Shown one piece after another: positions 1-64,000 of a stretch of 64,000 bases of DNA (its first letter is position 1; every line of letters begins with the position of its first letter). The notes beneath the pieces are model-generated. The model was not told the origin of the DNA. It searched no databases and saw only the letters and a program-made list of their open reading frames with translations. Position numbers and translations under genes: made by a program. Source of the DNA: Microbacterium sp. YJN-G (lineage in GTDB: Bacteria; Actinomycetota; Actinomycetes; Actinomycetales; Microbacteriaceae); contig NZ_CP060402.1 of assembly GCF_015040615.1 (NCBI RefSeq), forward strand, positions 3,224,001 through 3,288,000, written 5' to 3'.

Positions 1-115
1 GCCTCCACCGTGTACCGGTTTGGCGCTCCGGGGCTCAGCAGAGAGCCAGGAAGTGACCCCGCGAGAACGTGCCCGAGCCCGAGCACCTCCGGTTGGTGTG
101 CGTCGGTCGTAGCGT

Positions 116-298
116 TCATTTTGTCGACCTTCCCTGTCCGCGATTGCGGCGAACGAGGCCGAAGATGATCGTCCCGAAGAAGAGGATGACCCCGATCACC
201 CCGAGCCATAGCAGACCTTCGAAGGCGAACCCGACTACAGCGAGCACCGCCCACGCGATCACGAGTACCACGATCATCGTCCACATATTGCTGACCAT
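116..298 (-). CDS. Small two-helix membrane protein, hypothetical
   Basis: A 60-residue protein that is almost entirely membrane: a first hydrophobic segment at about residues 7-24, a second at about 28-47, then a basic tail (RRNRGQGR). The frame stays open further upstream, but ATG at 298 is chosen because an AGGTGAG ribosome-binding site lies just before it and the upstream part reads as unstructured Arg-rich sequence. Small proteins of this shape are common in actinobacteria and usually unassigned. No neighbour explains its role; it is probably an integral membrane protein of unknown function. Confidence 0.6.
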   Translation of the reverse strand: MVSNMWTMIVVLVIAWAVLAVVGFAFEGLLWLGVIGVILFFGTIIFGLVRRNRGQGRSTK

Positions 299-686
299 AC
301 GCTCACCTGTGGTCGCCCGGTAGACCACTCCGGTGCTGGCCCTTTCGCGCAGCCTAGCAATCGGGACACGTCGGACTGCGCCCGGTGCGGTGTGGAGGAA
401 GCTCCCACCGCGCACGTCCCCTTGCGCGAACGGTGAGAGTCCCATCATCGGGACCCACCGTTGCGGCGCCTTTGCCAAGCGACGGGCCTTAATCGTCACC
501 GTACGCTCCCAGCATTCGGAAAGATAGAGCAGTCTCGACAAGCCACGGCCTAGCAAAGGGGCGGGCCGCCCATCTCAGCAGGATTTCGCACCTCATCGAC
601 CGACCGCGTCAACACTGTGCCCCCCCTGTCGCCGCATACCGCAACCCCATCAGTCGAATCACCCGATACGGGCTAGCGTCCGGCCT
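299..686. other. Intergenic, no supported gene
   Basis: The stretch is less GC-rich than the rest of the window. Short open frames exist on both strands, but none has convincing codon bias, a ribosome-binding site or a recognisable product. Nothing functional was recognised apart from the -10-like box at 674-679. Confidence 0.5.
674..679 (+). promoter_or_regulatory. -10 box of a probably leaderless gene
   Basis: TAGCGT (TANNNT type) ends 7 bases before the ATG at 687, the spacing expected when transcription starts at the start codon. There is no ribosome-binding site, which fits a leaderless mRNA. Confidence 0.35.
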
Positions 687-965
687 ATGACCTCCCCCGA
701 AACCGACACCAGAACGCTCATGTCCATCGACGATGAAACAGTCGTGCTCGCCCCCGATCAGGACGTGGGAGCAATAGAGCAGCGTCTCCAGGACGCTGTT
801 GACCATCCTCAGTTCGTGCACGTCCGGCTCACCGACGGCACCGACCTGTCATTTCTCATGTCGATTGCGCGTCGCGTCAGCATCGCGACCGGCGCCCGCC
901 AACCGAAATCCCCGCCCGTGCTATCACTCGTCGATGACGACACCACCGGCGTCCTCGGCTTCTGA
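687..965 (+). CDS. Small hypothetical protein, 92 aa
   Basis: A soluble, acidic 92-residue protein. Its middle (about residues 25-65: VGAIEQRLQDAV, FVHVRLTDGTDLSFL) looks like a compact alpha/beta fold. Codons are moderately GC-ended, weaker than in the core genes but above the surrounding background. ATG at 687 is used with the -10-like box above; an internal ATG at 720 is an alternative. The last 42 bases overlap, tail to tail, a doubtful frame on the other strand. The family is not recognised and no function is proposed. Confidence 0.5.
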   Translation: MTSPETDTRTLMSIDDETVVLAPDQDVGAIEQRLQDAVDHPQFVHVRLTDGTDLSFLMSIARRVSIATGARQPKSPPVLSLVDDDTTGVLGF

Positions 966-1103
966 TCCAGCGTTCGCTTTGTCGGTTTGCGTCTTGAAGT
1001 CTCGAGCCGAGGTCTCGGCACTCGGCGGACTGCCGTGCCAATGAGCCGCGCGCGCCCGGTCCCATTTCGACGGTGGCGACGCGGGGGCATTATTGTCTGT
1101 CAT
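924..1103 (-). CDS. Doubtful small hydrophilic ORF, 59 aa
   Basis: An open frame encoding a hydrophilic, probably disordered peptide that starts MTDNNAPASPP and ends in an acidic tail. A GGAG sequence abuts the ATG at 1103, which is too close to be a good ribosome-binding site. The frame continues to another ATG at 1133. Codon use is only weakly coding-like and its end overlaps the opposite-strand gene. It is listed because the composition resembles small actinobacterial proteins; it may be noise. Confidence 0.25.
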   Translation of the reverse strand: MTDNNAPASPPSKWDRARAAHWHGSPPSAETSARDFKTQTDKANAGSEAEDAGGVVIDE

Positions 1104-1423
1104 CTCCGGACCATACGCGTCCAAGATGTGCATCCACCCGGCTCCACGCAGGGCGACCGACCACGGGCCTACCTACTGCAGTCGAAGCGAGTGCTTCCGG
1201 TTGCCGAACACGCGAAGTCTGAGACGTTAGGACAATCAGACGCCCCAGCTCATTACTCTTCTGAACAGGCTGTTATTCGGATCCATTTGTCTGGAGCAGC
1301 TGTGGAACACCCGCCTGCGCGGCTCGCAAAGATTCGCGTACACTTCAGTCCGAGCAACGGGACAACAGCTGGTCAGTAGTCCGGAATAGCTTTGGAAGTG
1401 ACACCAAGCGTGAAAGCCACACC
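1104..1423. other. Intergenic, no supported gene
   Basis: A locally AT-richer segment (for example around 1240-1290) without a convincing gene on either strand. It probably carries the promoter of the ASCH-domain gene. No hairpin, repeat or RNA gene was recognised. Confidence 0.4.
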
Positions 1424-1897
1424 ATGAGCATCACCGCGTCCCTCGAAGCCCTGTCGTCGTTCTGGCAGGACATCCGCGCGAGCATCCCGTCCCTCCCTGC
1501 CGAAGTGCCCGAGGCGTGGGCTTTCGGCGCCACCCCCGCGCACGCTGACGGGCTGCTCGACCTGGTTCTGTCGGGCGTCAAGACCGGCACGGCCTCATCG
1601 GTGTGGGACTACGAGGCATCCGGCGATCCGATGCCCGAGGTCGGCGACCTGAGCATCATCCTCGACGGCAGGGGCACGCCCCGCGCCGTGATCCGCACCA
1701 CCTCGCTGCGCACGGTGCCGTTCTCCGAGGTGGATGAGGAGCACGCGCACGCCGAAGGCGAGGGCGACCGCACGCTCGCCGCATGGCGCGAGATACACGA
1801 GCGATTCTGGCGCAACCACTCCGAGGATCCTCGCGGCTGGGCACCCGACATGCCGGTGCTGTGCGAGCGGTTCGAGCTCGTGCATCCGGCGCGCTGA
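1424..1897 (+). CDS. ASCH domain-containing protein
   Basis: A 157-residue single-domain protein. The ASCH fold, related to PUA and predicted to bind RNA or modified nucleosides, is indicated by GVKTGTAS at about residues 51-58, the VGD turn at 73-75, and the C-terminal block EGEGDRTLAAWREIH at about 111-125, typical of the actinobacterial ASCH group. The length is normal for the family. ATG at 1424 opens the conserved region without extra residues; the upstream ribosome-binding site is weak. The gene ends 17 bases from the convergent gene that follows. The exact substrate in this subgroup is unknown. Confidence 0.85.
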   Translation: MSITASLEALSSFWQDIRASIPSLPAEVPEAWAFGATPAHADGLLDLVLSGVKTGTASSVWDYEASGDPMPEVGDLSIILDGRGTPRAVIRTTSLRTVPFSEVDEEHAHAEGEGDRTLAAWREIHERFWRNHSEDPRGWAPDMPVLCERFELVHPAR

Positions 1898-1913
1898 CCG
1901 CCACCGCACCGGC

Positions 1914-2696
1914 TCAGAGGAACGGCATCCCGTCCGGCGCACGGAACCCACCCAGGCGGGCGTAGTCGTCGAGCGCGCGCAGCGCGGCCCACGCGACCAC
2001 GGCACTCGAGCGCGGGCGCTCCGGAGACGGAGTGTTCGTGACGACGACGCGCACCTCTCCGAGATCGCCGGCGGCGTGGACCTCGTGCCGGGTCGCCGTC
2101 GCAGCGGGATCGGCGACGACGCGCGCAGTCGCGGTGTCCCACGCGTCGGCGGCGAGCACGAGCGCCGCCGCGACGTTCGCGGATGCCGGAAAGCGCTGCG
2201 CCACCTCGGCGGCGAGGCCGTCCGCGAGGACGATCTCCGAATCGCCACGGCGCAACGCGCGTTGAAGGTCGTCCGGCATCCACGTCTGGATGAGCGTCGC
2301 CGGCAACTTGCGGCTCTCGATCGACACCGCGTGCAGCGGTCCGGCCGCGCGCAGCGCCCGCACCTGATCGAGGCCGCCGATCGCCCCGGTGCAGGCGATC
2401 ACGCGGCCATGGCCAGGCACCGTACGCGTCGTCTGCTCCCGGAACGCGGGTTCGGCGAGCGCGCCGATCGAGAGCAGGATGACGTCGACCCCGGCCGCGA
2501 GCAGTGCGGGAACCCGGCCGCGAGCGGCATCCTGCGTCGCCGCCTCGACGACGACGTCGACGTCCGCCCCGTCCGGCAATTCGTCGTCCCGCCCGATCGT
2601 GCCGACCACGCGATACGGGCGCGACTGCTCGACCGCTAGCCTCAGCACCCTGTTGATGTGCCCGTCGCCGAGGAACGCGACCCGCAGATCAGCCAT
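1914..2696 (-). CDS. Aspartate dehydrogenase-like NAD(P)-dependent oxidoreductase
   Basis: A 260-residue protein with an N-terminal Rossmann fold (VAFLGDGHIN, residues about 6-15) and a C-terminal domain with FPASANVAAALVLA near residue 170, the block used to recognise the aspartate dehydrogenase (DUF108/NadX) family. Family members oxidise L-aspartate to iminoaspartate with NAD(P), or act on related amino acids. No other NAD-biosynthesis gene (nadA, nadC) is nearby, so a role in NAD synthesis is not supported by context. The gene stands alone and converges with the ASCH gene. The family assignment is good; the substrate is uncertain. Confidence 0.75.
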   Translation of the reverse strand: MADLRVAFLGDGHINRVLRLAVEQSRPYRVVGTIGRDDELPDGADVDVVVEAATQDAARGRVPALLAAGVDVILLSIGALAEPAFREQTTRTVPGHGRVIACTGAIGGLDQVRALRAAGPLHAVSIESRKLPATLIQTWMPDDLQRALRRGDSEIVLADGLAAEVAQRFPASANVAAALVLAADAWDTATARVVADPAATATRHEVHAAGDLGEVRVVVTNTPSPERPRSSAVVAWAALRALDDYARLGGFRAPDGMPFL

Positions 2697-2728
2697 GCCT
2701 TGACCATAGGCCAGCCACCGAAGACCCC

Positions 2729-2765
2729 GCAGGGCCCCGCCGCGACGATCGCGACGAGGCCCTGC
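2729..2765 (-). terminator. Candidate terminator after copC
   Basis: GCAGGGCC and GGCCCTGC form an 8-bp stem around a loop that can pair further, placed just downstream of the copC stop. There is no clear T-run, as is usual in high-GC actinobacteria. Confidence 0.45.
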
Positions 2766-2777
2766 ACGAAGCCCGGA

Positions 2778-3344
2778 TCAGCGCTTCCGGCGCGCCACCA
2801 GCACCGAGATCAGGATGATCGCCGCAAGCACGACCGCGCCCAGCATGATGAGCAGTGGCCACGGGGTGGCATCCGTCTCCACCGGAGCCTCGGTCGCGGC
2901 CGGCTCCTCCGGCTCGGTGGTCTCGTCGACCGCGGTCTGCGTCGGCGCGGGAGCGACGACGTCAGCGGCGATCGAGAACGAGTACTCGCCCGACGTCGGG
3001 TGGCCGTCGCTGGAGACGACCCTCCACGTCACGACATACTGGCCGCCGGACATCCCGGGCTCGAGCGGCACGGTGACGGTGTCGGCCTCGACCACCGGGG
3101 CGCCTGCCACCCAGTCACGCGCGGACTCGTCGACGACGGTCATGCCGGTCCCCGAGTTCTCTTCGAGCGACAGCAGCTCATTCGAGAACGTGAGCACGAT
3201 CTGCTCGGGGGCGACGGCGAGCTCTTCGCCGGCGGCCGGCGTGCTCGAGACAAGGGCGTCGTGCGCGGATGCCGGGGCGGCGAGCGCGAGAACGGCGGCT
3301 GCGGCGATGGCCACGCCGGCCAGGGCGGTACGGATTCGGAACAT
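2778..3344 (-). CDS. copC: CopC-domain copper-binding protein, membrane-anchored
   Basis: A 188-residue exported protein. A signal peptide (about residues 1-27) ends in PASA before HDAL, so the mature protein would begin with histidine, as expected for the CopC copper(II) site that uses the N-terminal amine and His1. The Ig-like CopC domain covers about 28-127 and contains SSDGHPTSGEYSF, the conserved second copper-ligand region. A Pro/Thr/Glu-rich linker (about 130-160) leads to one transmembrane helix and a short basic tail, so the domain is anchored outside the membrane. An uncharacterised membrane protein is encoded just upstream. The role is extracytoplasmic copper binding or delivery. 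Confidence 0.9.
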   Translation of the reverse strand: MFRIRTALAGVAIAAAAVLALAAPASAHDALVSSTPAAGEELAVAPEQIVLTFSNELLSLEENSGTGMTVVDESARDWVAGAPVVEADTVTVPLEPGMSGGQYVVTWRVVSSDGHPTSGEYSFSIAADVVAPAPTQTAVDETTEPEEPAATEAPVETDATPWPLLIMLGAVVLAAIILISVLVARRKR

Positions 3345-3437
3345 GGAAAACCTCTCTTCGGATGCCGCGATCGCGGCTGCGTCTGTGAACGACGTGCGAC
3401 CGCACGTCGGATGCGGCAGCGCAAGGCTGCCGTGGGA

Positions 3438-4049
3438 TCAGACCAGACGCAGAGGAGGTCCCCGACGCCGCAGCGAGCGCAGCAGCGGATCGTCCCGGGC
3501 GGGCGCGGCGACCACGGCGAACCGGATGCCGCCCGGCATGACGGGTCGCACAGCGACCGGCACGCGCACCACACGGTGCAGCCAGACGGCGACAGCGGAT
3601 GCCACGGCCAGCAGCGCCTGCAGGATCCGCTCACCCCGGTGCAGCGCCACGATCGTCACCACCGCGGCCACACCGTGGGCGAGCCACATCCCGGCATCCT
3701 GCGGCACGAGCGCCACCTCACCCGCGAACGCCACCTCACCCGCGAGTGCGAGCGGGCGGGCGCCGTGCACGTGCGGCACGAGTCCGGTTGCCGGGGTGAA
3801 CTCGCCCAGCACGAACAGGGCGTGGAACAGCAGCTGCGAGACGAGCACCGACAGACTCAGGCGCAGCGCCGACAGGCGCCGTCCGGCCAGCAGCGTGCAC
3901 ACCGTCAGCGACAGCAGCCACGGCACGGCAATGCCCAGCATCCCCGGCATCCCGCCGCCCACCCAGACGTGCGACGCCAGCGCGACGAAAGTCGCGACCG
4001 AGGCGCCGACGAACCCGCGAAGGAGCGGGATTCTGCGGGAGGGGCGCAC
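3438..4049 (-). CDS. Hypothetical multi-pass membrane protein next to copC
   Basis: A 203-residue protein with about five hydrophobic segments and Arg-rich ends. GTG at 4049 is preceded by a GGAGG-type ribosome-binding site. Residues about 103-112 contain a short repeat (EVAFAGEVALV), and His residues near VPHVHGAR could bind metal. It lies upstream of copC on the same strand with a 93-base gap, so it may be co-transcribed; a link to copper is inferred from position only. The family is not recognised. Confidence 0.6.
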   Translation of the reverse strand: MRPSRRIPLLRGFVGASVATFVALASHVWVGGGMPGMLGIAVPWLLSLTVCTLLAGRRLSALRLSLSVLVSQLLFHALFVLGEFTPATGLVPHVHGARPLALAGEVAFAGEVALVPQDAGMWLAHGVAAVVTIVALHRGERILQALLAVASAVAVWLHRVVRVPVAVRPVMPGGIRFAVVAAPARDDPLLRSLRRRGPPLRLV

Positions 4050-4109
4050 CCCTCCATCCTCTCACTCCCCGCCGGCCCGCTGCGGCTCTCCCCACCGGCC
4101 ACCCGCGGC

Positions 4110-5000
4110 TCAGGCCACCGGCTCCTGCGCGGGCCGTTCCCGGCCCGCCCACACCGCGCCGGCGCTCGCGACGATGACCAGCGCGATGCCGACGATCTCG
4201 AGCGGCGACAGGTGCTGCCCCAGCAGCAGGAAGCCGGCCAGGCTCGCGAAGGCGGGCCCCAGGCTCATCAGGATGCCGAACACGGCCGGCGCGAGGCGCC
4301 GCAGCGCCATCAGCTCGAGCGCATAGGGGATGGTCGAGCTGAGCACGGCGACCGCGGCGCCCAGGGCGATCAGATCCACCCGCAGTAGCGACGCACCGGC
4401 GTCTGCGATGCCGAACGGCAGCGACAGCAGCGCACCGAACGCCATCGCCAGGGCGAGCCCGTCGAGGCGCTGGAAATCCCGCCCGACCCGGGCCGAAGCG
4501 AGGATGTAGCCGGCCCAGCTGGCCGCCGCGCCGAGCGCGAAGAGCACCCCGGTCAGCGTCAGCCGGTCCCAGCCGCCACCGCCGAGGCCCAGGATGCCGA
4601 GCAGCGCGAGGCCCGCCCACAGCCACGCCGACCAAGTGCGGGCGGCGACGACCGCCAGCGTCAGCGGCCCGAGCACCTCGATGGTCACGGTGACGCCGAG
4701 CGGAAGTTCGCGCAGCGCCAGATAGAACAGGCCGTTCATCAGGGCCAGCACACCGCCGAGCATGAGCGCCGAGCGCCAGGCCTGCGCGGAATGGCCGCGC
4801 AGCGCGGGGCGGGCGATGGCGAGCAGGATCAGCGCCGAGAACACCAGTCGCAGCATCACCATGCCCAGCGGCCCCATCTGCGGGAACAGCAGCACGGCGA
4901 TCGACGCGCCGACCTCCTGGCAGATCAGGCCGACCGCGACCAGCCCGACCGCGAGCGCACGCCCCGACGGCGCGTCGAACGGCGCCGGCGAGCGGTTCAC
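4110..5000 (-). CDS. EamA/DMT-family transporter
   Basis: A 296-residue membrane protein with about ten helices in two EamA repeats (about residues 10-140 and 150-285), the architecture of drug/metabolite and amino-acid exporters such as RhtA. The start is GTG at 5000, whose last two bases belong to the TGA stop of the serine-hydrolase gene (GTGA), implying translational coupling. The frame remains open far upstream, but that part is antisense-like sequence within the preceding gene. The substrate cannot be told from sequence; RhtA-type exporters move threonine or homoserine. Confidence 0.85.
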   Translation of the reverse strand: MNRSPAPFDAPSGRALAVGLVAVGLICQEVGASIAVLLFPQMGPLGMVMLRLVFSALILLAIARPALRGHSAQAWRSALMLGGVLALMNGLFYLALRELPLGVTVTIEVLGPLTLAVVAARTWSAWLWAGLALLGILGLGGGGWDRLTLTGVLFALGAAASWAGYILASARVGRDFQRLDGLALAMAFGALLSLPFGIADAGASLLRVDLIALGAAVAVLSSTIPYALELMALRRLAPAVFGILMSLGPAFASLAGFLLLGQHLSPLEIVGIALVIVASAGAVWAGRERPAQEPVA

Positions 5001-6280
5001 TCCGCGGCCGGAGCGGCGCAGATCGCGCCGCTGGCGATGGTGGTGGCGTACTGCTCGGCCGTGAACGGCAGGCCGAAGTCGGGAGCCGTCTGGCCCTCGG
5101 CGGCGGGTGCCTTCGAGGCGATCGCGGCGAGCTGCCAGGCGAGGTAGGCGACCGGGCTGCTGCCGGCGCTGGAGTTGTTGAGCGTCACGGCCACGGTGAA
5201 GCCGGTGGCCGGGTCGGAGTACGCGGACGTCGCGTACCCGGGCACCCAGCCGTGCTGACCGATCATCGAGCCCACCAGGTACGCCCCGCCGGTCGCCTGG
5301 TACCAGGCCGGTGCGCTGGCCGAAGCCGGCAGCGGCGAGCCCCACCGTGCGGGCGTGGCGTTCTCATCGCGCAGCGCCTGCCGAGCGGTGGCCTGCGTGT
5401 ACCGGCCGAGCTCGGCGATGTTCGAGACCACGCCCGAATCGGTGAAGCCGATGCTCGACGAGCTCGAGGTCACGTCGATCGGTGCGGTGCAGTCGTATCC
5501 GCCCTCGATCGCGGGCAGGTACGCGCCCTTGAGCGCGGGCGCCGGCTTGGGCTCCGAGGCGCCGCGCGGCAGCGACGTCGACTCGAGGCCGAGCGGGGTC
5601 GTCACGTACTGGGCGATCAGCTCGGCGGCGCTCTGGCCCGAGGCGCGCTCGAGCGCGCTGCCGAGAAGCAGGTAGGCGGCATCCGAATCGCGGTAGGCGG
5701 TGTGCGCCGGTCCGCGCTGTGCGCCGAGCCCGAAGCTCGCCAGCTGCAGCGGCTGCCAGTCGCGCTCGGGGGTGTTCAGCCAGTACGGCTTGACCACGCC
5801 CTCCGACGAGCCGATTCCGCTCGTCCCGTTGCACAGGTCGAGCAGGGTGATGTCGCTGAGGTCGCCGACGCCCGAGACGTACTTCGGCACCGGGGTGTCG
5901 AGCTCGATCCGGTTCTCGTCGGCCATGCCGTACAGCACGTCGCAGGTCATCATCCGGGTGACGTCGGCCACCCGGAACGACATGTCGGGGGTGACCTTCT
6001 CGTCGCTGCCCACGGCCTGGGTGCCGAGGCCCGCCACCCACTCGCCGCTCCACGGCACCCACACGCCGACGATGGCGCCGGAGGCGCCGGTCGCCACCAT
6101 GGCCTGCTCGACCGCGGCCTGCAGCTGCGCGGTCACGTCGTCGGGCAGTGCGGCGTCGACCTGCTGCGGGGGCGTGTAGCTGAACTCGGGTTCGGCTGCG
6201 GAGCATCCGGTGAGAGCGAGGACGAGGGCGACGGCGCCGCCGGCGGCAGCGCGCAGACGGCGCGACGAACGAAGATGCAT
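4997..6280 (-). CDS. Serine hydrolase (class C beta-lactamase/DD-peptidase fold) lipoprotein with altered catalytic site
   Basis: A 427-residue protein with a lipoprotein signal peptide (LALTGC, lipid-modified Cys26), so it is probably attached outside the membrane. The fold is the beta-lactamase/D-Ala-D-Ala carboxypeptidase type: an FRxxxVT block at 102-108, a YRDSDAAYLLLG block near 215, and QHGWVPGY before the last strand. In active members the first block carries Ser-x-x-Lys. Here the same positions read Asp106-Val-Thr-Arg109, so both the nucleophile and the general base are replaced. The protein is therefore probably a binding or regulatory pseudo-enzyme. It is translationally coupled to the downstream DMT exporter by a GTGA overlap. 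Confidence 0.8.
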   Translation of the reverse strand: MHLRSSRRLRAAAGGAVALVLALTGCSAAEPEFSYTPPQQVDAALPDDVTAQLQAAVEQAMVATGASGAIVGVWVPWSGEWVAGLGTQAVGSDEKVTPDMSFRVADVTRMMTCDVLYGMADENRIELDTPVPKYVSGVGDLSDITLLDLCNGTSGIGSSEGVVKPYWLNTPERDWQPLQLASFGLGAQRGPAHTAYRDSDAAYLLLGSALERASGQSAAELIAQYVTTPLGLESTSLPRGASEPKPAPALKGAYLPAIEGGYDCTAPIDVTSSSSSIGFTDSGVVSNIAELGRYTQATARQALRDENATPARWGSPLPASASAPAWYQATGGAYLVGSMIGQHGWVPGYATSAYSDPATGFTVAVTLNNSSAGSSPVAYLAWQLAAIASKAPAAEGQTAPDFGLPFTAEQYATTIASGAICAAPAAE

Positions 6281-6388
6281 GTATCGACTCCCCCGGGGAT
6301 GGACCCTCCGAGTCTAGAACGCGGATGCTGAGAGCCCGCCACCCGTGCGGCCCGGCGCATGCGCGGGCTCACACTCCGCCCGAGCGAT

Positions 6389-7786
6389 TCAGCCGTCGAT
6401 CTGCTGAGCCTGGCGCGCTTCCCACGCCTCGCGCATGAACCGGCGCACGTCCTCATCGACCCGGATGTCGCTCGGCCGCAGCGGGCGCGTCATGTAGAGG
6501 CCGTCCAGCGCGGTCAGCCGCGACAGGGCCACATACGTCTGGCCGGGCGCGAAGGCGCCGGAGCCGAGGTCGACGATCGCCCGGTCATACGTCTTGCCCT
6601 GCGACTTGTGGATCGTCACGGCCCACGCCAGCCGCAGCGGGAACTGCGTGAACTCGGCGACCACCTCGCGCGAGAGCGTCTTGGTGCCGGGATTGTAGGC
6701 GTAGCGGAACCTCTCCCACACGGCCGGTTCGACGTCGAACTCCTCGCCGTCGATATCGACGCGCACGGTGCCGCCGAGTATGCGGGTGACCGTGCCGATC
6801 GACCCGTTGACCCACCGCGGAGGCTCGCCCTGCATGCCGACGTCGTTGCGCAGGAACATCACCTGCGCGCCGACCTTCAGCTTCAGCTCGGCATCCGCGG
6901 GGTAGTTCCCCTCGCCCCGGCCGAAGTCGCCCGACACCTCGGCGTGGGCGGTCTGCTCGCGGCCGGGCAGCGCCGCGAGGTGCCGGCGGTTGATGCTGTT
7001 GACGATGTCGTTGCGCGTGGCGAGGGTGATGATCGGCACCTCGCCCGGCTCCGGCTCCGGGGGCGTGCGGGCGCCGTGGGCGTTGAGCACCTCGGCGATG
7101 TCGGCGGTGACGCGTCCGTAACGGACGGCGTTGAGCATCGCCTTGAACCCGTCGTCGGACTGGCGGTGGATCTGCACGAGCTCGTGCACGTGGAGCTTCG
7201 CGCCGTGCTCGCCGATGTCCAGCATCGCCATCGAATCCTGGGTCCCTGAGCCCGTCGAAGGGGTGCCGCCGGTCCACACCTTGGCGTCGAAGAACCAGAA
7301 CGAGCGGTAGTGGTCCTGGATGTACCGCAGCTCGTCGCCGCGCGGCGGCACGGGGGCGAGCTGGTACGGGTCGCCGAACATGACCACCTGCACCCCGCCG
7401 AACGGGATGCCGCGCTTGCCGCGAGCCTGACGCAGCGACCGGTCGATGGCATCCATCAGGTCGGCGTTGACCATCGAGATCTCATCGATCACCAGCGTCT
7501 CGATGGCGTTGAGGATGCGGCGGGTGGCCTCGTTCTGCTCGATATCGCTCTCGGCGATCAGGCCGATGGGCAGGCGGAACAGCGAGTGGATCGTCTGCCC
7601 CTCGACGTTCAGTGCCGCAACACCCGTAGGGGCGCAGATCGCGATCTGCTTCCCGGTGTTCCACGCGAAGTGCTGCAGCAGCGTCGACTTGCCGGTGCCG
7701 GCACGACCGGTGATGAACACGTGCTGGTCGGTGTCCTCAATGAGTCGGAACAGCGCCTGCTGTTCTTCGGAGAGCGTCACGGACAC
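6389..7786 (-). CDS. PIF1-like superfamily 1 DNA helicase
   Basis: A 465-residue ATPase with helicase motifs in order: Walker A GRAGTGKST (about 27-35), motif Ia APTGVAA, Walker B VIDEIS (about 99-104), motif III GDPYQLAPVPP, and near the end HKSQGKTYDRA (motif V) and YVALSR (motif VI). This is the compact bacterial PIF1/RecD-like form, a 5'-3' DNA helicase acting in replication or repair. Between the motif III region and the next domain the reading frame contains PSTGSGTQ, encoded by a 24-bp repeat that otherwise lies in intergenic DNA; the insertion keeps the frame and probably sits in a surface loop. The gene is monocistronic. Confidence 0.9.
   Translation of the reverse strand: MSVTLSEEQQALFRLIEDTDQHVFITGRAGTGKSTLLQHFAWNTGKQIAICAPTGVAALNVEGQTIHSLFRLPIGLIAESDIEQNEATRRILNAIETLVIDEISMVNADLMDAIDRSLRQARGKRGIPFGGVQVVMFGDPYQLAPVPPRGDELRYIQDHYRSFWFFDAKVWTGGTPSTGSGTQDSMAMLDIGEHGAKLHVHELVQIHRQSDDGFKAMLNAVRYGRVTADIAEVLNAHGARTPPEPEPGEVPIITLATRNDIVNSINRRHLAALPGREQTAHAEVSGDFGRGEGNYPADAELKLKVGAQVMFLRNDVGMQGEPPRWVNGSIGTVTRILGGTVRVDIDGEEFDVEPAVWERFRYAYNPGTKTLSREVVAEFTQFPLRLAWAVTIHKSQGKTYDRAIVDLGSGAFAPGQTYVALSRLTALDGLYMTRPLRPSDIRVDEDVRRFMREAWEARQAQQIDG
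7240..7262 (-). repeat. Dispersed repeat A, copy inside the helicase gene
   Basis: On the minus strand this reads CCCTTCGACGGGCTCAGGGA, one base different from the copies at 13613, 30057, 30099 and 63241. Here it is in frame within a coding region and adds about eight residues to the protein. Confidence 0.8.
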
Positions 7787-7865
7787 GCACCCATGTTAAG
7801 GCGTGCGCGACTGCTGCTCCGAGTCGCCGCGTGTCATCGCTCGGCTTCGTCCCAGGCCGGATCCG

Positions 7866-7871
7866 TAGACT
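7866..7871 (+). promoter_or_regulatory. -10 box of a probably leaderless gene
   Basis: TAGACT ends 7 bases before the ATG at 7879. No ribosome-binding site lies between, so the transcript probably begins at the start codon. Confidence 0.45.
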
Positions 7872-7878
7872 CTGCCTC

Positions 7879-8946
7879 ATGATCCAGGGGCGGGGGGAAG
7901 CACGTCGGCGCGCCACGCTGCGTGGCGACCTCACCCTCCTGGCCGTCATCGGAGTGCTGCTGATCGCCGCGCTGACCGCCGGCGGCCTCTCCCTCTACCA
8001 GCAGGTGTACAGCCCGTCCGCGTTCGTGCACCGCTACCTGGATCTGCTCTCCGCGGGCCACGCGGCCGATGCGCTGCGCGTCCCCGGCGTCTCGGTCGAC
8101 CTGGCCGTGCAGAAGGACGACCAGATCGAGTCCGCGGCATCCGAGGCCCTGCTGCGCACGGCGGCACTGGGCGCGCTGACGGACTACGAGGTCACCTCCG
8201 ACACGCAGAAGGACGGCGTGTACGACGTCACCGTCGAGTACGTCGCCGGCGGAGTGAACGGAACCTCGACGTTCTCGGTCGTGCAGGACGGCTGGGTGGG
8301 TGTCGTACCCGACTGGCGCTTCGAGCGCAGCCCGCTCGCCGAGATCGAGCTCACGGTGCGCGGCGCCGATGTCTTCTCCGTCAACGGGTTCGAGCTGGAC
8401 CGCCACCAGGTGTCGACCGACGGCGCCGAGGCCGCGCCGCTCGACCCCCTGCACCTGCTGGTCTTCACCCCCGGCGCCTACTCCGTGACCGTCGACACCC
8501 CCATCTCGGCGACGCCAGGAGTGCGCGTGCTCGCCGACACCGCGCTGGCCCGCACGCCCGTCGACGTGCAGGCGCTGCCGACCGAGCGGTTCACCGGCAT
8601 CGTGCAGCAGAAGGTCGAGGACTTCCTCACTGCCTGCGCCACCCAGGAGGTGCTGCTGCCGACCGCCTGCCCGTTCGGACTCGAGGTGCAGAACCGCCTG
8701 GCCGACGGCTCGCTGCCGAAATGGTCGATCGTCGAGCAGCCCGCGATCACCGTCGAGCCCGACGGCGCGAACTGGATGATCCCGCCCACCCCTGCCGTGG
8801 CGCACATCGACGTCGACATCAAGTCCGTCTACGACGGCTCGGTGCGCGCCGTCTCGGAGGATGTGCCATTCGAGGTCGATGGGACAATCCGCATCCTCGC
8901 CGACGGTTCGGCGCAGATCCGCGTCGGATCCCCGTCCGGCGACTGA
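7879..8946 (+). CDS. Membrane-anchored hypothetical protein
   Basis: A 355-residue protein with a short cytoplasmic N-terminus rich in Arg, one transmembrane helix at about 18-40, and a large extracytoplasmic part. The outer part has several beta-rich segments (for example TDYEVTSDTQKDGVYDVTVEYVAG, shown only as a sample of alternating strands) and two Cys (in LTACATQ and PTACPFG) that could pair. ATG at 7879 is chosen because of the -10 box at leaderless distance; the frame runs open back to 7831. Related proteins are found in Microbacteriaceae as uncharacterised membrane-anchored proteins. The gene converges with the CopD-CtaG gene. Function unknown. Confidence 0.75.
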   Translation: MIQGRGEARRRATLRGDLTLLAVIGVLLIAALTAGGLSLYQQVYSPSAFVHRYLDLLSAGHAADALRVPGVSVDLAVQKDDQIESAASEALLRTAALGALTDYEVTSDTQKDGVYDVTVEYVAGGVNGTSTFSVVQDGWVGVVPDWRFERSPLAEIELTVRGADVFSVNGFELDRHQVSTDGAEAAPLDPLHLLVFTPGAYSVTVDTPISATPGVRVLADTALARTPVDVQALPTERFTGIVQQKVEDFLTACATQEVLLPTACPFGLEVQNRLADGSLPKWSIVEQPAITVEPDGANWMIPPTPAVAHIDVDIKSVYDGSVRAVSEDVPFEVDGTIRILADGSAQIRVGSPSGD

Positions 8947-8984
8947 TCGGCGGCGAGGGCGCGCCGGCTCACGTGCGGTGCGAG

Positions 8985-11015
8985 TCAGCGACTCTCGCGC
9001 TCGGCGATCCGCCGGTCGCGCTCGGCGAGCTCCGCGAGCCGGGCGTTGTACTCCTCCAGCTCGGCGTCGCCGGTGCGGTCGGCGTGCCGGTCACGGCGGC
9101 GCTGCAGCTTCGCATCCGACCGTGACCACTGGATCGCGACCGTGATCGCGAGGATCAGCGTGGGGATCTCGCCCACCGACCAGGCGATGCCGCCGCCGAT
9201 GTTCTGATCCTCCATCGGCGTCGGGCCCCAGGTGCGGCCCATCGAGCCGAACCACTCAGCGACCATCAGGCCCTCCTGCATCATGATCGCCATGCCGAAG
9301 AATGCGTGCATGGCCATCACCGCGATCAGCGTGATGAGGCGGCCGGCGTGGGGCAGCCGGTACGGGATCGGGTCGACGCCGACCAGGGTCATCACGAACA
9401 GGTAGCCCGAGATGAGGAAGTGGATGATCATCCACTCGTGGCCGAGATGCTCGTACATCGACCAGCGGACCAGGTCGGTGAAGTAGAACGCCCACAGCGA
9501 GAGGATGAACATCGCCGCCGCGACCAGCGGATGCGTGATGAACCGCGAATACGGCGAATGCACTGCCCACAGGATCCACTCGCGGCCACCGCGGGTGCCG
9601 TCCTCGCGCTTGTGGATGGCGCGGAGGGCCAGCGTGATCGGCGCACCACTGACCAGCAGCAGCGGGATCGCCATGCTCAGCACCATGTGGCCGAGCATGT
9701 GCACGCTGAACAGGTACTCCTGGTAGGCGTTGATCGGCCCGCACGTCACCCACAGCAGCAGCAGCAGGCCCGCCATCCAGAACACGGTGCGGTGCACGGG
9801 CCAGCGGTCGCCGCGGCGCTGCAGGCGCACGACGCCGGCGACGTAGAGCGCTACTCCGAAGCCCGCCGCGACCACCCACAGGATGTCGATGTCGAAGGCG
9901 GTCAGCCAGCGCGCCGGCGTCAGTTCGGGCGGCAGGGGCGAACCGGTGAGGCGCTCGGCAGCCGTCTGCACGGCGGGCACCTGCTCGCCCAGAGGCGGGG
10001 GCGTGCGGGCCAGGGCGGCGGCCGCACCGGAGGCCAGGCCCATCAGGGCGAGTTCGCCGAGGATCAGCATCCAGAACGAATTGCGCTCCCGCGGGCCGGA
10101 CAGCTGCGGGATGACCCGGCGCCGGTACCAGGCGCCGAACAGGCCGAGGCCGAGCAGCAGCGCGGCCTTGCCGAGGATGATCAGGCCGTACGGCGAGAGC
10201 AGCTCGGCCCAGTCGCCGAGCGCGACGACGGTGCGGGCGATGCCCGAGACGGCGACGACGACGAAGGCGGCGAGCGCGAGCGACGAGTAACGGGCGACCA
10301 GGGTGGGAAGGTCGAGGCGATCGGCATCCGCTCTGCCGCCCTTGGCGGCGCGCTTCTCGGCGCGCTTCTCGGCGGTGCCGCGCAGCACGATCAGCAGCAT
10401 GACCCCGCCCAGCCAGACGGCGGCGCCGATCGTGTGCAGCAGGATCGAGTTGACCGCGACGTTGTGACCCTCGACGTCGCCGGAGTGCCCCTGCGTGGCC
10501 AGCGGAAGGAAGGATGCCGCGGCCAGCACGGCCGTCATGAGCGTGCCCGTCCAGCTGCGCCAGCCGAACGCGAGCAGCGTGATGAGCGCACCCATCAACA
10601 CGGTGATCAGCCACGACTGGCCGAGGGCGAGCTCGAGCAGGAACCGGCCGAGCTGCTCACCGAAGGAGCGGTCGGCCGACAGAGTGGGGTTGAACGCCGC
10701 CAGCAGGTTCATCCCGGCGGCGATGCCGGAGGTCACGGTGAAGATCGCGGCCCCGACGGATGCCGTATCGAGGGCGATGTCGAAGTGCCTGGTGCCGCTG
10801 CGCAGCCCGAACAGGGCGAGCACGAGCGAGCCGAGCATGGCCGCTGCGGCGAGGTTGGCGAGCAGCTTGACGGCGGGCAGGCCCCACATGACGATGGGGC
10901 CGGGATCGAGCAGCTTGGGCGGGACGGCTCCGCCGCCGATCAGGAGGGCTGCGATGAGTGCCGCCGCCGAGCTGACGACGAGGATCACCAGGCCAGCGAG
11001 ACGGTACGGGTTCAC
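8985..11015 (-). CDS. CopD-CtaG fusion: copper transport / cytochrome c oxidase assembly membrane protein
   Basis: A 676-residue integral membrane protein. The N-terminal half (about 1-330) has the CopD-type copper export/import membrane domain with eight or so helices; the C-terminal half (about 370-640) is the caa3-type CtaG domain, with histidines in membrane segments (for example SVHMLGHM and MYEHLGHEWM) that suit copper handling. Fused CopD-CtaG proteins are standard in actinobacteria and are thought to supply copper to cytochrome c oxidase. The start is GTG at 11015 behind a GGAGG sequence. The C-terminal tail is charged and cytoplasmic. A copC gene lies 6 kb away on the same strand, which fits a shared copper theme. 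Confidence 0.88.
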   Translation of the reverse strand: MNPYRLAGLVILVVSSAAALIAALLIGGGAVPPKLLDPGPIVMWGLPAVKLLANLAAAAMLGSLVLALFGLRSGTRHFDIALDTASVGAAIFTVTSGIAAGMNLLAAFNPTLSADRSFGEQLGRFLLELALGQSWLITVLMGALITLLAFGWRSWTGTLMTAVLAAASFLPLATQGHSGDVEGHNVAVNSILLHTIGAAVWLGGVMLLIVLRGTAEKRAEKRAAKGGRADADRLDLPTLVARYSSLALAAFVVVAVSGIARTVVALGDWAELLSPYGLIILGKAALLLGLGLFGAWYRRRVIPQLSGPRERNSFWMLILGELALMGLASGAAAALARTPPPLGEQVPAVQTAAERLTGSPLPPELTPARWLTAFDIDILWVVAAGFGVALYVAGVVRLQRRGDRWPVHRTVFWMAGLLLLLWVTCGPINAYQEYLFSVHMLGHMVLSMAIPLLLVSGAPITLALRAIHKREDGTRGGREWILWAVHSPYSRFITHPLVAAAMFILSLWAFYFTDLVRWSMYEHLGHEWMIIHFLISGYLFVMTLVGVDPIPYRLPHAGRLITLIAVMAMHAFFGMAIMMQEGLMVAEWFGSMGRTWGPTPMEDQNIGGGIAWSVGEIPTLILAITVAIQWSRSDAKLQRRRDRHADRTGDAELEEYNARLAELAERDRRIAERESR

Positions 11016-11120
11016 CCCTCCAGCCTACGGCCGATGCCTGTGGGCGAGCGGCGGGGCGGGGCGTCGACGGTGGGGCGCTGTCGACGGCTCAGCGCTCCCG
11101 GATGCCGGCATCCGGAGACG

Positions 11121-11152
11121 AGGAAGGCCGCCCCCGAGGGGACGGCCTTCCT
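11121..11152 (-). terminator. Terminator of the HU gene
   Basis: A perfect 10-bp stem (AGGAAGGCCG / CGGCCTTCCT) with a 12-base loop lies 15 bases beyond the hup stop codon. Confidence 0.8.
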
Positions 11153-11166
11153 GCGACGCGGCGGTC

Positions 11167-11454
11167 TTACTTGACCGCGGCCTTCAGCTTCGAGCCGGCG
11201 GTCACCTTGACGCGCTTGCCGGCCGGGATCTTGATCTCGGCGCCGGTCTGCGGGTTGCGCCCCGTGCGAGCGGCGGTGTCGACCTGCTCGAACGAGATCC
11301 AGCCCGGGATGGAGACCTTGCTGCCCTTGGCGACAGCGTCGGAGACGGTGCCGAAGAGCGAGTCGAGAACGCGCGACACGGTGGCCTGGCTCTCGCCCGT
11401 GGCGGAAGCGATGCTCGCGACGAGCTCGGTCTTGGTGATGGACTTGTCAGCCAT
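11167..11454 (-). CDS. hup: HU-family DNA-binding protein
   Basis: A 95-residue histone-like protein covering the whole HU/IHF domain: a helical N-terminus (MADKSITKTELVASIA), the beta-arm region GRNPQTGAEIKIPAG that enters the DNA minor groove, and a lysine-rich end. It bends and compacts DNA as a dimer. It lacks the long Lys/Ala-rich tail of the mycobacterial type, so it is the short form. The ATG has a GGAGG ribosome-binding site about 8 bases upstream. The gene is monocistronic with its own terminator. Confidence 0.95.
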   Translation of the reverse strand: MADKSITKTELVASIASATGESQATVSRVLDSLFGTVSDAVAKGSKVSIPGWISFEQVDTAARTGRNPQTGAEIKIPAGKRVKVTAGSKLKAAVK

Positions 11455-11663
11455 GTCATCCTCCAGCGACGACGGTCCGTCGCATCATGTTGGTTTCGGG
11501 GAAGATCCCCGTCGGTCGATCGACCGCCTTGAATGTACCAACCAGACACGGGAAATCCGCGTCATTTCGCGGGTTTCGGGCTGAATTCTGGGCGTGTCGC
11601 GCCTCATGCGTCACACCAGTAACAGTTTCGCCGGCGCAGTCGGCCCCTTCGACGCATGGTTTT

Positions 11664-11731
11664 CAGGAGATCGCACGAGATGAAGGAGCGGATGCAGGGC
11701 CCCGGGCCTGCAGTTCGTGCGAACTCCTGCA
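11664..11731. repeat. Hairpin repeat D, left copy
   Basis: A 68-bp element whose ends pair: CAGGAGATCGCACGA with TCGTGCGAACTCCTG (one mismatch). The interior holds a second inverted repeat (TGCAGG / CCTGCA). A copy of the same length and about 80% identity lies at 12683-12750 in the same orientation, so the two bracket the AbiEi/DUF559 gene. Confidence 0.75.
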
Positions 11732-11741
11732 TGTGGTGCGG

Positions 11742-12572
11742 TCAGCGCACGGCCAGGTGCAGGCCCTGCGCGATCGCCTCCATGATGACGGCCTGCACCT
11801 GCTCCCAGTGCTCCATGATCTGCTCGTAGCTGAACCGCAGCACGTGGTATCCGCGAAGCTTCAGTTCGGCATCATGCCGGATGTCACTCGTGCGCTGAGC
11901 ACCGGTATGCGTGGCGCCGTCGATCTGCACGACGAGGCGTTCGCCGATGAGCAGGTCGACGCGATGACCGAGCACCCACGCCTGCTGCACCATCGGCACC
12001 CGCATCCATCCGAGCCGGAAGACGATGATCGTCTCGAGTCCCGAGTCGGCGAAGGGCCGCGCCCGTTCGAGCACCGTCACAGCCGCCGGCGGAAGCGGAA
12101 GTCGAGCGAGCGACTGCCGGTCGACGAGAACCTTGTTGAGTGCGGATTCCCAGATCACCACCGCAGTCTCGAACGGCTGGCACTGCGCGATGACCGAGAG
12201 CGCGTTCACCAGATGGTCCTCGATGTCATCGCTCCTGCGGGCGATCACCGGCTTCGACCAGTGCACCATCACGTGATCGGCGACGACGACCCGCGACGCG
12301 TTCGGCGCCACAGCCACGTGAAGAGCGGAGTGCTCGGGCACCCAGAGCCCCTTCCGCTCGGCGAGCGTGACACAGCTCAGCACGACACCGCGCTTGACCG
12401 CACCCAGAAGAAGCCGATCGGCATCCGGAATCGCCACCCAGCCACCGCGCACCGTGACGATCCGTCCGGACTCCTTGGCCCTGCGCAGCGCGTAGGAGCT
12501 CACTCCCGCGTGCAGAAGTGTGCGCGTGCGGGCGATCCCGCCGCGCTTGGTGAGTTCGGCCACGGCATCCAT
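11742..12572 (-). CDS. AbiEi-like winged-helix protein with C-terminal DUF559 nuclease-like domain
   Basis: A 276-residue protein. Residues about 1-60 form an AbiEi-type winged helix (GGIARTRTLLHAGVSSYALR, then a VRGGWVAI wing) as in type IV antitoxins that bind DNA. The C-terminal part (about 200-270) is a DUF559/Vsr-like restriction-endonuclease fold: VDLLIG, VVQIDGATH, R..D..D..L, GYHVLRFSYEQI. The usual Glu of the E-x-D pair is Gln here. ATG at 12572 begins the conserved domain; an open extension upstream is not conserved-looking. No toxin gene (AbiEii) is adjacent. Direct hairpin repeats flank the gene, suggesting that it moves or is maintained as a unit. Such proteins are frequent orphans in actinobacteria. 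Confidence 0.75.
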   Translation of the reverse strand: MDAVAELTKRGGIARTRTLLHAGVSSYALRRAKESGRIVTVRGGWVAIPDADRLLLGAVKRGVVLSCVTLAERKGLWVPEHSALHVAVAPNASRVVVADHVMVHWSKPVIARRSDDIEDHLVNALSVIAQCQPFETAVVIWESALNKVLVDRQSLARLPLPPAAVTVLERARPFADSGLETIIVFRLGWMRVPMVQQAWVLGHRVDLLIGERLVVQIDGATHTGAQRTSDIRHDAELKLRGYHVLRFSYEQIMEHWEQVQAVIMEAIAQGLHLAVR

Positions 12573-12682
12573 CACGCCACTCTGCCCCGCGTGCGCGGTG
12601 GTGCAGAGCCCTCTTCCCAGTCGCTGTGGACAACTCACGGGATGGATGCCGATGTGCAGAGCGATCGTCATCGCATCATCTG

Positions 12683-12750
12683 CAGGGGATCGCACGGAAT
12701 CAAGGAGCGGATGCCGGGTTCGGCTCCTGCAGACTGTGCGAACTCCTGCA
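12683..12750. repeat. Hairpin repeat D, right copy
   Basis: The second 68-bp copy. Its right arm (GTGCGAACTCCTGCA) is identical to the left copy and pairs imperfectly with its own left arm (CAGGGGATCGCAC). The interior carries AGCGGATGCCGGG followed by a small CCGGG/CGG-type inversion. Confidence 0.75.
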
Positions 12751-12772
12751 GAGCACGCCACCCGGGCATGCA

Positions 12773-12806
12773 GAAGGGGCGGGGATCCGAAGATCCCCGC
12801 CCCTTC
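12773..12806 (-). terminator. Terminator of the rpmB-rpmG-rpsN operon
   Basis: A perfect 15-bp stem (GAAGGGGCGGGGATC / GATCCCCGCCCCTTC) with a 4-base loop, 10 bases beyond the rpsN stop. Confidence 0.9.
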
Positions 12807-12815
12807 AGCGGATGC

Positions 12816-13121
12816 TTACCAGCTCGACTTGGTGATGCCGGGCAGCTCGCCGCGGTGCGCCATGTCACGGAAGCGGACACGCGAGATGCCGAACTTCGTG
12901 AGGACACCACGGGGGCGGCCGTCGATGGCGTCACGCGAACGCACGCGAACCGGCGACGCGTTGCGCGGCAGCTTCTGCAGGCCGACGCGGGCGGCCTCGC
13001 GGGCCTCGTCGGTGGCGTTCGGGTCGACCAGGGTCTTCTTCAGCTCGGCACGGCGCTCCGCGTAGCGGGCGACGATGACCTTGCGCTGCTCGTTGCGAGC
13101 GATCTTGCTCTTCTTCGCCAT
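12816..13121 (-). CDS. rpsN: 30S ribosomal protein S14, zinc-free type
   Basis: A 101-residue uS14 of the long form, without the CxxC zinc ribbon. The conserved C-terminal block [25 protein letters not shown] ending is present (identified by its [11 protein letters not shown] core at about 85-95). It is a head-domain protein of the small subunit. It is the last gene of a three-gene ribosomal operon, 2 bases after rpmG, and is followed by a strong terminator. Confidence 0.97.
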
Positions 13122-13123
13122 GA

Positions 13124-13294
13124 TTAACGCTCCTCGCGGAATTCGACGTGCTTGCGAACGACCGGGTCGTACTTCTTCAGCACGAGACGGTCGGGGGTGT
13201 TACGACGGTTCTTCTTGGTCACGTAGGTGTAACCGGTGCCCGCCGTCGAACGCAGCTTGATGATCGGACGGATGTCCTGAGCCTTCTTGGCCAT
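13124..13294 (-). CDS. rpmG: 50S ribosomal protein L33, zinc-free type
   Basis: A 56-residue bL33 ([17 protein letters not shown] start; [16 protein letters not shown] core; EFREER end). It has no cysteine, so it is the form that does not bind zinc. The ATG overlaps the rpmB stop by one base (TAATG), which couples translation of the two. It sits in the middle of rpmB-rpmG-rpsN. The gene is shorter than 60 codons and easy to miss. Confidence 0.97.
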
Positions 13295-13530
13295 TAGAGC
13301 TTCACACCCTTCGCCTGGAGGTCCGCGACGACCTTCTCGATACCGCGCGCGTCGATCACCTTGATGCCCTTGGCGGACACGTTCAGGGTGACCTTACGAC
13401 CGAGCGACGGCACGTAGTAGGTCTTCTTCTGCACGTTCGGGTCGAAGCGGCGCTTCGTCCGGCGGTGCGAGTGCGAGATGTTGTGACCGAAGCCGGGAAC
13501 AGCACCGGTCACCTGGCACACTGCTGCCAT
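13294..13530 (-). CDS. rpmB: 50S ribosomal protein L28
   Basis: A 78-residue bL28 (MAAVCQVTG start, [13 protein letters not shown] core). It has one cysteine and no zinc motif. It is the first gene of the rpmB-rpmG-rpsN operon. In mycobacteria and Streptomyces this set is often a Zur-repressed, zinc-saving paralogue cluster. No TGANAATNATTNTCA-type box is visible in the 180 bases upstream, so here it may be the ordinary housekeeping set. Confidence 0.97.
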
Positions 13531-13612
13531 GAGATGACTCCTTCATTACCGTGAGGCCGGACGGCCCCACCCAAGATCCCTTGTCTGCCCCGCCCGCTCA
13601 CGCCGATGAGCA

Positions 13613-13636
13613 CCCTTCGACAGGCTCAGGGACCCA
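13613..13636 (+). repeat. Dispersed repeat A
   Basis: CCCTTCGACAGGCTCAGGGA followed by CCCA, in the leader region of rpmB. The same 24-bp sequence recurs at 30057 and, with small changes, at 30099, 63241 and inside the helicase gene at 7240. Confidence 0.85.
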
Positions 13637-13708
13637 CGCACGGAAGAGGGAGAGACGAACTGCGCACAGGAGTGTGCACAGACAAGGAGTCAGTTTAGCA
13701 CGCGCCGA

Positions 13709-14548
13709 TCACTTCTCAGAACCGGCCACCATACCGCGGATGAAGTACTTCTGCAGCACCAGGTAGACCACCAGCACGGGCAGCGCTGAGAGCAGGGATG
13801 CCGCGGCCGCGGCCCCCACGTCGCTCGAGGTGGTCGAGAAGAACGTCGCCGTCGCGGGGGCGATCGTGCGCATCTCGGGACTGCGCATCAGGTACACGCT
13901 CAGCGCGTAGTCGTTCCACACGTTCACGCTCGTGAGTATGACCACGGTCGCCGTGACGGGCTTGAGCATCGGCACGACCACGCGGAACAGCACCTGCAGC
14001 GCGCCCGCCCCGTCGACCGAGGCGGCCTCTTCGATCGACAGCGGCAGTCCGCGCATGAACGCGGCGTAGAGGAAGATCGCCAGCGGCAGCTGGGTCGCCG
14101 TCATCACCAGGATCGTTCCCCAGTAGGTGTTGACCGCACTCAACTGCACCATCTGCGCGTACAGCGGCACGAGGATCGACAGCGGCGGGATCATGATCAG
14201 TCCGATGACCGCGGCCAGTACGAGCTTGTTCGCCAGCGTGGGGCGCCGGGCGAGCGGATAGGCGGCGAGCGCCCCCAGCACGCACACCAGCACGGTCGCG
14301 CCGACGGTCACGATGGCGCTGTTGCCGATGGCGCGCAGGATGCCGCCCTGCTCGACGGCCGTCGCGAAGTTCTGCCAGTGGATGCCGTCCAGCGGCGGCA
14401 GCCACTGCGACGACAGGTCGCTGCGCTCCTTCATCGCCGAGGTGACGGTGATGTAGAACGGCAGCAGCTGCAGCAGCACGGCCAGCAGCAGGCCGGCGCC
14501 GATCGCCAGGCGGGCGGGCCACGGGGAGCGTGCGGATGCCGCGGTCAC
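13709..14548 (-). CDS. Carbohydrate ABC transporter permease (MalG type)
   Basis: A 279-residue inner-membrane permease with six helices and the EAA loop EEAASVDGAGALQVLFRVVVP at about residues 173-193 (core EEAASVDGAG), which contacts the ATPase. It is the second permease of a CUT1 sugar importer. It overlaps the first permease by 4 bases (ATGA). It is the last gene of the binding protein-permease-permease operon. No ATPase gene is present, so a shared MsiK-type ATPase encoded elsewhere is expected. Substrate unknown. Confidence 0.92.
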   Translation of the reverse strand: MTAASARSPWPARLAIGAGLLLAVLLQLLPFYITVTSAMKERSDLSSQWLPPLDGIHWQNFATAVEQGGILRAIGNSAIVTVGATVLVCVLGALAAYPLARRPTLANKLVLAAVIGLIMIPPLSILVPLYAQMVQLSAVNTYWGTILVMTATQLPLAIFLYAAFMRGLPLSIEEAASVDGAGALQVLFRVVVPMLKPVTATVVILTSVNVWNDYALSVYLMRSPEMRTIAPATATFFSTTSSDVGAAAAASLLSALPVLVVYLVLQKYFIRGMVAGSEK

Positions 14549-15477
14549 AGCTGCTCCAGCCTTCGACGGTTGAGCATCGTGTTCAGCACGAGCGTGAACA
14601 CGGCGATGACGAGGAAGAGCACGACGCCCATCGCCGAGGCGTAGCCGGCGCGCTGGCTGCCGAAGTACATCTTGGCGATCAGTGTGGACACCGAGTGCGT
14701 GGCGTAGCCGGGGCCACCGGCGGTGAGCACCTGGATGACGTCGAAGAGCTTCATGCCGCCGATGAGGTTCAGCACGATGCTCGTGGCGAACGCCGGCTGC
14801 AGCATCGGCACCGTGATGTGCCGGAACGCCTGCGCGGGCCCTGCCCCGTCGAGGCGCGCGGCTTCGTAGTACATCGTGGGGATCGCCTGCAGCCCTGCCA
14901 GGTAGATCACCATCGAGATGCCGACGAACTGCAGCGAGTTGACGATGACGATCAGGGCGATCGCCGTGCCCGAGTCGCTCAGCCAGGCGGTGCGCTCACC
15001 GCCGAAGGCGATGACGAGGTCGTTGAGGCCGCCGCCGTTGTACGACAGGAACAGGTAGTACATCGTGCCCATCACGACCGGCGAGACGAGCACGGGTAGG
15101 TAGATGATGGCCCTGGCCAGGTTGCGCCCACGGATCGACCGGTCCAGCGCGAGAGCCAGGCCGAGTCCGATGATCTGCTGGATGATCGTGGAGCCGACGC
15201 CGTACAGGAACGTGTTGCCCAGAGCGGTGCTGAAGTTCGGGTCGTCGAACAGCCGCAGGTAGTTCTCGATGCCGACGAAGCCGCGCTGCGGCGAGAAGCC
15301 GTCCCAGTTCGTCAGCGACAGCAGCACGCCGTTGATGAGCGGCCAGAGCGTGAAGACCACGAGCACGGCGGCCGCCGGAAGTACGAGCAGGTCGAGTCCA
15401 CGGCCCGCGAAGCGGGGGACGCTCCCTCCGGTCCCCCGCTTCGGCTTCGGCACCGCGCGCGCGGTGGTTCTCGTCAT
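14545..15477 (-). CDS. Carbohydrate ABC transporter permease (MalF type)
   Basis: A 310-residue permease with six helices, an Arg-rich cytoplasmic N-terminus, and the EAA loop (YYEAARLDGAGPAQAFRHITVP, core EAARLDGAGP at about 205-214). It pairs with the downstream MalG-type permease. ATGA overlaps at both ends link it to the binding-protein gene upstream and the second permease downstream, indicating one operon with coupled translation. Confidence 0.92.
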   Translation of the reverse strand: MTRTTARAVPKPKRGTGGSVPRFAGRGLDLLVLPAAAVLVVFTLWPLINGVLLSLTNWDGFSPQRGFVGIENYLRLFDDPNFSTALGNTFLYGVGSTIIQQIIGLGLALALDRSIRGRNLARAIIYLPVLVSPVVMGTMYYLFLSYNGGGLNDLVIAFGGERTAWLSDSGTAIALIVIVNSLQFVGISMVIYLAGLQAIPTMYYEAARLDGAGPAQAFRHITVPMLQPAFATSIVLNLIGGMKLFDVIQVLTAGGPGYATHSVSTLIAKMYFGSQRAGYASAMGVVLFLVIAVFTLVLNTMLNRRRLEQL

Positions 15478-16733
15478 CGCAGCGAGTCGTAGCTCGACTT
15501 CATCTGCGTGACCGCTTCCTCCGGAGCCATCTGGCCGGTGATCACGCCGTCCGTCGTGGTGACCATGGTGTCCCAGATGCCGTTGGGCAGGTACACCCGG
15601 TCGAAGTACGGCATCAGCGGGAACTCACCAGGAGCGACGAACGTCTCGTAGCTCTCGGTGAGCACGCCGAGGTCGCTGGTCGCGTTGGTCAGACCGGGGA
15701 TGCCGCCGACGGCGCCGGCGAGCTTCGACAGGTTCTCGGGCTCGGCGAGGTAGGCGACGTAGTCGAGGGCCTGCTCCTTGTCGGGAGAGGTCTTCGAGAC
15801 GCCGTACGCACGGCCCTCGCCGCCGACGAGGAACGGCTCGCCGTTCTCGGACGGGATCGGCATGTACCCGAGGTCGGCATCCGGGTTGAAGCCCAGAGCC
15901 GTGGCCACGAGGTAGTTCTGCACGAACACGAACGCCGTGTTGCCCTCGGCGAGCGCGCGGCCGAGGTCATCGGTCGTCGCCGACGAGTAGTCGGGGTTGA
16001 ACCACTCGTTCTGCTGCCAGGTGGCGATGTGGTCGAGGATGCGGGTGTAGCCGGCCTCGTCGAAGGTGCCGTCGGCGAAGCCCTTCAGCTCCTCCTCGGT
16101 GAAGTCGCCCGAGCCGATGAAGTCGGCGATGTTGCCGGCGAACCAGCTGTCCTTGCCCGAGGACGAGACCGGGGTGATCCCGGCATCCTTCAGCGTCTTC
16201 AGCGCCGCCTCGAACGCCGCCCAGTCGGTGAGCGAGGCCGGGTCGATCCCGGCATCCTTCAGCACCGTGCGGTTGTAGACGATGCCGGCGACGTCGGTGT
16301 CGATCGGCAGCGCGTAGAACGTGCCGTCGTCATCCTGCATCGCGGGCGCGAGCGCCTCGTTGAACCCCTCAGCCCAGGGCTGGTCGTTCAGCGGCTCGAG
16401 GAACTGGCTGTAGCGCAGCAGCGACCAGCCGTGCGTGGCCCAGATGTCGGGGATGTCGTTCGACGCGAGCCGCACCTTGATGTCGGCCTCGTAGGTGTCG
16501 GTCGACGGGACGAGCTCGATCTTCACGCCGGGGTTCTCGTCCTGATAGGCGTCGGTGATCTCCTGCAGCACCTCCAGCGACGGGTCGGTGGATCCGAAGT
16601 TGGTCTGCATCTCGATCGTGGCCTCGCCGTCTCCGTCCCCTTCGCCGGTTCCTCCGGAGCAGGCGGTGAGCACGAGTGCTGCGGATGCCGCGACGGCCAG
16701 TGCCGTGGTCGAGCGCTTCGTGGTGTGCTTCAT
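15474..16733 (-). CDS. Extracellular sugar-binding lipoprotein of an ABC importer
   Basis: A 419-residue CUT1-family solute-binding protein (Pfam SBP_bac_1/8). The signal peptide ends in a lipobox (VLTAC, Cys25), followed by a Gly/Asp/Glu-rich linker and the two-lobe binding domain; NDIPDIWATHGWS and the C-terminal YLAEPENLSKLAG region are typical. It captures a carbohydrate and delivers it to the two downstream permeases. It is transcribed divergently from the oxidoreductase-LacI pair, which suggests control by that LacI protein. The sugar is not evident. Confidence 0.92.
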   Translation of the reverse strand: MKHTTKRSTTALAVAASAALVLTACSGGTGEGDGDGEATIEMQTNFGSTDPSLEVLQEITDAYQDENPGVKIELVPSTDTYEADIKVRLASNDIPDIWATHGWSLLRYSQFLEPLNDQPWAEGFNEALAPAMQDDDGTFYALPIDTDVAGIVYNRTVLKDAGIDPASLTDWAAFEAALKTLKDAGITPVSSSGKDSWFAGNIADFIGSGDFTEEELKGFADGTFDEAGYTRILDHIATWQQNEWFNPDYSSATTDDLGRALAEGNTAFVFVQNYLVATALGFNPDADLGYMPIPSENGEPFLVGGEGRAYGVSKTSPDKEQALDYVAYLAEPENLSKLAGAVGGIPGLTNATSDLGVLTESYETFVAPGEFPLMPYFDRVYLPNGIWDTMVTTTDGVITGQMAPEEAVTQMKSSYDSLR

Positions 16734-16843
16734 GTCCGGTCCTCACTTCTCATCGGCTTCTCCTCCCTTGGCGGCCGAGTGATGCGCATTCGTCCGGTTC
16801 GTGATATGTTACCCGCGTAGATCACTGGGGAACAGGGGGTCTC

Positions 16844-16869
16844 GGGACCATTCTGAGGGGCATGGTCCC
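16844..16869. promoter_or_regulatory. Candidate regulator operator between divergent sugar genes
   Basis: GGGACCAT and ATGGTCCC form 8-bp inverted arms 10 bases apart, in the 189-base divergent region. A TTGACA -35-like hexamer follows at 16886-16891 on the plus strand. The LacI-type protein encoded two genes downstream is the obvious candidate binder. Most LacI sites are tighter palindromes with a central CG, so the assignment is tentative. Confidence 0.35.
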
Positions 16870-16922
16870 GGGGCTCCCCACCATGTTGACACCCGTAGAC
16901 CCACGATGGAAGACTTCGAGAC

Positions 16923-18131
16923 ATGGCGTTCACTCTGGGGCTCGTCGGGGCGGGCCAGTTCGCCGGCCAGTTCGCGACCCTCTTCCACCATCATCCCGGA
17001 GTGCGCGCGGTCCACGTGACCGATGTCATCCGCTCCCGTGCCGATGAGCTGGTCGGCGGTGCAGGATTGGCCGGCGCCTTCGACTCCTTCGACGAGATGA
17101 TCGCCTCGCCCGCGATCGACGCGGTGGCGATCTTCACGCAGCGCTGGACGCACGGTCCGCTGGTCGTGCAGGCGCTGCGCGCCGGCAAGCACGTCTACTC
17201 CGCCGTGCCGATGGCGATCAGCGTCGACGAGATCGCCGCGATCATCGACGCCGTGCGCGAGACCGGTCTGACCTACATGATGGGCGAGACCAGCTACTAC
17301 AACCCGGCGACCGTGTTCGCCCGGCAGAAGCTCGCCGAGGGTGCCTTCGGCCGGCTGTTCTACGGCGAGGGCGACTACGTCCACGACATGGATCTCGGCT
17401 TCTACGAGGCCTACCAGTTCTCCGGCGGCGACAACTGGCGCTCCACCGCCAGCTACCCGCCCCTGCTCTACCCGACGCACTCCATCGGCGGCGTGCTCGG
17501 CGCCTGGCCCACGCACGCCACGGCCGTCTCGGCGGTCGGCGTGGTCGACCAGCGCGGCGACGGGGTCTTCGACCGCGGGGTCAGCCAGTTCGACAACGAC
17601 TTCTCCAACGCGACCGCGCTGTTCGAGCTGGCCGCGGGCGGCTCGATGCGCATCAACGAGTTCCGCCGGGTCGGATACCCCTCGCACCTGCGCGAATCGC
17701 GCTTCCGCTGGTTCGGCACCGACGGCTCGTTCGAGCAGCTCGCCAAGACCACCGTGTGGCAGAACCGCGAGGGCGTCGAGGACATCTCGCACCTGATCGA
17801 CACGCACGCCTCGGTCGCGCACGACGACCCGTCACTGGCCCAGGTGGCCCCTGCGCTGCGGGATGCATTCGTCTCGGGGTACGCCGCGATCCACGAAGCC
17901 GACCGTGCGCGCATCCCCGATGAGCTTCGGAACTTGCACAATGGGCACGAGGGAAGCCACCATTTTCTCGTGGACGATTTCGTGCGGGCCGTCACCGACA
18001 GCTCCCTGCCGCCGGTGAACGCCTGGCAGGCCGCGCGCTTCACGCTTCCGGGCGTGATCGCGCATGAGTCGGCGCGCCGGGGCGGCGAGCGCCTCATCGT
18101 TCCCGACCTGGGTGACCCGGATGTCTCCTGA
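16923..18131 (+). CDS. Gfo/Idh/MocA-family oxidoreductase
   Basis: A 402-residue protein with an N-terminal Rossmann NAD(P)-binding fold (LGLVGAGQFAG, about residues 5-15) and the C-terminal alpha/beta substrate domain (GDYVHDMDLGFYEA; GGDNWRSTASYP). These enzymes oxidise or reduce sugars, inositols and their derivatives. The conserved EKP motif that supplies the catalytic Lys reads AVP here (HVYSAVPMA, about 93-101). This implies a divergent subfamily using another residue or having a changed activity. The gene is divergent from the sugar transporter and overlaps the LacI gene by 11 bases, so it probably acts on the imported sugar. Confidence 0.85.
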   Translation: MAFTLGLVGAGQFAGQFATLFHHHPGVRAVHVTDVIRSRADELVGGAGLAGAFDSFDEMIASPAIDAVAIFTQRWTHGPLVVQALRAGKHVYSAVPMAISVDEIAAIIDAVRETGLTYMMGETSYYNPATVFARQKLAEGAFGRLFYGEGDYVHDMDLGFYEAYQFSGGDNWRSTASYPPLLYPTHSIGGVLGAWPTHATAVSAVGVVDQRGDGVFDRGVSQFDNDFSNATALFELAAGGSMRINEFRRVGYPSHLRESRFRWFGTDGSFEQLAKTTVWQNREGVEDISHLIDTHASVAHDDPSLAQVAPALRDAFVSGYAAIHEADRARIPDELRNLHNGHEGSHHFLVDDFVRAVTDSSLPPVNAWQAARFTLPGVIAHESARRGGERLIVPDLGDPDVS

Positions 18132-19248
18132 CGGCCGTCCCCGCTCGGTCACGCGGGCGGATGTCGCCCGCTACGCGGGTGTGAGCACCGCCGTCGTCAG
18201 CTACGTGCTCAACGACGGACCCAAGGCTGTCGCCCCGCTCACCCGCGAGCGGGTGCTCGACGCGGTGCGCGTACTCGGCTACCGCCCGAACGCCGCCGCC
18301 CGCGCCCTGTCAATGGGCTCCGCCGATATGTTCGGCCTGCTGGTGCACGACAACCGCAATCCGTTCTTCGCCGAGCTGTGCCACATGCTCGACCAGGCCG
18401 CCGCCGACGCCGGACGCTCGCTGCTGATCGTGAACTCCGACCGCACCCAGGTGTCGACCTCCGAGCAGATCCGCGATCTGGCATCGCGGCAGATCGCCGG
18501 GCTCGTGATCGCCGATGTGCTCACGGCCGGCGAGCAGACGCTGGTCGAGATGCTCGGCATCCCGGCGGTCGTGATCGGCCAGTTCGGCGAGACCGACGGA
18601 CTGCACAGCGTCGGAGTCGACTTCGCCCGCGGTGCCCGCGAGGCGACCGATCACCTCATCGGCCACGGCTACGAGCAGATCGCCTTCGTCGGCAGCGCGG
18701 CGCGCTTCGACGAGCGCGAGCGCGGCTGGCGGGATGCCCTCGGTGTCGCGCGCCTGCCTCTCGGCCCGCTCGTGCACACCCCGTTCACGTATCAGGGCGG
18801 GTACGACGCCGCCATGCAGCTGATCGAGAACGCGTCACCGCCGCGTGCGGTGCTGGCGGCATCCGACCAGGTCGCGATCGGGATGCTGACCGCGCTCGGC
18901 GAGCGAGGGGTGCGCGTGCCCGATGACATCGCCATCGTCTCGTTCGACGGCACCGTCAGCGCCGACTTCGTCTGGCCCCGGCTGACCACGGCTGTGCAGC
19001 CGCTGGAGCAGATGGCCAGGACCGCGGTGCAGCTGCTGCTGGACCCGGATGCCGCGCGCGAGCACCGCTCGTACACGAGTTGGCTGCGCATCCGCGAGTC
19101 GTGCGGGTGCACGGCATCCGCGGGGTCTGCCGGATCAGAACCCGCCGCCGAACCCACCGCAGTCGAGGCTGTCACGGCATCCGATTCGGCAGCCGCATCC
19201 GACGCGAACGCGGCCTCCGATACGGACAGCGAGCCCGACGCCGCCTGA
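18121..19248 (+). CDS. LacI-family transcriptional regulator
   Basis: A 375-residue regulator: an N-terminal helix-turn-helix (TRADVARYAGVSTAVVSYVL, residues 11-30) with the hinge helix after it, then a periplasmic-binding-protein-like sugar-sensing domain (about 65-335). The last 40 residues form an Ala/Ser/Thr/Glu-rich tail not needed by the fold. ATG at 18121 is chosen because it leaves the usual short lead before the HTH; it overlaps the oxidoreductase by 11 bases. It probably represses the divergent transporter and its own operon, released by the transported sugar. Confidence 0.92.
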   Translation: MSPDGRPRSVTRADVARYAGVSTAVVSYVLNDGPKAVAPLTRERVLDAVRVLGYRPNAAARALSMGSADMFGLLVHDNRNPFFAELCHMLDQAAADAGRSLLIVNSDRTQVSTSEQIRDLASRQIAGLVIADVLTAGEQTLVEMLGIPAVVIGQFGETDGLHSVGVDFARGAREATDHLIGHGYEQIAFVGSAARFDERERGWRDALGVARLPLGPLVHTPFTYQGGYDAAMQLIENASPPRAVLAASDQVAIGMLTALGERGVRVPDDIAIVSFDGTVSADFVWPRLTTAVQPLEQMARTAVQLLLDPDAAREHRSYTSWLRIRESCGCTASAGSAGSEPAAEPTAVEAVTASDSAAASDANAASDTDSEPDAA

Positions 19249-19260
19249 CGGGCCGCCTTC

Positions 19261-19971
19261 TCAGGCCTGTGCGTCGCGGGCGGCGGCTGCCGCCGCCTCG
19301 GCGGCCCCCCTCCCCCAGCGGAACGGCGAGACCGTCGGGTCGCCGGTGATCCAGAACCGCCACGGGAAGGCCATCGTCCCCGCCACACCGGCGACACCCA
19401 CGCGGGGGCCGGCGGAGACCTCGTCGACCGGTTCGTCCAGCAGCAGCCGGGCGACCGCGCCGTTCAGCTCTGCGCCGGATGCGATGTCGATGCCGTCGTG
19501 CAGCGCGTGCCGCAGGCCGACGGCCTGGCCGAGACGGCCGGGGCCGCGGGCCAGGTCGCGCAGCGCGGTGCGGCCGAGCGGGGCCGCGACGCCGCGGCGC
19601 TCGGCGGCGGCATCCGTCCCGGCGATCACCTCCCCGGCCCGCAGCAGCACACCGCCCGCCTCGCCCTCGGGTCCGCAGACGACGTTGACGCACGAGTGGA
19701 TGCCGTGGCTAAGGTACACGTACAGGTGCCCGGGCTCACCCCACATCGTGGCATTGCGGGCGGTCGGGCCCATCCGCGCGTGCGATCCGGGGTCGGGCAC
19801 CTCGCCCGTGCCGCGCCCGTGATACGCCTCGACCTCGGTGATGCGCAGCCGCGTCTCGGCGCCGTCGACAATGGTGACCAGCTGCGCACCCAGCAGGCGA
19901 GGGGCGACCTGCAGGGGCAGGTCCAGCAGGTCGGCGCGCTCGACGGGACGGGTCATCTCGGCGGCGCTCAC
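19261..19971 (-). CDS. DNA-3-methyladenine glycosylase (AAG/MPG family)
   Basis: A 236-residue monofunctional glycosylase that removes alkylated purines for base excision repair. The family signatures are present: LLGAQLVT, ITEVEAYHG (with the catalytic Glu region), YVYLSHGIHSCVNVV, GGVLLRAGE and ARGPGRLGQAVG. The start is taken as GTG at 19971, which overlaps the previous stop (GTGA); ATG at 19956 is the alternative and gives 231 residues. It is the last gene of the five-gene operon that starts with the Fur-family regulator and converges with the LacI gene. Confidence 0.9.
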   Translation of the reverse strand: MSAAEMTRPVERADLLDLPLQVAPRLLGAQLVTIVDGAETRLRITEVEAYHGRGTGEVPDPGSHARMGPTARNATMWGEPGHLYVYLSHGIHSCVNVVCGPEGEAGGVLLRAGEVIAGTDAAAERRGVAAPLGRTALRDLARGPGRLGQAVGLRHALHDGIDIASGAELNGAVARLLLDEPVDEVSAGPRVGVAGVAGTMAFPWRFWITGDPTVSPFRWGRGAAEAAAAAARDAQA

Positions 19972-21680
19972 GGCTGCGGGGCCAGGCGGCACCACGAGAT
20001 GTCGAAGCCGCTGAGGGTCGGGAGGTCGCGTTCGCCGCTCAGGTCGATGAGCTGGGTGTGCATCGTGGTCGGCAGGGGCAGCAGCAGGTCGTCGTAGTCG
20101 TTGCTGGGCAGGTCGGGGGCGACGACGACGGCCGCGTACTGGCCGCTCGGCGAGACGCAGGTCTGCAGGATGGCATCCGCGCCGCCGACCTCTGTGATCA
20201 CGTCGGCGGCGCCGTCGTCGGTGACGCGCACGACGGCCTGACCGGTCGGCATCCCGCCCTCGTCGCGCTGCACGATGTGCCGCAGGGTGCCGCCGGGGAA
20301 GGGCACGATGGTAGTCGCCTCGCCGTAATCGGGTTCGGATGCCGCGAGCGCCGATTCCTCGCCGGTGGTGAGGTCGAGCTGCACGATGCGGGCGTCGTTG
20401 CGCTCGATGATCGCCGTGTAGGTGCCGCGGCTCACGCCGAGGATGCTCGCCGCGAGACCCATCGACTGCACCCCGGCCGTCGACGTGGGGTCTTCGACGC
20501 CCAGCGCGCCGTTGAAGTCGATGAACAGCAGCGACGACGAGTCGGGCACGAACTGCCACTCCGCGATGCTCGCGTCGACGCCTTCGACCTGCACGATGCG
20601 GGGCTCGCCCGTGCCGCTGAGCGGCTGGGTGACCAGCACGCTGGCCCGGCCGGAGGTCTCGGTGAGTTCGCGGTCGGAGTAGCTGTACCCGACCAGGCCG
20701 CCGCGGTCGGAGACCTGCACCGACGAGATGAAGCCGTCGCCCGGCAGGGTCAGCTCGCGCTGCCCCGAGCCGTCGCGGTTCATCACGATGAGCCTCGAGC
20801 CGTCGTCCTCCTCGACGGCGACGACGATGAACGCCGACGTCGCCCGGTAGTCGTCGATGCGCGGATGCTCGAACACGACCGTGGCACGCTCACCGCTGAG
20901 GTCGGTGGTGAAGATCTTGTCGTCGCCCTCGCCCGAGCGCTGCAGCAGCAGGATGCGCGAGGCGGGCGTCGTGAACGAGGTCTGCAGGTCGGCGGTCGGG
21001 CCGCCTCCCGTCGCGACCACGTCCGACACCGAGACCCGGTAGGTGGTGTCGTCGTGCAGCGGCACGGTGAAGCGGATGCCGATGTTGCGGCCGGCGGCAT
21101 CCACAGTGAAGGGGACCGCGGGCTCGACGGTGACCTGTGCGGGGTCGATGGCCTCGAGCCGCTGGTTCGCCGTGAGGATCACCCGGCTGCCGGAGGTCTC
21201 GATCGCCTGCGCGGGAGCGACCTGCACCTGGCTGATGCGCGGACCCTGCGTGAGGCTGACGACTCCGAGCACGCCGGCGACCAGGGCGAGCACGCCCAGC
21301 ACCGACAGGAGGGTGAGGGTGAAGCGGCGGTTCCCGGGTGCGGGCTTGCGGGTGCTGGTGCCGGGTTCAGGGCTGGATGCGGGTTCGGTTCTGGGGGCGG
21401 ATGCCGGGGTCGCGAATTCCGTCGGCGCGGATGCCGTCGGCGCGGATGCCGTCGACGCGGCGCCCGCGACGATCGGCGAGGTCGGGGCGGGAATCGCGGG
21501 GGTCGTCAGGATCGCGGGTGCCGCCGGCTCTGCGGGCGCGGCCGGCTCTGCGGGGGTGTGGGCGTCTTCGGTGGCGCGCAGCGCGCGCAACTGTGCCCGG
21601 GTGAGGGGCGCGCCCTCGGCCCCCTCAGCACTCGCCCTGTCAGCACTCGACCCGTCAGTGCTCGATCCGTCAGTACTCAT
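19968..21680 (-). CDS. Membrane-anchored beta-propeller-like protein, hypothetical
   Basis: A 570-residue protein. Residues 1-20 repeat STDGSS; 40-120 form a Pro/Ala/Thr-rich cytoplasmic segment; one transmembrane helix lies at about 123-145. Outside, a bacterial Ig-like segment (about 150-235, ending TSFTTPASRIL) is followed by TolB/WD-like repeats (SGEGDDKIFTTDLSGE, DGSRLIVMNRDGSG, NDARIVQLDLTTGEE). The same layout is found in uncharacterised actinobacterial proteins. It overlaps the TIGR03943 gene by 11 bases and the glycosylase by 4. A role outside the membrane, perhaps sensing or scaffolding, is inferred; function unknown. Confidence 0.8.
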   Translation of the reverse strand: MSTDGSSTDGSSADRASAEGAEGAPLTRAQLRALRATEDAHTPAEPAAPAEPAAPAILTTPAIPAPTSPIVAGAASTASAPTASAPTEFATPASAPRTEPASSPEPGTSTRKPAPGNRRFTLTLLSVLGVLALVAGVLGVVSLTQGPRISQVQVAPAQAIETSGSRVILTANQRLEAIDPAQVTVEPAVPFTVDAAGRNIGIRFTVPLHDDTTYRVSVSDVVATGGGPTADLQTSFTTPASRILLLQRSGEGDDKIFTTDLSGERATVVFEHPRIDDYRATSAFIVVAVEEDDGSRLIVMNRDGSGQRELTLPGDGFISSVQVSDRGGLVGYSYSDRELTETSGRASVLVTQPLSGTGEPRIVQVEGVDASIAEWQFVPDSSSLLFIDFNGALGVEDPTSTAGVQSMGLAASILGVSRGTYTAIIERNDARIVQLDLTTGEESALAASEPDYGEATTIVPFPGGTLRHIVQRDEGGMPTGQAVVRVTDDGAADVITEVGGADAILQTCVSPSGQYAAVVVAPDLPSNDYDDLLLPLPTTMHTQLIDLSGERDLPTLSGFDISWCRLAPQP

Positions 21681-22449
21681 ACGGATCCTTCGGCTCGTCG
21701 ATCGCCTTCACCGAGGCCGTCTCGATGCGCAGCGTGCCGTCGGCATCCGCACGCACCGTGCCCGACACCTCGACCCATTGGCCGGTCTCGTAGTCGGCTG
21801 CTGCCGCCTCGCCCGCCAGCGGCACGGTCGCCGGCTGCGCGTCGATCACGCAGTGGGTGATGACCATGCGGGTCAGGCCCACGGCATCCGCCTCGGTCGG
21901 GGTGACGAACCCGGTGAGGGTGACGGCGGCGCCGTCGTAGTTCTCGGGGCGGGTGGCGGTCGCGAAGGCGCTCGCCCAGTCGCCGACCCCGAAGGTGGTC
22001 GTGTCGGCGATGCCCAGGCTCACGTCGTCGGCGCCGGCGAACAGCACCGGCGTCTCGCCGGCCCGCGAGAGCGCCAGCTGGGCGGAGAGGGATGCCGGCG
22101 GCAGCACGAGGCCCGCGAGCACCACGCCCGAGGCGATCACGCCTCCGCTCACGACGCCGGCGGTCTGCAGCATCCGGCGTCGGGATGCCGCAGCATCCGC
22201 ACCGTCCGCCGATGCGGTGTGGTCGTGATCGCCCTCAGCGCCCAGCGGCAGCGTGCACGACCAGACGGCGGCGATCAGCGTGACCACCGCCGCGGCGCAC
22301 GCGAACCAGACCGTCTCCGGGCTGATGTACAGCGTCAGCCGGCCGGTGACGCCGAGCACGAGGGTGACGACGGCGACGACGGTCGCCAGACCCATCCCCA
22401 GCCACCGGGTGGCGAGGGCGTGCATGGGTGGTTTGGTCTGCTCACCCAA
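21670..22449 (-). CDS. TIGR03943-family protein, partner of the permease
   Basis: A 259-residue protein with about three membrane segments near the N-terminus (about 15-65 and 95-120) and an OB-like outer domain at the C-terminus (VTLTGFVTP, MVITHCVIDAQP, GQWVEVSGTVR), as in YcgQ of Bacillus. A His/Asp-rich stretch (GDHDHTASADG) lies between helices. It is encoded directly after the UPF0718 permease, the usual YcgR-YcgQ pairing, with an 8-base overlap. With a Fur/Zur gene at the operon head, a metal (zinc) or related small-ligand transport role is likely, but the substrate is not known. Confidence 0.85.
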   Translation of the reverse strand: MGEQTKPPMHALATRWLGMGLATVVAVVTLVLGVTGRLTLYISPETVWFACAAAVVTLIAAVWSCTLPLGAEGDHDHTASADGADAAASRRRMLQTAGVVSGGVIASGVVLAGLVLPPASLSAQLALSRAGETPVLFAGADDVSLGIADTTTFGVGDWASAFATATRPENYDGAAVTLTGFVTPTEADAVGLTRMVITHCVIDAQPATVPLAGEAAAADYETGQWVEVSGTVRADADGTLRIETASVKAIDEPKDPYEY

Positions 22450-23500
22450 AGACGTTCACCCCGATCCCGATGGCGCAGGCGCTGAGCACCACGATGCCGA
22501 CCAGGCCGGCGAGCACCCGCCCGGTGAAGGTGGTGCGCAGCAGGGCGAGCATCTTCACGTCGACGAGCGGACCGACCAGCAGGAACGCGATGATCGCGCC
22601 CGACGAGAAGGTCGACGCGAACGACAGGGCGAAGAAGGCGTCGACGTTCGAGCAGATCGCGACGGTCATCGCCAGGGCGACCATCGCGAGGATCGACAGC
22701 ACCGGGTTCGATCCGATGGCCAGCAGCAGGTCGCGGGGCACGAGCACCTGCACGGCGCCGGCGAGCGCCGAGCCGATCACGAGCGCCGGCATGACGGCAC
22801 GCAGCTCGACGAGGAACTGCACGAGGCTGCGGCGCGTGGGCGAGCCGGGCTCGTGGGCGACGTGGTCGCAGGTCTCGATGAAGCGTGCGGTGGGCAGGGC
22901 CTGCGGGTCGCGGTGGCGGCTGTAGATCCAGCCGATCAGATTCGCGATGAGGTACCCGCCGACGAGACGGGCGACCAGGATTCCGCCGTCCCAGCCGAAC
23001 GCGGCGTGCGTGGTGAGGATGACGATCGGATTGACGATGGGCGCGGCGATGAGGAAGGTCAGCGCCTCGGCCGGGCCGAGCCCGCGCATCATCAGTCCGC
23101 GCGCGAACGGCACGTTGCCGCACTCGCAGACGGGGATGAACATGCCCAGCAGCGACAGTACCGCGCGACGCGCCCAGGCACGGCGGGGAAGCCAGCGCTG
23201 CACCGCGTCGGCGGGCAACCAGACCTGGACGACGATCGAGAGCACGACGCCGAGGATCACCCACGGCAGCGCCTCGATCAGCACGCTGAGGGCGAGTGTC
23301 AGCCCATCCTGGGCGCGGTCGGGCAGCGCCTTCGGGAACAGCGCCGGCGCGAGCAGGTCGATGAGCACGAGCACGGCGAGGATGCCGAGGCCCACGGCGA
23401 GCGCGATGCCGGTAGGCACGCGCCGGGGCGGATGCCGGTGGGCGTGAGCCGTGCTCGTCTCGGATGCGCTCTGCGGCATCCGGGAGGGGGCAGAGGTCAC
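22442..23500 (-). CDS. UPF0718 (YraQ/YcgR-type) permease
   Basis: A 352-residue membrane protein with about eight to ten helices. It contains the family's CECGNVPFARGLM motif (core IPVCECGNVP, about 120-129) with two cysteines at a membrane face, and a second SNVDAFFALSFA half-repeat. The start is taken as GTG at 23500, overlapping the stop of the Fur-family gene (GTGA); ATG at 23479 is an alternative. With the next gene it forms the YcgR/YcgQ-type pair. It is presumably a transporter whose expression follows the metal regulator ahead of it. Confidence 0.85.
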   Translation of the reverse strand: MTSAPSRMPQSASETSTAHAHRHPPRRVPTGIALAVGLGILAVLVLIDLLAPALFPKALPDRAQDGLTLALSVLIEALPWVILGVVLSIVVQVWLPADAVQRWLPRRAWARRAVLSLLGMFIPVCECGNVPFARGLMMRGLGPAEALTFLIAAPIVNPIVILTTHAAFGWDGGILVARLVGGYLIANLIGWIYSRHRDPQALPTARFIETCDHVAHEPGSPTRRSLVQFLVELRAVMPALVIGSALAGAVQVLVPRDLLLAIGSNPVLSILAMVALAMTVAICSNVDAFFALSFASTFSSGAIIAFLLVGPLVDVKMLALLRTTFTGRVLAGLVGIVVLSACAIGIGVNVFG

Positions 23501-23901
23501 CCCTGTGCTCCGGCGGCATCCGCGCACTGGGAGCAGAGACCGAAGATGTCGACGACGTGCTCGGCGTCGCGGAAGCCGTGCTGCGCGGCGGTGCGCTGCG
23601 CCCACTGCTCGACGTCCTTGGCCTCGATCTCGACGGCGCGCCCGCACGAGCGGCAGATCAGGTGATGGTGGTGGCCCTGCGTGGCGCAGGCGCGGTAGAG
23701 CGCCTCGCCCTCGGGGCTCTGCAGCGAGTCGGCCTCGCCGGATGCCGCGAGCCCGGCGAGAGCGCGATAGACGGTGGCGAGCCCGATGCCGGTGTTCGCC
23801 TGACGCAGGTCGGCGTGCAGGGTCTGCGCGCTCACGAAGCCGGCCGCGTCGGTGAGCGCATCACGCACGCGTTCCCGCTGCCAGGTGTTCCGTTGAGCCA
23901 T
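23497..23901 (-). CDS. zur: Fur-family metalloregulator, probably Zur
   Basis: A 134-residue repressor: a winged helix (about 1-80, with TLHADLRQANTGIGLATVYRAL) and a dimerisation/metal domain with GHHHHLICRSCG (about 92-103) and GLCSQC (about 120-125), the two CxxC pairs of the structural zinc site. Presence of a zinc ABC transporter with a Zur-type box 4 kb upstream on the chromosome supports Zur rather than iron Fur. ATG at 23901 starts at the conserved AQRNTWQRERVRDAL. It heads an operon with the permease and TIGR03943 genes. Confidence 0.82.
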   Translation of the reverse strand: MAQRNTWQRERVRDALTDAAGFVSAQTLHADLRQANTGIGLATVYRALAGLAASGEADSLQSPEGEALYRACATQGHHHHLICRSCGRAVEIEAKDVEQWAQRTAAQHGFRDAEHVVDIFGLCSQCADAAGAQG

Positions 23902-23972
23902 GCCCCCGAGTCTAGGCCGGGCGCCTGTGAGACGCTCGGGATGCGGTCGCCGGGCGGATGTTCGCTCCGGCA

Positions 23973-24217
23973 GCATGTCTCAGTAGATGCGGGTCGCGGG
24001 CCGGGACACCCGCAAGAAGTGGGACATGCGAGCGAGAGCTGGCGGCGGTCGGCACGACACTGCCCACCTGCACCGCCGCCCGCCCTTCACCCACTGACAT
24101 GTCCCAGAAGATGCCGGTCGCGGCGGCATCCACTCGCACCTACTGGGACACCCCACCGAGGCATGTCCGAGACGATGCGGGTGTCGGGGCGGTGCACCCG
24201 CAAGAAGTGGGACACGC
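23973..24217. repeat. Hairpin repeat B, array of three
   Basis: Three elements of about 51-57 bp whose ends pair: 23973-24029 (GCATGTCTCA / TGGGACATGC), 24100-24150 (TGTCCCAG / CTGGGACA) and 24161-24217 (GCATGTCCGA / TGGGACACGC). The first and third share the inner text CACCCGCAAGAAGTGGGACA. The middle one has nested GATGCCG / CGGCATC. Related elements lie at 51157-51276. Confidence 0.75.
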
Positions 24218-24240
24218 GCGACGAGAACCGGCGGAAAGCA

Positions 24241-24278
24241 CGACGTCCCGGACCGCACGGGGCGGATCCGGGACGTCG
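24241..24278 (-). terminator. Terminator of the DivIVA-like gene
   Basis: A perfect 12-bp stem (CGACGTCCCGGA / TCCGGGACGTCG) with a 14-base loop, 24 bases beyond the stop at 24302. Confidence 0.8.
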
Positions 24279-24301
24279 GAGCAGATCAGCGACGGGAGGC
24301 G

Positions 24302-25732
24302 TCAGGCGCGGGACTTGCCGTCCTCGTCGTCGTCATCATCGTCATCGTCCGAGTCGTCATCATCATCCGAGTCGTCATCATCATCCGACTCGTCATCGTC
24401 ATCGTCATCCGACTCGTCGTCGAGCTCCGCCTCGAGGAGGTCGTCGTCCTCGGTCAGAAGGTCGTCGTCCTCGTCTGCGACGTCGTCGGCGACCGCTGCA
24501 TCATCGGATGCCGGACGCACGAACACGCCTTCGGGGCGGATCAGCTCGCGCACCTCGGCCATGAAGCTGTTCAGCTGCTGCTGCTGCCAGCGCAGCTGGC
24601 GGGTGCGGTCCTCAGCATCCCGCAGCGCGGCGGTGGCGTGCCCGGTGACCGACTCGATGATCTTCTGCGCCTTGGCGCGGGCCCGGTCGAGGGTCTCGCG
24701 GGACTTCACCTGCGCCTCGGCCTCGATCGCCTGCGCCTGCGAGCGCATCAGCCGCTCGTAGTCCTCGGCCTTCGCCGAGATCCGCTGGGCGTGCTCGAGC
24801 GAGGCGGCGACCTGCTCGTTGGCATCCGTGGTGATGCGCTCGGCGTGGGCGACGGCCTGGTTGTGCAGCACGAGGAACTCCTGCTGCGCGTCATCCTGAC
24901 GGCGGGTGAGGGTCTCTTCGAACTCCAGCACGCGGGCGTTCATCTCACGCACCTCGCGCTCGGCATCCGAACGCAGGTCGGTCGTCTCGCGGGTCACCAT
25001 GGCGCGCAGCGCGGCAGCGCCCTTCTCGGCCTCGGTGCGGACCGTCGCCGCCTCCTGCTCGGCCTGCACGACCTTCTCCGCGGCGTGCGCGGACTCGCGC
25101 TTGAGCCGCGCCTCGTGCGCGGTGAGCTCGGTGTCGATGCGCAGGCGCACCTGGTCGGCGTCGTGCTCGGCCTGCGCGGTGATGCGTGCGACGTCGGCGG
25201 CGAGCTCGGCGCGCTTGGACTCGGCCTCCTCGCGGGCGGCCTGCAGCAGGCGCTCGGCCTGTGTGGCGGCGTTGTGGATCAGCACGCTCGCCTGCTCTTC
25301 GGCCACGCGCAGCACGGCCTCGAACTGCTGACGGCTCTGCGGCTCGTCCGCGCCCGCAGGGGCATCGGTCAGCTCTGCGGCGAGGGTGCTCACCTGCGCC
25401 GCGGCATCCTCGGCCTGCGCGCGGGCCGCGGCGAGCTCGTCCTCCAGGCGCGCCAGGCGCGCCTCACCGTCGGTCCGCTCCTGCGACAGGTCGCGCTCGT
25501 GCTGGTCGCGCAGCGCGTTCAGTGCGTCGCGGTGCCGGGCATCCGCGGTCTCCCGGTCGTCGGTGAGGCGGGTGAGCTGATCGCGCAGCGTCGCGATCGC
25601 GGCATCCACCTCCGTCTTGTCATACCCGCGGAATGCCTGCGTGAACGACGCATGCTCCTTGGGCGCCGTCGTCAGCAGCTGATCGAAGAAATCGCCACTC
25701 TGTGTGTTCTCGGACGCGTGCGTCTCGCTCAC
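24302..25732 (-). CDS. DivIVA-like coiled-coil protein with acidic Asp-rich tail
   Basis: A 476-residue protein. Residues about 25-55 (FRGYDKTEVDAAIATLRDQL) match the DivIVA membrane-curvature/N-terminal motif. Residues 55-400 are almost continuous heptad coiled coil, rich in Ala, Glu and Arg, as in Scy/FilP-type cytoskeletal proteins of actinobacteria. The last 65 residues are nearly all Asp, Glu and Ser, with (S/E)DDDDD units coded by CAT/CGT-type triplet runs (24318-24420) that could slip. It is probably a polar or cell-envelope scaffold. The start ATG at 25732 has a GGTGAC-type upstream site. The acidic end may act as an interaction or charge-mimic tail. Confidence 0.78.
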   Translation of the reverse strand: MSETHASENTQSGDFFDQLLTTAPKEHASFTQAFRGYDKTEVDAAIATLRDQLTRLTDDRETADARHRDALNALRDQHERDLSQERTDGEARLARLEDELAAARAQAEDAAAQVSTLAAELTDAPAGADEPQSRQQFEAVLRVAEEQASVLIHNAATQAERLLQAAREEAESKRAELAADVARITAQAEHDADQVRLRIDTELTAHEARLKRESAHAAEKVVQAEQEAATVRTEAEKGAAALRAMVTRETTDLRSDAEREVREMNARVLEFEETLTRRQDDAQQEFLVLHNQAVAHAERITTDANEQVAASLEHAQRISAKAEDYERLMRSQAQAIEAEAQVKSRETLDRARAKAQKIIESVTGHATAALRDAEDRTRQLRWQQQQLNSFMAEVRELIRPEGVFVRPASDDAAVADDVADEDDDLLTEDDDLLEAELDDESDDDDDDESDDDDDSDDDDDSDDDDDDDDEDGKSRA

Positions 25733-25814
25733 CGGACGTCACCTTTCTGCGTGAAGCCTGTCCCCAGGCATCCATGATCTCATCCCTCGCTGAGGGTGCA
25801 GCACGGGATCCGGT

Positions 25815-26669
25815 TCAGGCCCGGCGCACCCGCGCACGCGACCGCTGCACGAGCCAGGCGACGCCGTAGATGAGGAAGGAGATGGTCGTGATGTACGGGC
25901 TCACCGGCAGCGTTCCGGCGAGTGCGAGCAGGATTCCGCCGACCGCCGAGGTGAAGCCGAACAGGGCCGCCAGCACCGGCACCGCGACGGGTCCCGCCGA
26001 CAGGCGCATCGCCGCGGCCGCGGGCGTCACCAGCAGCGCCATCACCAGCAGGGCGCCGATGATGTGCACGCTGACGGCGACGATCAGGCCCAGCAACACC
26101 ATGAACACCAGGCTCACCGTCCGCACCGGCACGCCTCGCGCGGCGGCGGACTCGGGGTCGAGGGAGTCGAACCGCAGCGGGTTCCACATCAGCAGCAGGC
26201 CCAGCAGCACCACGACGCTCATGCCGATCAGCCAGCCGAGGTCGGGGTTCGACACCGAGACGATCTGCCCGGTGAGCAGTCCGAAGCGGTTGGCGCTTCG
26301 GCCTTCGTAGAGCGACAGGAACAGGATGCCGAGACCGAGGCCGAACGGCATGAGCACGCCGACGATGGAGCTGCGGTCCCGCGCCTTCGCCCCGAGCAGG
26401 CCGATGAGCACCGCCGCCACGAGCGCCCCGCCGATGGATCCCGCGACGACGCTTCCGCCGAACAGCAGTGCCGCCGCGGCACCCGCGAACGACAGTTCAC
26501 TGACCCCGTGCACGGCGAAGGCGAGGTCGCGCTGCATGACGAACACGCCCACGAGGCCGCCGACGAGGCCGAGCACGGCACCGGCGATGAGCGAGTTGGA
26601 GAGCAGGGCGAGCAGTTCGCCGTAGTCCTGGAACGAGAAGATGTCGCCCCAGTCGAGCAGCGGGGTCAC
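25815..26669 (-). CDS. znuB: Zinc/manganese ABC transporter permease
   Basis: A 284-residue ABC-3 family permease with about eight helices; GRSANRFGLLTGQIVSV and the HIIGALLVMALLVTPAAAA block (core LVTPAAAA) are characteristic. It is the channel for the metal bound by ZnuA. It overlaps the ATPase gene by 4 bases. It is the last gene of znuA-znuC-znuB, under the Zur-type box upstream of znuA. Confidence 0.92.
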   Translation of the reverse strand: MTPLLDWGDIFSFQDYGELLALLSNSLIAGAVLGLVGGLVGVFVMQRDLAFAVHGVSELSFAGAAAALLFGGSVVAGSIGGALVAAVLIGLLGAKARDRSSIVGVLMPFGLGLGILFLSLYEGRSANRFGLLTGQIVSVSNPDLGWLIGMSVVVLLGLLLMWNPLRFDSLDPESAAARGVPVRTVSLVFMVLLGLIVAVSVHIIGALLVMALLVTPAAAAMRLSAGPVAVPVLAALFGFTSAVGGILLALAGTLPVSPYITTISFLIYGVAWLVQRSRARVRRA

Positions 26670-27508
26670 GCGATCCCTCCCGTCGTGGGCGCCTCGTCAT
26701 GGTGCTCGTGCTGGGTATCGGCATCCGGGATGCCGACGACGACGAGCCGCCCCCCGGTGCGGAACACGTACACGGGCGTGCCGTACAGGGCGCTGAGCAC
26801 CTCGGTCTGCAGCACCTCGTCGGGGGTGCCGAGCAGGAAGCGTCCGCCGGCGATGTAGAGGATGCGGTCGACGCGGTCGAGGATCGGGTTGATGTCGTGC
26901 GTGACGAACAGCACGGCCGTGCCGTGCGCGCGGCGCCGCCGGTCGATGATCTCGGTCACACCGCGCTGGTTGGCCAGGTCGAGGTTCGACAGCGGCTCGT
27001 CGCACAGCAGCAGCTTCGGGTCGGCGGCGAGCGCCTGGCCGACCCGCAGGCGCTGCTGCTCGCCGCCCGAGAGCAGCCCGACGGGCCGGTCGGCGTAGTG
27101 CGACGCACCGACGCCCTCGAGCAGGGCGTCGACGCGGGTGCGGTCGCCGCGGTGCGGGATCGGCAGACCGAAGCGGATGCCGCGCACGCCGAGCGCGACG
27201 AGGTCGCGGGCCCGCAGACTCGTGTCGGGTGCCAGCGTCCGCTGCTGCGGGACGTACCCGATGCGCGGATTCCCGCGCTGCACCGGAAGGCCGTCGATCT
27301 GCACGGTGCCGGCGGACAGCGGCTGGAGGCCGAGGATGCTGCGCAGCAGCGTCGTCTTGCCCGAACCTGAAGGACCGAGCACGGCGATGAACTCGCCGGG
27401 GCGGACGTCGAGGTCCAGGCCCGCCCAGAGCTCGTGGCCGTCACGGTGCAGGGCCGCGCCCGTGATGCTGAGGACGGGCGGCGCGGCCGGTTCGCCTGCC
27501 TCGGTCAC
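26666..27508 (-). CDS. znuC: Zinc ABC transporter ATP-binding protein
   Basis: A 280-residue ABC ATPase: Walker A GPSGSGKTT, Q-loop YVPQQRT, signature LLSGGEQQR, Walker B LLLCDEPLSNLD, and the switch His in VTHDINP. It powers ZnuAB. The start is GTG at 27508, overlapping the znuA stop (GTGA). An open extension to 27553 is rejected because it runs into znuA. The C-terminus extends about 40 residues beyond the core. Confidence 0.92.
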   Translation of the reverse strand: MTEAGEPAAPPVLSITGAALHRDGHELWAGLDLDVRPGEFIAVLGPSGSGKTTLLRSILGLQPLSAGTVQIDGLPVQRGNPRIGYVPQQRTLAPDTSLRARDLVALGVRGIRFGLPIPHRGDRTRVDALLEGVGASHYADRPVGLLSGGEQQRLRVGQALAADPKLLLCDEPLSNLDLANQRGVTEIIDRRRRAHGTAVLFVTHDINPILDRVDRILYIAGGRFLLGTPDEVLQTEVLSALYGTPVYVFRTGGRLVVVGIPDADTQHEHHDEAPTTGGIA

Positions 27509-28623
27509 TGGCCCAGGGCGGTGGCGAGGTTCGAGATCGCGGCGCGCATCCACTCAGCGTACGACTGATCGGCCTCGAGCAGCTCGGTGAAGGCGACGAC
27601 GGGGATGCCGGCCTGCTCCGCGGCATCCTCGATGCGGGCGGTCTCGCCGCCGCCGGTCTGCGCGTTGGTCAGGACCGCGCTCACCTCACCGGATTCGATG
27701 GTGCCGAGTGCGTCGAGCAGGGTGGCGGGTGTGACCTCGTTGCCCTCTTCGACCGCGGATGCGAATCCATCTGGGGCGACGTCATCCAGACCGACGGATG
27801 CTGCCAGCATGCCGGGCAGCGGCTCGGTGATGAACACCTTCTGCCCCTCGAGCTTCTCGTGCAGCGTGTCGAGTTCGCCCTCGATCCCGGCGAGTTCCTC
27901 GGTCAGCTCCGTGGCGGCCTGCTCGTAGTCCGCGGCGCTGTCGGGGTCGACGGCGGCGAGGCCTGCCGCGATGTCCTCGGCGACGTGGATGATCGTGTGC
28001 ACGTCGAACCAGACGTGCTCGTTGACGCCCTCGACATGGTCGTGGCCCTCGTGGGAGTCGTCATCGGCGGGCTCGGTGGCGTCGGGGGTCTCGGTGCCGG
28101 GGGTGGCCTCGGCGTCATCCGTCTTGGTGTCGTCGACGTGGTCGTCGTGGCCGTCCTCGGCGTGCGTCTCGTCGGTGTGGGTCTCGTCGGCGTGATTCTC
28201 GCCGCCCTCGGCGTGATCGTCGTCCGTGTGGTCGTCGTCGGTGCTCTCGCCGACGGCATCCGCGTAGTCGTGGGAGTGCTCGACGGCCGTGACGACCTTC
28301 GCATCCGACCCCTCGCGCAGCTCGGTCATGAACGAGTCGTAGCCTCCGCCGTTCTCGATCACGAGATCGGCCTTCTGCACCGCGAGGCGGTCGCGGGCCG
28401 AGGCGTCGTAGGAGTGCGGGTCCTTGGTGGCCGAGGTGATCAGGCTGGTGACCTCGACGCGGTCGCCGCCGATCTGGGCGGCGAGGGAGCCGTAGACGTT
28501 CGTGGACGCGACGACCTGCACGCGACCGGTGCCGCCGTCGGCGGTGCCGGCGGTCGTCGAGCATCCGGCGAGCACGACGATGGATGCAGCGGCGAGGGCG
28601 AGGGGCGCGAGCGTCTTCTTCAT
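27505..28623 (-). CDS. znuA: Zinc-binding lipoprotein of an ABC importer
   Basis: A 372-residue cluster A-I binding protein. It has a lipobox (VVLAGC, Cys21), two lobes, and a His/Asp/Glu-rich linker between about residues 115 and 190 that is unusually long (about 75 residues with many HxD/DH units). That linker is typical of zinc rather than manganese proteins. NEHVWFDVHTI supplies a conserved His ligand, and ITEPLPGML follows in the second lobe. It captures zinc outside the cell. The ATG is preceded by GGAGG, and the Zur-type box is 21 bases further upstream. Confidence 0.93.
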   Translation of the reverse strand: MKKTLAPLALAAASIVVLAGCSTTAGTADGGTGRVQVVASTNVYGSLAAQIGGDRVEVTSLITSATKDPHSYDASARDRLAVQKADLVIENGGGYDSFMTELREGSDAKVVTAVEHSHDYADAVGESTDDDHTDDDHAEGGENHADETHTDETHAEDGHDDHVDDTKTDDAEATPGTETPDATEPADDDSHEGHDHVEGVNEHVWFDVHTIIHVAEDIAAGLAAVDPDSAADYEQAATELTEELAGIEGELDTLHEKLEGQKVFITEPLPGMLAASVGLDDVAPDGFASAVEEGNEVTPATLLDALGTIESGEVSAVLTNAQTGGGETARIEDAAEQAGIPVVAFTELLEADQSYAEWMRAAISNLATALGQ

Positions 28624-28643
28624 ACCTCCAGGCTAAACGCTAA

Positions 28644-28658
28644 TGAGAACCATTATCA
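28644..28658. promoter_or_regulatory. Zur box in the znuACB promoter
   Basis: TGAGAACCATTATCA is a 7-1-7 inverted repeat fitting the actinobacterial Zur/Fur pattern TGANAATNATTNTCA with one change. It lies between a -35-like TTGATA (28655-28660, minus strand) and a -10-like TAGCCT (28630-28635), so binding would block RNA polymerase. The regulator would be the Zur encoded at 23497-23901. Confidence 0.75.
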
Positions 28659-28698
28659 ACTTGGCGCGGCGGAAAGATTAAGAAGTGTCCCGCTCTGT

Positions 28699-30033
28699 TC
28701 AGTCGACGAGCAGGGCCGGCTCCTCGAGCACGGATGCCACATCGGCGATGAACCGGCTCATCCCGTCTCCGTCGATGACGCGGTGATCGAACGAGCCCGA
28801 GACCGTGGTGACCCAGCGCGGGCGCACCTCGCCGTCGACGACCCAGGGCTTCTGGCTGATCGTGCCCATGGCCACGATCCCGGCCTCGCCCGGGTTGATG
28901 ATCGGCGTGCCCGCATCCATCCCGAACACACCGATGTTGGTGATCGTGATGGTGCCGCCCTGCTGGTCGGCCGGGCTGGTCTTGCCCTCGCGAGCGGTGA
29001 CGGTCAGCCGGTTCAGCGCGCGGGCGAGGTCCTTCATGCCGAGATCCTGCGCGTCCTTGATGTTGGGCACGAGCAGTCCGCGCGGGGTCGCCGCGGCGAT
29101 GCCGAGGTTCACGTAGTGGCGCACGATGATCTCGGCGCCGTCCTCGGTGTCGACCCACGCGGCGTTCACCAGCGGGGTGCGGCGGGCGGCCCAGATCACG
29201 GCGCGGGCCATGATCAGCAGCGGCGAGACGCGGATGTCGGCGTAGTCGGGCGAGGCCTTCAGACGCTTCACGAGCTCCATGGTGCGGGTGGCGTCGACCT
29301 CCTTCCACACCGTCACGTGCGGCGCGGAGTATGCGCTCTGCACCATCGCCGACGAGGTCGCCTTGCGGACGCCCTTGACCGGAATCGACTCGGTGCGATC
29401 GGTCGGCTGGATGCCGCGCGCCAGACCGACGGGCCCGGATGCCGCCGGTGCCGGGACGGTCTCCTCGCGCACGTCGCCCCACTCGGGAGTCTCGATGTTG
29501 CGGAACACGCTCGCCTGGGAGGCGTGCTTGACGACGTCGTCGCGGGTGACCTCGCCGTCGGCGCCGGTCGGGGTGACGGCGGTCACGTCGACGCCGAGGT
29601 CGCGGGCGAGCTTGCGGATCGGGGGCTTGGCGATCACGCCGACCGAGGAGCGCACGGGCCGCTCGGCGGGGCGCTTGCGACGCGAGGTCGCCCCTCCCCC
29701 GCTGCCGTAGCCGACGAGCACCGAACCGCTGCCCTCCTCGGCTGCGGGGGCGGCCGGCGCCGAGGGAGCAGAGACAGCAGTCGCAGCATCCGGAGACGTG
29801 ACGAAGGTGATGATCGGCGCACCGACCTCGACGGTCGCGCCCTCTGCGGCGAGCAGCTCGCCGACCGTCCCCGCGTGCGGGGAGGGCAGCTCGACGAGCG
29901 ACTTGGCGGTCTCGATCTCGCAGATCACGTCGTTGACCGCCACGGCATCACCGGGGGCGACCTTCCAGCTGACGATCTCAGCCTCGGTCAGCCCCTCGCC
30001 GACGTCGGGGAGGGTGAACGTCTGGGTGCTCAT
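28699..30033 (-). CDS. 2-oxoacid dehydrogenase E2 component (dihydrolipoyl acyltransferase)
   Basis: A 444-residue E2: lipoyl domain at about 2-77 with lipoylation Lys44 in EIETAKS; a flexible Ala/Pro linker; peripheral-subunit-binding domain at about 137-175 ([22 protein letters not shown]); and catalytic acyltransferase domain with DHRVIDGDG near residue 417. It transfers the acyl group made by E1 to CoA. Encoded last in E1a-E1b-E2, an arrangement typical of branched-chain 2-oxoacid dehydrogenase (bkd) in actinobacteria, although a pyruvate-like substrate is not excluded. Repeat A copies separate it from E1b. The E3 subunit must come from elsewhere. Confidence 0.92.
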
Positions 30034-30056
30034 GGGATCTCCTTCAAGTGGCGGGG

Positions 30057-30122
30057 CCCTTCGACAGGCTCAGGGACCCAGTACGTCTGTGGCTGGGGCC
30101 CTTCGACAGGCTCAGGGATCCA
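30057..30122 (+). repeat. Dispersed repeat A, two tandem copies
   Basis: Copies at 30057-30080 and 30099-30122 (CCCTTCGACAGGCTCAGGGA followed by CCCA or TCCA), separated by 18 bases, in the gap between the E1b and E2 genes. Confidence 0.9.
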
Positions 30123-30150
30123 GGGAGGCAAGGCTCAGGCGAGCGCGGGA

Positions 30151-31131
30151 TCAGTAGGCGAGGGAGCGGTCGACGGCCTCGAGGATGCGGTCGGCATCCG
30201 GGAGGTACGCGCCCTCGAGCTTGGCGGGCGGGAACGGGGTGTCGAAGCCCGAGACGCGCAGCACGGGGGCCTCGAGGGCGTAGAAGGCGCGCTCCATCAC
30301 CGTCGCGGCGATCTCGCTGCCCAGGCTGGTGAACCCGGGCGCCTCCTGCGCATAGACCATCCGCCCGGTGGATCGCACCGAGTCGAGGATGGGCCCGTAG
30401 TCCACGGGCGAGAGCGAGCGGACGTCGACGACCTCGCAGCTGGTGCCCTCGGCCTCGGCGAGCGCGGCCGCCTGAAGCAGGGTCGTCACCATCGCGCCGT
30501 GGCCGACGAGGGTGACGTCGGTGCCGCGGCGCACGATGCGCGAGGAGTGCAGCGGAAGAGCGGATGCCGACAGGTCGACCTCGCCCTTGGGCCAGTAGCG
30601 GCTCTTCGGCTCCATGAAGATCACCGGGTCGTTCGACGCGATGGCCTCCTGGATCATCCAGTACGCGTCGTTCGCGGTCGACGGCGACACCACCCGCAGG
30701 CCCGGGGTGTGCGTGAAGTACGCCTCCGGGCTCTCCTGGTGGTGCTCGACGGCGCCGATGTGCCCGCCGTACGGGATGCGGATGACGATCGGCATCTGCA
30801 CCGCACCCTCGTGCCGGTAGGTGAGCTTGGCCAGCTGCGAGGTGATCTGGTCGAACGCCGGGAACACGAACCCGTCGAACTGGATCTCGCACACCGGTCG
30901 GAATCCGGCCATGGCCAGGCCGATGGCGGTGCCGACGATGCCCGACTCGGCCAGCGGGGTGTCGAGCACGCGGCGCGGCCCGAAGTCGCGCTGCAGGTGC
31001 TCGGTGACGCGGAACACGCCGCCGAGGCGGCCGATGTCCTCGCCCATCAGCAGCACGCGCGGGTCGTCCTGCATGGCCTTGCGCATCCCGGCGTTCAGCG
31101 CCTTGGCGAACGGCATGGTCTCCAGGGTCAT
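30151..31131 (-). CDS. 2-oxoacid dehydrogenase E1 beta subunit
   Basis: A 326-residue transketolase-like subunit: MTLETMPFAKALNAGMRKAM start, GEDIGRLGGVFRVTE, IPYGGHIGAVEHHQESPE with the active-site histidines, and VVDVRSLSPVD. It forms the TPP-dependent alpha2beta2 decarboxylase with E1 alpha. ATG at 31131 overlaps the E1 alpha stop (ATGA); a much longer open frame upstream is only the shadow of the alpha gene. The HHQES signature is that of branched-chain types. Confidence 0.93.
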   Translation of the reverse strand: MTLETMPFAKALNAGMRKAMQDDPRVLLMGEDIGRLGGVFRVTEHLQRDFGPRRVLDTPLAESGIVGTAIGLAMAGFRPVCEIQFDGFVFPAFDQITSQLAKLTYRHEGAVQMPIVIRIPYGGHIGAVEHHQESPEAYFTHTPGLRVVSPSTANDAYWMIQEAIASNDPVIFMEPKSRYWPKGEVDLSASALPLHSSRIVRRGTDVTLVGHGAMVTTLLQAAALAEAEGTSCEVVDVRSLSPVDYGPILDSVRSTGRMVYAQEAPGFTSLGSEIAATVMERAFYALEAPVLRVSGFDTPFPPAKLEGAYLPDADRILEAVDRSLAY

Positions 31132-32258
31132 CGGCCCGCCTCCTGCTCGAACGACGCCTCGTACTCGTGGAACCAGGCGCGCTGCTCCTCCACGAGCGGA
31201 TGCGGTTCGCTGTACACCTTCTGGAACATCGTGTCGGGCTCCGGTGCGGTCAGCTCGACGGTGCGGGACCGCAGGTCCTCTGCGGCATCCGCGGCCTCGG
31301 CCTCGACACCGTCGAAGAACGACTCGGATGCTCCCCTGTTGAGCAGGAACGCCCGCATGCGGGCGATCGGGTCGCGCTGCGCCCAGGCTTGCTCCTCCTC
31401 GGAGGCGCGGTACTTGGTGGGGTCGTCGCTGGTGGTGTGGGCGCCCATCCGGTAGGTGACCGCCTCGATCGCGCGCGGGCCGAGCCCGGAGCGCGTCTCG
31501 TCGAGCAGCGCGCGCGAGACGGCGTAGCTGGCGAGCACGTCGTTGCCGTCGACGCGGACCGATGGGATGCCGTAGCCCGCGCCGCGCCCCACGAGGGGCA
31601 CCTTCGACTGGGTCTCGACGGGCACCGAGATCGCCCAGTGGTTGTTCTGCAGGAAGAACAGCACCGGCGCGTCGTAGCTGGCGGCGAACACCATCGCCTC
31701 GTGGACGTCTCCCTGGCTGGAGGCGCCATCGCCGTAGTAGACGACGACGGCCTCGTCGCGGTCGACATCGCCGGTGCCGGACCGGCCGTCGAAGGCGAGC
31801 GCCATGCCGTAGCCGGCGGCGTGCAGGGTCTGCGAGCCCAGCACGAGCGTGTAGATGCGGGTGTTGCCGTTCTTCGGGTCGGTGGGGTCCCAGCCGCCGT
31901 GCGAGACGCCGCGCATCAGCTTGATGATGTCGATCGGGTCGACGCCGCGGATGCGCGTGACCGCGTGCTCGCGGTACGACGGGAAGATCGTGTCCTGCGT
32001 GCGGGCCGCGTGGGCGGAGCCGACCTGCGCGGCCTCCTGTCCGCGGCTCGGCGGCCACAGCGCCAGCTGGCCCTGCCGCTGCAGGTTGGTGGCCTGGGTG
32101 TCGATGGCGCGGATGATCACCATGTCGCGGTAGAACTGCTCGAGCTCACCGTCGGTGAGTGCCTCGATCAGCGGCAGATACTGCTCGGATGCCGCCGATG
32201 GGGCGAACGATCCATCCGCTTCCAGGACGCGAACGAGGGGTGCTTCGGTCGGAGTCAC
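31128..32258 (-). CDS. 2-oxoacid dehydrogenase E1 alpha subunit
   Basis: A 376-residue alpha subunit with the thiamine-diphosphate motif GDGASSQGDVHEA...NN (starts near residue 175) and substrate-region blocks YREHAVT and YRMGAHTTSDDPTKYR, the latter a phosphorylation-loop-like segment found in branched-chain E1 alpha. It starts with GTG at 32258. First gene of the E1a-E1b-E2 operon. It decarboxylates branched-chain 2-oxoacids, feeding branched fatty-acid synthesis that dominates membranes of this bacterial group. Confidence 0.92.
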   Translation of the reverse strand: MTPTEAPLVRVLEADGSFAPSAASEQYLPLIEALTDGELEQFYRDMVIIRAIDTQATNLQRQGQLALWPPSRGQEAAQVGSAHAARTQDTIFPSYREHAVTRIRGVDPIDIIKLMRGVSHGGWDPTDPKNGNTRIYTLVLGSQTLHAAGYGMALAFDGRSGTGDVDRDEAVVVYYGDGASSQGDVHEAMVFAASYDAPVLFFLQNNHWAISVPVETQSKVPLVGRGAGYGIPSVRVDGNDVLASYAVSRALLDETRSGLGPRAIEAVTYRMGAHTTSDDPTKYRASEEEQAWAQRDPIARMRAFLLNRGASESFFDGVEAEAADAAEDLRSRTVELTAPEPDTMFQKVYSEPHPLVEEQRAWFHEYEASFEQEAGR

Positions 32259-32366
32259 GGCTCCACGCTACCCACGCCCGCATGCCAGGTCACGCATAGT
32301 TCGGGGGCCCTACTACCTTCTCGGAATACGGAGAAACGGCCGGTCGGGGCGGATGCAGACCCGGGA

Positions 32367-33545
32367 TCAGCGCCCGTGCGCGTGTGCGAGCCGCTCGAGC
32401 GCCGCCTCGATCGCGTGCCGCGGGGCGGCAAGGTTCATCCGCTCGAAGCCCTCGCCCTCGGGGCCGAACATGGCGCCCTCGTCGAAGAACACCAGCGCTT
32501 CGTGCTCGTGGATCCGCTGCAGCTCCTCGGCGCTCAGGCCCAGCCCGCGGAAGTCCATCCACTGCAGGTAGGTGCCCTCGAGGTCGAAGACCTCGACCTC
32601 CGGCATCCGCTCTGCCAGGAACGACCGCACCAGCTCGTGGTTGCCGTGCACGAGATCGATGAGTCCGTCGAGCCAGCCGCCCGCCTCGGCGTAGGCGAGG
32701 CGGCACGCCTGGAAGCCCAGCGCGTTGAGGGTGAAGAACCCGGTGCGCGCCTGCTCGGCCGCGTACCGCTCGCGCAGCGCGGGATCGGGGATGACGATGT
32801 TGCTGGTCGACATGCCGGCGAGGTTGAAGGTCTTGCTCGGCGCGGTGCACACGATCGTGCGCGCGGCGGCATCGTCGCTCAGCGTGGAGAAGACGGTGTG
32901 CTCGACGCCGGGCATGAGCAGGTCGAAGTGGATCTCATCGCTGATCACCGTGAGGTCGTGCTCGCGGGCGATGCGCCACACGGCCTCGAGCTCGTCGCGC
33001 TCCCAGACGCGGCCGGTCGGGTTGTGCGGGCTGCAGAAGATCAGCGCGGTGGTGGTGGGCTCGGCGGCCTTCGCCGCGAGGTCGTCGAGGTCGATCCGCC
33101 AGCGGCCGTCGCGCAGCACGAGCGGGTTGCGCACGACCGCGCGGTCGTTGTTCTCGATGGCGCGGAAGAACGGGTAGTAGGCCGGGGTCTGCACGATCAC
33201 GCCGTCGCCGGGGGCGGTGACGGCCCGCACGGCGGTGTGGAACGCCGGCACGACGCCCGGGGCGAGCACGAGCTGCTCGCGGTCGACGCTCCAGCCGTGT
33301 CGGTCGCGGAACCAGCCGGTCACCGCATCCCAGTAGTCGTCGGTGGCGACCGTGTAGCCGAGCACGACGTCATCGAGGTGGGCGCGCAGGCCGGCCATGA
33401 TCTCGGGTGCGAGCTTCAGATCGATGTCGGCGACCGAGAACGGCGCGATGCCGTCGGGCACGGCGGGGTTCGCGGTGCGCATCGACTCCCACTTGGCGGC
33501 ACCGGTTCCGGTGCGGTCGACGAGCGTCTCGAAGTCGTAGCTCAC
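32367..33545 (-). CDS. MalY/PatB-type PLP-dependent C-S lyase / aminotransferase
   Basis: A 392-residue fold-type I enzyme. The PLP lysine is in [11 protein letters not shown] (about 231-241); [11 protein letters not shown] and ISDEIHFDL supply the cofactor Asn and Asp. The N-terminus has [13 protein letters not shown] where most MalY/PatB proteins have WVADMDF. Family members cleave cystathionine or cysteine or transaminate. The gene overlaps hisC by 4 bases (ATGA), so both are made together. The substrate is not settled. Confidence 0.85.
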
Positions 33546-34612
33546 GCGCCGATCTCCGCGGCGACCTGCAGCACCTTCTCGATCGACTCCTCCTCGCCGA
33601 CGGAGATGCGGATGCCGTCGCCCGAGAACGGCCGCACCATCAGGTCGGCCGCGTCGAACGCGGCGGCGGCCTCGTCGGTGCGCTCGCCCGCGGGCAGCCA
33701 GACGAAGTTCGACTGCGAGTCGGGCACGTCCCAGCCCTGCGCGCGCAGGCCCGCGACCAGGCGGGTGCGGCGCTCGACGATCACGGTGACGCGTTCGCGC
33801 AGCTCGTCCTCGGCGTCGAGGCTGGCGATCGCGGCGCGCTCGGCGGCGCTGGTGACCGAGAGCGGGATGCCGGTGGTGCGGGCGGCGTCGAGCACGCGGG
33901 GGTGCCCGATGGCGTAGCCGATGCGCAGGCCCGCCAGGCCGAACGCCTTGGAGAAGGTGCGCAACACGACCACGTTCGGGTGCTTCTCGAAGATACGCTC
34001 GCCCAGCCCGTTCACGGCATCCGGTGCGGTGACGAACTCGGCGTACGCCTCGTCGAGGATGATCAGCACATCCTGCGGCACGCGCGCGACGAATGCGGCG
34101 AACTCGGCGCTGGTGACGATCGGGCCGGTGGGGTTGTTCGGGGTGCAGACGATGATCGCGCGGGTGCGGTCGGTGACGGCATCCGCCATCGCGTCGAGGT
34201 CGTGCCGCGCGCCGGTACCGAGCGGCACCTGCACTCCGGTCGCCCCGGCGACCAGCGGGAGGGCCGGGTAGGCCTCGAAGGAGCGCCAGGCGTAGATGAC
34301 CTCATCACCCACGGATGCCGTGCCGAGCACGAGCTGGTACAGGATCGACACGCTGCCGGATGCCACGTGCACGGCGTCGACCTCGACGTCGTAGCGCTCG
34401 GCCAGGCGGGCGCGCAGCGCCCCGGCCGATGCGTCGGGATACCGGTTGATGGGGGCGGTGTGCGTCAGCGCCTCGAGCACCGACGGGAGCGGCTCGAAGG
34501 GGTTCTCGTTGCTGGAGAGCTTGAACGCATTCGCGCCCGCCTGCTTGCCCTGGCGGTACGGCGGCAGAGCGGCGATCTCGGGGCGGATGCGGGGCAGGAT
34601 GGGCTCGGTCAC
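33542..34612 (-). CDS. hisC: Histidinol-phosphate/aromatic aminotransferase
   Basis: A 356-residue PLP aminotransferase of the HisC subfamily: [10 protein letters not shown] at about 32-41, [16 protein letters not shown] and the PLP-lysine block [15 protein letters not shown]. HisC converts imidazole-acetol phosphate to histidinol phosphate; actinobacterial relatives also act on aromatic amino acids. There are no other his genes here, so it may be the aromatic (pat-like) member. It is first in a pair with the MalY-type gene. Confidence 0.85.
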
Positions 34613-34714
34613 GGGATCAGTCTAAGGAAGGCGCCGGGACAGGGGTCGATCACGTCCTCTCAACCCAGCCACGACCCTCTGACGAACTCGGGCAATGCGT
34701 GACACGATCGACTC

Positions 34715-35110
34715 ATGCGATTCCTCATCCGCGTCGTCATCAACGCGTTCGCCATCTGGGTGGTCACGCTGATCCCCGTGCTCGGGGTCAGCATCCGGCC
34801 GTTCGCGCCCGGTGGGGACCTGCAGCTGGTGCTCACCCTGCTGGCCGTCGCCGCCATCTTCGCCCTGGTGAACTCGATCATCGGCACGATCATCAAGATC
34901 GTCGCCTTCCCGCTGTACATCCTCACGCTCGGGCTCATCTCGTTCATCGTGAACGGGTTCCTGCTGTGGCTGACGGCGTGGATCACCAGCGGCTTCGGCT
35001 GGGGGCTGAGCGTCGAGTCGTTCTGGTGGGGCGTGCTCGCGGCCATCGTGATCTCGATCATCAACGCGATCCTCGGCGCCATCCTGCGCCCGCAGCGCAA
35101 GGGCCGCTGA
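34715..35110 (+). CDS. Phage-holin-like four-helix membrane protein (DUF PF04020 type)
   Basis: A 131-residue protein with four hydrophobic segments and the characteristic ALVNSIIGTIIKIV and LTLGLISFIVNGFLLWLTAW segments (sampled as SFIVNGFLLWLTAW) of the mycobacterial four-TM holin-like family, common as single chromosomal genes. The name does not imply phage origin. It stands alone; divergent from hisC and convergent with the hydrolase gene. Function unknown. Confidence 0.85.
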   Translation: MRFLIRVVINAFAIWVVTLIPVLGVSIRPFAPGGDLQLVLTLLAVAAIFALVNSIIGTIIKIVAFPLYILTLGLISFIVNGFLLWLTAWITSGFGWGLSVESFWWGVLAAIVISIINAILGAILRPQRKGR

Positions 35111-35127
35111 CCGGAAGCGGATGCCGT

Positions 35128-36474
35128 TCACGGGCGTTCGGCTCTGAACTCCATCCGCTCCACGGAGTCCGCTTCGCCGAGTTCGGCGTAGAACGATGAC
35201 TGCAGTGCACTGACGCGCGGGTCCCCCGAGGTGTCCACCATGCGCGCCGTCTCGAGATATCCCTCGAAGGCATGTGGGTCGAATGGACCGAACTTGCCAC
35301 CCACCGCCCTCGACGCAGTGAAGCTTTCCGGGGCCCCCGTGCCGCCGAACGATCCTCCGGCCGAGAGGTTCGAGACGAGATCACCCTCGTGACGCAGCTG
35401 CACCAATGTCTGGTCCGCCGCGAGTGAAGGCTCGGTGGGGTTGCCGGCACTGATCACCACCCCGGTCTCGTATGGACTGTCCATCGCGGTGATGGATCCG
35501 ATCGCGCCGCCCTGCGAGTATGTGACCAGGTCGACGCGGTCGCCAGGCTCCGCACCCGCCATCTTCAACGCCGTCAGGGTCGCCTGCTGCGACGCGGCGA
35601 GCTCGCGGTCGATGTAGAGATCCCAGTTCGAGCCCATGTCCCAAGGCTCGTCCGAGCCGGGCAGAAAGCGGCGGGTGCCATCGAGGTAGGTGACAAAGCG
35701 GGCGGAGCCGTCCTTCATGGCGTACCGCTCCACGACGATCTGACCGGCACGCTCATACGGGATGCGGCCGAGCGATTCCGACAGCTTCGTGGGCGGTTCA
35801 GCTGTCCCAGCACCGACCAGTGCGACGTGCAACGGCGGCGCCGTTCCCTGCAACCGGGTGCCGAACGGCAACACCCCCCGGTCGAGCCGCACTGCCGCGT
35901 CCGTACCGATACGGGCCGTGGTCGCGACAGGACGAGTGGCCAGTGCCACAATCAGTGGCGACATCACCCCTGGGGCGGTCATGCTCAGGATGCCTGAGAT
36001 TCCCAGCGCGATAAGGTCCCATGGCTGATCTTCGGTGCCCTCGAACCGGGTTCGCTGCCATTCGGCCACCGCCCAGGTAGCGCGATCCTCGATGTGCGGA
36101 TCTGTGAGCAACTCGTCGATCCGAGGCTGCAGCGCCTCCGCAGCCGCGGGGTACGCCTCGTTCAACGCCTGCTGCTGTGCCCGCAGCTCCACCAGCTCGA
36201 ATGTGTCCGCCATGGCAGCGGCCCCCTGCGCGATCTTGTCGATCTGCGGCTGCCAGCCGGCCAGACGAGCCGCGCACTCGGCGATGCCGGCCGCACCGCC
36301 AGCGCGCTCCACCGCCGGCGCCTGGTCCAGCGCCGCCCGTGCGCTGCGCAGCCGCTCCACGGCCTCAGCGAGACCGGTACCGACGCCGTGCAGACGACGA
36401 CCGATGTCGCGAACCATCGAGGAGTCGATCGCAATCGTTCCGCCCGACGTGATGGTCAGTTCCTCGTCGCTCAC
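35128..36474 (-). CDS. Alpha/beta hydrolase with N-terminal helical (ESX-like) domain
   Basis: A 448-residue protein. Residues about 1-150 are helical (GRRLHGVGTGLAEAVERLRSARAAL and ELVELRAQQQALNEAY cores) in the style of WXG100/LXG-type secretion domains. A hydrophobic segment lies near 165-190. Residues about 230-440 form an alpha/beta hydrolase: nucleophile Ser in TYSQGGAIG (about 317-325), Asp in HEGDLVSNL and His in FDPHAFEGYL. It has no Sec signal peptide. It overlaps the 89-residue gene upstream by 4 bases (ATGA), as expected for a small partner and its effector. It may be a type VII-secreted lipase/esterase. Codon use is somewhat less GC-ended than in neighbours. Confidence 0.65.
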   Translation of the reverse strand: MSDEELTITSGGTIAIDSSMVRDIGRRLHGVGTGLAEAVERLRSARAALDQAPAVERAGGAAGIAECAARLAGWQPQIDKIAQGAAAMADTFELVELRAQQQALNEAYPAAAEALQPRIDELLTDPHIEDRATWAVAEWQRTRFEGTEDQPWDLIALGISGILSMTAPGVMSPLIVALATRPVATTARIGTDAAVRLDRGVLPFGTRLQGTAPPLHVALVGAGTAEPPTKLSESLGRIPYERAGQIVVERYAMKDGSARFVTYLDGTRRFLPGSDEPWDMGSNWDLYIDRELAASQQATLTALKMAGAEPGDRVDLVTYSQGGAIGSITAMDSPYETGVVISAGNPTEPSLAADQTLVQLRHEGDLVSNLSAGGSFGGTGAPESFTASRAVGGKFGPFDPHAFEGYLETARMVDTSGDPRVSALQSSFYAELGEADSVERMEFRAERP

Positions 36475-36740
36475 AGATCCAACGCCCTTCGCAACTGCTC
36501 GCCCAGGGCGCGCACCGCGGCGAGTTCCTGCATGATCGCGGTGTGCAGGCCATCAAGGGCCTCCCGCATTTTGCGCGCGCTTGTCCCGTCGTTCTGCCAT
36601 GCCGAATCCAACGCGAGTCGCATGCCGACGCTCTCGGCGTCGGCGACGGCATCCGCCGCGTCATCGATTGCCCGCAGGGCGAGAAAGCCCCACCAGATCT
36701 GGTCGCTTGCCGGTGCCTCGGCCGCCGTGATGGAGTACAT
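36471..36740 (-). CDS. Small helical WXG100-like protein
   Basis: An 89-residue protein that is predicted to be two helices with a turn. SAWQNDGTSARKM at about 46-58 resembles the W-x-G turn of ESX proteins (here W-Q-N-D-G, Trp48 in the middle of the chain as in EsxA/B). No signal peptide and no cysteine. Encoded directly before the hydrolase with an ATGA overlap. A role as co-secreted partner or chaperone is inferred from size and context; the family is not certain. Confidence 0.55.
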   Translation of the reverse strand: MYSITAAEAPASDQIWWGFLALRAIDDAADAVADAESVGMRLALDSAWQNDGTSARKMREALDGLHTAIMQELAAVRALGEQLRRALDL

Positions 36741-36853
36741 GCTCCCAGCGTGCGCCGCACGAGCACCCCGCCGACCTCCGATCCCCGGATGTTGTGGAGA
36801 AATCGCTGAATCCGACGATTGGGGAAAGAAGTCGATACGGGCAGAATGGTGCC

Positions 36854-37399
36854 ATGTCCGACCCGGATCCCTTCCGCGTCATCTTCGTCTGCACCGGCAA
36901 CATCTGCCGCTCCCCCATGGCCGAGGTGGTGCTCCGCGCTCTCGCCGAGCAGCGCGGTCTTGGAGCGCGCCTGCTCTCGCGCAGCGCCGGCACCGGTGAC
37001 TGGCACCTCGGCGAGCGCGCCGACGACCGCACCCTCGACTCCCTCGCACGGCGAGGGTATGACGGCGCCGCGCACCGGGCCAAGCAGTTCAGCGCCGCAT
37101 CCTTCGCCGAGAACGACCTGATCGTCGCCCTCGACCGCACGCACGAGCGGATCCTGCGGGCCTGGGCGCGCAGCGACGACGACGAGGGCAAGGTCACCCT
37201 GCTGCGCGCCTACGATCCGAACGCCTCGAGCATGGACGTGCCCGACCCCTACTACGCGGGCCCGACGATGTTCGATTCGGTGCTGGCTATGATTGAGACC
37301 GCGACGCGTGGCCTCTTCTCGCAGCTCGAACCGGCTGTGCGCGCCCCTCGTACGACGGCCCGCGCGATGCGGGTCCCCGATCAGGAGGATCTCCCCTGA
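36854..37399 (+). CDS. Low-molecular-weight protein-tyrosine phosphatase
   Basis: A 181-residue phosphatase. The P-loop CTGNICR (Cys13-Arg19) and the general-acid loop VPDPYY (about 132-137) are intact. These enzymes dephosphorylate proteins in the cytosol or outside the cell, often in exopolysaccharide control. ATG at 36854 is chosen over an open extension to 36794 because the fold starts at once. Its stop overlaps the purB start, and the purB ribosome-binding site lies in its last codons. Confidence 0.92.
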   Translation: MSDPDPFRVIFVCTGNICRSPMAEVVLRALAEQRGLGARLLSRSAGTGDWHLGERADDRTLDSLARRGYDGAAHRAKQFSAASFAENDLIVALDRTHERILRAWARSDDDEGKVTLLRAYDPNASSMDVPDPYYAGPTMFDSVLAMIETATRGLFSQLEPAVRAPRTTARAMRVPDQEDLP

Positions 37400-38793
37400 G
37401 TTCTCAGCCTTCGCTTCCGCTCCCCGCGCTTCCGGCGCAGCCGCTCAGCCCCCTCGACGGTCGCTACCGCGCCGCCGTCTCGGGACTGGCCGACTTCCTC
37501 TCCGAGGCCGGCCTGAACCGCGCCCGTGTCGAGGTCGAGGTGGAGTGGCTGATCGCCCTCACCGACCGCTCGCTGTTCGGCACCTCGCCGCTGTCGGATG
37601 CCGACAAAGAGCGTCTGCGCGCGCTGTACCGCGAGTTCGGCCAGGCCGAGATCGACTGGCTCGCCGAGAAGGAGGCGGTCACCCGCCACGACGTGAAGGC
37701 CATCGAGTACCTGGTGCGCGATCGCCTCTCGACGCTGGGCCTGGACTCCATCGCCGAGCTCACCCACTTCGCCTGCACGAGCGAGGACATCAACTCCGCC
37801 TCGTACGCGCTGACCGTCAAGCGCGCGGTCGAGGGCGTCTGGCTTCCCGCCCTGGATGCCGTGATCGCCAAGCTGCGCGAGCTGGCCGAGGAGCACGCGG
37901 ATGCCGCGATGCTCTCCCGCACCCACGGCCAGCCGGCCACCCCGTCGACCATGGGCAAGGAGCTGGCGGTCTTCGCATGGCGCCTGGAGCGGGTGCGCGC
38001 GCGCATCGCGGCATCCGAGTACCTGGCGAAGTTCTCCGGCGCGACCGGCACCTGGTCGGCACACCTCTCCGCCGACCCCGATGCCGACTGGCCGACCATC
38101 GCCCGCGAGTACATCGAGGGCCTGGGCATCGACTTCAACCTGCTCACCACACAGATCGAGTCGCACGACTGGCAGGTCGAGCTGTACGACCACGTGCGTC
38201 ACGCCGGCGGCATCCTGCACAACCTCGCCACCGACATCTGGACGTACATCTCGCTGGGCTACTTCGCGCAGATCCCGGTCGCCGGGGCGACCGGGTCGTC
38301 GACCATGCCGCACAAGATCAACCCGATCCGCTTCGAGAACGCCGAGGCCAACCTCGAGCTCTCCGGCGCCCTGCTGAACTCGCTGTCGCAGACGCTGGTC
38401 ACCTCGCGCCTGCAGCGCGACCTCACCGACTCGACCACGCAGCGCAACATCGGCGTCGCATTCGGGCACTCGCTGCTCGCGCTCGACAACCTGCGCCGCG
38501 GCCTGAACGAGATCTCGCTCTCGCGCGACGTGCTGCTCGACGACCTCGACCACAACTGGGAGGTGCTGGCCGAGGCGATCCAGACCGTGATCCGCGCCGA
38601 GGTCGTCGCCGGCCGCTCGTCGATCACCGACCCGTACGCGCTGCTCAAGGAGCTCACCCGCGGTCACCGGGTCGGCGCCGCCGAGCTGGCCGAGTTCGTC
38701 GAGGGCCTGGAGATCGGGAATGCCGCCAAGCAGCGCCTGCTCGCCCTGACCCCCGCCACCTACACCGGCATCGCCGAGCGGCTCGCCCGCTGA
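37396..38793 (+). CDS. purB: Adenylosuccinate lyase, probable CTG start
   Basis: A 465-residue enzyme of purine synthesis that splits SAICAR and adenylosuccinate, giving fumarate. The N-terminal LSPLDGRYRAAV block and the signature GSSTMPHKINPIRFEN core (SSTMPHKINP) are intact. No ATG, GTG or TTG in this frame precedes LSPLDGRYR: the first conventional start is GTG at 37540, which would delete it. CTG at 37396 lies 7 bases behind a perfect AGGAGG (37383-37388) and overlaps the phosphatase stop, so it is taken as the start. The gene forms an operon with the phosphatase. Confidence 0.9.
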   Translation: MSSQPSLPLPALPAQPLSPLDGRYRAAVSGLADFLSEAGLNRARVEVEVEWLIALTDRSLFGTSPLSDADKERLRALYREFGQAEIDWLAEKEAVTRHDVKAIEYLVRDRLSTLGLDSIAELTHFACTSEDINSASYALTVKRAVEGVWLPALDAVIAKLRELAEEHADAAMLSRTHGQPATPSTMGKELAVFAWRLERVRARIAASEYLAKFSGATGTWSAHLSADPDADWPTIAREYIEGLGIDFNLLTTQIESHDWQVELYDHVRHAGGILHNLATDIWTYISLGYFAQIPVAGATGSSTMPHKINPIRFENAEANLELSGALLNSLSQTLVTSRLQRDLTDSTTQRNIGVAFGHSLLALDNLRRGLNEISLSRDVLLDDLDHNWEVLAEAIQTVIRAEVVAGRSSITDPYALLKELTRGHRVGAAELAEFVEGLEIGNAAKQRLLALTPATYTGIAERLAR

Positions 38794-38855
38794 GCCCATG
38801 CGCTCCTTCGAGGTCAACGCCGCGCGGCTGCCGCTCTGACCGCTCGCCCCGCGGC

Positions 38856-38992
38856 CGGAAGATGGAAAGTGCTGGTTTGCGCGGCATCCGAGCGCCCTTT
38901 TCCATCTTCGCCCTGGCGGGGCGGATGGAGAACGCCAGTTCGCGCGCCTCGGGAGCGACGGTTTCCATCCGCATGCCCGAGGAGCGGATGGA
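38856..38992. repeat. Hairpin repeat C, 63-bp period array
   Basis: Two complete hairpins (38856-38907: GAAGATGGAAA / TTTCCATCTTC; 38919-38970: GCGGATGGAGA / TTTCCATCCGC) and a half element (38982-38992: GCGGATGGAAA). The starts are exactly 63 bases apart. They fill the gap between purB and the convergent MFS gene. Confidence 0.75.
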
Positions 38993-39013
38993 AAGCGCAC
39001 GGCGACCACGAAG

Positions 39014-40429
39014 TCAGGCGACCGGAGCGGTGTCGCGCGGCATGAAGAGGAGCACGACGAGGGTGACGGCGGCGGTCACGGCCGCGCCGACGAAGACCCA
39101 GGTGGATGCCGAGATGATCGTCGCGGGATCGTGGGCGCCCGCGCCCTGACGGATCACCGCGTTCGAGATCGCGCCGAGCACGGCCACGCCCACCGCGCTG
39201 CCGGCTGAGCGGGCGAACGCGTTCATGCCGGTCACGACGCCGCGCTGACCCCACCCGACCGACGCCTGCGCGGCGATGAGCGTGGGCGCCGCCGTCCAGC
39301 CCAGGCCGAAGCCGAGGACGAAGGCGATGCCGGCGACCGTGAACGGGTTCGGATACGGGCCGGTGAGGGCCAGCATCCCGGCGGCGACCGTCGAGATCGA
39401 CAGGCCGATCAGCGAGGTGCGGCGGAACCCGATGCTGAGATACAGCCGGCCGACGATCGTCGCGGCGATCGGCCACCCCAGCGTGAGCGCCCCGACGGCC
39501 AGGCCCGACAGCAGCGGGGCGATGCCCAGCGACCCCTCGAGATACGCCGGTGCGAAGCTGGTGACGCCGATCAGCAGCGCCCCGACCCCGAACGACACCA
39601 GCGTGGTCACCAGGATCAGGCGCCGTGAGAACAGCGCGAAGTCGATGATCGGCTCGGCAGCCCGCCGCTCGACCATCGCGAAGACGACCAGCGCCAGCGC
39701 GCCGATGCCGAAGCACAGCAGGCTCGGCACCGAGAGCCACGCCCACGCGTTGCCGCCCTCGAGCAGTCCGAGGATCACGCCGGTCAGCCCGATCGTCAGC
39801 AGGGCGGCCCCGGCGAAGTCGATGCGGTGCCGGTGGGTCTGCTTCTGCTCGTGGAAGCGCCGCATCAGCATCCATCCGGCCAGCGCGCACAGCGGGATGT
39901 TGATGAAGAAGATCCAGCGCCATGCGTCGAGCTGCGAGAACACGCCGCCCAGGGCCGGGCCGACGACCGACGAGATCGCCCAGACGCTGGCGATGTACCC
40001 CTGCACCTTGGCGCGCTCGGCGACCGTGTAGATGTCACCGACGATCGTCATCGTCATGGGCGCGACAGCGCCCGCGCCCAGGCCCTGCACGAGGCGGAAG
40101 ATGATCAGCCAGGTCATGTCCCAGGCGACGCCGCAGAGCACGGAGCCGAGCAGGAACAGGCCGATGCCGAACAGGATGATCGGCTTGCGCCCGATGGTGT
40201 CGGCGAAGCGCGAGTAGATCGGCACGCTCACCGCCTGCGCGAGCAGGTAGATCGAGAACAGCCACGGGAACTGCTGGTAGCTGCCGAGATCGCGCACGAT
40301 GCTGGGCACCGCCGTGGCGAGGATGGTCGCGTCGATGGCGATGAGGCTGGCGGCGAGCATGAGCGCCCCGAGCACCGGACCGCGCTCTGATCGCAGTCCG
40401 ACAGCGGCTCGGTCGACGGAGGCGGTCAT
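39014..40429 (-). CDS. MFS transporter, DHA2 (14-helix) drug exporter type
   Basis: A 471-residue major-facilitator protein with about 14 helices, the DHA2 pattern. Motif A-like FADTIGRKP at about 76-84, and motif C-like VVGPALGGVF at about 155-164, are clear. It probably exports drugs or metabolites in exchange for protons. The start ATG at 40429 fits the usual short lead. A divergent sugar dehydrogenase gene follows on the other strand; no regulator is adjacent. Confidence 0.9.
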   Translation of the reverse strand: MTASVDRAAVGLRSERGPVLGALMLAASLIAIDATILATAVPSIVRDLGSYQQFPWLFSIYLLAQAVSVPIYSRFADTIGRKPIILFGIGLFLLGSVLCGVAWDMTWLIIFRLVQGLGAGAVAPMTMTIVGDIYTVAERAKVQGYIASVWAISSVVGPALGGVFSQLDAWRWIFFINIPLCALAGWMLMRRFHEQKQTHRHRIDFAGAALLTIGLTGVILGLLEGGNAWAWLSVPSLLCFGIGALALVVFAMVERRAAEPIIDFALFSRRLILVTTLVSFGVGALLIGVTSFAPAYLEGSLGIAPLLSGLAVGALTLGWPIAATIVGRLYLSIGFRRTSLIGLSISTVAAGMLALTGPYPNPFTVAGIAFVLGFGLGWTAAPTLIAAQASVGWGQRGVVTGMNAFARSAGSAVGVAVLGAISNAVIRQGAGAHDPATIISASTWVFVGAAVTAAVTLVVLLFMPRDTAPVA

Positions 40430-40532
40430 GATTCCGACAAGCCTATCCGCGGCTCGGACATTCCCGATTCGCCCTGGTCAGGCCGCCGGAGGTCGGCGAT
40501 CCTGGAGTGGAGCGGATGCCAGGGAGGCCCCG

Positions 40533-41669
40533 ATGCGTGCACGACTTCGCCCCCGTCGCGGGTTCGTCGCGACCCTCGGCATCCTCACCGCGCTGACGAC
40601 CGCACCGGCGCTGACAGCCTGCACGGCGCCCGGCCCCGTCGCGCCGCAATCACCGCGCGCAACCGCCGGCACCCCGGCGACCGGGACTCCCGCGACGACC
40701 GAGTCCGTCGCCCTGGCGACGGGCCTCGAGGCGCCGTGGTCGGTCGTGCGCCTGGACGACGGCGGGGCGCTGATCTCGCAGCGCGGTGACGGCCGCATCC
40801 TCGAGCTCACGACCGAGGGCGAGCTGCGCGAAGCCGGGGTCATCCCCGGCGTCGTCTCCGGCGGCGAATCGGGCCTGCACGGCCTCGCCGTGCACGACGC
40901 CGACGGCATCCGCTGGCTGTACGCGTACCACGGCGCCGAGGACGACAACCGGGTGGTGCGGATGCCGCTGACCGGCGGCGCCGGATCGCTGGCCGTCGAC
41001 CTCGACGAACGCGAGGTGGTGATCGACAGCATCCCGCGCGCCTCGAACCACAACGGCGGGCGCATCGCATTCGGCCCCGACGGGATGCTGTACATCGCGA
41101 CCGGGGATGCCGGGCAACGCGAGCGGGCGCGCGATCCGGACTTCCTCGGCGGGAAGATCCTGCGCGTGACTCCGACCGGCGAACCGGCGCCAGGCAACCC
41201 GTTCGGCAACGCCGTGCACAGCCTCGGCCATCGCAACGTGCAGGGACTGGCGTGGGACTCCTCGGGCACGATGTGGGCGAGCGAGTTCGGGCAGAACACC
41301 TGGGACGAGCTCAACCGCATCGAGTCCGGCGGCGACTACGGCTGGCCCGAGCACGAGGGCGTGGCCGGGGCGGCGGATGCGATCGACCCGGTCGCCGTGT
41401 GGACGCCGGCCGAGGCGAGCCCCAGCGGGATCGCCGTCGTCGACAGCGTCGTCTACATCGCGGGGCTGCGCGGCGAGGTGATCCAGACGTTCGACACGGC
41501 GAACCCGGATGCCGGCACCCGGGCGCTGCACCAGGGCGAGTTCGGGCGACTGCGCGACGTCGTCGCGGGTCCCGACGGGACGATCTGGGTGCTCACGAAC
41601 AACACCGACGGCCGAGGTCAGCCGCGCGAGGGCGACGACCGGCTGCTGCAGCTGACGCCGCCTCGCTGA
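40533..41669 (+). CDS. PQQ-dependent sugar dehydrogenase-like lipoprotein
   Basis: A 378-residue GSDH/Asd-type beta-propeller protein. A lipobox (ALTAC, Cys30) and low-complexity linker precede the propeller (starting LATGLEAPWSVV). Conserved blocks include GGESGLHGLAVH, SNHNGGRIAFGPDGMLYIATGD (core NHNGGRIAFGPDG) with the catalytic-type His, and GHRNVQGLAW. It oxidises sugars or related alcohols outside the cell with PQQ. No pqq genes are present in this window. ATG at 40533 has AGGGAGG upstream. Confidence 0.88.
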   Translation: MRARLRPRRGFVATLGILTALTTAPALTACTAPGPVAPQSPRATAGTPATGTPATTESVALATGLEAPWSVVRLDDGGALISQRGDGRILELTTEGELREAGVIPGVVSGGESGLHGLAVHDADGIRWLYAYHGAEDDNRVVRMPLTGGAGSLAVDLDEREVVIDSIPRASNHNGGRIAFGPDGMLYIATGDAGQRERARDPDFLGGKILRVTPTGEPAPGNPFGNAVHSLGHRNVQGLAWDSSGTMWASEFGQNTWDELNRIESGGDYGWPEHEGVAGAADAIDPVAVWTPAEASPSGIAVVDSVVYIAGLRGEVIQTFDTANPDAGTRALHQGEFGRLRDVVAGPDGTIWVLTNNTDGRGQPREGDDRLLQLTPPR

Positions 41670-41708
41670 GGCGCGAACGGCTCGACGGGCCCTGCCGGCC
41701 CGGCCGGT

Positions 41709-42113
41709 TCAGCTCGCGGAGGGCGCCCCGGATGCGGATGCCGCGTCGCCGCCGTCGGCGGGACGGTCCTTGGCGTCGGCCGGGCGGTCGTTCTTCTCAG
41801 GTGCCGGGCCGTCGCCGTCCATCAGCACCGGACGGTCGATCGTGCGGGTGACGTCGGCGGGATCGACGGCCAGCATCAGCATGGCCAGGCCCAGCAGCGT
41901 GACGATGAACGAGATGCCGCCGACCACCAGCCCGAGCGCGATCGGCGTGAGCCCCTCGTACGAGCCCCGCGAGATCGAGGCGTTGACGCGCTCGGTGAAG
42001 GCGCCGGTGGAGACCAGCGTGACGACGGTCGCGAAGATGCCGCAGACGAGGGCGATGCCCACGAGGTGCAGCGGACGCAGGATCTCGCGTCGGGTGGGCT
42101 TCTGGTCGGTCAT
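41709..42113 (-). CDS. Hypothetical two-helix membrane protein
   Basis: A 134-residue protein with helices at about 15-37 and 55-80 and a long hydrophilic, Asp/Ala/Pro-rich tail containing RPADAKDRPADGGD, a short internal repeat. It overlaps the upstream gene by 4 bases (ATGA), forming a two-gene membrane-protein operon. The family is unassigned. It is conserved-looking in codon use. No function proposed. Confidence 0.75.
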   Translation of the reverse strand: MTDQKPTRREILRPLHLVGIALVCGIFATVVTLVSTGAFTERVNASISRGSYEGLTPIALGLVVGGISFIVTLLGLAMLMLAVDPADVTRTIDRPVLMDGDGPAPEKNDRPADAKDRPADGGDAASASGAPSAS

Positions 42114-42745
42114 GCACGTCCTCCATGGTCGGCCAGGCTGTCGGTGCCGGCATCAGTCTCGACGGTCTTCCGCGCGCGCGGCGTGAGGCCGGCGATGCCC
42201 TGGAAGACCGCCACGATCGCGGCGTAGCCGCCGAAGAAGCCGACGGCCAGGATGATCCCGGTGACCGTGAACGTCGCGCCCGGCTCGGGCGAGTACTCCT
42301 GCGTGAAGCCGACCGGCACGAGCAGCACGATGACAGCCAGCAGGAGTCCGAGCGCTCCGGTGATGATCGCGTCGCGGGCGTCTTCGTCACCACGACGCCG
42401 GATGCCGGCGAGAAGCTCGACGAGTCCGGTGAGAGCGGCCCAGGCGATCACTGTGCCGAAGAAGACGCCGTCCGAACGCAGTGAGGGGACGCTGGCGACC
42501 ATGCCGATCAGGAAGGACAGGATGCTCATGACCACGGCGGGCCAGCGCCGGCCGGCCGGGTGCACGATCACGGCGGCGATCACGTGCACCAGAGCGGTGG
42601 AGAGCACGAACCCGCTGAACACCGAGAGGCCGACGGCCGCGGAGTGATCGGGCGAGAAGGTGATCATGATGGCCGCGACCGCCGCGAGAGCAGCACGAGC
42701 CAGCTGCACATGACGCAGCGTGAACGTGCGGGAAGCGGTGGGCAT
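42110..42745 (-). CDS. Hypothetical HdeD/DUF308-like membrane protein
   Basis: A 211-residue protein with about six transmembrane helices (RAALAAVAAIMITFSP, VFSGFVLSTALVHVIAAVIV and so on) and a hydrophilic C-terminus. The alternating short helices resemble HdeD/DUF308 proteins. It is the first gene of the pair with the 134-residue protein. Closely similar genes in this group carry no experimental role; sometimes mis-named as acyl-CoA synthetase. Likely a small envelope protein. Confidence 0.72.
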   Translation of the reverse strand: MPTASRTFTLRHVQLARAALAAVAAIMITFSPDHSAAVGLSVFSGFVLSTALVHVIAAVIVHPAGRRWPAVVMSILSFLIGMVASVPSLRSDGVFFGTVIAWAALTGLVELLAGIRRRGDEDARDAIITGALGLLLAVIVLLVPVGFTQEYSPEPGATFTVTGIILAVGFFGGYAAIVAVFQGIAGLTPRARKTVETDAGTDSLADHGGRA

Positions 42746-43026
42746 GACAGTCCTCGGATCGGTGACCCCTCCAGTCTACGCCGGGGCCGTATGAGGGGCC
42801 TGTTCGGGCCGGGAAGGCGGGGGGAAGGCGGGGCCCGGCAGCCTCCCCAAAGGCCGCCGGACCCGCAACCGTGCGCCAGGGGACCATGCGCACCGCCGAG
42901 CGCGCGGCGGACGGGCCCTGTCCTCACGTTCTCGGAGGGGCGGTGATTCGCGCTCCCCAGCGACTGTCATCACCGCACCCGTATGCCAATCTAGGCGGTA
43001 GACGTTCACATACCGGGGAGGGTGCT

Positions 43027-43944
43027 GTGACGGATGCTGTTTCACGCGATGCGGCAACGGAGTCTTTCGCCGAGGCGCTGAGCGCCGCGATCAGGGGGCG
43101 CGGCGTGACACTCGCGCGTCTGCACGCGCGTCTCGCCGAGCGGGGCAACCCGGTGTCGAGGGCGACGCTGAGCTACTGGCGCTCGGGCGCCCGCCGGCCC
43201 GAGGGCGCGCAGTCGCTGGCCGCGATTGCGGATCTCGAGGACATGCTCGGGCTGGATCCGGGTGCCCTGATAGATCGGCTCGGTCCGTCACTGCGGACGG
43301 GCCCTCTGGGCGCGACGTCGTTCCCGTTCGACCGTGAGCTGCTCGAGGAGCGCGTGAAGGAGACGTTCCTGGCGATGGGTGCCGCCTATCCGGATCCCAC
43401 GCGCGAGCAGACCATCCACGCGGTGACGGATGTCGGCCCCGACGGCCAGGTGGTCCGGCGCACGACGCGTATCGTCATCCAGGCGACGGCGGGCGTGGTC
43501 ACCGAGATCCCGTTCGTCGAGATCACCGCAGGCACCCCGAGTCCGCCGCCGGTGTTCCAGGCGATCGGCGGCGGGCGCATCGCGCGGACGCACTCCCACG
43601 AGAGCCGCGAGATCCACGGCTTCATCTTCGAGACCGAGCATCCGATCACCACACCGAACAGCGCGATGATCGAGTGGTCGGTGACCTATCCGCCCGGTTT
43701 CCCCGCCGGCGACGGCACAGGCCACGGCGTCGCCTTCCAGGCGCGCGAACTCTTGCTGTGGACCCGCTTCGACGCGGCGGCGGTACCCGACTGGTGCGAG
43801 GAGGTCGAGGAGACCACCGCGGGGGTGGTGGCGACCCCACGGCACCTCTCCGGCGCACGATCGCTGCACGCCGTGCGCCGCGCCTTCGGCCCGGGCGCCC
43901 TGTCGATCCGCTGGGGATTCGGGGAGCGCCCCGCCGACGACTGA
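43027..43944 (+). CDS. Helix-turn-helix regulator with large uncharacterised domain
   Basis: A 305-residue protein. The N-terminus (about 15-80: SFAEALSAAIRGRGVTLARLHARLAERG, core VTLARLHARLAERG; then SYWRSGARRP) is an XRE-like DNA-binding domain. The remaining 220 residues form a beta-rich domain (GGRIARTHSHESREIHGFIFE, HPITTPNSAMIEWSVTYPPG shown by their HSHESREIHG core) with a conserved Trp/Pro pattern, unique to actinobacterial homologues. The start is GTG at 43027 behind GGAGGG. It is a single gene, and its targets are unknown. Confidence 0.7.
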   Translation: MTDAVSRDAATESFAEALSAAIRGRGVTLARLHARLAERGNPVSRATLSYWRSGARRPEGAQSLAAIADLEDMLGLDPGALIDRLGPSLRTGPLGATSFPFDRELLEERVKETFLAMGAAYPDPTREQTIHAVTDVGPDGQVVRRTTRIVIQATAGVVTEIPFVEITAGTPSPPPVFQAIGGGRIARTHSHESREIHGFIFETEHPITTPNSAMIEWSVTYPPGFPAGDGTGHGVAFQARELLLWTRFDAAAVPDWCEEVEETTAGVVATPRHLSGARSLHAVRRAFGPGALSIRWGFGERPADD

Positions 43945-43999
43945 CAGTGAGGAGCCACCGACCGCACCCGGGAGCACCGCGGATCCGGGAGAATCAGCT

Positions 44000-44899
44000 G
44001 TGCCCTCTCGTCTTCGCTGGATGCGCCTGCGCCCGCAGGAGCTCGCCCTCATCGCCATCACGGCCGTGTGGGGCGCCACGTTCCTTCTCGTCCACTGGGC
44101 CATGGAGCACTCCGGCCCGTGGTTCTTCGTCGGTCTGCGGTTCATCGTCGCGGGGCTGATCAGCATCCTGATCTTCCACCGGTCGCTGCGCGGGATGACG
44201 TGGGCCGACATCGGCGCGGGAGCGTCGATCGGCCTGATGATCTACGCCGGCTACGGCCTGCAGACCATGGGGCTGCAGACGATCGAGTCGAGCACCTCGG
44301 CGTTCCTGACGGCGCTGTACGTGCCGATGGTGCCGTTCGCCCAGTGGCTGTTCTTCCGCCGGCGCCCACCCGTCCTCGCCTTCGTGGGCGCGGGGCTCGC
44401 GTTCGCCGGCCTGGTGCTGATCGCCGGCCCGGGCACGCTCTCGCTGTCGCTCGGACTCGGCGAGACGGTCACCCTGATCAGCACGCTGCCCATCGTCGGC
44501 GAGATCATCCTGATCAGCGTGTTCGCGAACCGCATCGACCTCGGCCGCATCACGGTCGTGCAGCTGCTCACCGCCGGGCTGCTCGGCTTCGCGACCATGC
44601 CTGTCGTCGGCGAGGGCGTGCCGCAGTTCTCCTGGGTGTGGGTGGCGGCGGCGATCGGCCTGGGCGCGGCGAGCTGCGTCATCCAGCTGACGATGAACTG
44701 GGCGCAGAGGTCGGTCTCGCCCACGCGGGCCACGATCATCTACGCCGGCGAGCCGGTGTGGGCCGCCCTCATCGGGCGCCTCGCCGGCGAGCGGCTCCCC
44801 GCCGCCGCCCTGCTGGGCGGACTGCTGGTCGTGCTCGGCATCCTCGCCAGTGAACTGCGCATCGTGCGACGGCAGCGGCGACCCGACCCCATCGAGTAG
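44000..44899 (+). CDS. EamA/DMT-family transporter
   Basis: A 299-residue protein with about ten helices in two EamA repeats; ITAVWGATFLLVHWA at about 18-32 is the typical first helix, and the second repeat ends in GGLLVVLGILASE. It is a permease for a metabolite of unknown identity. It starts with GTG at 44000 and is followed by a strong bidirectional terminator. It is the second DMT gene in the window and is not closely similar to the one at 4110-5000. Confidence 0.88.
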   Translation: MPSRLRWMRLRPQELALIAITAVWGATFLLVHWAMEHSGPWFFVGLRFIVAGLISILIFHRSLRGMTWADIGAGASIGLMIYAGYGLQTMGLQTIESSTSAFLTALYVPMVPFAQWLFFRRRPPVLAFVGAGLAFAGLVLIAGPGTLSLSLGLGETVTLISTLPIVGEIILISVFANRIDLGRITVVQLLTAGLLGFATMPVVGEGVPQFSWVWVAAAIGLGAASCVIQLTMNWAQRSVSPTRATIIYAGEPVWAALIGRLAGERLPAAALLGGLLVVLGILASELRIVRRQRRPDPIE

Positions 44900-44911
44900 C
44901 GTCGCGGAAGA

Positions 44912-44942
44912 CTCGCGTCCGGCGCGCAGCGCCGGACGCGAG
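44912..44942. terminator. Bidirectional terminator
   Basis: CTCGCGTCCGGC pairs perfectly with GCCGGACGCGAG across a 7-base loop, between the convergent DMT gene and the 147-residue membrane protein gene. Confidence 0.9.
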
Positions 44943-44949
44943 AGCCTGA

Positions 44950-45393
44950 TCAGGCGGCGAGCTTGATCGCCTCGGTGCGGACTCCGGATTCCGAGGATGC
45001 GGTGGACGCCCGCGGCGCGGGACGTCCCGCGATCACGCGCTCTTCGACAGCCTCAGGCTTCTGAACGCCGACGGTCACCGCCGCACGCGCGGCCGTGACC
45101 CGATGCGCGCGAACCCCGCGGATGACGCCCCGGAGCACCGCCCCGGCGACGAGCGCCGCCCCGAGTGCGATCGCCGAGACGAGGAACGGCGTCCACTGTC
45201 CGGCGAAGGACGCCGAAATGCTCAGCAGGGCGCCGACGATCCAGACCCCGATCGCCCCGCCTGCGAGGCCGGCCGCACCGCGCGCGATGGCGACGGCGGC
45301 GATGACCGCGCAGGCGAGGGCGATGATTGCTCCGGCCGTCCCGATCGGCACGAAGACCGCCATCAGCGCCTTGGTCACTGCAAGAGTGGACAT
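44950..45393 (-). CDS. Hypothetical four-helix membrane protein
   Basis: A 147-residue protein with about four hydrophobic segments (residues about 5-95) and a basic/hydrophilic tail of 50 residues with RVIAGRPAPRAS. No family assigned. The ATG at 45393 has a GGGGG-type upstream site. A single gene sharing a bidirectional terminator with the DMT gene. Function unknown. Confidence 0.7.
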   Translation of the reverse strand: MSTLAVTKALMAVFVPIGTAGAIIALACAVIAAVAIARGAAGLAGGAIGVWIVGALLSISASFAGQWTPFLVSAIALGAALVAGAVLRGVIRGVRAHRVTAARAAVTVGVQKPEAVEERVIAGRPAPRASTASSESGVRTEAIKLAA

Positions 45394-45523
45394 GGCATGA
45401 CCCCCCGGTCCTGGGCGCGCCCCCCGCGCGCCTCTGACTCCAGGTTACGCGGGGAGATCGCGTTTCGGCCTCCGTCGTGAGAACGATTCGGCATCATCCC
45501 GGAGGATGATCGGTGAACGACGG

Positions 45524-45549
45524 GTGACGGGGTCCGTGGACCCCGTCAC
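45524..45549 (-). terminator. Terminator of the MATE gene
   Basis: GTGACGGGGTCC pairs with GGACCCCGTCAC across a 2-base loop, 21 bases beyond the MATE stop. A second small hairpin (ATCATCC / GGATGAT, 45493-45510) follows. Confidence 0.85.
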
Positions 45550-45569
45550 TGCGCGATCACCGGACCGGC

Positions 45570-47060
45570 TCAGCCGCGGCGGCGCGTCGTACGCGGCAGC
45601 CGCAGGCGGCTCAGCCGCGGCGACACCACCGGCACAGGCGCCGTGTAGACCGCGTCGACCACCATCGACCCGTCGGTCGGTCCGATGACCGGGATCGGCG
45701 TGGTCAGGGTCGATTCGATGGGGTCGACCTTCATCTTCGCCAGCGCACGATGCGCCTTCACGTAGGCCGGGATGAGCAGCGCGACCGCGCCCACCCAGGC
45801 CAGCGGGTTGCTCATCGCCACGCCGCCGAAACCGAGCAGCGCCCCGAGCACCACTGCTGCCACGACACGCATCACCAGCTCGATCACGCCGGTCACGGTC
45901 GGCACCAGCACGTGGCCGAGGCCCTGCAGCACCCCGCGCAGCACGAACAGCACGCCGAGCAGCGAGTAGGTCAGGCCGTTGATGATCAGCATCAGGTGCG
46001 CGGAGGCCACCACGTCGTCGGCACCGTCGCCGACGAACAGCCGCACGACGGGTGCGCCGAATGCGATCATGACCACACCCAGGGCCACCGAGCCGATGAT
46101 CGCCATCCAGATCGCCTGGATGGTGCCGGTGCGGATGCGGTCGGGCCGGCGGGCGCCGAGGTTCTGCGCCGCGTACATCGACGCCGCAAGACCAAGCGAG
46201 GCGAGAAACGCGCTGGCGAGGCTGTCGACGCGGGATGCCGCGGTGTACGCGGCCACCGCCTCGGCACCGAGCCGGTTCAGCGCCACCTGCACGATCAGCG
46301 CGCCGATCGCGATGATCGAGGCCTGGAATCCCATCGGCAGGCCGAGGCGCAGGTGCTCGACGATGTCGTCGCGCGAGACCTTCCAGTCGTCGCGGTGCAC
46401 GTGCAGCACCGGCACCCGGCGCCACACGTAGAGCAGGCACAGCAGCACCGAGACGGCCTGCGCGAGCACGGTCGCCCACGCGGCACCCGCGACGCCCCAG
46501 GCGAGAGGTCCGACCATGAGGATGACGAGCCCGACGTTCAGCGCGCACGAGACGGTGAGGAACACGAGCGGGGTCGTCGAGTCGCCGATCGCGCGGATGA
46601 TCGCGGCGAGGTAGTTGAAGAACATGATCGTGCTGCCGCCGATGAAGGTGACCTGCGTGAACACGGTCGCCTCGGCCATCAGCTCGGGCGGCGTCTGCAG
46701 CAGCTCGAGGAAGGGTGCGGCGATCAGCGGACCCAGCACAGTGAGGATGAGGCTCGTCGCGGCGGTGAGCAGGGTGCCCGTCGCCACCGAGCGGCGCACG
46801 CCGCGCGCGTCGGACGCGCCGAACGCCTGGGCGGTCGGGATCGCGAAGCCGCTGGAGAGCCCCCAGGCGAAGCCGATCACGAGGAAGATCAGGCTGCCGG
46901 TCGCACCGACCGCGGCGAGGGAGTTCACGCCGAGCTGACGCCCGACGACGACGGCGTCGACGAACTGGTACAGCTGCTGCACGACGTTGCCGATGAGCAG
47001 GGGCACGGAGAAGGCCAGGATGACGCGCCAGGGGCGTCCGGTGATCAGGGTCGTTGCCAT
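45570..47060 (-). CDS. MATE-family efflux transporter
   Basis: A 496-residue multidrug/toxin extrusion protein with 12 helices in two MatE halves (about 12-180 and 235-400); GNVVQQLYQFVDAVVVGRQLG core (QQLYQFVDAVVVGR) is the standard first-helix signature. It exports cationic drugs or metabolites in exchange for Na+ or H+. The tail is about 60 residues longer than usual and ends basic. ATG at 47060 is used; the open extension to 47138 is not conserved-looking. Confidence 0.9.
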   Translation of the reverse strand: MATTLITGRPWRVILAFSVPLLIGNVVQQLYQFVDAVVVGRQLGVNSLAAVGATGSLIFLVIGFAWGLSSGFAIPTAQAFGASDARGVRRSVATGTLLTAATSLILTVLGPLIAAPFLELLQTPPELMAEATVFTQVTFIGGSTIMFFNYLAAIIRAIGDSTTPLVFLTVSCALNVGLVILMVGPLAWGVAGAAWATVLAQAVSVLLCLLYVWRRVPVLHVHRDDWKVSRDDIVEHLRLGLPMGFQASIIAIGALIVQVALNRLGAEAVAAYTAASRVDSLASAFLASLGLAASMYAAQNLGARRPDRIRTGTIQAIWMAIIGSVALGVVMIAFGAPVVRLFVGDGADDVVASAHLMLIINGLTYSLLGVLFVLRGVLQGLGHVLVPTVTGVIELVMRVVAAVVLGALLGFGGVAMSNPLAWVGAVALLIPAYVKAHRALAKMKVDPIESTLTTPIPVIGPTDGSMVVDAVYTAPVPVVSPRLSRLRLPRTTRRRG

Positions 47061-47140
47061 GAGGTGCGAGGAGAGGGGTCCCGAGAAGAAGGCGGAGAAG
47101 GAGGGGAGGACGAGCGGATGCCGTGACGGCGAGAACACGA

Positions 47141-47170
47141 AATGGCACCGTGATCGGTCACGGCGCCATT
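47141..47170 (-). terminator. Hairpin terminator after the DUF2188 gene
   Basis: AATGGCACCGTGA pairs with TCACGGCGCCATT (13 bp, one mismatch, 4-base loop), lying between the DUF2188 gene and the MATE gene, both on the minus strand. On the minus strand it is followed by TCGTGTT. Confidence 0.7.
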
Positions 47171-47254
47171 CGTGATCAGTGTATCGAATCGATTCGGCGA
47201 AAGACCAGAGCCTCGTTCAGAATTGCGCCGCGCTCGTTCGGAAAGGTACTGCGC

Positions 47255-47581
47255 TCAGGGCAGATCCTCCACCTCGATCCGATCGGGATCCTCGTCCGAA
47301 CCATCGGCCTCGTCCTCACCATCTGCGTCGTCCTCACCATCGGCGCGGGCCTCGCCGACGGCATCCTGGTCATCGGCGTTCTGCTCGTCGGTGATCGTGC
47401 CGGTCGGTTCGGCGTCGACGACCCGGTGGTGCGTGCCGAGGGCGTCGGCCATGCCCTGCCCGGCCTCGATCGCCTCCTCCTTCGTCGCATACCCCTGCGA
47501 CAGCTCCTCTTCGCCCTCGACGCGGTTCACCCACTGGCCGCGCTTGGACATCGTCACCACGTCCCCCGGCTGGTGCGACAT
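47255..47581 (-). CDS. DUF2188-domain protein with acidic tail
   Basis: A 108-residue protein. The N-terminal 60 residues (VVTMSKRGQWVNRVEG, GYATKEEAIEAGQGMADA) are a DUF2188 domain, a small fold of unknown role found also near Ku and stress genes. The last 45 residues are Asp/Glu-rich (DADGEDEADGSDEDPD). ATG at 47581 is 6 bases behind GGAGGA. It is divergent from topoisomerase IB. Function unknown; a nucleic-acid or stress link is only suggested by its neighbours. Confidence 0.8.
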   Translation of the reverse strand: MSHQPGDVVTMSKRGQWVNRVEGEEELSQGYATKEEAIEAGQGMADALGTHHRVVDAEPTGTITDEQNADDQDAVGEARADGEDDADGEDEADGSDEDPDRIEVEDLP

Positions 47582-47682
47582 GTCTCCTCCTTCGTTGCTG
47601 CGGAACACGTCAGGTTAGGCGCGCCCGTCGCCGTGCAGGGAGGGGCTTGCGCAGGCCGCGACGAGGCAGGTACGCCGGAGGC

Positions 47683-48651
47683 ATGACGCGACTGAGGCGC
47701 AGCGACCCGCACGGCCCCGGCCTGCGCCGGGTGCGCCGCGGCCGCGGCTTCGAATACCGGATGCCGGACGGCACGCGCATCGAGGATGCCGCGACGCTCG
47801 ACCGGCTGCGCGCCCTCGCGGTGCCGCCCGCCTGGACGGACGTGTGGCTCAGCCCGCACGAGAACGGGCACATCCTGGCCACCGGCGTGGACGACGCCGG
47901 GCGGCGTCAGTACCTCTACCACCCGGCGTGGCACGAGCGGGTGGCGCAGGAGAAGTTCGATCGGATGCTGCAGCTCGCGGCCGTGATGCCGGCCGTGCGG
48001 GGCGGTGTCACCCGTGACCTGCGCCTGGACGGGTTCGGCCGGCGCCGGGTGCTCGCCGGCGCATTCCGCATGCTCGACAGCGCGCTGCTGCGCGTCGGCT
48101 CGGAGCAGTACGCCCGCCAGCACGGCAGCGTGGGGCTCGTCACCCTGCGCGGCGCGCACGCGCGGGTGCGCGAGAACCGGCTCGTCGAGCTGAGCTTTCC
48201 CGGCAAGAGCGGCCAGCCATGGGAGTCGAAGATCGACGACGCCGAGCTGGCTGCGCTGATCGCTGGGCTCAAGCGCCGCGGTGGCAGGACGCTGCTGCTC
48301 AGCTGGCGCGAGAACGGCGACGACGCATGGCATCCCCTGCGCCCCGCCGATGTCAACGACGACGTACGCACCCGCACCGGGGGCGAGTTCACGGCGAAGG
48401 ACTTCCGCACCCTGCACGGCACGATCTCGGCGGCCGAGGCGCTGGCCCGGATCGGCCCGCGCGGCACGGTGTCGGCGCGCAAGCGCGCGGTGGCGGCCGC
48501 CATCCGCGAGACCGCCGCGATTCTCGGCAACACCCCGGCCGTCGCTCGCGCCAGCTACGTCGACCCGCGCATCGTCGACCTGTACGACGAAGGTGTCGTG
48601 GTCGACCCGGGCAGGCGTGTGGAGCCGCAGCTCATCGAGCTGCTCAGCTGA
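47683..48651 (+). CDS. DNA topoisomerase IB
   Basis: A 322-residue poxvirus/bacterial-type topoisomerase IB. N-terminal beta domain (RGRGFEYRMPDG, VPPAWTDVWLSP), then the catalytic domain with LRVGSEQYARQHGSVGLVTL, KDFRTLHGT (Lys/Arg catalytic region; many relatives have FRTWAGT) and the Tyr nucleophile in AVARASYVDP (about residue 291). It relaxes supercoils through a 3'-phosphotyrosine. ATG at 47683 has CCGGAGG upstream. It starts a plus-strand set with the 75-residue and eRF1-like genes. Confidence 0.93.
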   Translation: MTRLRRSDPHGPGLRRVRRGRGFEYRMPDGTRIEDAATLDRLRALAVPPAWTDVWLSPHENGHILATGVDDAGRRQYLYHPAWHERVAQEKFDRMLQLAAVMPAVRGGVTRDLRLDGFGRRRVLAGAFRMLDSALLRVGSEQYARQHGSVGLVTLRGAHARVRENRLVELSFPGKSGQPWESKIDDAELAALIAGLKRRGGRTLLLSWRENGDDAWHPLRPADVNDDVRTRTGGEFTAKDFRTLHGTISAAEALARIGPRGTVSARKRAVAAAIRETAAILGNTPAVARASYVDPRIVDLYDEGVVVDPGRRVEPQLIELLS

Positions 48652-48740
48652 TCGAGCGCTCGCGCCCGGGATGTCAACCCGGTGTCGCTCACCGGGGTGG
48701 CGGCCTAACGTCGCCTGGACATCCCGATCTAGGAGGAGAG

Positions 48741-48968
48741 ATGAGCGACGCCCAGCGCGGCAATACGACGCACGGTCCGAACCTCGACGAACAGCTCGAG
48801 CAGGAGTCCCGCGGGATGGTGCAGGGGCACGGTGCCCCGCACGCCGAACCCTTCCGGGAGACCGAACCGCTGCCCGACGACACCGACCCCGAAGAGGTGC
48901 AGCAGGCCTTCGAACGCGACGAGCCCGAGATCGCCGGCGAGGAGGGCGATGACGATGAGCTCCACTGA
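48741..48968 (+). CDS. Small acidic hypothetical protein, 75 aa
   Basis: A hydrophilic, acidic, probably disordered 75-residue protein (MSDAQRGNTTHGPNLDEQLEQ...DDDELH). It has a textbook ribosome-binding site (AGGAGGAG, 48731-48738) three bases before the ATG. Its last 14 bases overlap the eRF1-like gene, suggesting coupled expression. Similar small proteins are seen next to stress genes in this family. No known function. Confidence 0.8.
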   Translation: MSDAQRGNTTHGPNLDEQLEQESRGMVQGHGAPHAEPFRETEPLPDDTDPEEVQQAFERDEPEIAGEEGDDDELH

Positions 48969-50238
48969 CATCCGCGGACTGGATCTGCACGGACTGCTCT
49001 CCGAGCCCGGCGCCTGGAGCACGGTCTACACCGACGGCCCGCAGGGCGAACCGCCCGGGGCGGTCGAGAGCAGGATGCGGTCGCTGAAGGACCGCATGCG
49101 CGATGCCGGCATCCCGGACGACGACGCAGAGGCGATCCTGGCCGTACTGCCCGACGACATCGGGCTGCCCGCCCCGTCTGCGCGCTGGCTGGTGGCCCGC
49201 GGCGGCGACATCGTCGCCGACGAGGGCTTCGCCTCCGGCCGGCGCGGGGCGGAGCGGATCACCCACGGGACGTTCCCCGAGGTCGTGCCGCTGCTGCGTC
49301 ATCACGGCGGCGAGCGCCGCATCCTCGTGGTGCAGACCGGACGCGACGGCGCCGAGCTGTCTCTCGAACGCCTGGGCCGGACGGATCCCGAGAAGGTACA
49401 GCACATCGAAGGCGAGGAGCATCCGATCACGAAGGTGAGCCCCGGCGGCTGGTCGCAGGCGCGCTTCCAGCGCAGCGTCGAGGAGGTCTGGCAGCACAAC
49501 CAGTCGGAGGTCGGCGAGGCCGTCGACCGGCTGGTGCGCGCGCACCGGCCCGAGCACATCTTCGTCACCGGCGATGCGCACGTGCGCGGGCTGCTGCTGG
49601 AGAACATCGGCGCCGACGCACTCGCGCTGGTCGTGGAAGTCGATGCCGACACGCGCGCCGACGGCGCCGATGACACGGCGCTGGTCGAGGCGATCGACGA
49701 GACCACCGCCCTGGCGCACGGCGGCCGGGTCAGCGCGGTACGCGATCGGGCGGCGGAGCGGGATGCCGAGAACGGCGCATCCGGCGTCAACGCCGTGGTC
49801 GGTGCCCTGCAGCAGGCGCAGGTCGACACGCTGCTGCTCGATGAGCGGATGACGGATGACCGCCAGACGCTGCTCGCACTGCCCGAGGCCCCGTGGGTCG
49901 CGATCGGCGAGGCCGACGCGTTCGACGCGGGTCCAGGCGTGCCGATGCCGGCCGTGGAGGCGCTGGTGCGGGCCGCCCTGCTCACCGACGCCGAGGTCGT
50001 GTTCCTCGAGGACGAGCCCGCCGAGGGCGAGCCGCGCGAGGAGGCGGAACCGCATCCGCCGCTGGCGGCGCTGCGCTGGCCGGCGGCATCCATCACCGGC
50101 GACGTGCCGGACGGCGCACAGCCGGGCCATCCCAGCCAGGCCGAGGGCGAAGACCCCGCGCATCCCGCGAGCCATGACGATCCGCAGGAGGACGGGCACC
50201 CGTCGCAGGCCGAGGGCGAGGATCCGGACAGGCAGTGA
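48955..50238 (+). CDS. Bacterial eRF1-like (baeRF / Rv2629) protein
   Basis: A 427-residue protein of the baeRF/Vms1-like release-factor-fold family. Residues 1-130 form the N-terminal domain (GLLSEPGAWSTVYTDG), 130-270 the central domain, and 270-375 the L7Ae-like C-terminal domain with NAVVGALQQAQVDTLLLDE. In eukaryotes relatives act on stalled ribosomes; Mycobacterium Rv2629 is linked to dormancy and drug tolerance. The C-terminus has the 11-residue unit GHPSQAEGEDP twice. ATG at 48955 is preferred to 48949 because AGGAGG is then 9 bases away. It overlaps the small acidic gene. Confidence 0.85.
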   Translation: MSSTDIRGLDLHGLLSEPGAWSTVYTDGPQGEPPGAVESRMRSLKDRMRDAGIPDDDAEAILAVLPDDIGLPAPSARWLVARGGDIVADEGFASGRRGAERITHGTFPEVVPLLRHHGGERRILVVQTGRDGAELSLERLGRTDPEKVQHIEGEEHPITKVSPGGWSQARFQRSVEEVWQHNQSEVGEAVDRLVRAHRPEHIFVTGDAHVRGLLLENIGADALALVVEVDADTRADGADDTALVEAIDETTALAHGGRVSAVRDRAAERDAENGASGVNAVVGALQQAQVDTLLLDERMTDDRQTLLALPEAPWVAIGEADAFDAGPGVPMPAVEALVRAALLTDAEVVFLEDEPAEGEPREEAEPHPPLAALRWPAASITGDVPDGAQPGHPSQAEGEDPAHPASHDDPQEDGHPSQAEGEDPDRQ

Positions 50239-50321
50239 GACGACCCGGGGCGCCGGACTCGTGACGGCGCCCCGGAGTTCTCCTGGCCCCACGCGCACCC
50301 CGACAGGAGCATGATGGAGGC

Positions 50322-51119
50322 GTGGCCGACCTTCTCTCCGCTCTGACGCACCTCCCCCGCCCGCAGTTCGTGGAGGTGGGTGATGGGGTGGGACTCGCGA
50401 CATACTCGTGGGGCGATCCGGAGGCACCGGTCGTCGTGCTCGTGCACGGGTTCGCCTCGAGCACCGCCGACACCTGGGTGCACACGGCGTGGGTGCGGAT
50501 GCTCGAGCGCGAGGGGTACCGCATCCTCGGCATCGACCAGCGCGGGCACGGCGCCAGCCAGAAGCCGCACGAGTCCGACGGCTACACCGTGCGCAGCCTC
50601 GCCCGCGACGTCGAGAGCGTGCTCGACACCTTCCTCGTCGACGAGGCGCTCTACGTCGGCTACTCGCTCGGGGCGCGCGTGGGCTGGCAGGTCACCCAGG
50701 ATCTCGGCGACCGCATCCCCCGGGCCGTGCTCGGCGGCGTGCCGGACGGCATCCCGCTCGACCGCCTCGACATCGATCAGGTGTGCCGCTACGCCGACGA
50801 CGGCATCCCGGTGACCGATCCGGTCACGCAGAACTACATCGAGCTCGCCGAACGCGTGCCTGGCAACGACCTGTACGCCCTGCTCGCGCTGGCCGAGGGC
50901 ATGCGCGATTCGCGGTCGGTCGACCCCGATCCCGAGTACGCGCCCCAGCAGCCGGTGCTGTTCGCGACCGGGTCGGAGGACGGCGTGATCCAGGGCTCGC
51001 GGCGCCTCGCCGAGGCGGCGGCGCAGGGCACGTTCTTCGAGATCCCCGGGCGGCACCACTTCAACGCGCCCGGATCGAAGGCCTTCCGTATGGCGGCGCT
51101 GGAGTTCCTGAAGGGCTGA
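50322..51119 (+). CDS. Alpha/beta hydrolase
   Basis: A 265-residue hydrolase: oxyanion region VLVHGFASST, nucleophile Ser in GYSLGAR (about 109-115), catalytic His in GRHHFNAP near the end, and GIDQRGHGAS. It resembles esterases, epoxide hydrolases and haloperoxidase-like enzymes. The start is GTG at 50322 behind GGAGG. It is a single gene; family good, substrate unknown. Confidence 0.88.
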   Translation: MADLLSALTHLPRPQFVEVGDGVGLATYSWGDPEAPVVVLVHGFASSTADTWVHTAWVRMLEREGYRILGIDQRGHGASQKPHESDGYTVRSLARDVESVLDTFLVDEALYVGYSLGARVGWQVTQDLGDRIPRAVLGGVPDGIPLDRLDIDQVCRYADDGIPVTDPVTQNYIELAERVPGNDLYALLALAEGMRDSRSVDPDPEYAPQQPVLFATGSEDGVIQGSRRLAEAAAQGTFFEIPGRHHFNAPGSKAFRMAALEFLKG

Positions 51120-51156
51120 GTCAGCCGCGCGAGCGCGCGACCCCCGGTGCGACGCC

Positions 51157-51276
51157 GGCATGTCCCAGAAGCTGCGAGTCGGCGGCATCCGCACCCTCCA
51201 GTACTGGGACACGCTTCCGAAGGGTGTCCCAGAAGTCGCCGGTCCGGCCTCGGTACACCCGCCGTTTCTCGGACCC
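51157..51276. repeat. Hairpin repeat B, second location
   Basis: One complete element (TGTCCCAG at 51161 with CTGGGACA at 51204-51211, nested GGCGGCATCC) and a second, partly decayed one (TGTCCCAG at 51225; its far end reads TCTCGGACC near 51268). Same family as 23973-24217. Confidence 0.7.
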
Positions 51277-51308
51277 GCCCGCGGGGAGAAGCGCGCGGAT
51301 GCGCTCCC

Positions 51309-51875
51309 TCAGCGTCCGGGAGGACCGTCGAGCACGGTCGGCACGTACTCCAGCAGCTGCGTGCGCTGGTCGAAGGTGCGCGCCTCGACGAGTTCGAGTC
51401 GCACGTCGGGGTAGTGGTCGAAGATGCGGTCCTGCCCGGTCGCGCCCGTGATCACCGGGAAGATCACCACCCGGTACCGGTCGACCAGGCCCGCGGCCAG
51501 CAGCGACCGGCACAGCGCGACGCTGCCGAGCGTGCGCAGCGGACGGTCGGAGAGCTCCTTCAGATCGCGCACGAACGCCGCGGCGTCGGTGCGCACGAGC
51601 GTGGTGTGCGACCATTCCAGCGGCTCGCGCAGGCTCGACGAGAACACGTACTTGGGCACCGCGTCGAGCGACTCGACCCCCTCGATGCGCTCGGCGGCCA
51701 TCGCCGACATCAGCCGGTAGGTCGTGGCACCCATCAGCAGCGGGTCATCCGCGGCCGAGGACTGCTCGAGCCAGGCCAGGTACTCGGGACTCTCGAGACC
51801 CCACCATCCGGGCCAGCCGCGGGCGGCGCCGTAGCCGTCAAGCGACATGATGAAATCGATGGTCAGCGTCTGCAT
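51309..51875 (-). CDS. RibD C-terminal/dihydrofolate reductase-family protein
   Basis: A 188-residue protein with the DHFR-like fold of RibD C-terminal domains: IDFIMSLDGYG at about 6-16, LMGATTYRLM and the NADPH-binding GSVALCRSLLAAGLVDRYRV (core GSVALCRSLLAAG). Such proteins reduce small substrates, but most actinobacterial copies have unknown targets. It is encoded on its own between hairpin repeats and the DnaJ-like gene, which it faces divergently. Confidence 0.88.
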   Translation of the reverse strand: MQTLTIDFIMSLDGYGAARGWPGWWGLESPEYLAWLEQSSAADDPLLMGATTYRLMSAMAAERIEGVESLDAVPKYVFSSSLREPLEWSHTTLVRTDAAAFVRDLKELSDRPLRTLGSVALCRSLLAAGLVDRYRVVIFPVITGATGQDRIFDHYPDVRLELVEARTFDQRTQLLEYVPTVLDGPPGR

Positions 51876-52028
51876 GAGTGCGCCTCCGTCTGATCCGCCG
51901 GGGCGATGACGTCCCCGTCACTGCGCGGCCGAGCCTACGCCGCCGCCGGCGGACGCATAACCCCGATCCGCCGGCACAGCCCGCGGGCCGGGGCCGTCTA
52001 CGCTGGATGCGACGGCTCGAGGAGGGCG

Positions 52029-52940
52029 ATGTTCGACGGTCCGCTCTCCGCATCCGCGTACGAGGTGCTCGGCGTCGACCCCGCGGTCGACGACGACGAG
52101 CTGCGCCGTGCCTACCGGCTGCGGCTGCGCCAGACCCATCCCGACACCGGCGGCGACGCCGCGCTGTTCATCCGCGTCCAGCGGGCGTGGGAGAATATCG
52201 GCTCGCCCGAGGCCCGCACTGCCTACGACCGGGGACGCACGGATGCCGCGTGGGGGCCGCCCACGGCATCCGCTCCGCGCGGCGGCACCCGGCCGCGCAC
52301 GAAGTCGTACGGGCAGGCCGGCGCGTGGCGCCGCCGCCGCTACCTGCAGCTGCTGTCGGAGCACCTGGCCCACACGGTCACCGCGCGGGAGGCGTACGAC
52401 CCGGCGATCGTGCGCACCGCCCCGTGGGGGGTGCGGCGGATGCTGGCCGACGCCCTCGCCGAGGAGGCGACGTCACAGGCCATCGACGATCTCGGCATCG
52501 GCTTCACCGCCTGGCACGACGTGATCTGCGGCCCGGATGGCGGCCAGAAACTCGACCACGTCGTGCTCACCCCGACCGGCCTGTACGGGCTGGTGTCGGA
52601 GGACTTCGGGGATGCCGTGCGGTTCCGGCAGGGCGAGGTGATCGGCGCCGCGGTGCACGGCCGCACACCGGTCGCCGATCTGCTCAGCCGGGCGCGCTGG
52701 GTCGCCCGCGCCGCACGCGTGCGCTTCGGCGGAGCCGTGCTGATCCTGCCCGACGAGGATGTCGCCGAGCCCGCGACTGTGCTCGGGTCGGTGCGCGGCG
52801 TTCAGGTCGCCGTCGTGCGGCGTTCCGCCCTGCGCACGGTGCTGCGCTCGGGCGTGCCGGGCACGCGACCGCTCGGGGTCACCGAGGCGTTCGACGTGCG
52901 CACCCGGCTGTCGCAGACCGTGCGCGTGCTCGTCCCCTGA
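52029..52940 (+). CDS. DnaJ-domain protein fused to a degenerate NERD domain
   Basis: A 303-residue protein. The N-terminal J-domain (about 8-70) has the HPD motif in RQTHPDTGG. A basic linker (about 85-105) is followed by a domain with the NERD (nuclease-related) pattern: AEEATSQAIDDLG, KLDHVVLTPTGLYGLV, and GAVLILPDEDV. The conserved Asp of IDHVV is kept, but the E-x-K of the active site reads S-E-D (LVSEDFGD). DNA cleavage is therefore unlikely. ATG at 52029 has GGAGGG upstream. The fusion may bring an Hsp70 (DnaK) to a nucleic-acid-bound site; inferred. Confidence 0.7.
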   Translation: MFDGPLSASAYEVLGVDPAVDDDELRRAYRLRLRQTHPDTGGDAALFIRVQRAWENIGSPEARTAYDRGRTDAAWGPPTASAPRGGTRPRTKSYGQAGAWRRRRYLQLLSEHLAHTVTAREAYDPAIVRTAPWGVRRMLADALAEEATSQAIDDLGIGFTAWHDVICGPDGGQKLDHVVLTPTGLYGLVSEDFGDAVRFRQGEVIGAAVHGRTPVADLLSRARWVARAARVRFGGAVLILPDEDVAEPATVLGSVRGVQVAVVRRSALRTVLRSGVPGTRPLGVTEAFDVRTRLSQTVRVLVP

Positions 52941-52984
52941 TGTGCACGAGCACGCGCTGTCAGCGGGCTGTGGCCCGGTGCCCG

Positions 52985-54031
52985 TCAGCGGGCGAGCGCC
53001 CGACGCACCTCGGGCAGCACCTCGGTGGCGAGCAGCTCGATCGAGCGCAGCGTGTCGCGCTGGTTCAGGCCGCCGAGCCCGACCTGCGCCAGGAAGCGCG
53101 TGTGGCCGAGCATCTCGTGCTCCCACAGGATCTTGTCGACGATCTCGGCCGGGCTGCCGGCGAACAGCGCCCCGCCCGGACCCGCCCAGGTGTCGAGCGT
53201 CTCTCGGTCGAGCATCCCGCCGCGCGGCATGTTCTCGGCGAAGTAGGCGGCGTAGTGCGGGAAGAACACGTCGCGCGCGGCCTGGGTGGTCTCGGCGACG
53301 TGGAAGTGCGAGGTGACCCCGACGCGCGGCTGCGGGATGCCGGTGGCCTCCGCCGCAGCCCGGTGCAGCTCGACGAGCGGGCGGAAGCGGGTCGGCCCGC
53401 CCAGGATCGCGAGATACATCGGCAGGCCCAGCCGTCCGGCGCGGGCGGCCGACTCGGGCGTGCCGCCGACGGCGATCCACACCGGCAGCGACGACTGCTG
53501 CGGGCGCGGCCAGATGCCCGCGTCATGCAGCGGCGGCCGCGTGGTGCCCTGCCAGGTGACGGGGTTGCCGTCGCGCACCGCGAGCAGCAGGTCGAGCCGG
53601 TCGTCGAAGTACTCGTCGTAGCGCTGCAGATCCTGCCCGAACAGCGGGAACGACTCCACGTAGGCGCCGCGGCCGGCGGTGATCTCGGCCCGCCCGCCGC
53701 TGAGCAGGTCGACCGTGGCGAACTCCTCGAACAGACGGACCGGGTCGGCGCTGGAGAGCACCGACACGGTGCTGGTGAGACGGATGCGCTCGGTCTCGCG
53801 CGCCGCGGCGGCGAGCACGATCTGCGGCGACGACACGGCGAAGTCGGGACGGTGGTGCTCGCCGACGCCGAACACGTCGAGCCCGCCCTGGTCGGCGACT
53901 CGCGCCCACTCCAGCAGCTGCTCCAGGCGATCGCGGGGGTCGGAGTGCGCACCGTCGGCGGTGCGGCTGAGCTCACCGAAGGTGAAGATGCCGATCTCGA
54001 ACGGCTGCGCCTGGCTGGTCTGGTCGGTCAT
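52985..54031 (-). CDS. LLM-class flavin-dependent oxidoreductase
   Basis: A 348-residue TIM-barrel luciferase-like monooxygenase or F420/FMN enzyme (EIGIFTFGELSR at about 13-24; VFGVGEHHRPDFAVSSP, core GVGEHHRPDFAVS; VLSSADPVRLFEEF). The EHHRPDF block is typical. It overlaps the esterase gene upstream by 4 bases (ATGA) and is the last gene of the VOC-esterase-LLM operon. It may reduce or oxidise a quinone-like compound in detoxification. Confidence 0.88.
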   Translation of the reverse strand: MTDQTSQAQPFEIGIFTFGELSRTADGAHSDPRDRLEQLLEWARVADQGGLDVFGVGEHHRPDFAVSSPQIVLAAAARETERIRLTSTVSVLSSADPVRLFEEFATVDLLSGGRAEITAGRGAYVESFPLFGQDLQRYDEYFDDRLDLLLAVRDGNPVTWQGTTRPPLHDAGIWPRPQQSSLPVWIAVGGTPESAARAGRLGLPMYLAILGGPTRFRPLVELHRAAAEATGIPQPRVGVTSHFHVAETTQAARDVFFPHYAAYFAENMPRGGMLDRETLDTWAGPGGALFAGSPAEIVDKILWEHEMLGHTRFLAQVGLGGLNQRDTLRSIELLATEVLPEVRRALAR

Positions 54032-54660
54032 CCGGCCACGACCGCCAGCTCGCGGGCGAGGAAGTCGCGCACGTCGGCCAACTCGCGACCGTCGATGCCG
54101 TGCGCGAGACCGGGGTAGCTGCGCGCCGTGGCCGTGGTGTGGCCGGGCAGCCAGGCGTCGGTGCGCGCCACGGCGGCAGCGGCGATGACCCGGTCCGCCT
54201 CGCCGCGACCCGAGAACACGGCGGGCCGCGTGCGCGCCAGCTCGGCGTCGCCGGGCTGCTCCCCCGCCTGCACGAAGCCGCCCAGGATGACCGGGGCGAT
54301 GACGCGCTCAGGGGCGGTGCGCAGCAGCTGCGAGGCCATCAGGCCGCCCTGCGAGAAGCCGATGGGCGCGATGCGCGCGGTGGCCGGCAGCACGGCATCC
54401 GCCCATGCCCAGATCGTGTCCGTCGCCGCCGCGACCGACGCGGGGTCGGGGTTGCCGGGTTCGCCGATCGGGAACCAGGCGAACCCGCCGGGGCCGATGG
54501 CGATGGGCGCGCGCAGCGACGCCCACGGGGTGCCCTGCGGCAGGGCGGGTGCGAGGCCGGCGAGGTCGCGTTCGTTCGAGCCGAAGCCGTGCAGGAACAC
54601 GGCGACGACGGATGCCGACTCGAGCGGCCCGTCCCAGGAGGTGATCGCCTGCAGGGTCAT
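54028..54660 (-). CDS. Phospholipase/carboxylesterase-family hydrolase (MhqD-like)
   Basis: A 210-residue alpha/beta hydrolase: FLHGFGSNERDL, nucleophile in GFSQGG (about 103-108) and late His in LAHGIDGREL. The size and motifs match the MhqD/YodD-type esterases that act beside a ring-cleaving VOC dioxygenase in quinone resistance operons. It overlaps both neighbours by 4 bases. Confidence 0.85.
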   Translation of the reverse strand: MTLQAITSWDGPLESASVVAVFLHGFGSNERDLAGLAPALPQGTPWASLRAPIAIGPGGFAWFPIGEPGNPDPASVAAATDTIWAWADAVLPATARIAPIGFSQGGLMASQLLRTAPERVIAPVILGGFVQAGEQPGDAELARTRPAVFSGRGEADRVIAAAAVARTDAWLPGHTTATARSYPGLAHGIDGRELADVRDFLARELAVVAG

Positions 54661-55589
54661 CGCGCCAGCACCTCCTCGACGTCGGAGCCGGGCAGGGCGA
54701 CGGTGACGTGCGTGCCCCAGGGGTCATCCAGCGAGATCGAGCGGCCGTCGTCGGCGAACTGCAGCCGGTGGTGGTTCAGGCGCGCGGCGAGCGCGTCGAG
54801 GTCGTCGCGCCCGGGGACGGTGATCGCGACATCGCCCAGGCCCAGGCTCGCGGCGCGGGGGCCCGCACCGGCGCTGTTCCAGGTGTTCATGGCGACGTGG
54901 TGGTGGTAGCCGCCGGCCGCGGCGAACAGAGCGCCGGGATAGGTGTCGACCGTGGTCTCGAAGCCGAGGGCGTCGACGTAGAAGGCACGGGCGGTGGGGA
55001 TGTCGCCCACCTGCAGGTGCACGTGGCCGACCCGGCCCGCGGCCTTGCTGATGCCGGCGAGCACCTGCTCGTCGAGGTGGCGCTGCAGGTACGCGTTCGG
55101 ATCCAGGTACAGGGTCGACATCTGCAGGGTGCCCCGGTCGTACTGCCACTGCGAGCGGTCGCGGTCGGTGTACAGCTCGATGCCGTTGCCCTCGGGGTCG
55201 GTGAAGTAGAACGCCTCACTGACGAGGTGGTCGCTCGATCCGGTGAAGCTGGCGCGCGAGTCCTGCGCGGTGCGCAGCACGGTGGCGGCGAGCGCCGGGG
55301 CGTCGTCGAAGAGGAAGGCGGTGTGGAACAGGCCGGCCTGGCGCGGGTCGACCGCGGGCAGGCCGGGGGTGCCGATCAGCCGCACCATCGGGATGCCGCC
55401 GCGGCCGAGCACGCGGTGCACCTCGGTGCCGCGCGAGCGCTCCTCGATCGGCTCGAGCGCGAGGGCGCCGGCGTAGAACGACGACATGAGTTCGAGGTCG
55501 CCGACCCGCAGGGTGACGGCGTCCATGCCCGTGCTCGCGCTGAGGATGCGGTCGGGCGCTGGCGCGGTGCGGGATTCGGTGGTGGTCAT
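54657..55589 (-). CDS. VOC-family ring-cleaving dioxygenase (MhqO-like)
   Basis: A 310-residue protein with two vicinal-oxygen-chelate domains (about 20-140 and 170-290); the second holds VGHVHLQVGD and GYHHHVAMNTW, supplying iron-ligand histidines. Relatives MhqO/MhqA cleave hydroquinones or catechols. First gene of a three-gene operon with the esterase and LLM oxidoreductase. A perfect palindrome lies 42 bases upstream of the start codon. Confidence 0.87.
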   Translation of the reverse strand: MTTTESRTAPAPDRILSASTGMDAVTLRVGDLELMSSFYAGALALEPIEERSRGTEVHRVLGRGGIPMVRLIGTPGLPAVDPRQAGLFHTAFLFDDAPALAATVLRTAQDSRASFTGSSDHLVSEAFYFTDPEGNGIELYTDRDRSQWQYDRGTLQMSTLYLDPNAYLQRHLDEQVLAGISKAAGRVGHVHLQVGDIPTARAFYVDALGFETTVDTYPGALFAAAGGYHHHVAMNTWNSAGAGPRAASLGLGDVAITVPGRDDLDALAARLNHHRLQFADDGRSISLDDPWGTHVTVALPGSDVEEVLAR

Positions 55590-55630
55590 CGGGCTCCTCC
55601 GGAGGCGGGGCGGTGTGGGGTGAAGCTCTC

Positions 55631-55650
55631 TTGGTTGTATCTACAACCAA
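55631..55650. promoter_or_regulatory. Perfect 20-bp palindromic operator (MarR/MhqR-like)
   Basis: TTGGTTGTATCTACAACCAA has 9-bp arms and a 2-base centre. It lies between the detoxification operon and the divergent phosphatase gene. Pattern TTGTA-N2-TACAA resembles sites of MarR-type quinone or thiol-reactive-compound sensors. No MarR gene is adjacent. Confidence 0.75.
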
Positions 55651-55677
55651 CGTGCAGCGGCATTCATTCCCACGGGG

Positions 55678-55683
55678 TACGGT
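55678..55683 (+). promoter_or_regulatory. -10 box of a probably leaderless gene
   Basis: TACGGT ends 6 bases before the GTG start at 55690, with no ribosome-binding site in between. Confidence 0.4.
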
Positions 55684-55689
55684 GACCGT

Positions 55690-56346
55690 GTGGACGCACT
55701 GGACCCGCTGCCCGAACACCCCGCCCCCGACGCGCCGCAGGGCAAGCTCGTGCTGCTGAGGCACGGCGAGACGGAGTGGTCGCGCACCGGCCGGCACACC
55801 GGCCTGACCGACATCCCGCTGACCGCGCACGGCGAGCAGCTCGCCCGTGCCGCGGGCGAGCTCGTGCGCGACTACGACTTCGGGCTCGTGCTCAGCTCGC
55901 CGCTGCAGCGCGCCCGGCGCACTGCGGAGCTCGCGGGGCTGGATGCCGACACCGACCCGCTGCTGGTCGAATGGGACTACGGCGGGTACGAGGGGCGCAC
56001 CACCAGAGACATCCGCGCCGAGCTCGGCTATCCGTGGACCGCGTTCGCGCACGGGGTGATCAGCGGCGATACGCCCGGCGAGACCGTCGAGGAGGTCGCC
56101 GCGCGTGCGTCACGCGTGCTGACCCGGGTGCTCCCGGCGATGGCCGAGGGCGATGTCGCCCTGGTCGCGCACGGCCACTACCTGCGCATCCTCACCGCCG
56201 TGTTCCTGCGCCAGGCGCCGCGGTTCGCGGCATCCATCTCGCTGGATGCCGGATCGGCATCCGTGCTGGGATTCGCGCGCGAGCAGCCCGCGATCCTGGC
56301 GTGGAACCACGGTCCGCGCCTGCCGCAGGCGCCCTCGGAGTCGTAG
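55690..56346 (+). CDS. Histidine phosphatase-family protein
   Basis: A 218-residue phosphoglycerate-mutase-like phosphatase. The phospho-accepting His is in LLRHGETEW (about 22-30), with TGLTDIPLT and the second His in VAHGHYLRIL (about 159-168). These proteins act on sugar phosphates or nucleotides. It starts with GTG at 55690. It is divergent from the VOC operon and shares the palindrome region. Substrate not evident. Confidence 0.88.
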   Translation: MDALDPLPEHPAPDAPQGKLVLLRHGETEWSRTGRHTGLTDIPLTAHGEQLARAAGELVRDYDFGLVLSSPLQRARRTAELAGLDADTDPLLVEWDYGGYEGRTTRDIRAELGYPWTAFAHGVISGDTPGETVEEVAARASRVLTRVLPAMAEGDVALVAHGHYLRILTAVFLRQAPRFAASISLDAGSASVLGFAREQPAILAWNHGPRLPQAPSES

Positions 56347-56424
56347 CGGGGCGTCCTCAGCGGCGCTGACAGCTCGGGTCCGTCACCCCTGGCCCCGCCG
56401 CGTGCCCGATGGTTGTATGGCGTC

Positions 56425-57198
56425 ATGAGCATCACGACTTCTGCGGACGGGACCGAGATCTGCTTCAGCACCACCGGGGCGGGCCCCGTCGTGGTGATCG
56501 TGAACGGAGCGCTGTCGACGGGCGCGGATGCCGCGCCGCTGGCGCGGGCGCTCGCTGAGGAGGGATTCCGGGCGGTGACCTGGGATCGCCGGGCCCGCGG
56601 CGACAGCGGCGACCGGGCGGGTTCCACACCCGAGGACGAAGCGGCCGATCTGGCAGCGGTGATCTCGGCCGTCGGGGGCGCGGATGCCGTGCTCGGCCAC
56701 TCCTCCGGTGCGGTGCTCGCGCTGTATGCGGCATCCCGGGATGTCGCCACCGGCGCGCTGTTCCTCTCCGAACCGCCGATCGACTTCGACGGCGTGGGGT
56801 TCGGCGACGAACTGCCCGAGCGGCTGCAGGCGCATGTCGACTCGGGCCGGCCGGACGAGGCGGTCGCCGCCTTCCAGCTCGACGCCGTGGGCCTGCCCGC
56901 CGAGATGGTGCGGGCCGGGCGGGAGAGCGGTCAGCTCGCTGCGCTGGCGCCGCTCGGCCAGTCGGCCGTCTACGACGCCCGCCTGACGCTGCGTCTGCGG
57001 CAGCCCGCCGACGGTCTGCTCACAGTGGACCAGGCCGTCACCGTGCTGCGCGGCGAGCAGACCTTCCCGTTCCTCGTCGCGGCATCCGACCGGCTGGCTG
57101 GCATCCTTCCCGACGCGCGGCTCGTGATCGTGCCGGAGTCGGTCATGCACCGGCCCGACCCCGTCGCCACGGCGCGGGTCGTCGCCGAGAGCGTCTGA
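56425..57198 (+). CDS. Alpha/beta hydrolase
   Basis: A 257-residue hydrolase-fold protein: TGAGPVVVIVNGALSTG (oxyanion region has NGA in place of HGF/HGW), DRRARGDSGD, nucleophile Ser in LGHSSGAVLA (about 88-97), and a C-terminal SVMHRPDPVA whose His may complete the triad. Similar proteins are widespread in actinobacteria without known substrate. ATG at 56425 starts SITTSADGTEICF, the usual beginning of this group. Confidence 0.85.
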   Translation: MSITTSADGTEICFSTTGAGPVVVIVNGALSTGADAAPLARALAEEGFRAVTWDRRARGDSGDRAGSTPEDEAADLAAVISAVGGADAVLGHSSGAVLALYAASRDVATGALFLSEPPIDFDGVGFGDELPERLQAHVDSGRPDEAVAAFQLDAVGLPAEMVRAGRESGQLAALAPLGQSAVYDARLTLRLRQPADGLLTVDQAVTVLRGEQTFPFLVAASDRLAGILPDARLVIVPESVMHRPDPVATARVVAESV

Positions 57199-57256
57199 AG
57201 CGGCGCGGCCGACGCTATACCCGCGGCGGCGTCGCGAGCTCGTGCGCCGAACCGCG

Positions 57257-58645
<1,389 letters not shown>

Positions 58646-58774
58646 CGTGCTCCCTCCCGGGCACCGTGGCGCCGGGTCGCGCCATCTGCCCATCTGACCG
58701 TCGGTCTCGCGGTCGTGAGCACAAGCGAATCACGCCCCTCCGACACCCGGTCTCCGACCAACGTAGGAGGCGGG

Positions 58775-58938
58775 TTATCCCCATGCAAGAGGGCCTGTGG
58801 ATAACTCTGTGGAGAGTGTGCGGAGAACTCGGGAGTGTCTGTGCAGAACCCTTGTGGATAAGCCGGTGGAGAGAACTCCATCACCACTGCTTTATCGCGT
58901 TTGACCTGGTTTTCCCGTCGTCCCCATCCTGTGGATGA
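58775..58938. other. Cluster of DnaA boxes upstream of dnaB
   Basis: Two perfect boxes (TGTGGATAA at 58796-58804 and 58853-58861; complement TTATCCACA) and two near-perfect ones (TTATCCCCA at 58775-58783; TGTGGATGA at 58930-58938), with further CTGTGGAGA-like units between. The following stretch (58880-58980) is AT-richer than its surroundings. It lies in the 500-base divergent region between dnaB and the surface-protein gene. Confidence 0.65.
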
Positions 58939-59146
58939 GATTCGACTTAAAGCCCACATTTAAGGTTGACGTGGCAGCGGTCGGGTGTGTAGAACCTGGG
59001 GAGAAGTCAAGCCCGAGATCGACTCGGGCGTGGCGTCGCGAAAGACCCGCTCTCGTCATGTGGACACGCGTCGGGTGCACACGGTATCGTCGCTCCAACT
59101 GGGGTCGCGCGCACGACTGCGTGCGATCCGCCGAGGGAGGGCTCAG

Positions 59147-60181
59147 GTGCGGTTCGCGTCCGTCGACTACCGCAGCGCGAAGATGTGGCTGCTGGGCGGT
59201 TTCGGCGTGCTCGTGTGGCTGGTCTGCGCGGTCCTGCTCGGCGGCTCTTCGGCTCAGGCGAACGAGGGCGACGCTCCGCGTCCGCCCCAGAACGCATCCG
59301 CCACCTCGACCGCACAGGCGCCCGCCGCCCCGGCCGCAGCGCAAAAGGCGGATGCCGCGGTCGCGTCCACCGCCGCCGCGATGCAGGCTCCCGCGAAGTC
59401 GAGCCCGGCTCCGGTGCTCGCACCGGCCACCGTTCAGGCGACCGTTACCGCAGCGGCGAGCACGGTCGCGCCGGTGGCCTCGACTCCCGCTCCGGCGAAG
59501 GCCGCGAACGCACCCGCCAAGGCCGCAGCGACCGTCACCAGCGCGGTGCGCGAATCCACGCCCACCGCAGCACCGGCAGCCACCGCCCAGAACGCAGCCG
59601 CCCAGAACGCAGCGACCGCGCAAAAGGCCGCCAAGGCGGCTCCCGCCGCTGCAGCGCGCACGGCATCCGACGCGGCAGACCGCGTTCTCCCACCGCGCGC
59701 CGATCGCCCCGGCGTTCGGCCCATCGACCCGCGCGCGGACCGCATCGCCGGTTTCCCCGCGAACGTGCCGTCACACGCTGCTGCCGCAGACGTGCACGCG
59801 GATCAGGCCACTGCACGCCCGGTGACCGAGCGCGCCGCGGCGTTCCCCACAGTGCTGCCCGCTCCTCCGGAGGCCACCGCGGTCATGCGCGCGGCTGCCA
59901 CGCAGACCGACGCCTCGGCAACATCCGAATCGGCACCCGCCTCTACATCCGACGGTGACGCAGACGCCGGCGAACCTGCCGGGCACCCTGCACCGGCGGC
60001 ATCCGCTGCGGTTCCGCCGGCAGCATCGGTGGTCGGCGCGTCCGGCTCGGCCACGGCGGGCTTCGTCCCCGCTCATGACGCTTCCGCGCACGCGCGTGAC
60101 CTCGTCATCGTCTCGGCACGTGCCGGCGACGACGTCCTCCCGTCCGCGCCCACCGGCAGCACGGACGTCTCCCCCGACTGA
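59147..60181 (+). CDS. Secreted Ala/Pro-rich protein with C-terminal GSTDVSPD tag
   Basis: A 344-residue protein. GTG at 59147 follows GGGAGG; the N-terminus has basic residues, then a hydrophobic helix (about 14-36) ending SSAQA, a likely signal peptide. The rest is Ala/Pro/Thr/Val low-complexity sequence without cysteines. It ends in PTGSTDVSPD, the same end as the next large gene. The DNA encoding the tag is also alike (GGCAGCACGGACGTCTC). It is on the strand opposite to dnaB and rplI. Function unknown; a cell-surface role is inferred. Confidence 0.7.
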   Translation: MRFASVDYRSAKMWLLGGFGVLVWLVCAVLLGGSSAQANEGDAPRPPQNASATSTAQAPAAPAAAQKADAAVASTAAAMQAPAKSSPAPVLAPATVQATVTAAASTVAPVASTPAPAKAANAPAKAAATVTSAVRESTPTAAPAATAQNAAAQNAATAQKAAKAAPAAAARTASDAADRVLPPRADRPGVRPIDPRADRIAGFPANVPSHAAAADVHADQATARPVTERAAAFPTVLPAPPEATAVMRAAATQTDASATSESAPASTSDGDADAGEPAGHPAPAASAAVPPAASVVGASGSATAGFVPAHDASAHARDLVIVSARAGDDVLPSAPTGSTDVSPD

Positions 60182-60271
60182 TCGGAACACCGGGTGACCA
60201 GTGTGTCGCCCAGACGCCAGAGCGCGCTCAGCGCGCGCCCACTCGCGACATTCCGATCCAGGAGAGCAATC

Positions 60272-60331
60272 ATGATGCGCACGACAGTGCCGCAGGTCCG
60301 CACGGACCGCCGCCGACCCATCACGGCCTGA
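60272..60331 (+). pseudogene. Tiny ORF resembling the start of the chaplin-like gene
   Basis: ATGATGCGCACG... encodes 19 residues (MMRTTVPQVRTDRRRPITA). Its leader (CCAGGAGAG, then CAATCATG) resembles that of the chaplin-like gene at 61673 (TCAGGAGAA, then ACTCTCATG), and both continue MRT-x-V. It may be a decayed start of a second copy, or a real micropeptide. Confidence 0.4.
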
Positions 60332-60526
60332 CGACTTCCGTCGGCGACGCGCAGCCTTCGGGGGAAGGAAATGCGCCGCCGGCGGATCGGATGCCGTGGC
60401 CCGCGCCCAGCGACGTCTCCCTACGTCCTGCGCGATGATCGGCATCCACGCGTCGCCGTGGGACCTCCCTCCTCCACGGCGGCGCACCTCCCGAGCGGTT
60501 CTCGGCTTCCCAGTGCCGACCGCTCT
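60332..60526. other. Intergenic, nothing recognised
   Basis: High-GC sequence with no good ribosome-binding site or coding pattern on either strand. It leads into the strong hairpin at 60527. Confidence 0.4.
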
Positions 60527-60573
60527 GGGCGGGTGTCTCACACCCCCTCAGTGAGACACCCGCCCGTTCTCTT
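60527..60573 (+). terminator. Strong terminator between the two tagged-protein genes
   Basis: GGGCGGGTGTCTCAC (60527-60541) pairs perfectly over 15 bp with GTGAGACACCCGCCC (60551-60565), followed by GTTCTCTTT. Confidence 0.9.
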
Positions 60574-60647
60574 TCCGCACGGTCCCCGCGCTCTAACCCC
60601 TCGGACGCACGAGCGCGAGGGGGCTGGACGCCTCCCCGTCTGCGGGG

Positions 60648-60653
60648 TAAGGT
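60648..60653 (+). promoter_or_regulatory. -10 box, probable leaderless start
   Basis: TAAGGT ends 9 bases before ATG 60663; a CTGGAC -35-like hexamer lies 18 bases further upstream (60624-60629). Confidence 0.45.
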
Positions 60654-60662
60654 CGCGCCCAC

Positions 60663-61589
60663 ATGCTCCGAGTCATCGGGAGGCCGTGGGGAACGATGGA
60701 CGAACCGGTCGAGACCGCCGGACGCCGCCCGGGCGCGGTGTACCTCTGGGGCGCGCTCTTCGTGCTCGCCTGGGCGGCTCTGACGGCCCTTCTCGGCGGC
60801 GGAGACGCCCGCGCGGATGATCAGGGCGCCTCGCCCCTCGGCGAGGCGACATCGCTCATCGCCGAGGCCGCCGACGATGTGGTTGCGCCGGTGATCTCGG
60901 GCACGGCGACGGCGATCGCGGCCTCCGCCGAGCCGACCTCACAGGCAACGATGACGGTCGTCGAGCAGACGACGGATGCCGTCGCGCAGACTCCCGTGAT
61001 CGGCGAGCCGGTCGCCGAGACCTTCGCGTCAGCGAGCGATACTGTGTCGACGACGACTACGGTCATCACGGATGCCGTGGCCGAGACGCCGGTGGCGCCG
61101 GCCATCGAGCCGGTGGCGGACGCACTGCGGGACGTTCCGCTGGTCGGCGACGCACTCGACGAGCTGGGCGCGATCGACCTGGTCGACGAGGTCGCCGCGA
61201 CCGTCGACACCACGATCGCCGAGGTCGCACCCGTCATTGATGCAGCTCCGGTGGTCGAGGCCGTGCAGCCGGCCACCCCGGAGATCGTGGCGGCGCCCGC
61301 GCGGGTCGTGACGACCGTCCCTGCAGCGGATGCCGTGGTCGCGGATGTCGCAGTAGCCAGCATCCGGGGCTGGAGCACGCCCCCTGCGGGCTCCGAACCC
61401 GCAAGCCTGCCGCCCGGAGTGGCGGCATCGAGTACAGCCGCAGCCAGTGGCGGCGGTGGACCTGGGCAGAGCTCCGACAGCCCGCCCGGCTCGCATCTGT
61501 TCGACGGGGTGTCCGCGCTCGCGAGCATCCCCGCTGATTCCGCATTGCCGCCGTCGCCGGCAGGCAGCACCGACGTCTCCCCTGACTGA
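60663..61589 (+). CDS. Secreted Val/Ala-rich protein with C-terminal GSTDVSPD tag
   Basis: A 308-residue protein. A hydrophobic helix (about 24-44, VYLWGALFVLAWAALTALLG core) ending DARA is a likely signal peptide. The body is Val/Ala/Thr/Pro/Glu-rich (for example AVAQTPVIGEPVAETF and VAETPVAPAIEPVAD), with imperfect short repeats of P-V-x-E/D. It ends in PAGSTDVSPD, as does the previous gene. A GGGGPGQSS stretch precedes the tail. It is followed 83 bases later by the chaplin-like gene. ATG 60663 is favoured by the -10 box; ATG 60696 is an alternative. Function unknown. Confidence 0.7.
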   Translation: MLRVIGRPWGTMDEPVETAGRRPGAVYLWGALFVLAWAALTALLGGGDARADDQGASPLGEATSLIAEAADDVVAPVISGTATAIAASAEPTSQATMTVVEQTTDAVAQTPVIGEPVAETFASASDTVSTTTTVITDAVAETPVAPAIEPVADALRDVPLVGDALDELGAIDLVDEVAATVDTTIAEVAPVIDAAPVVEAVQPATPEIVAAPARVVTTVPAADAVVADVAVASIRGWSTPPAGSEPASLPPGVAASSTAAASGGGGPGQSSDSPPGSHLFDGVSALASIPADSALPPSPAGSTDVSPD

Positions 61590-61672
61590 CGAGAGGGCGG
61601 CCGATCCTGCATCGGCAAGCCCGACCGCACGACCGTGCGGTCTTCATCTCGTACAGATCAGGAGAAACTCTC

Positions 61673-63121
61673 ATGCGCACTATCGTCAAGCACGCCCTCT
61701 GGGGCGCGCTCATCGCCGGCGGCGTATCGCTGCTCGGCGCGACGGCCGCGAACGCGGCCGAAACGAACGGAGACGACGGTCTCCTCTCCGGCACGCAGGT
61801 CGTCGCCCCGATCACGGCACCCGTCGAGGTCAGCGACAATTCCCTGTCGCTGCTCGGAGACAGCTTCGCCGACTCGTCGGCGGATGCTGACCCGGCCCCG
61901 GCTCCCGAGACCGACGCTCAGACGAGCGGCGTCGACGGAACCGCCTCGGGTACTCAGGTCGTGGCGGATGCCGACGCACCGGTCACCGTGACCGACAACA
62001 GCGTCGCCGTGCTGGGAACGTCCAGCACTGACGGCGACAGCACGGCACCTGCGACGTCCGAAGACGGCACCACCGACGCCAGCACCACCGGCAGCGATGG
62101 AACCGCCTCCGGCACGCAGGCGGTCGCGGATGCCGACGCACCGGTCACCGTGACCGACAACAGCGTCGCCGTGCTGGGCACGTCCAGCACCGACGGCGAC
62201 AGCACGGCATCTGCGACGTCCGAAGACGGAACCAACGACGCCACCACTGACGGCGCTGACGGCATCGCCTCCGGCACCCAGGTGCTCGCACCGACCGACG
62301 CACCGATCACCGTGACCGACAACAGCGTCGCCGTGCTGGGCACGTCCAGCACGGGCGGCGACAGCACCGCCACCGCGGCATCCGAAGACGGAACCGATTA
62401 CGCCAGCACCAGCGGCACCGACGGTATCGCCTCGGGCACCCAGGTGCTCGCACCGGCCGACGCACCCGTCACCGTGACCGACAACAGCGTCGCCGTGCTG
62501 GGCACGTCCAGCACGGACGGCGACACGACCGCCCCGGCGGAGCCGACCGACGTATCCACGGACGGGCTCACCGACGGGCTCACCGAGGGTCTCACGGACG
62601 GCGAGGGAGCCCTCTTCGGCTTCCCGCTGCTCGCCCGGGCCGCGGTGGACGTGACCGGTGACTCGGACGGCATCTCGGGTGCACTCACGTTCTCGGGCGA
62701 CTCCTTCGCGATCGACGCGGAGGGGACGACGGAGACAGCAGATGGTGAGTCCACGACCGGCGACGGCATGCTGTTCCGCACCGCGCGGCTGATGTTCGCC
62801 GCGGCGTCGGAGCCGGCCGAGGTCGGAAGCGATGTTGTCGTCGACGGCAGCGTCAGCGGCGACCCGGCTCCGCAGCCGCGGACCGAGCCGGCGGCGGGTG
62901 TCGATGAGATCCCTGCCACCGACGTGGTGACCTCGCCGAGCGTGATTGCCTCGGCATCCGCTGTCCTGGACACGCGCACGACTGGCTCGAACGCCACGGG
63001 CTCATCCGCCCTGGCGGCGAGCGTCCTGGCGGCGACCGGCGGTGATTCGGTGGCGGCGCTGGGCCTGCTCGCGGGCCTGATGCTGCTGAGCGGCGGCGCT
63101 CTGGTCGCCCGCATCGTCTGA
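61673..63121 (+). CDS. Chaplin-like repeat surface protein with LAATG sorting-type C-terminus
   Basis: A 482-residue exported protein. Signal peptide about 1-28 (ends ANA-AE). Five chaplin-like units of about 27 residues start at residues 35, 88, 142, 196 and 250; each reads D-G-x-x-SGTQ-x-V-x-(6)-P-[VI]-x-V-x-D-N-S-[VL]-x-[VL]-L-G. Streptomyces chaplins have the same pattern (SGN-x-[VQ]...PV-x-V-C-G-N-[ST]-V-x-V-I-G) but with two Cys, absent here. Linkers are Ser/Thr/Asp/Gly-rich. Near the end LAATG (452-456) precedes a hydrophobic helix and Arg, like class E sortase substrates and the long chaplins ChpA-C. It may form an amyloid-like surface layer. No sortase is in the window. Confidence 0.7.
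   Translation: MRTIVKHALWGALIAGGVSLLGATAANAAETNGDDGLLSGTQVVAPITAPVEVSDNSLSLLGDSFADSSADADPAPAPETDAQTSGVDGTASGTQVVADADAPVTVTDNSVAVLGTSSTDGDSTAPATSEDGTTDASTTGSDGTASGTQAVADADAPVTVTDNSVAVLGTSSTDGDSTASATSEDGTNDATTDGADGIASGTQVLAPTDAPITVTDNSVAVLGTSSTGGDSTATAASEDGTDYASTSGTDGIASGTQVLAPADAPVTVTDNSVAVLGTSSTDGDTTAPAEPTDVSTDGLTDGLTEGLTDGEGALFGFPLLARAAVDVTGDSDGISGALTFSGDSFAIDAEGTTETADGESTTGDGMLFRTARLMFAAASEPAEVGSDVVVDGSVSGDPAPQPRTEPAAGVDEIPATDVVTSPSVIASASAVLDTRTTGSNATGSSALAASVLAATGGDSVAALGLLAGLMLLSGGALVARIV
61934..62581 (+). repeat. Four tandem 162-bp repeats within the chaplin-like gene
   Basis: The unit starts at 61934, 62096, 62258 and 62420, i.e. every 162 bases (54 codons). The coding cores share CCGTGACCGACAACAGCGTC. 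A more distant fifth unit precedes them (from about 61775). Such direct repeats can change in number by recombination. Confidence 0.85.
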
Positions 63122-63212
63122 TGCAGACGAGAGCGGCGGGTGCGGCTCAGTGCCGCATCCGCCGCCTCGGCGCGCTCGGGCGCGGCATCCGGACTCGCCG
63201 CAGACGCGAGAA

Positions 63213-63240
63213 CGCCCCGGGATCCGCAGATCCCGGGGCG
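63213..63240 (-). terminator. Terminator of the rplI transcript
   Basis: CGCCCCGGGATC pairs perfectly with GATCCCGGGGCG across a 4-base loop, 49 bases beyond the rplI stop. It indicates that rplI is no longer co-transcribed with dnaB here. Confidence 0.9.
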
Positions 63241-63264
63241 TCCTTCGACAGGCTCAGGAACCCA
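63241..63264 (+). repeat. Dispersed repeat A
   Basis: TCCTTCGACAGGCTCAGGAA followed by CCCA, directly beside the rplI terminator; two bases differ from the copy at 13613. Confidence 0.85.
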
Positions 63265-63288
63265 TACAGGTTCAGAAGCCCATCGGAA

Positions 63289-63741
63289 TCACTTGGCGGC
63301 GACCACCTGGAGGGTGATCACGGCGGTGACGTCGTCGTGCAGACGGACGGTCGCCTCGTGCTCGCCGACCGACTTGATCGGGGCGGCGAAGTGCACCTTG
63401 CGCTTGTCGATGGAGCCCAGCTCGGCGGCGGCGACAGCGTCGGCCACGTCGGCCGTCTTCACCGAGCCGAACAGGCGACCCTCGGCACCGGCCTTGACGG
63501 CCAGGCGCACCTTGGTGCCCTCGAGCTTCGCCTTGAGGGCGTTCGCCTCGTCGAGGTCGTGGATCGCACGCGCCTTGCGGGCGGCCTGGATCGACTCGAC
63601 CTGCTTGGCGCCACCACGGGTCCACGCGACAGCGAAGCCCTGGGGGATGAGGTAGTTGCGGGCGTACCCGTTCTTGACCTCGATGACGTCACCGGCGCTT
63701 CCGAGCCCGGCGACCTCGTTCGTGAGAATCAGCTTTGCCAT
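63289..63741 (-). CDS. rplI: 50S ribosomal protein L9
   Basis: A 150-residue bL9: the N-terminal RNA-binding domain ([34 protein letters not shown], core [14 protein letters not shown] at about 22-35), long connecting helix, and C-terminal domain ending in ITLQVVAAK. It binds 23S rRNA at the L1 base. It follows rpsR 11 bases downstream. In related genomes dnaB comes next; here the terminator and the surface-protein genes intervene. Confidence 0.97.
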
Positions 63742-63752
63742 GTCGGTACCCC

Positions 63753-64000
63753 TCAGCGGCCAGCGCCGGCGTAGGGCAGGAGAGCCATCTCGCGAGCGTT
63801 CTTGATCGCCTTGGCGATCAGACGCTGCTCCTGCACGGAGACACCGGTGATACGACGGGCGCGGATCTTGCCGCGCTCCGAGATGAACTTGCGAAGCGTT
63901 GCGACGTCCTTGTAGTCAATGACGCCCACGCGGATCGACTTCGCGGGAGCGGTGGGCTTGCCACCCTTCCGCGGCTTGCGGCGGTCGCCGCTCGACTTTC
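63753..64000 (-). CDS. rpsR: 30S ribosomal protein S18 (5' end outside the window)
   Basis: The C-terminal 81 residues of bS18 are encoded, running off the window edge: a basic lead ([13 protein letters not shown]), [33 protein letters not shown], and the end [10 protein letters not shown]. The true start lies beyond 64000. It belongs to the rpsF-ssb-rpsR-rplI ribosomal/replication operon; no zinc-binding CxxC is visible in the part present. Confidence 0.95.

Follow-up and report, generated by a model that had tools for sequence, protein, structure and literature searches.

Gene content of the dnaB-rplI locus

The window, by which we mean the entire 64,000-nucleotide stretch of the Microbacterium sp. 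YJN-G genome that was analysed, contains two consecutive units between dnaB and rplI. Each comprises a gene for a low-complexity protein, here called the partner, followed by a predicted RNA element; the second unit continues into a chaplin-repeat surface protein gene, and the first (58985-60331) has a 19-aa open reading frame (ORF) replacing the chaplin. The features on which the account below draws are as follows.

57257..58693, reverse strand: dnaB, left neighbour (Pfam)
58985..60181, forward strand: partner gene 1, a second copy, up to 398 aa (start perhaps at 59183), ending STDVSPD-stop (ORF; repeat family D6)
60164..60271, forward strand: the RNA element again, as a second copy following partner gene 1 (fold and sequence comparison)
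60272..60331, forward strand: 19-aa ORF (MMRTTVPQVRTDRRRPITA, then stop) in the chaplin's place (ORF reading)
60527..60565, forward strand: 15-bp inverted repeat with a C/T-rich tail, terminator-like, between units 1 and 2 (by eye; absent from the consensus scan)
60663..61589, forward strand: partner gene 2, 308 aa (possible alternative start at 60696), ending STDVSPD-stop (ORF; secreted, by eye)
61536..61589, forward strand: codons of the conserved 17-residue partner end plus stop (comparison of loci)
61572..61672, forward strand: RNA element (predicted fold, z -5.4)
61572-61594 with 61647-61670: helix P1, containing the partner stop codon (61587-61589) and part of the chaplin Shine-Dalgarno (SD) sequence (61660-61664) (predicted fold)
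61595-61598 with 61619-61622: helix P1b (predicted fold)
61600-61605 with 61611-61616: helix P2 (predicted fold)
61623-61630 with 61635-61642: helix P3 (predicted fold)
61673..63121, forward strand: chaplin-repeat surface protein, 482 aa (ORF, Pfam, repeat analysis)
about 61673-61759, forward strand: signal peptide of the chaplin protein (by eye)
61763..62535, forward strand: five chaplin units with a 53/54-residue period (repeat families D1 and D2; Pfam)
63026..63040, forward strand: LAATG, a class E-type sorting motif (read in the ORF; class E sortase elsewhere in the genome)
63289..63741, reverse strand: rplI, right neighbour (Pfam)
G000:C1:3359060-3359455, about 72 kb from the chaplin: class E sortase (NF033747, PF04203)

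A cysteine-less chaplin family member

The 482-aa product consists of a signal peptide, five repeat units each beginning with SGTQ, a linker, the LAATG motif and a membrane segment, the signal peptide and the membrane segment being recognized by eye. A sequence-only reading of this ORF had proposed a cysteine-free chaplin with five units, four of them in exact 54-residue register, and a sorting-type end in which LAATG is followed by a hydrophobic helix and one Arg. All of this is borne out: the units are spaced by 159, 162, 162 and 162 nt, which puts the last four in exact register, the long copies share 81-85% DNA identity with the reference copy, a hydrophobic segment with a single Arg lies directly after LAATG, and there is not one Cys in the 482 residues. 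That reading had staked itself on a profile match to chaplins and on a class E sortase in the genome, and both are found. The PF03777 (ChpA-C) profile matches the protein in five stretches with an E value of 8.3e-17 and 61.2 bits against a curated cutoff of 21, and no other ORF of the genome matches it. The sole PF04203 sortase match in the genome belongs to class E (NF033747, 220.5 bits; cutoff, 160); by eye, it adjoins a glutamine amidotransferase-type ORF and an ORF with PASTA-type repeats. An LAxTG DNA pattern was discarded as a count of sortase substrates, being too unspecific (69 matches in the genome against 28 for the reversed control).

Chaplin domains have two cysteines each, with an exception noted in ChpB, according to a passage in a paper on these proteins (PMC13251363). 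Judged from its sequence, the window protein is thus a cysteine-less member of the PF03777 family, not a canonical Streptomyces chaplin. Like Streptomyces ChpA-C, it has an export signal, chaplin units, an LAxTG end and a class E sortase encoded in the same genome. It differs from them in having five units (4 to 12 in relatives) instead of two, in lacking cysteines, in having mostly DN for GN in its repeats and in being paired with a low-complexity partner gene. By eye, the repeat core reads mostly DNS in the window protein versus mostly GN in relatives from the genus. An amyloid-like coat, which the sequence-only reading had also suggested, is at most a candidate role: AlphaFold, run on the chaplin alignment, gave short strands in each repeat, but the model (mean pLDDT, 46.8) is too weak to bear on it.

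By itself the chaplin is ordinary, since proteins of this kind abound in Microbacterium and the family to which it belongs, and the rarity that the sequence-only reading implied does not hold. Searches of genus and family genomes with a family alignment of 16 rows (A1) gave matches at E <= 1e-3 in 151/198 genus genomes, some through the linker or membrane tail alone, and in 119/198 at E <= 1e-30; at the looser threshold, 125/249 family genomes match, tail-only matches included. PF03777 itself matched in 22 of 58 genomes searched, that of the window included, in 23/297 genomes of the order and in 67/296 of the class. A passage in a 2013 review (PMC4255298) already lists chaplin-like proteins in the nonsporulating Arthrobacter chlorophenolicus, with attachment guessed as their role. 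Among 70 named relatives (chaplins with a stop codon in the DNA examined), the number of units per protein ranges from 4 to 12, Cys is absent after residue 35 in 68, and L[APS]xTG occurs near the C terminus in 65, in 64 of them as LAxTG. The linker between repeats and LAxTG is of a collagen-like GTP type in the chaplin of locus L046, where PF01391 matches, and by eye of a collagen-like GTP or a PGTD type in that of L055 and others.

A regular partner gene with a conserved C-terminal end

The product of partner gene 2 is rich in Ala, Val, Thr and Pro, of low complexity, and provided with an export-type N terminus as judged by eye; searches of Pfam and NCBIfam at E <= 1 gave nothing for it. A comparable ORF, rich in the same residues, of export type and ending in DVSPD-stop or a near variant, lies just upstream of the chaplin on the same strand in the window and in all 19 same-genus relatives for which a long stretch was available. 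In the 19 same-genus loci, each covered by 5.5 to 11 kb, dnaB is always in the stretch and rplI in 16 (missing at L042, L053 and L054); the stretch of L060, from another family, has neither.

We extended the comparison to 119 loci, comprising 80 from the genus (the window and 79 others), 38 from 28 other genera of the family, and L060. The own-genus loci were picked from the better A1 matches beginning at profile position 1 and those of other genera, one or two per genus, from matches beginning at positions 1 to 3; matches without an N terminus and loci L151-L180 were left out. An upstream ORF ending in P-D, or P-G in two loci, is present 67 to 215 nt before the chaplin in all 119, i.e., in 81/81 (window, 79 own-genus loci and L060) and 38/38 from other genera. 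In a set of 80 named loci that overlaps the unnamed one and is mostly from Microbacterium, with some from Agromyces, Leucobacter, Curtobacterium and Agreia, 79 fit the partner-end expression and the 80th ends in TDVCPD. Farther afield, six of ten loci from other families of the order have a P-D or P-G end directly upstream; three others of the ten (L229, L235 and L239) had no chaplin start by the expression used. In other families, the terminal residues are PGSSPD or PGSRPD, and L060 has DSRPD-stop.

The partner is about 300 to 600 aa long, and its C-terminal consensus is D-D-x-L-P-x-S-P-x-x-x-T-D-V-S-P-D-stop. Residues are kept well upstream of the last codons (D at -17 in 76/80, P at -13 in 75/80 and P at -10 in 67/80), and P-13 recurs in 35/38 loci of other genera. 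Since the codons vary (P-13 is encoded by CCG in 48, CCC in 18, CCT in 5 and CCA in 4), the constraint on this part of the end, upstream of the helix described below, acts at the protein level. An exact DNA pattern for the partner end, GACGTCTCNCCNGACTGA, occurs in 105/198 genus genomes, and its reversed control in 0/198.

A predicted helix joins the partner end to the chaplin SD sequence

In the window, the end of partner gene 2, GAC GTC TCC CCT GAC TGA, is complementary to the SD region of the chaplin gene. The predicted fold (z -5.4; 0/200 shuffles as stable) joins the two in P1, which has bulges here, the Ser codon being TCC and not TCT, and encloses two hairpins. We scored pairing of the five SD bases with the last 5 codons, the stop codon and 3 further nt, and required a mean probability above 0.5; such pairing is predicted in 116/119 loci (79/80 of the genus, 36/38 of other genera and L060), with L132, L192 and L200 below 0.5. 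At control gene junctions, a small set obtained with a crude gene caller, 0/14 SD sequences pair with the upstream ORF end; 8/14 are paired with something, so in this GC-rich DNA an SD sequence is often masked in one way or another. Folding z scores lie below -2 in 79/80 loci of the genus (median, -4.65) and 38/38 of other genera (median, -4.35), as against 10/80 and 3/38 control stretches inside the partner ORF. Duplex energies average -23.1 kcal/mol, whereas shuffles give -12.5 and gene segments taken from farther upstream -11.6 to -15.2.

The interior of the element varies greatly between clades, both in length and in sequence, and does not align across them. RNAalifold on a 20-sequence MAFFT cross-clade alignment (A2) gave three local pairs and did not recover P1; P1 is visible in single folds, in one clade alignment or by comparison of its arms. 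Rfam searches of 58600-63400 and 60182-60662 gave nothing at gathering score; the best subthreshold match, CcsR1 at 60423-60490 (E 0.0094; 20.8 versus 65.3 bits), was taken as chance. A consensus scan for promoters and terminators returned no useful site, its two results being a weak promoter-like one and a terminator-like one.

Evidence for selection on the RNA pairing

Because simple counts are inflated by related rows, we relied on three tests, namely, arm swaps between sisters, unlike representatives and codons. In 59 disjoint closest pairs of loci that differ in both arms of the helix, each locus's own arms paired better in 38, swapped arms in 12, with 9 ties (p 1.5e-4), so that 12/59 point in the opposite direction and several of the closest pairs tie; where both members came from other genera, own arms won 17 to 0. 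Among 64 representatives with partner similarity below 0.35, 0 of 20,000 permutations reached the observed sum of duplex energies.

The third test concerns the last Pro codon of the partner, which is CCT or CCC in 119/119 loci and never CCG or CCA. Elsewhere in these genes, Pro is most often encoded by CCG (1093/2367 and 517/1114), which is also in use for the two prolines outside the helix, at -13 and -10. Within the genus, the choice of Ser codon tends to match the SD sequence: a GGGGA SD goes with TCC in 16/17 loci, and TCT goes with GGAGA in 37, the combination of TCC with GGAGA being found in six, including the window. In the best duplexes, which favour pairs by construction, position -7 is UA in 66, CG in 36 and GC in 4 of 108, and positions +3 to +8, counted from the first base of the stop codon, show all four Watson-Crick types.

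In an alignment of one clade (27 rows), 98.2% of cells pair, against 24-42% for slid versions. P2 has compensatory change, with 19/162 cells altered on both sides; P1 has none in this clade. Of the five measures on the whole structure, two exceed the shuffles by little: both-side changes (14/500) and further pair types (124/500).

Variants of the module

Three of the 105 genomes with the DNA pattern have no A1 match. The match in one, G146, has a CCG codon and neither dnaB nor rplI nearby and was taken as chance. The other two, G065 and G181, keep partner and element and have a tiny ORF instead of the chaplin, as does unit 1 of the window; partner and chaplin are therefore not always gained and lost together. 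The sequence after the 19-aa ORF is partly common to the loci of G065 (L359) and G181 (L360), namely, TGACGACTTCCG, an CCTTCGGGGGAAGG-like stretch and GATCGGATGCC, and the motif after the tiny ORFs occurs in 5/198 genomes. The window and L359 also share the hairpin and the terminator-like repeat; in L360, the best fold does not pair the SD sequence with the ORF end. The tiny ORF at this place in G065 and G181 and the common downstream sequence weaken the view that the 19-aa ORF is a mere chaplin remnant, and 60164-60565 is perhaps a small regulatory RNA or a gene for a tiny protein.

At a locus in G068 (L362), the partner end, the element, a chaplin-type signal peptide and LATTG are retained around a different repeat body that PF03777 does not match. 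Given this repeat body and the tiny ORFs of G065 and G181, the lock at the partner end may serve genes beyond chaplins. Twelve chaplin-less genomes were inspected in the stretch behind rplI. An ORF ending in P-D, P-G or P-N is missing there from 11, including that of L374, where dnaB was not in reach; the ORF found in the remaining one (L375) ends in ENPG-stop and was judged unrelated by its end alone.

Two further arrangements were seen. In L356, L357 and L358 (G152, G207 and G186), partner ends occur twice at a distance of about 1.5 kb; the first is TTDVSPD-stop, and a scripted search of the 170 nt following it gave no start with an SD sequence. At 3720-3840 of L364 (G014), a partner end and an SD-masking helix precede an ORF (MRLHTRLHATGRASQG and onward) unlike a chaplin start.

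Translational coupling as the most probable explanation

The gene pair, the conserved partner end, the predicted helix and the compensatory change are results of computation on the loci compared. Stems that mask the SD sequence of a downstream gene are known from classical translational coupling in operons, for instance, in galT-galK and rplJ-rplL, where upstream translation unmasks the downstream start. A ribosome terminating on a UGA that lies within the masking strand would, given the size of its footprint, have to melt that strand, and translational coupling is therefore the best reading. We accordingly propose, with a probability of roughly 80%, that the chaplin gene is the second of a translation-coupled pair and that translation of the partner to its stop codon makes the ribosome-binding site of the chaplin accessible. 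Within the transcript, the chaplin SD region would be paired with the last codons and stop of the partner, and the two hairpins within P1 would hold the helix together, such that free ribosomes would hardly initiate the chaplin. A ribosome reaching the partner UGA would melt the 5' strand and free the SD sequence, and the conserved partner end may in addition slow the ribosome near the stop. The wall-anchored repeat protein would in this way be made only upon full translation of the secreted partner. As in galT-galK and rplJ-rplL, upstream translation would unmask the downstream start; the present case differs from them in its occurrence in several families of one order and in having a conserved peptide end encoded on the masking strand.

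An explanation from the protein side would make the partner end a working part of the secreted protein, one that binds chaplin units, for example, with the RNA pairing a by-product of fixed codons. Conservation of the C terminus at the protein level and the usual company of partner and chaplin gene agree with it. Yet fixed codons would hardly account for the avoidance of CCG and CCA at the proline inside the helix and not at P-13 or P-10, nor for the bases after the stop codon, which covary with the SD side. The end also differs in other families (PGSSPD or PGSRPD), and at L232, one of the ten loci from other families of the order, it is FPA-stop, yet by eye TTCCCC still faces GGGGAA; we consider this explanation unlikely. 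An attenuator, riboswitch or processing site acting independently of partner translation is improbable. The branched three-way shape of the element, which buries the SD sequence, would be in keeping with such a device, but no Rfam family matches at gathering score, the 5' strand consists of translated codons and a stop, and the interior varies between clades in a way that a ligand pocket would not. That an ordinary chaplin gene is merely preceded by a chance GC-rich hairpin is hardly credible: GC-rich DNA folds easily, as the paired control SD sequences attest, but none of these pair with an upstream ORF end, and the covariation in sister swaps, the permutation test and the codon bias all contradict it.

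Relationship to SecM-like monitoring systems

Translational coupling could extend to a gate of the SecM type, in which the partner would be a monitoring substrate whose nascent end pauses the ribosome at the stop codon, so that export tunes the opening of the SD sequence. For SecM, a section of PMC7897499 describes an intergenic stem that holds the SD sequence of the next gene and is disturbed by a stalled ribosome; according to part of PMC10987492, known peptides with Pro before the stop arrest the ribosome while the stop codon occupies the A site. The layout of the module fits: there is an export signal (by eye), a long and poorly conserved passenger, a conserved end more than 40 residues from the signal and, by prediction and covariation, an SD sequence of the next gene in an intergenic stem. 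Moreover, conservation at the protein level reaches residue -17, where the RNA offers no explanation for it. On the other side, the next gene encodes a chaplin protein and not a Sec or YidC component, the last partner residue is Asp and not Pro, the protein end may act outside the cell, and coupling would work without arrest. We regard the SecM-like extension as possible but doubtful.

Judged by what parts of PMC7897499 and PMC10987492 relate of SecM, ApcA, ApdA and ApdP, the module shares with all four an exported upstream protein with a conserved C terminus and with SecM the intergenic stem over the next SD sequence. It departs from them in that the next gene specifies a wall-anchored surface protein instead of Sec or YidC machinery, the partner has about 300 to 600 aa versus 80 to 200, and the stop codon itself lies within the predicted stem. 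The more specific picture, a surface assembly switch in much of the order in which an SPD-stop arrest end senses export of the partner and the SD helix gates a possibly amyloid-forming repeat protein, is speculative and, we think, probably not correct as a whole. Among the titles and abstracts listed in the literature searches, no gate of the SecM type was seen to act on a surface structure in place of the export machinery.

Implications for chaplins in simple rods

What is new here is the probably coupled partner-chaplin module, the chaplin itself belonging to a known family. Neither the gene pair nor the RNA is described in the available portions of the literature searched on chaplins, translational coupling and arrest peptides. 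The passage on Arthrobacter chlorophenolicus in PMC4255298 likewise concerns a chaplin-like gene in a genus of simple rod-coccus form, and in contrast to the present module it mentions no partner gene or RNA element. At the dnaB-rplI site, chaplins of simple rods regularly stand next to a gene for a secreted partner and are predicted to be under a translational lock, which suggests that masking stems with conserved peptide ends extend beyond Sec genes. This offers a testable handle on chaplins in simple rods, consisting of the partner, the SD helix and the silent codons at the partner end.
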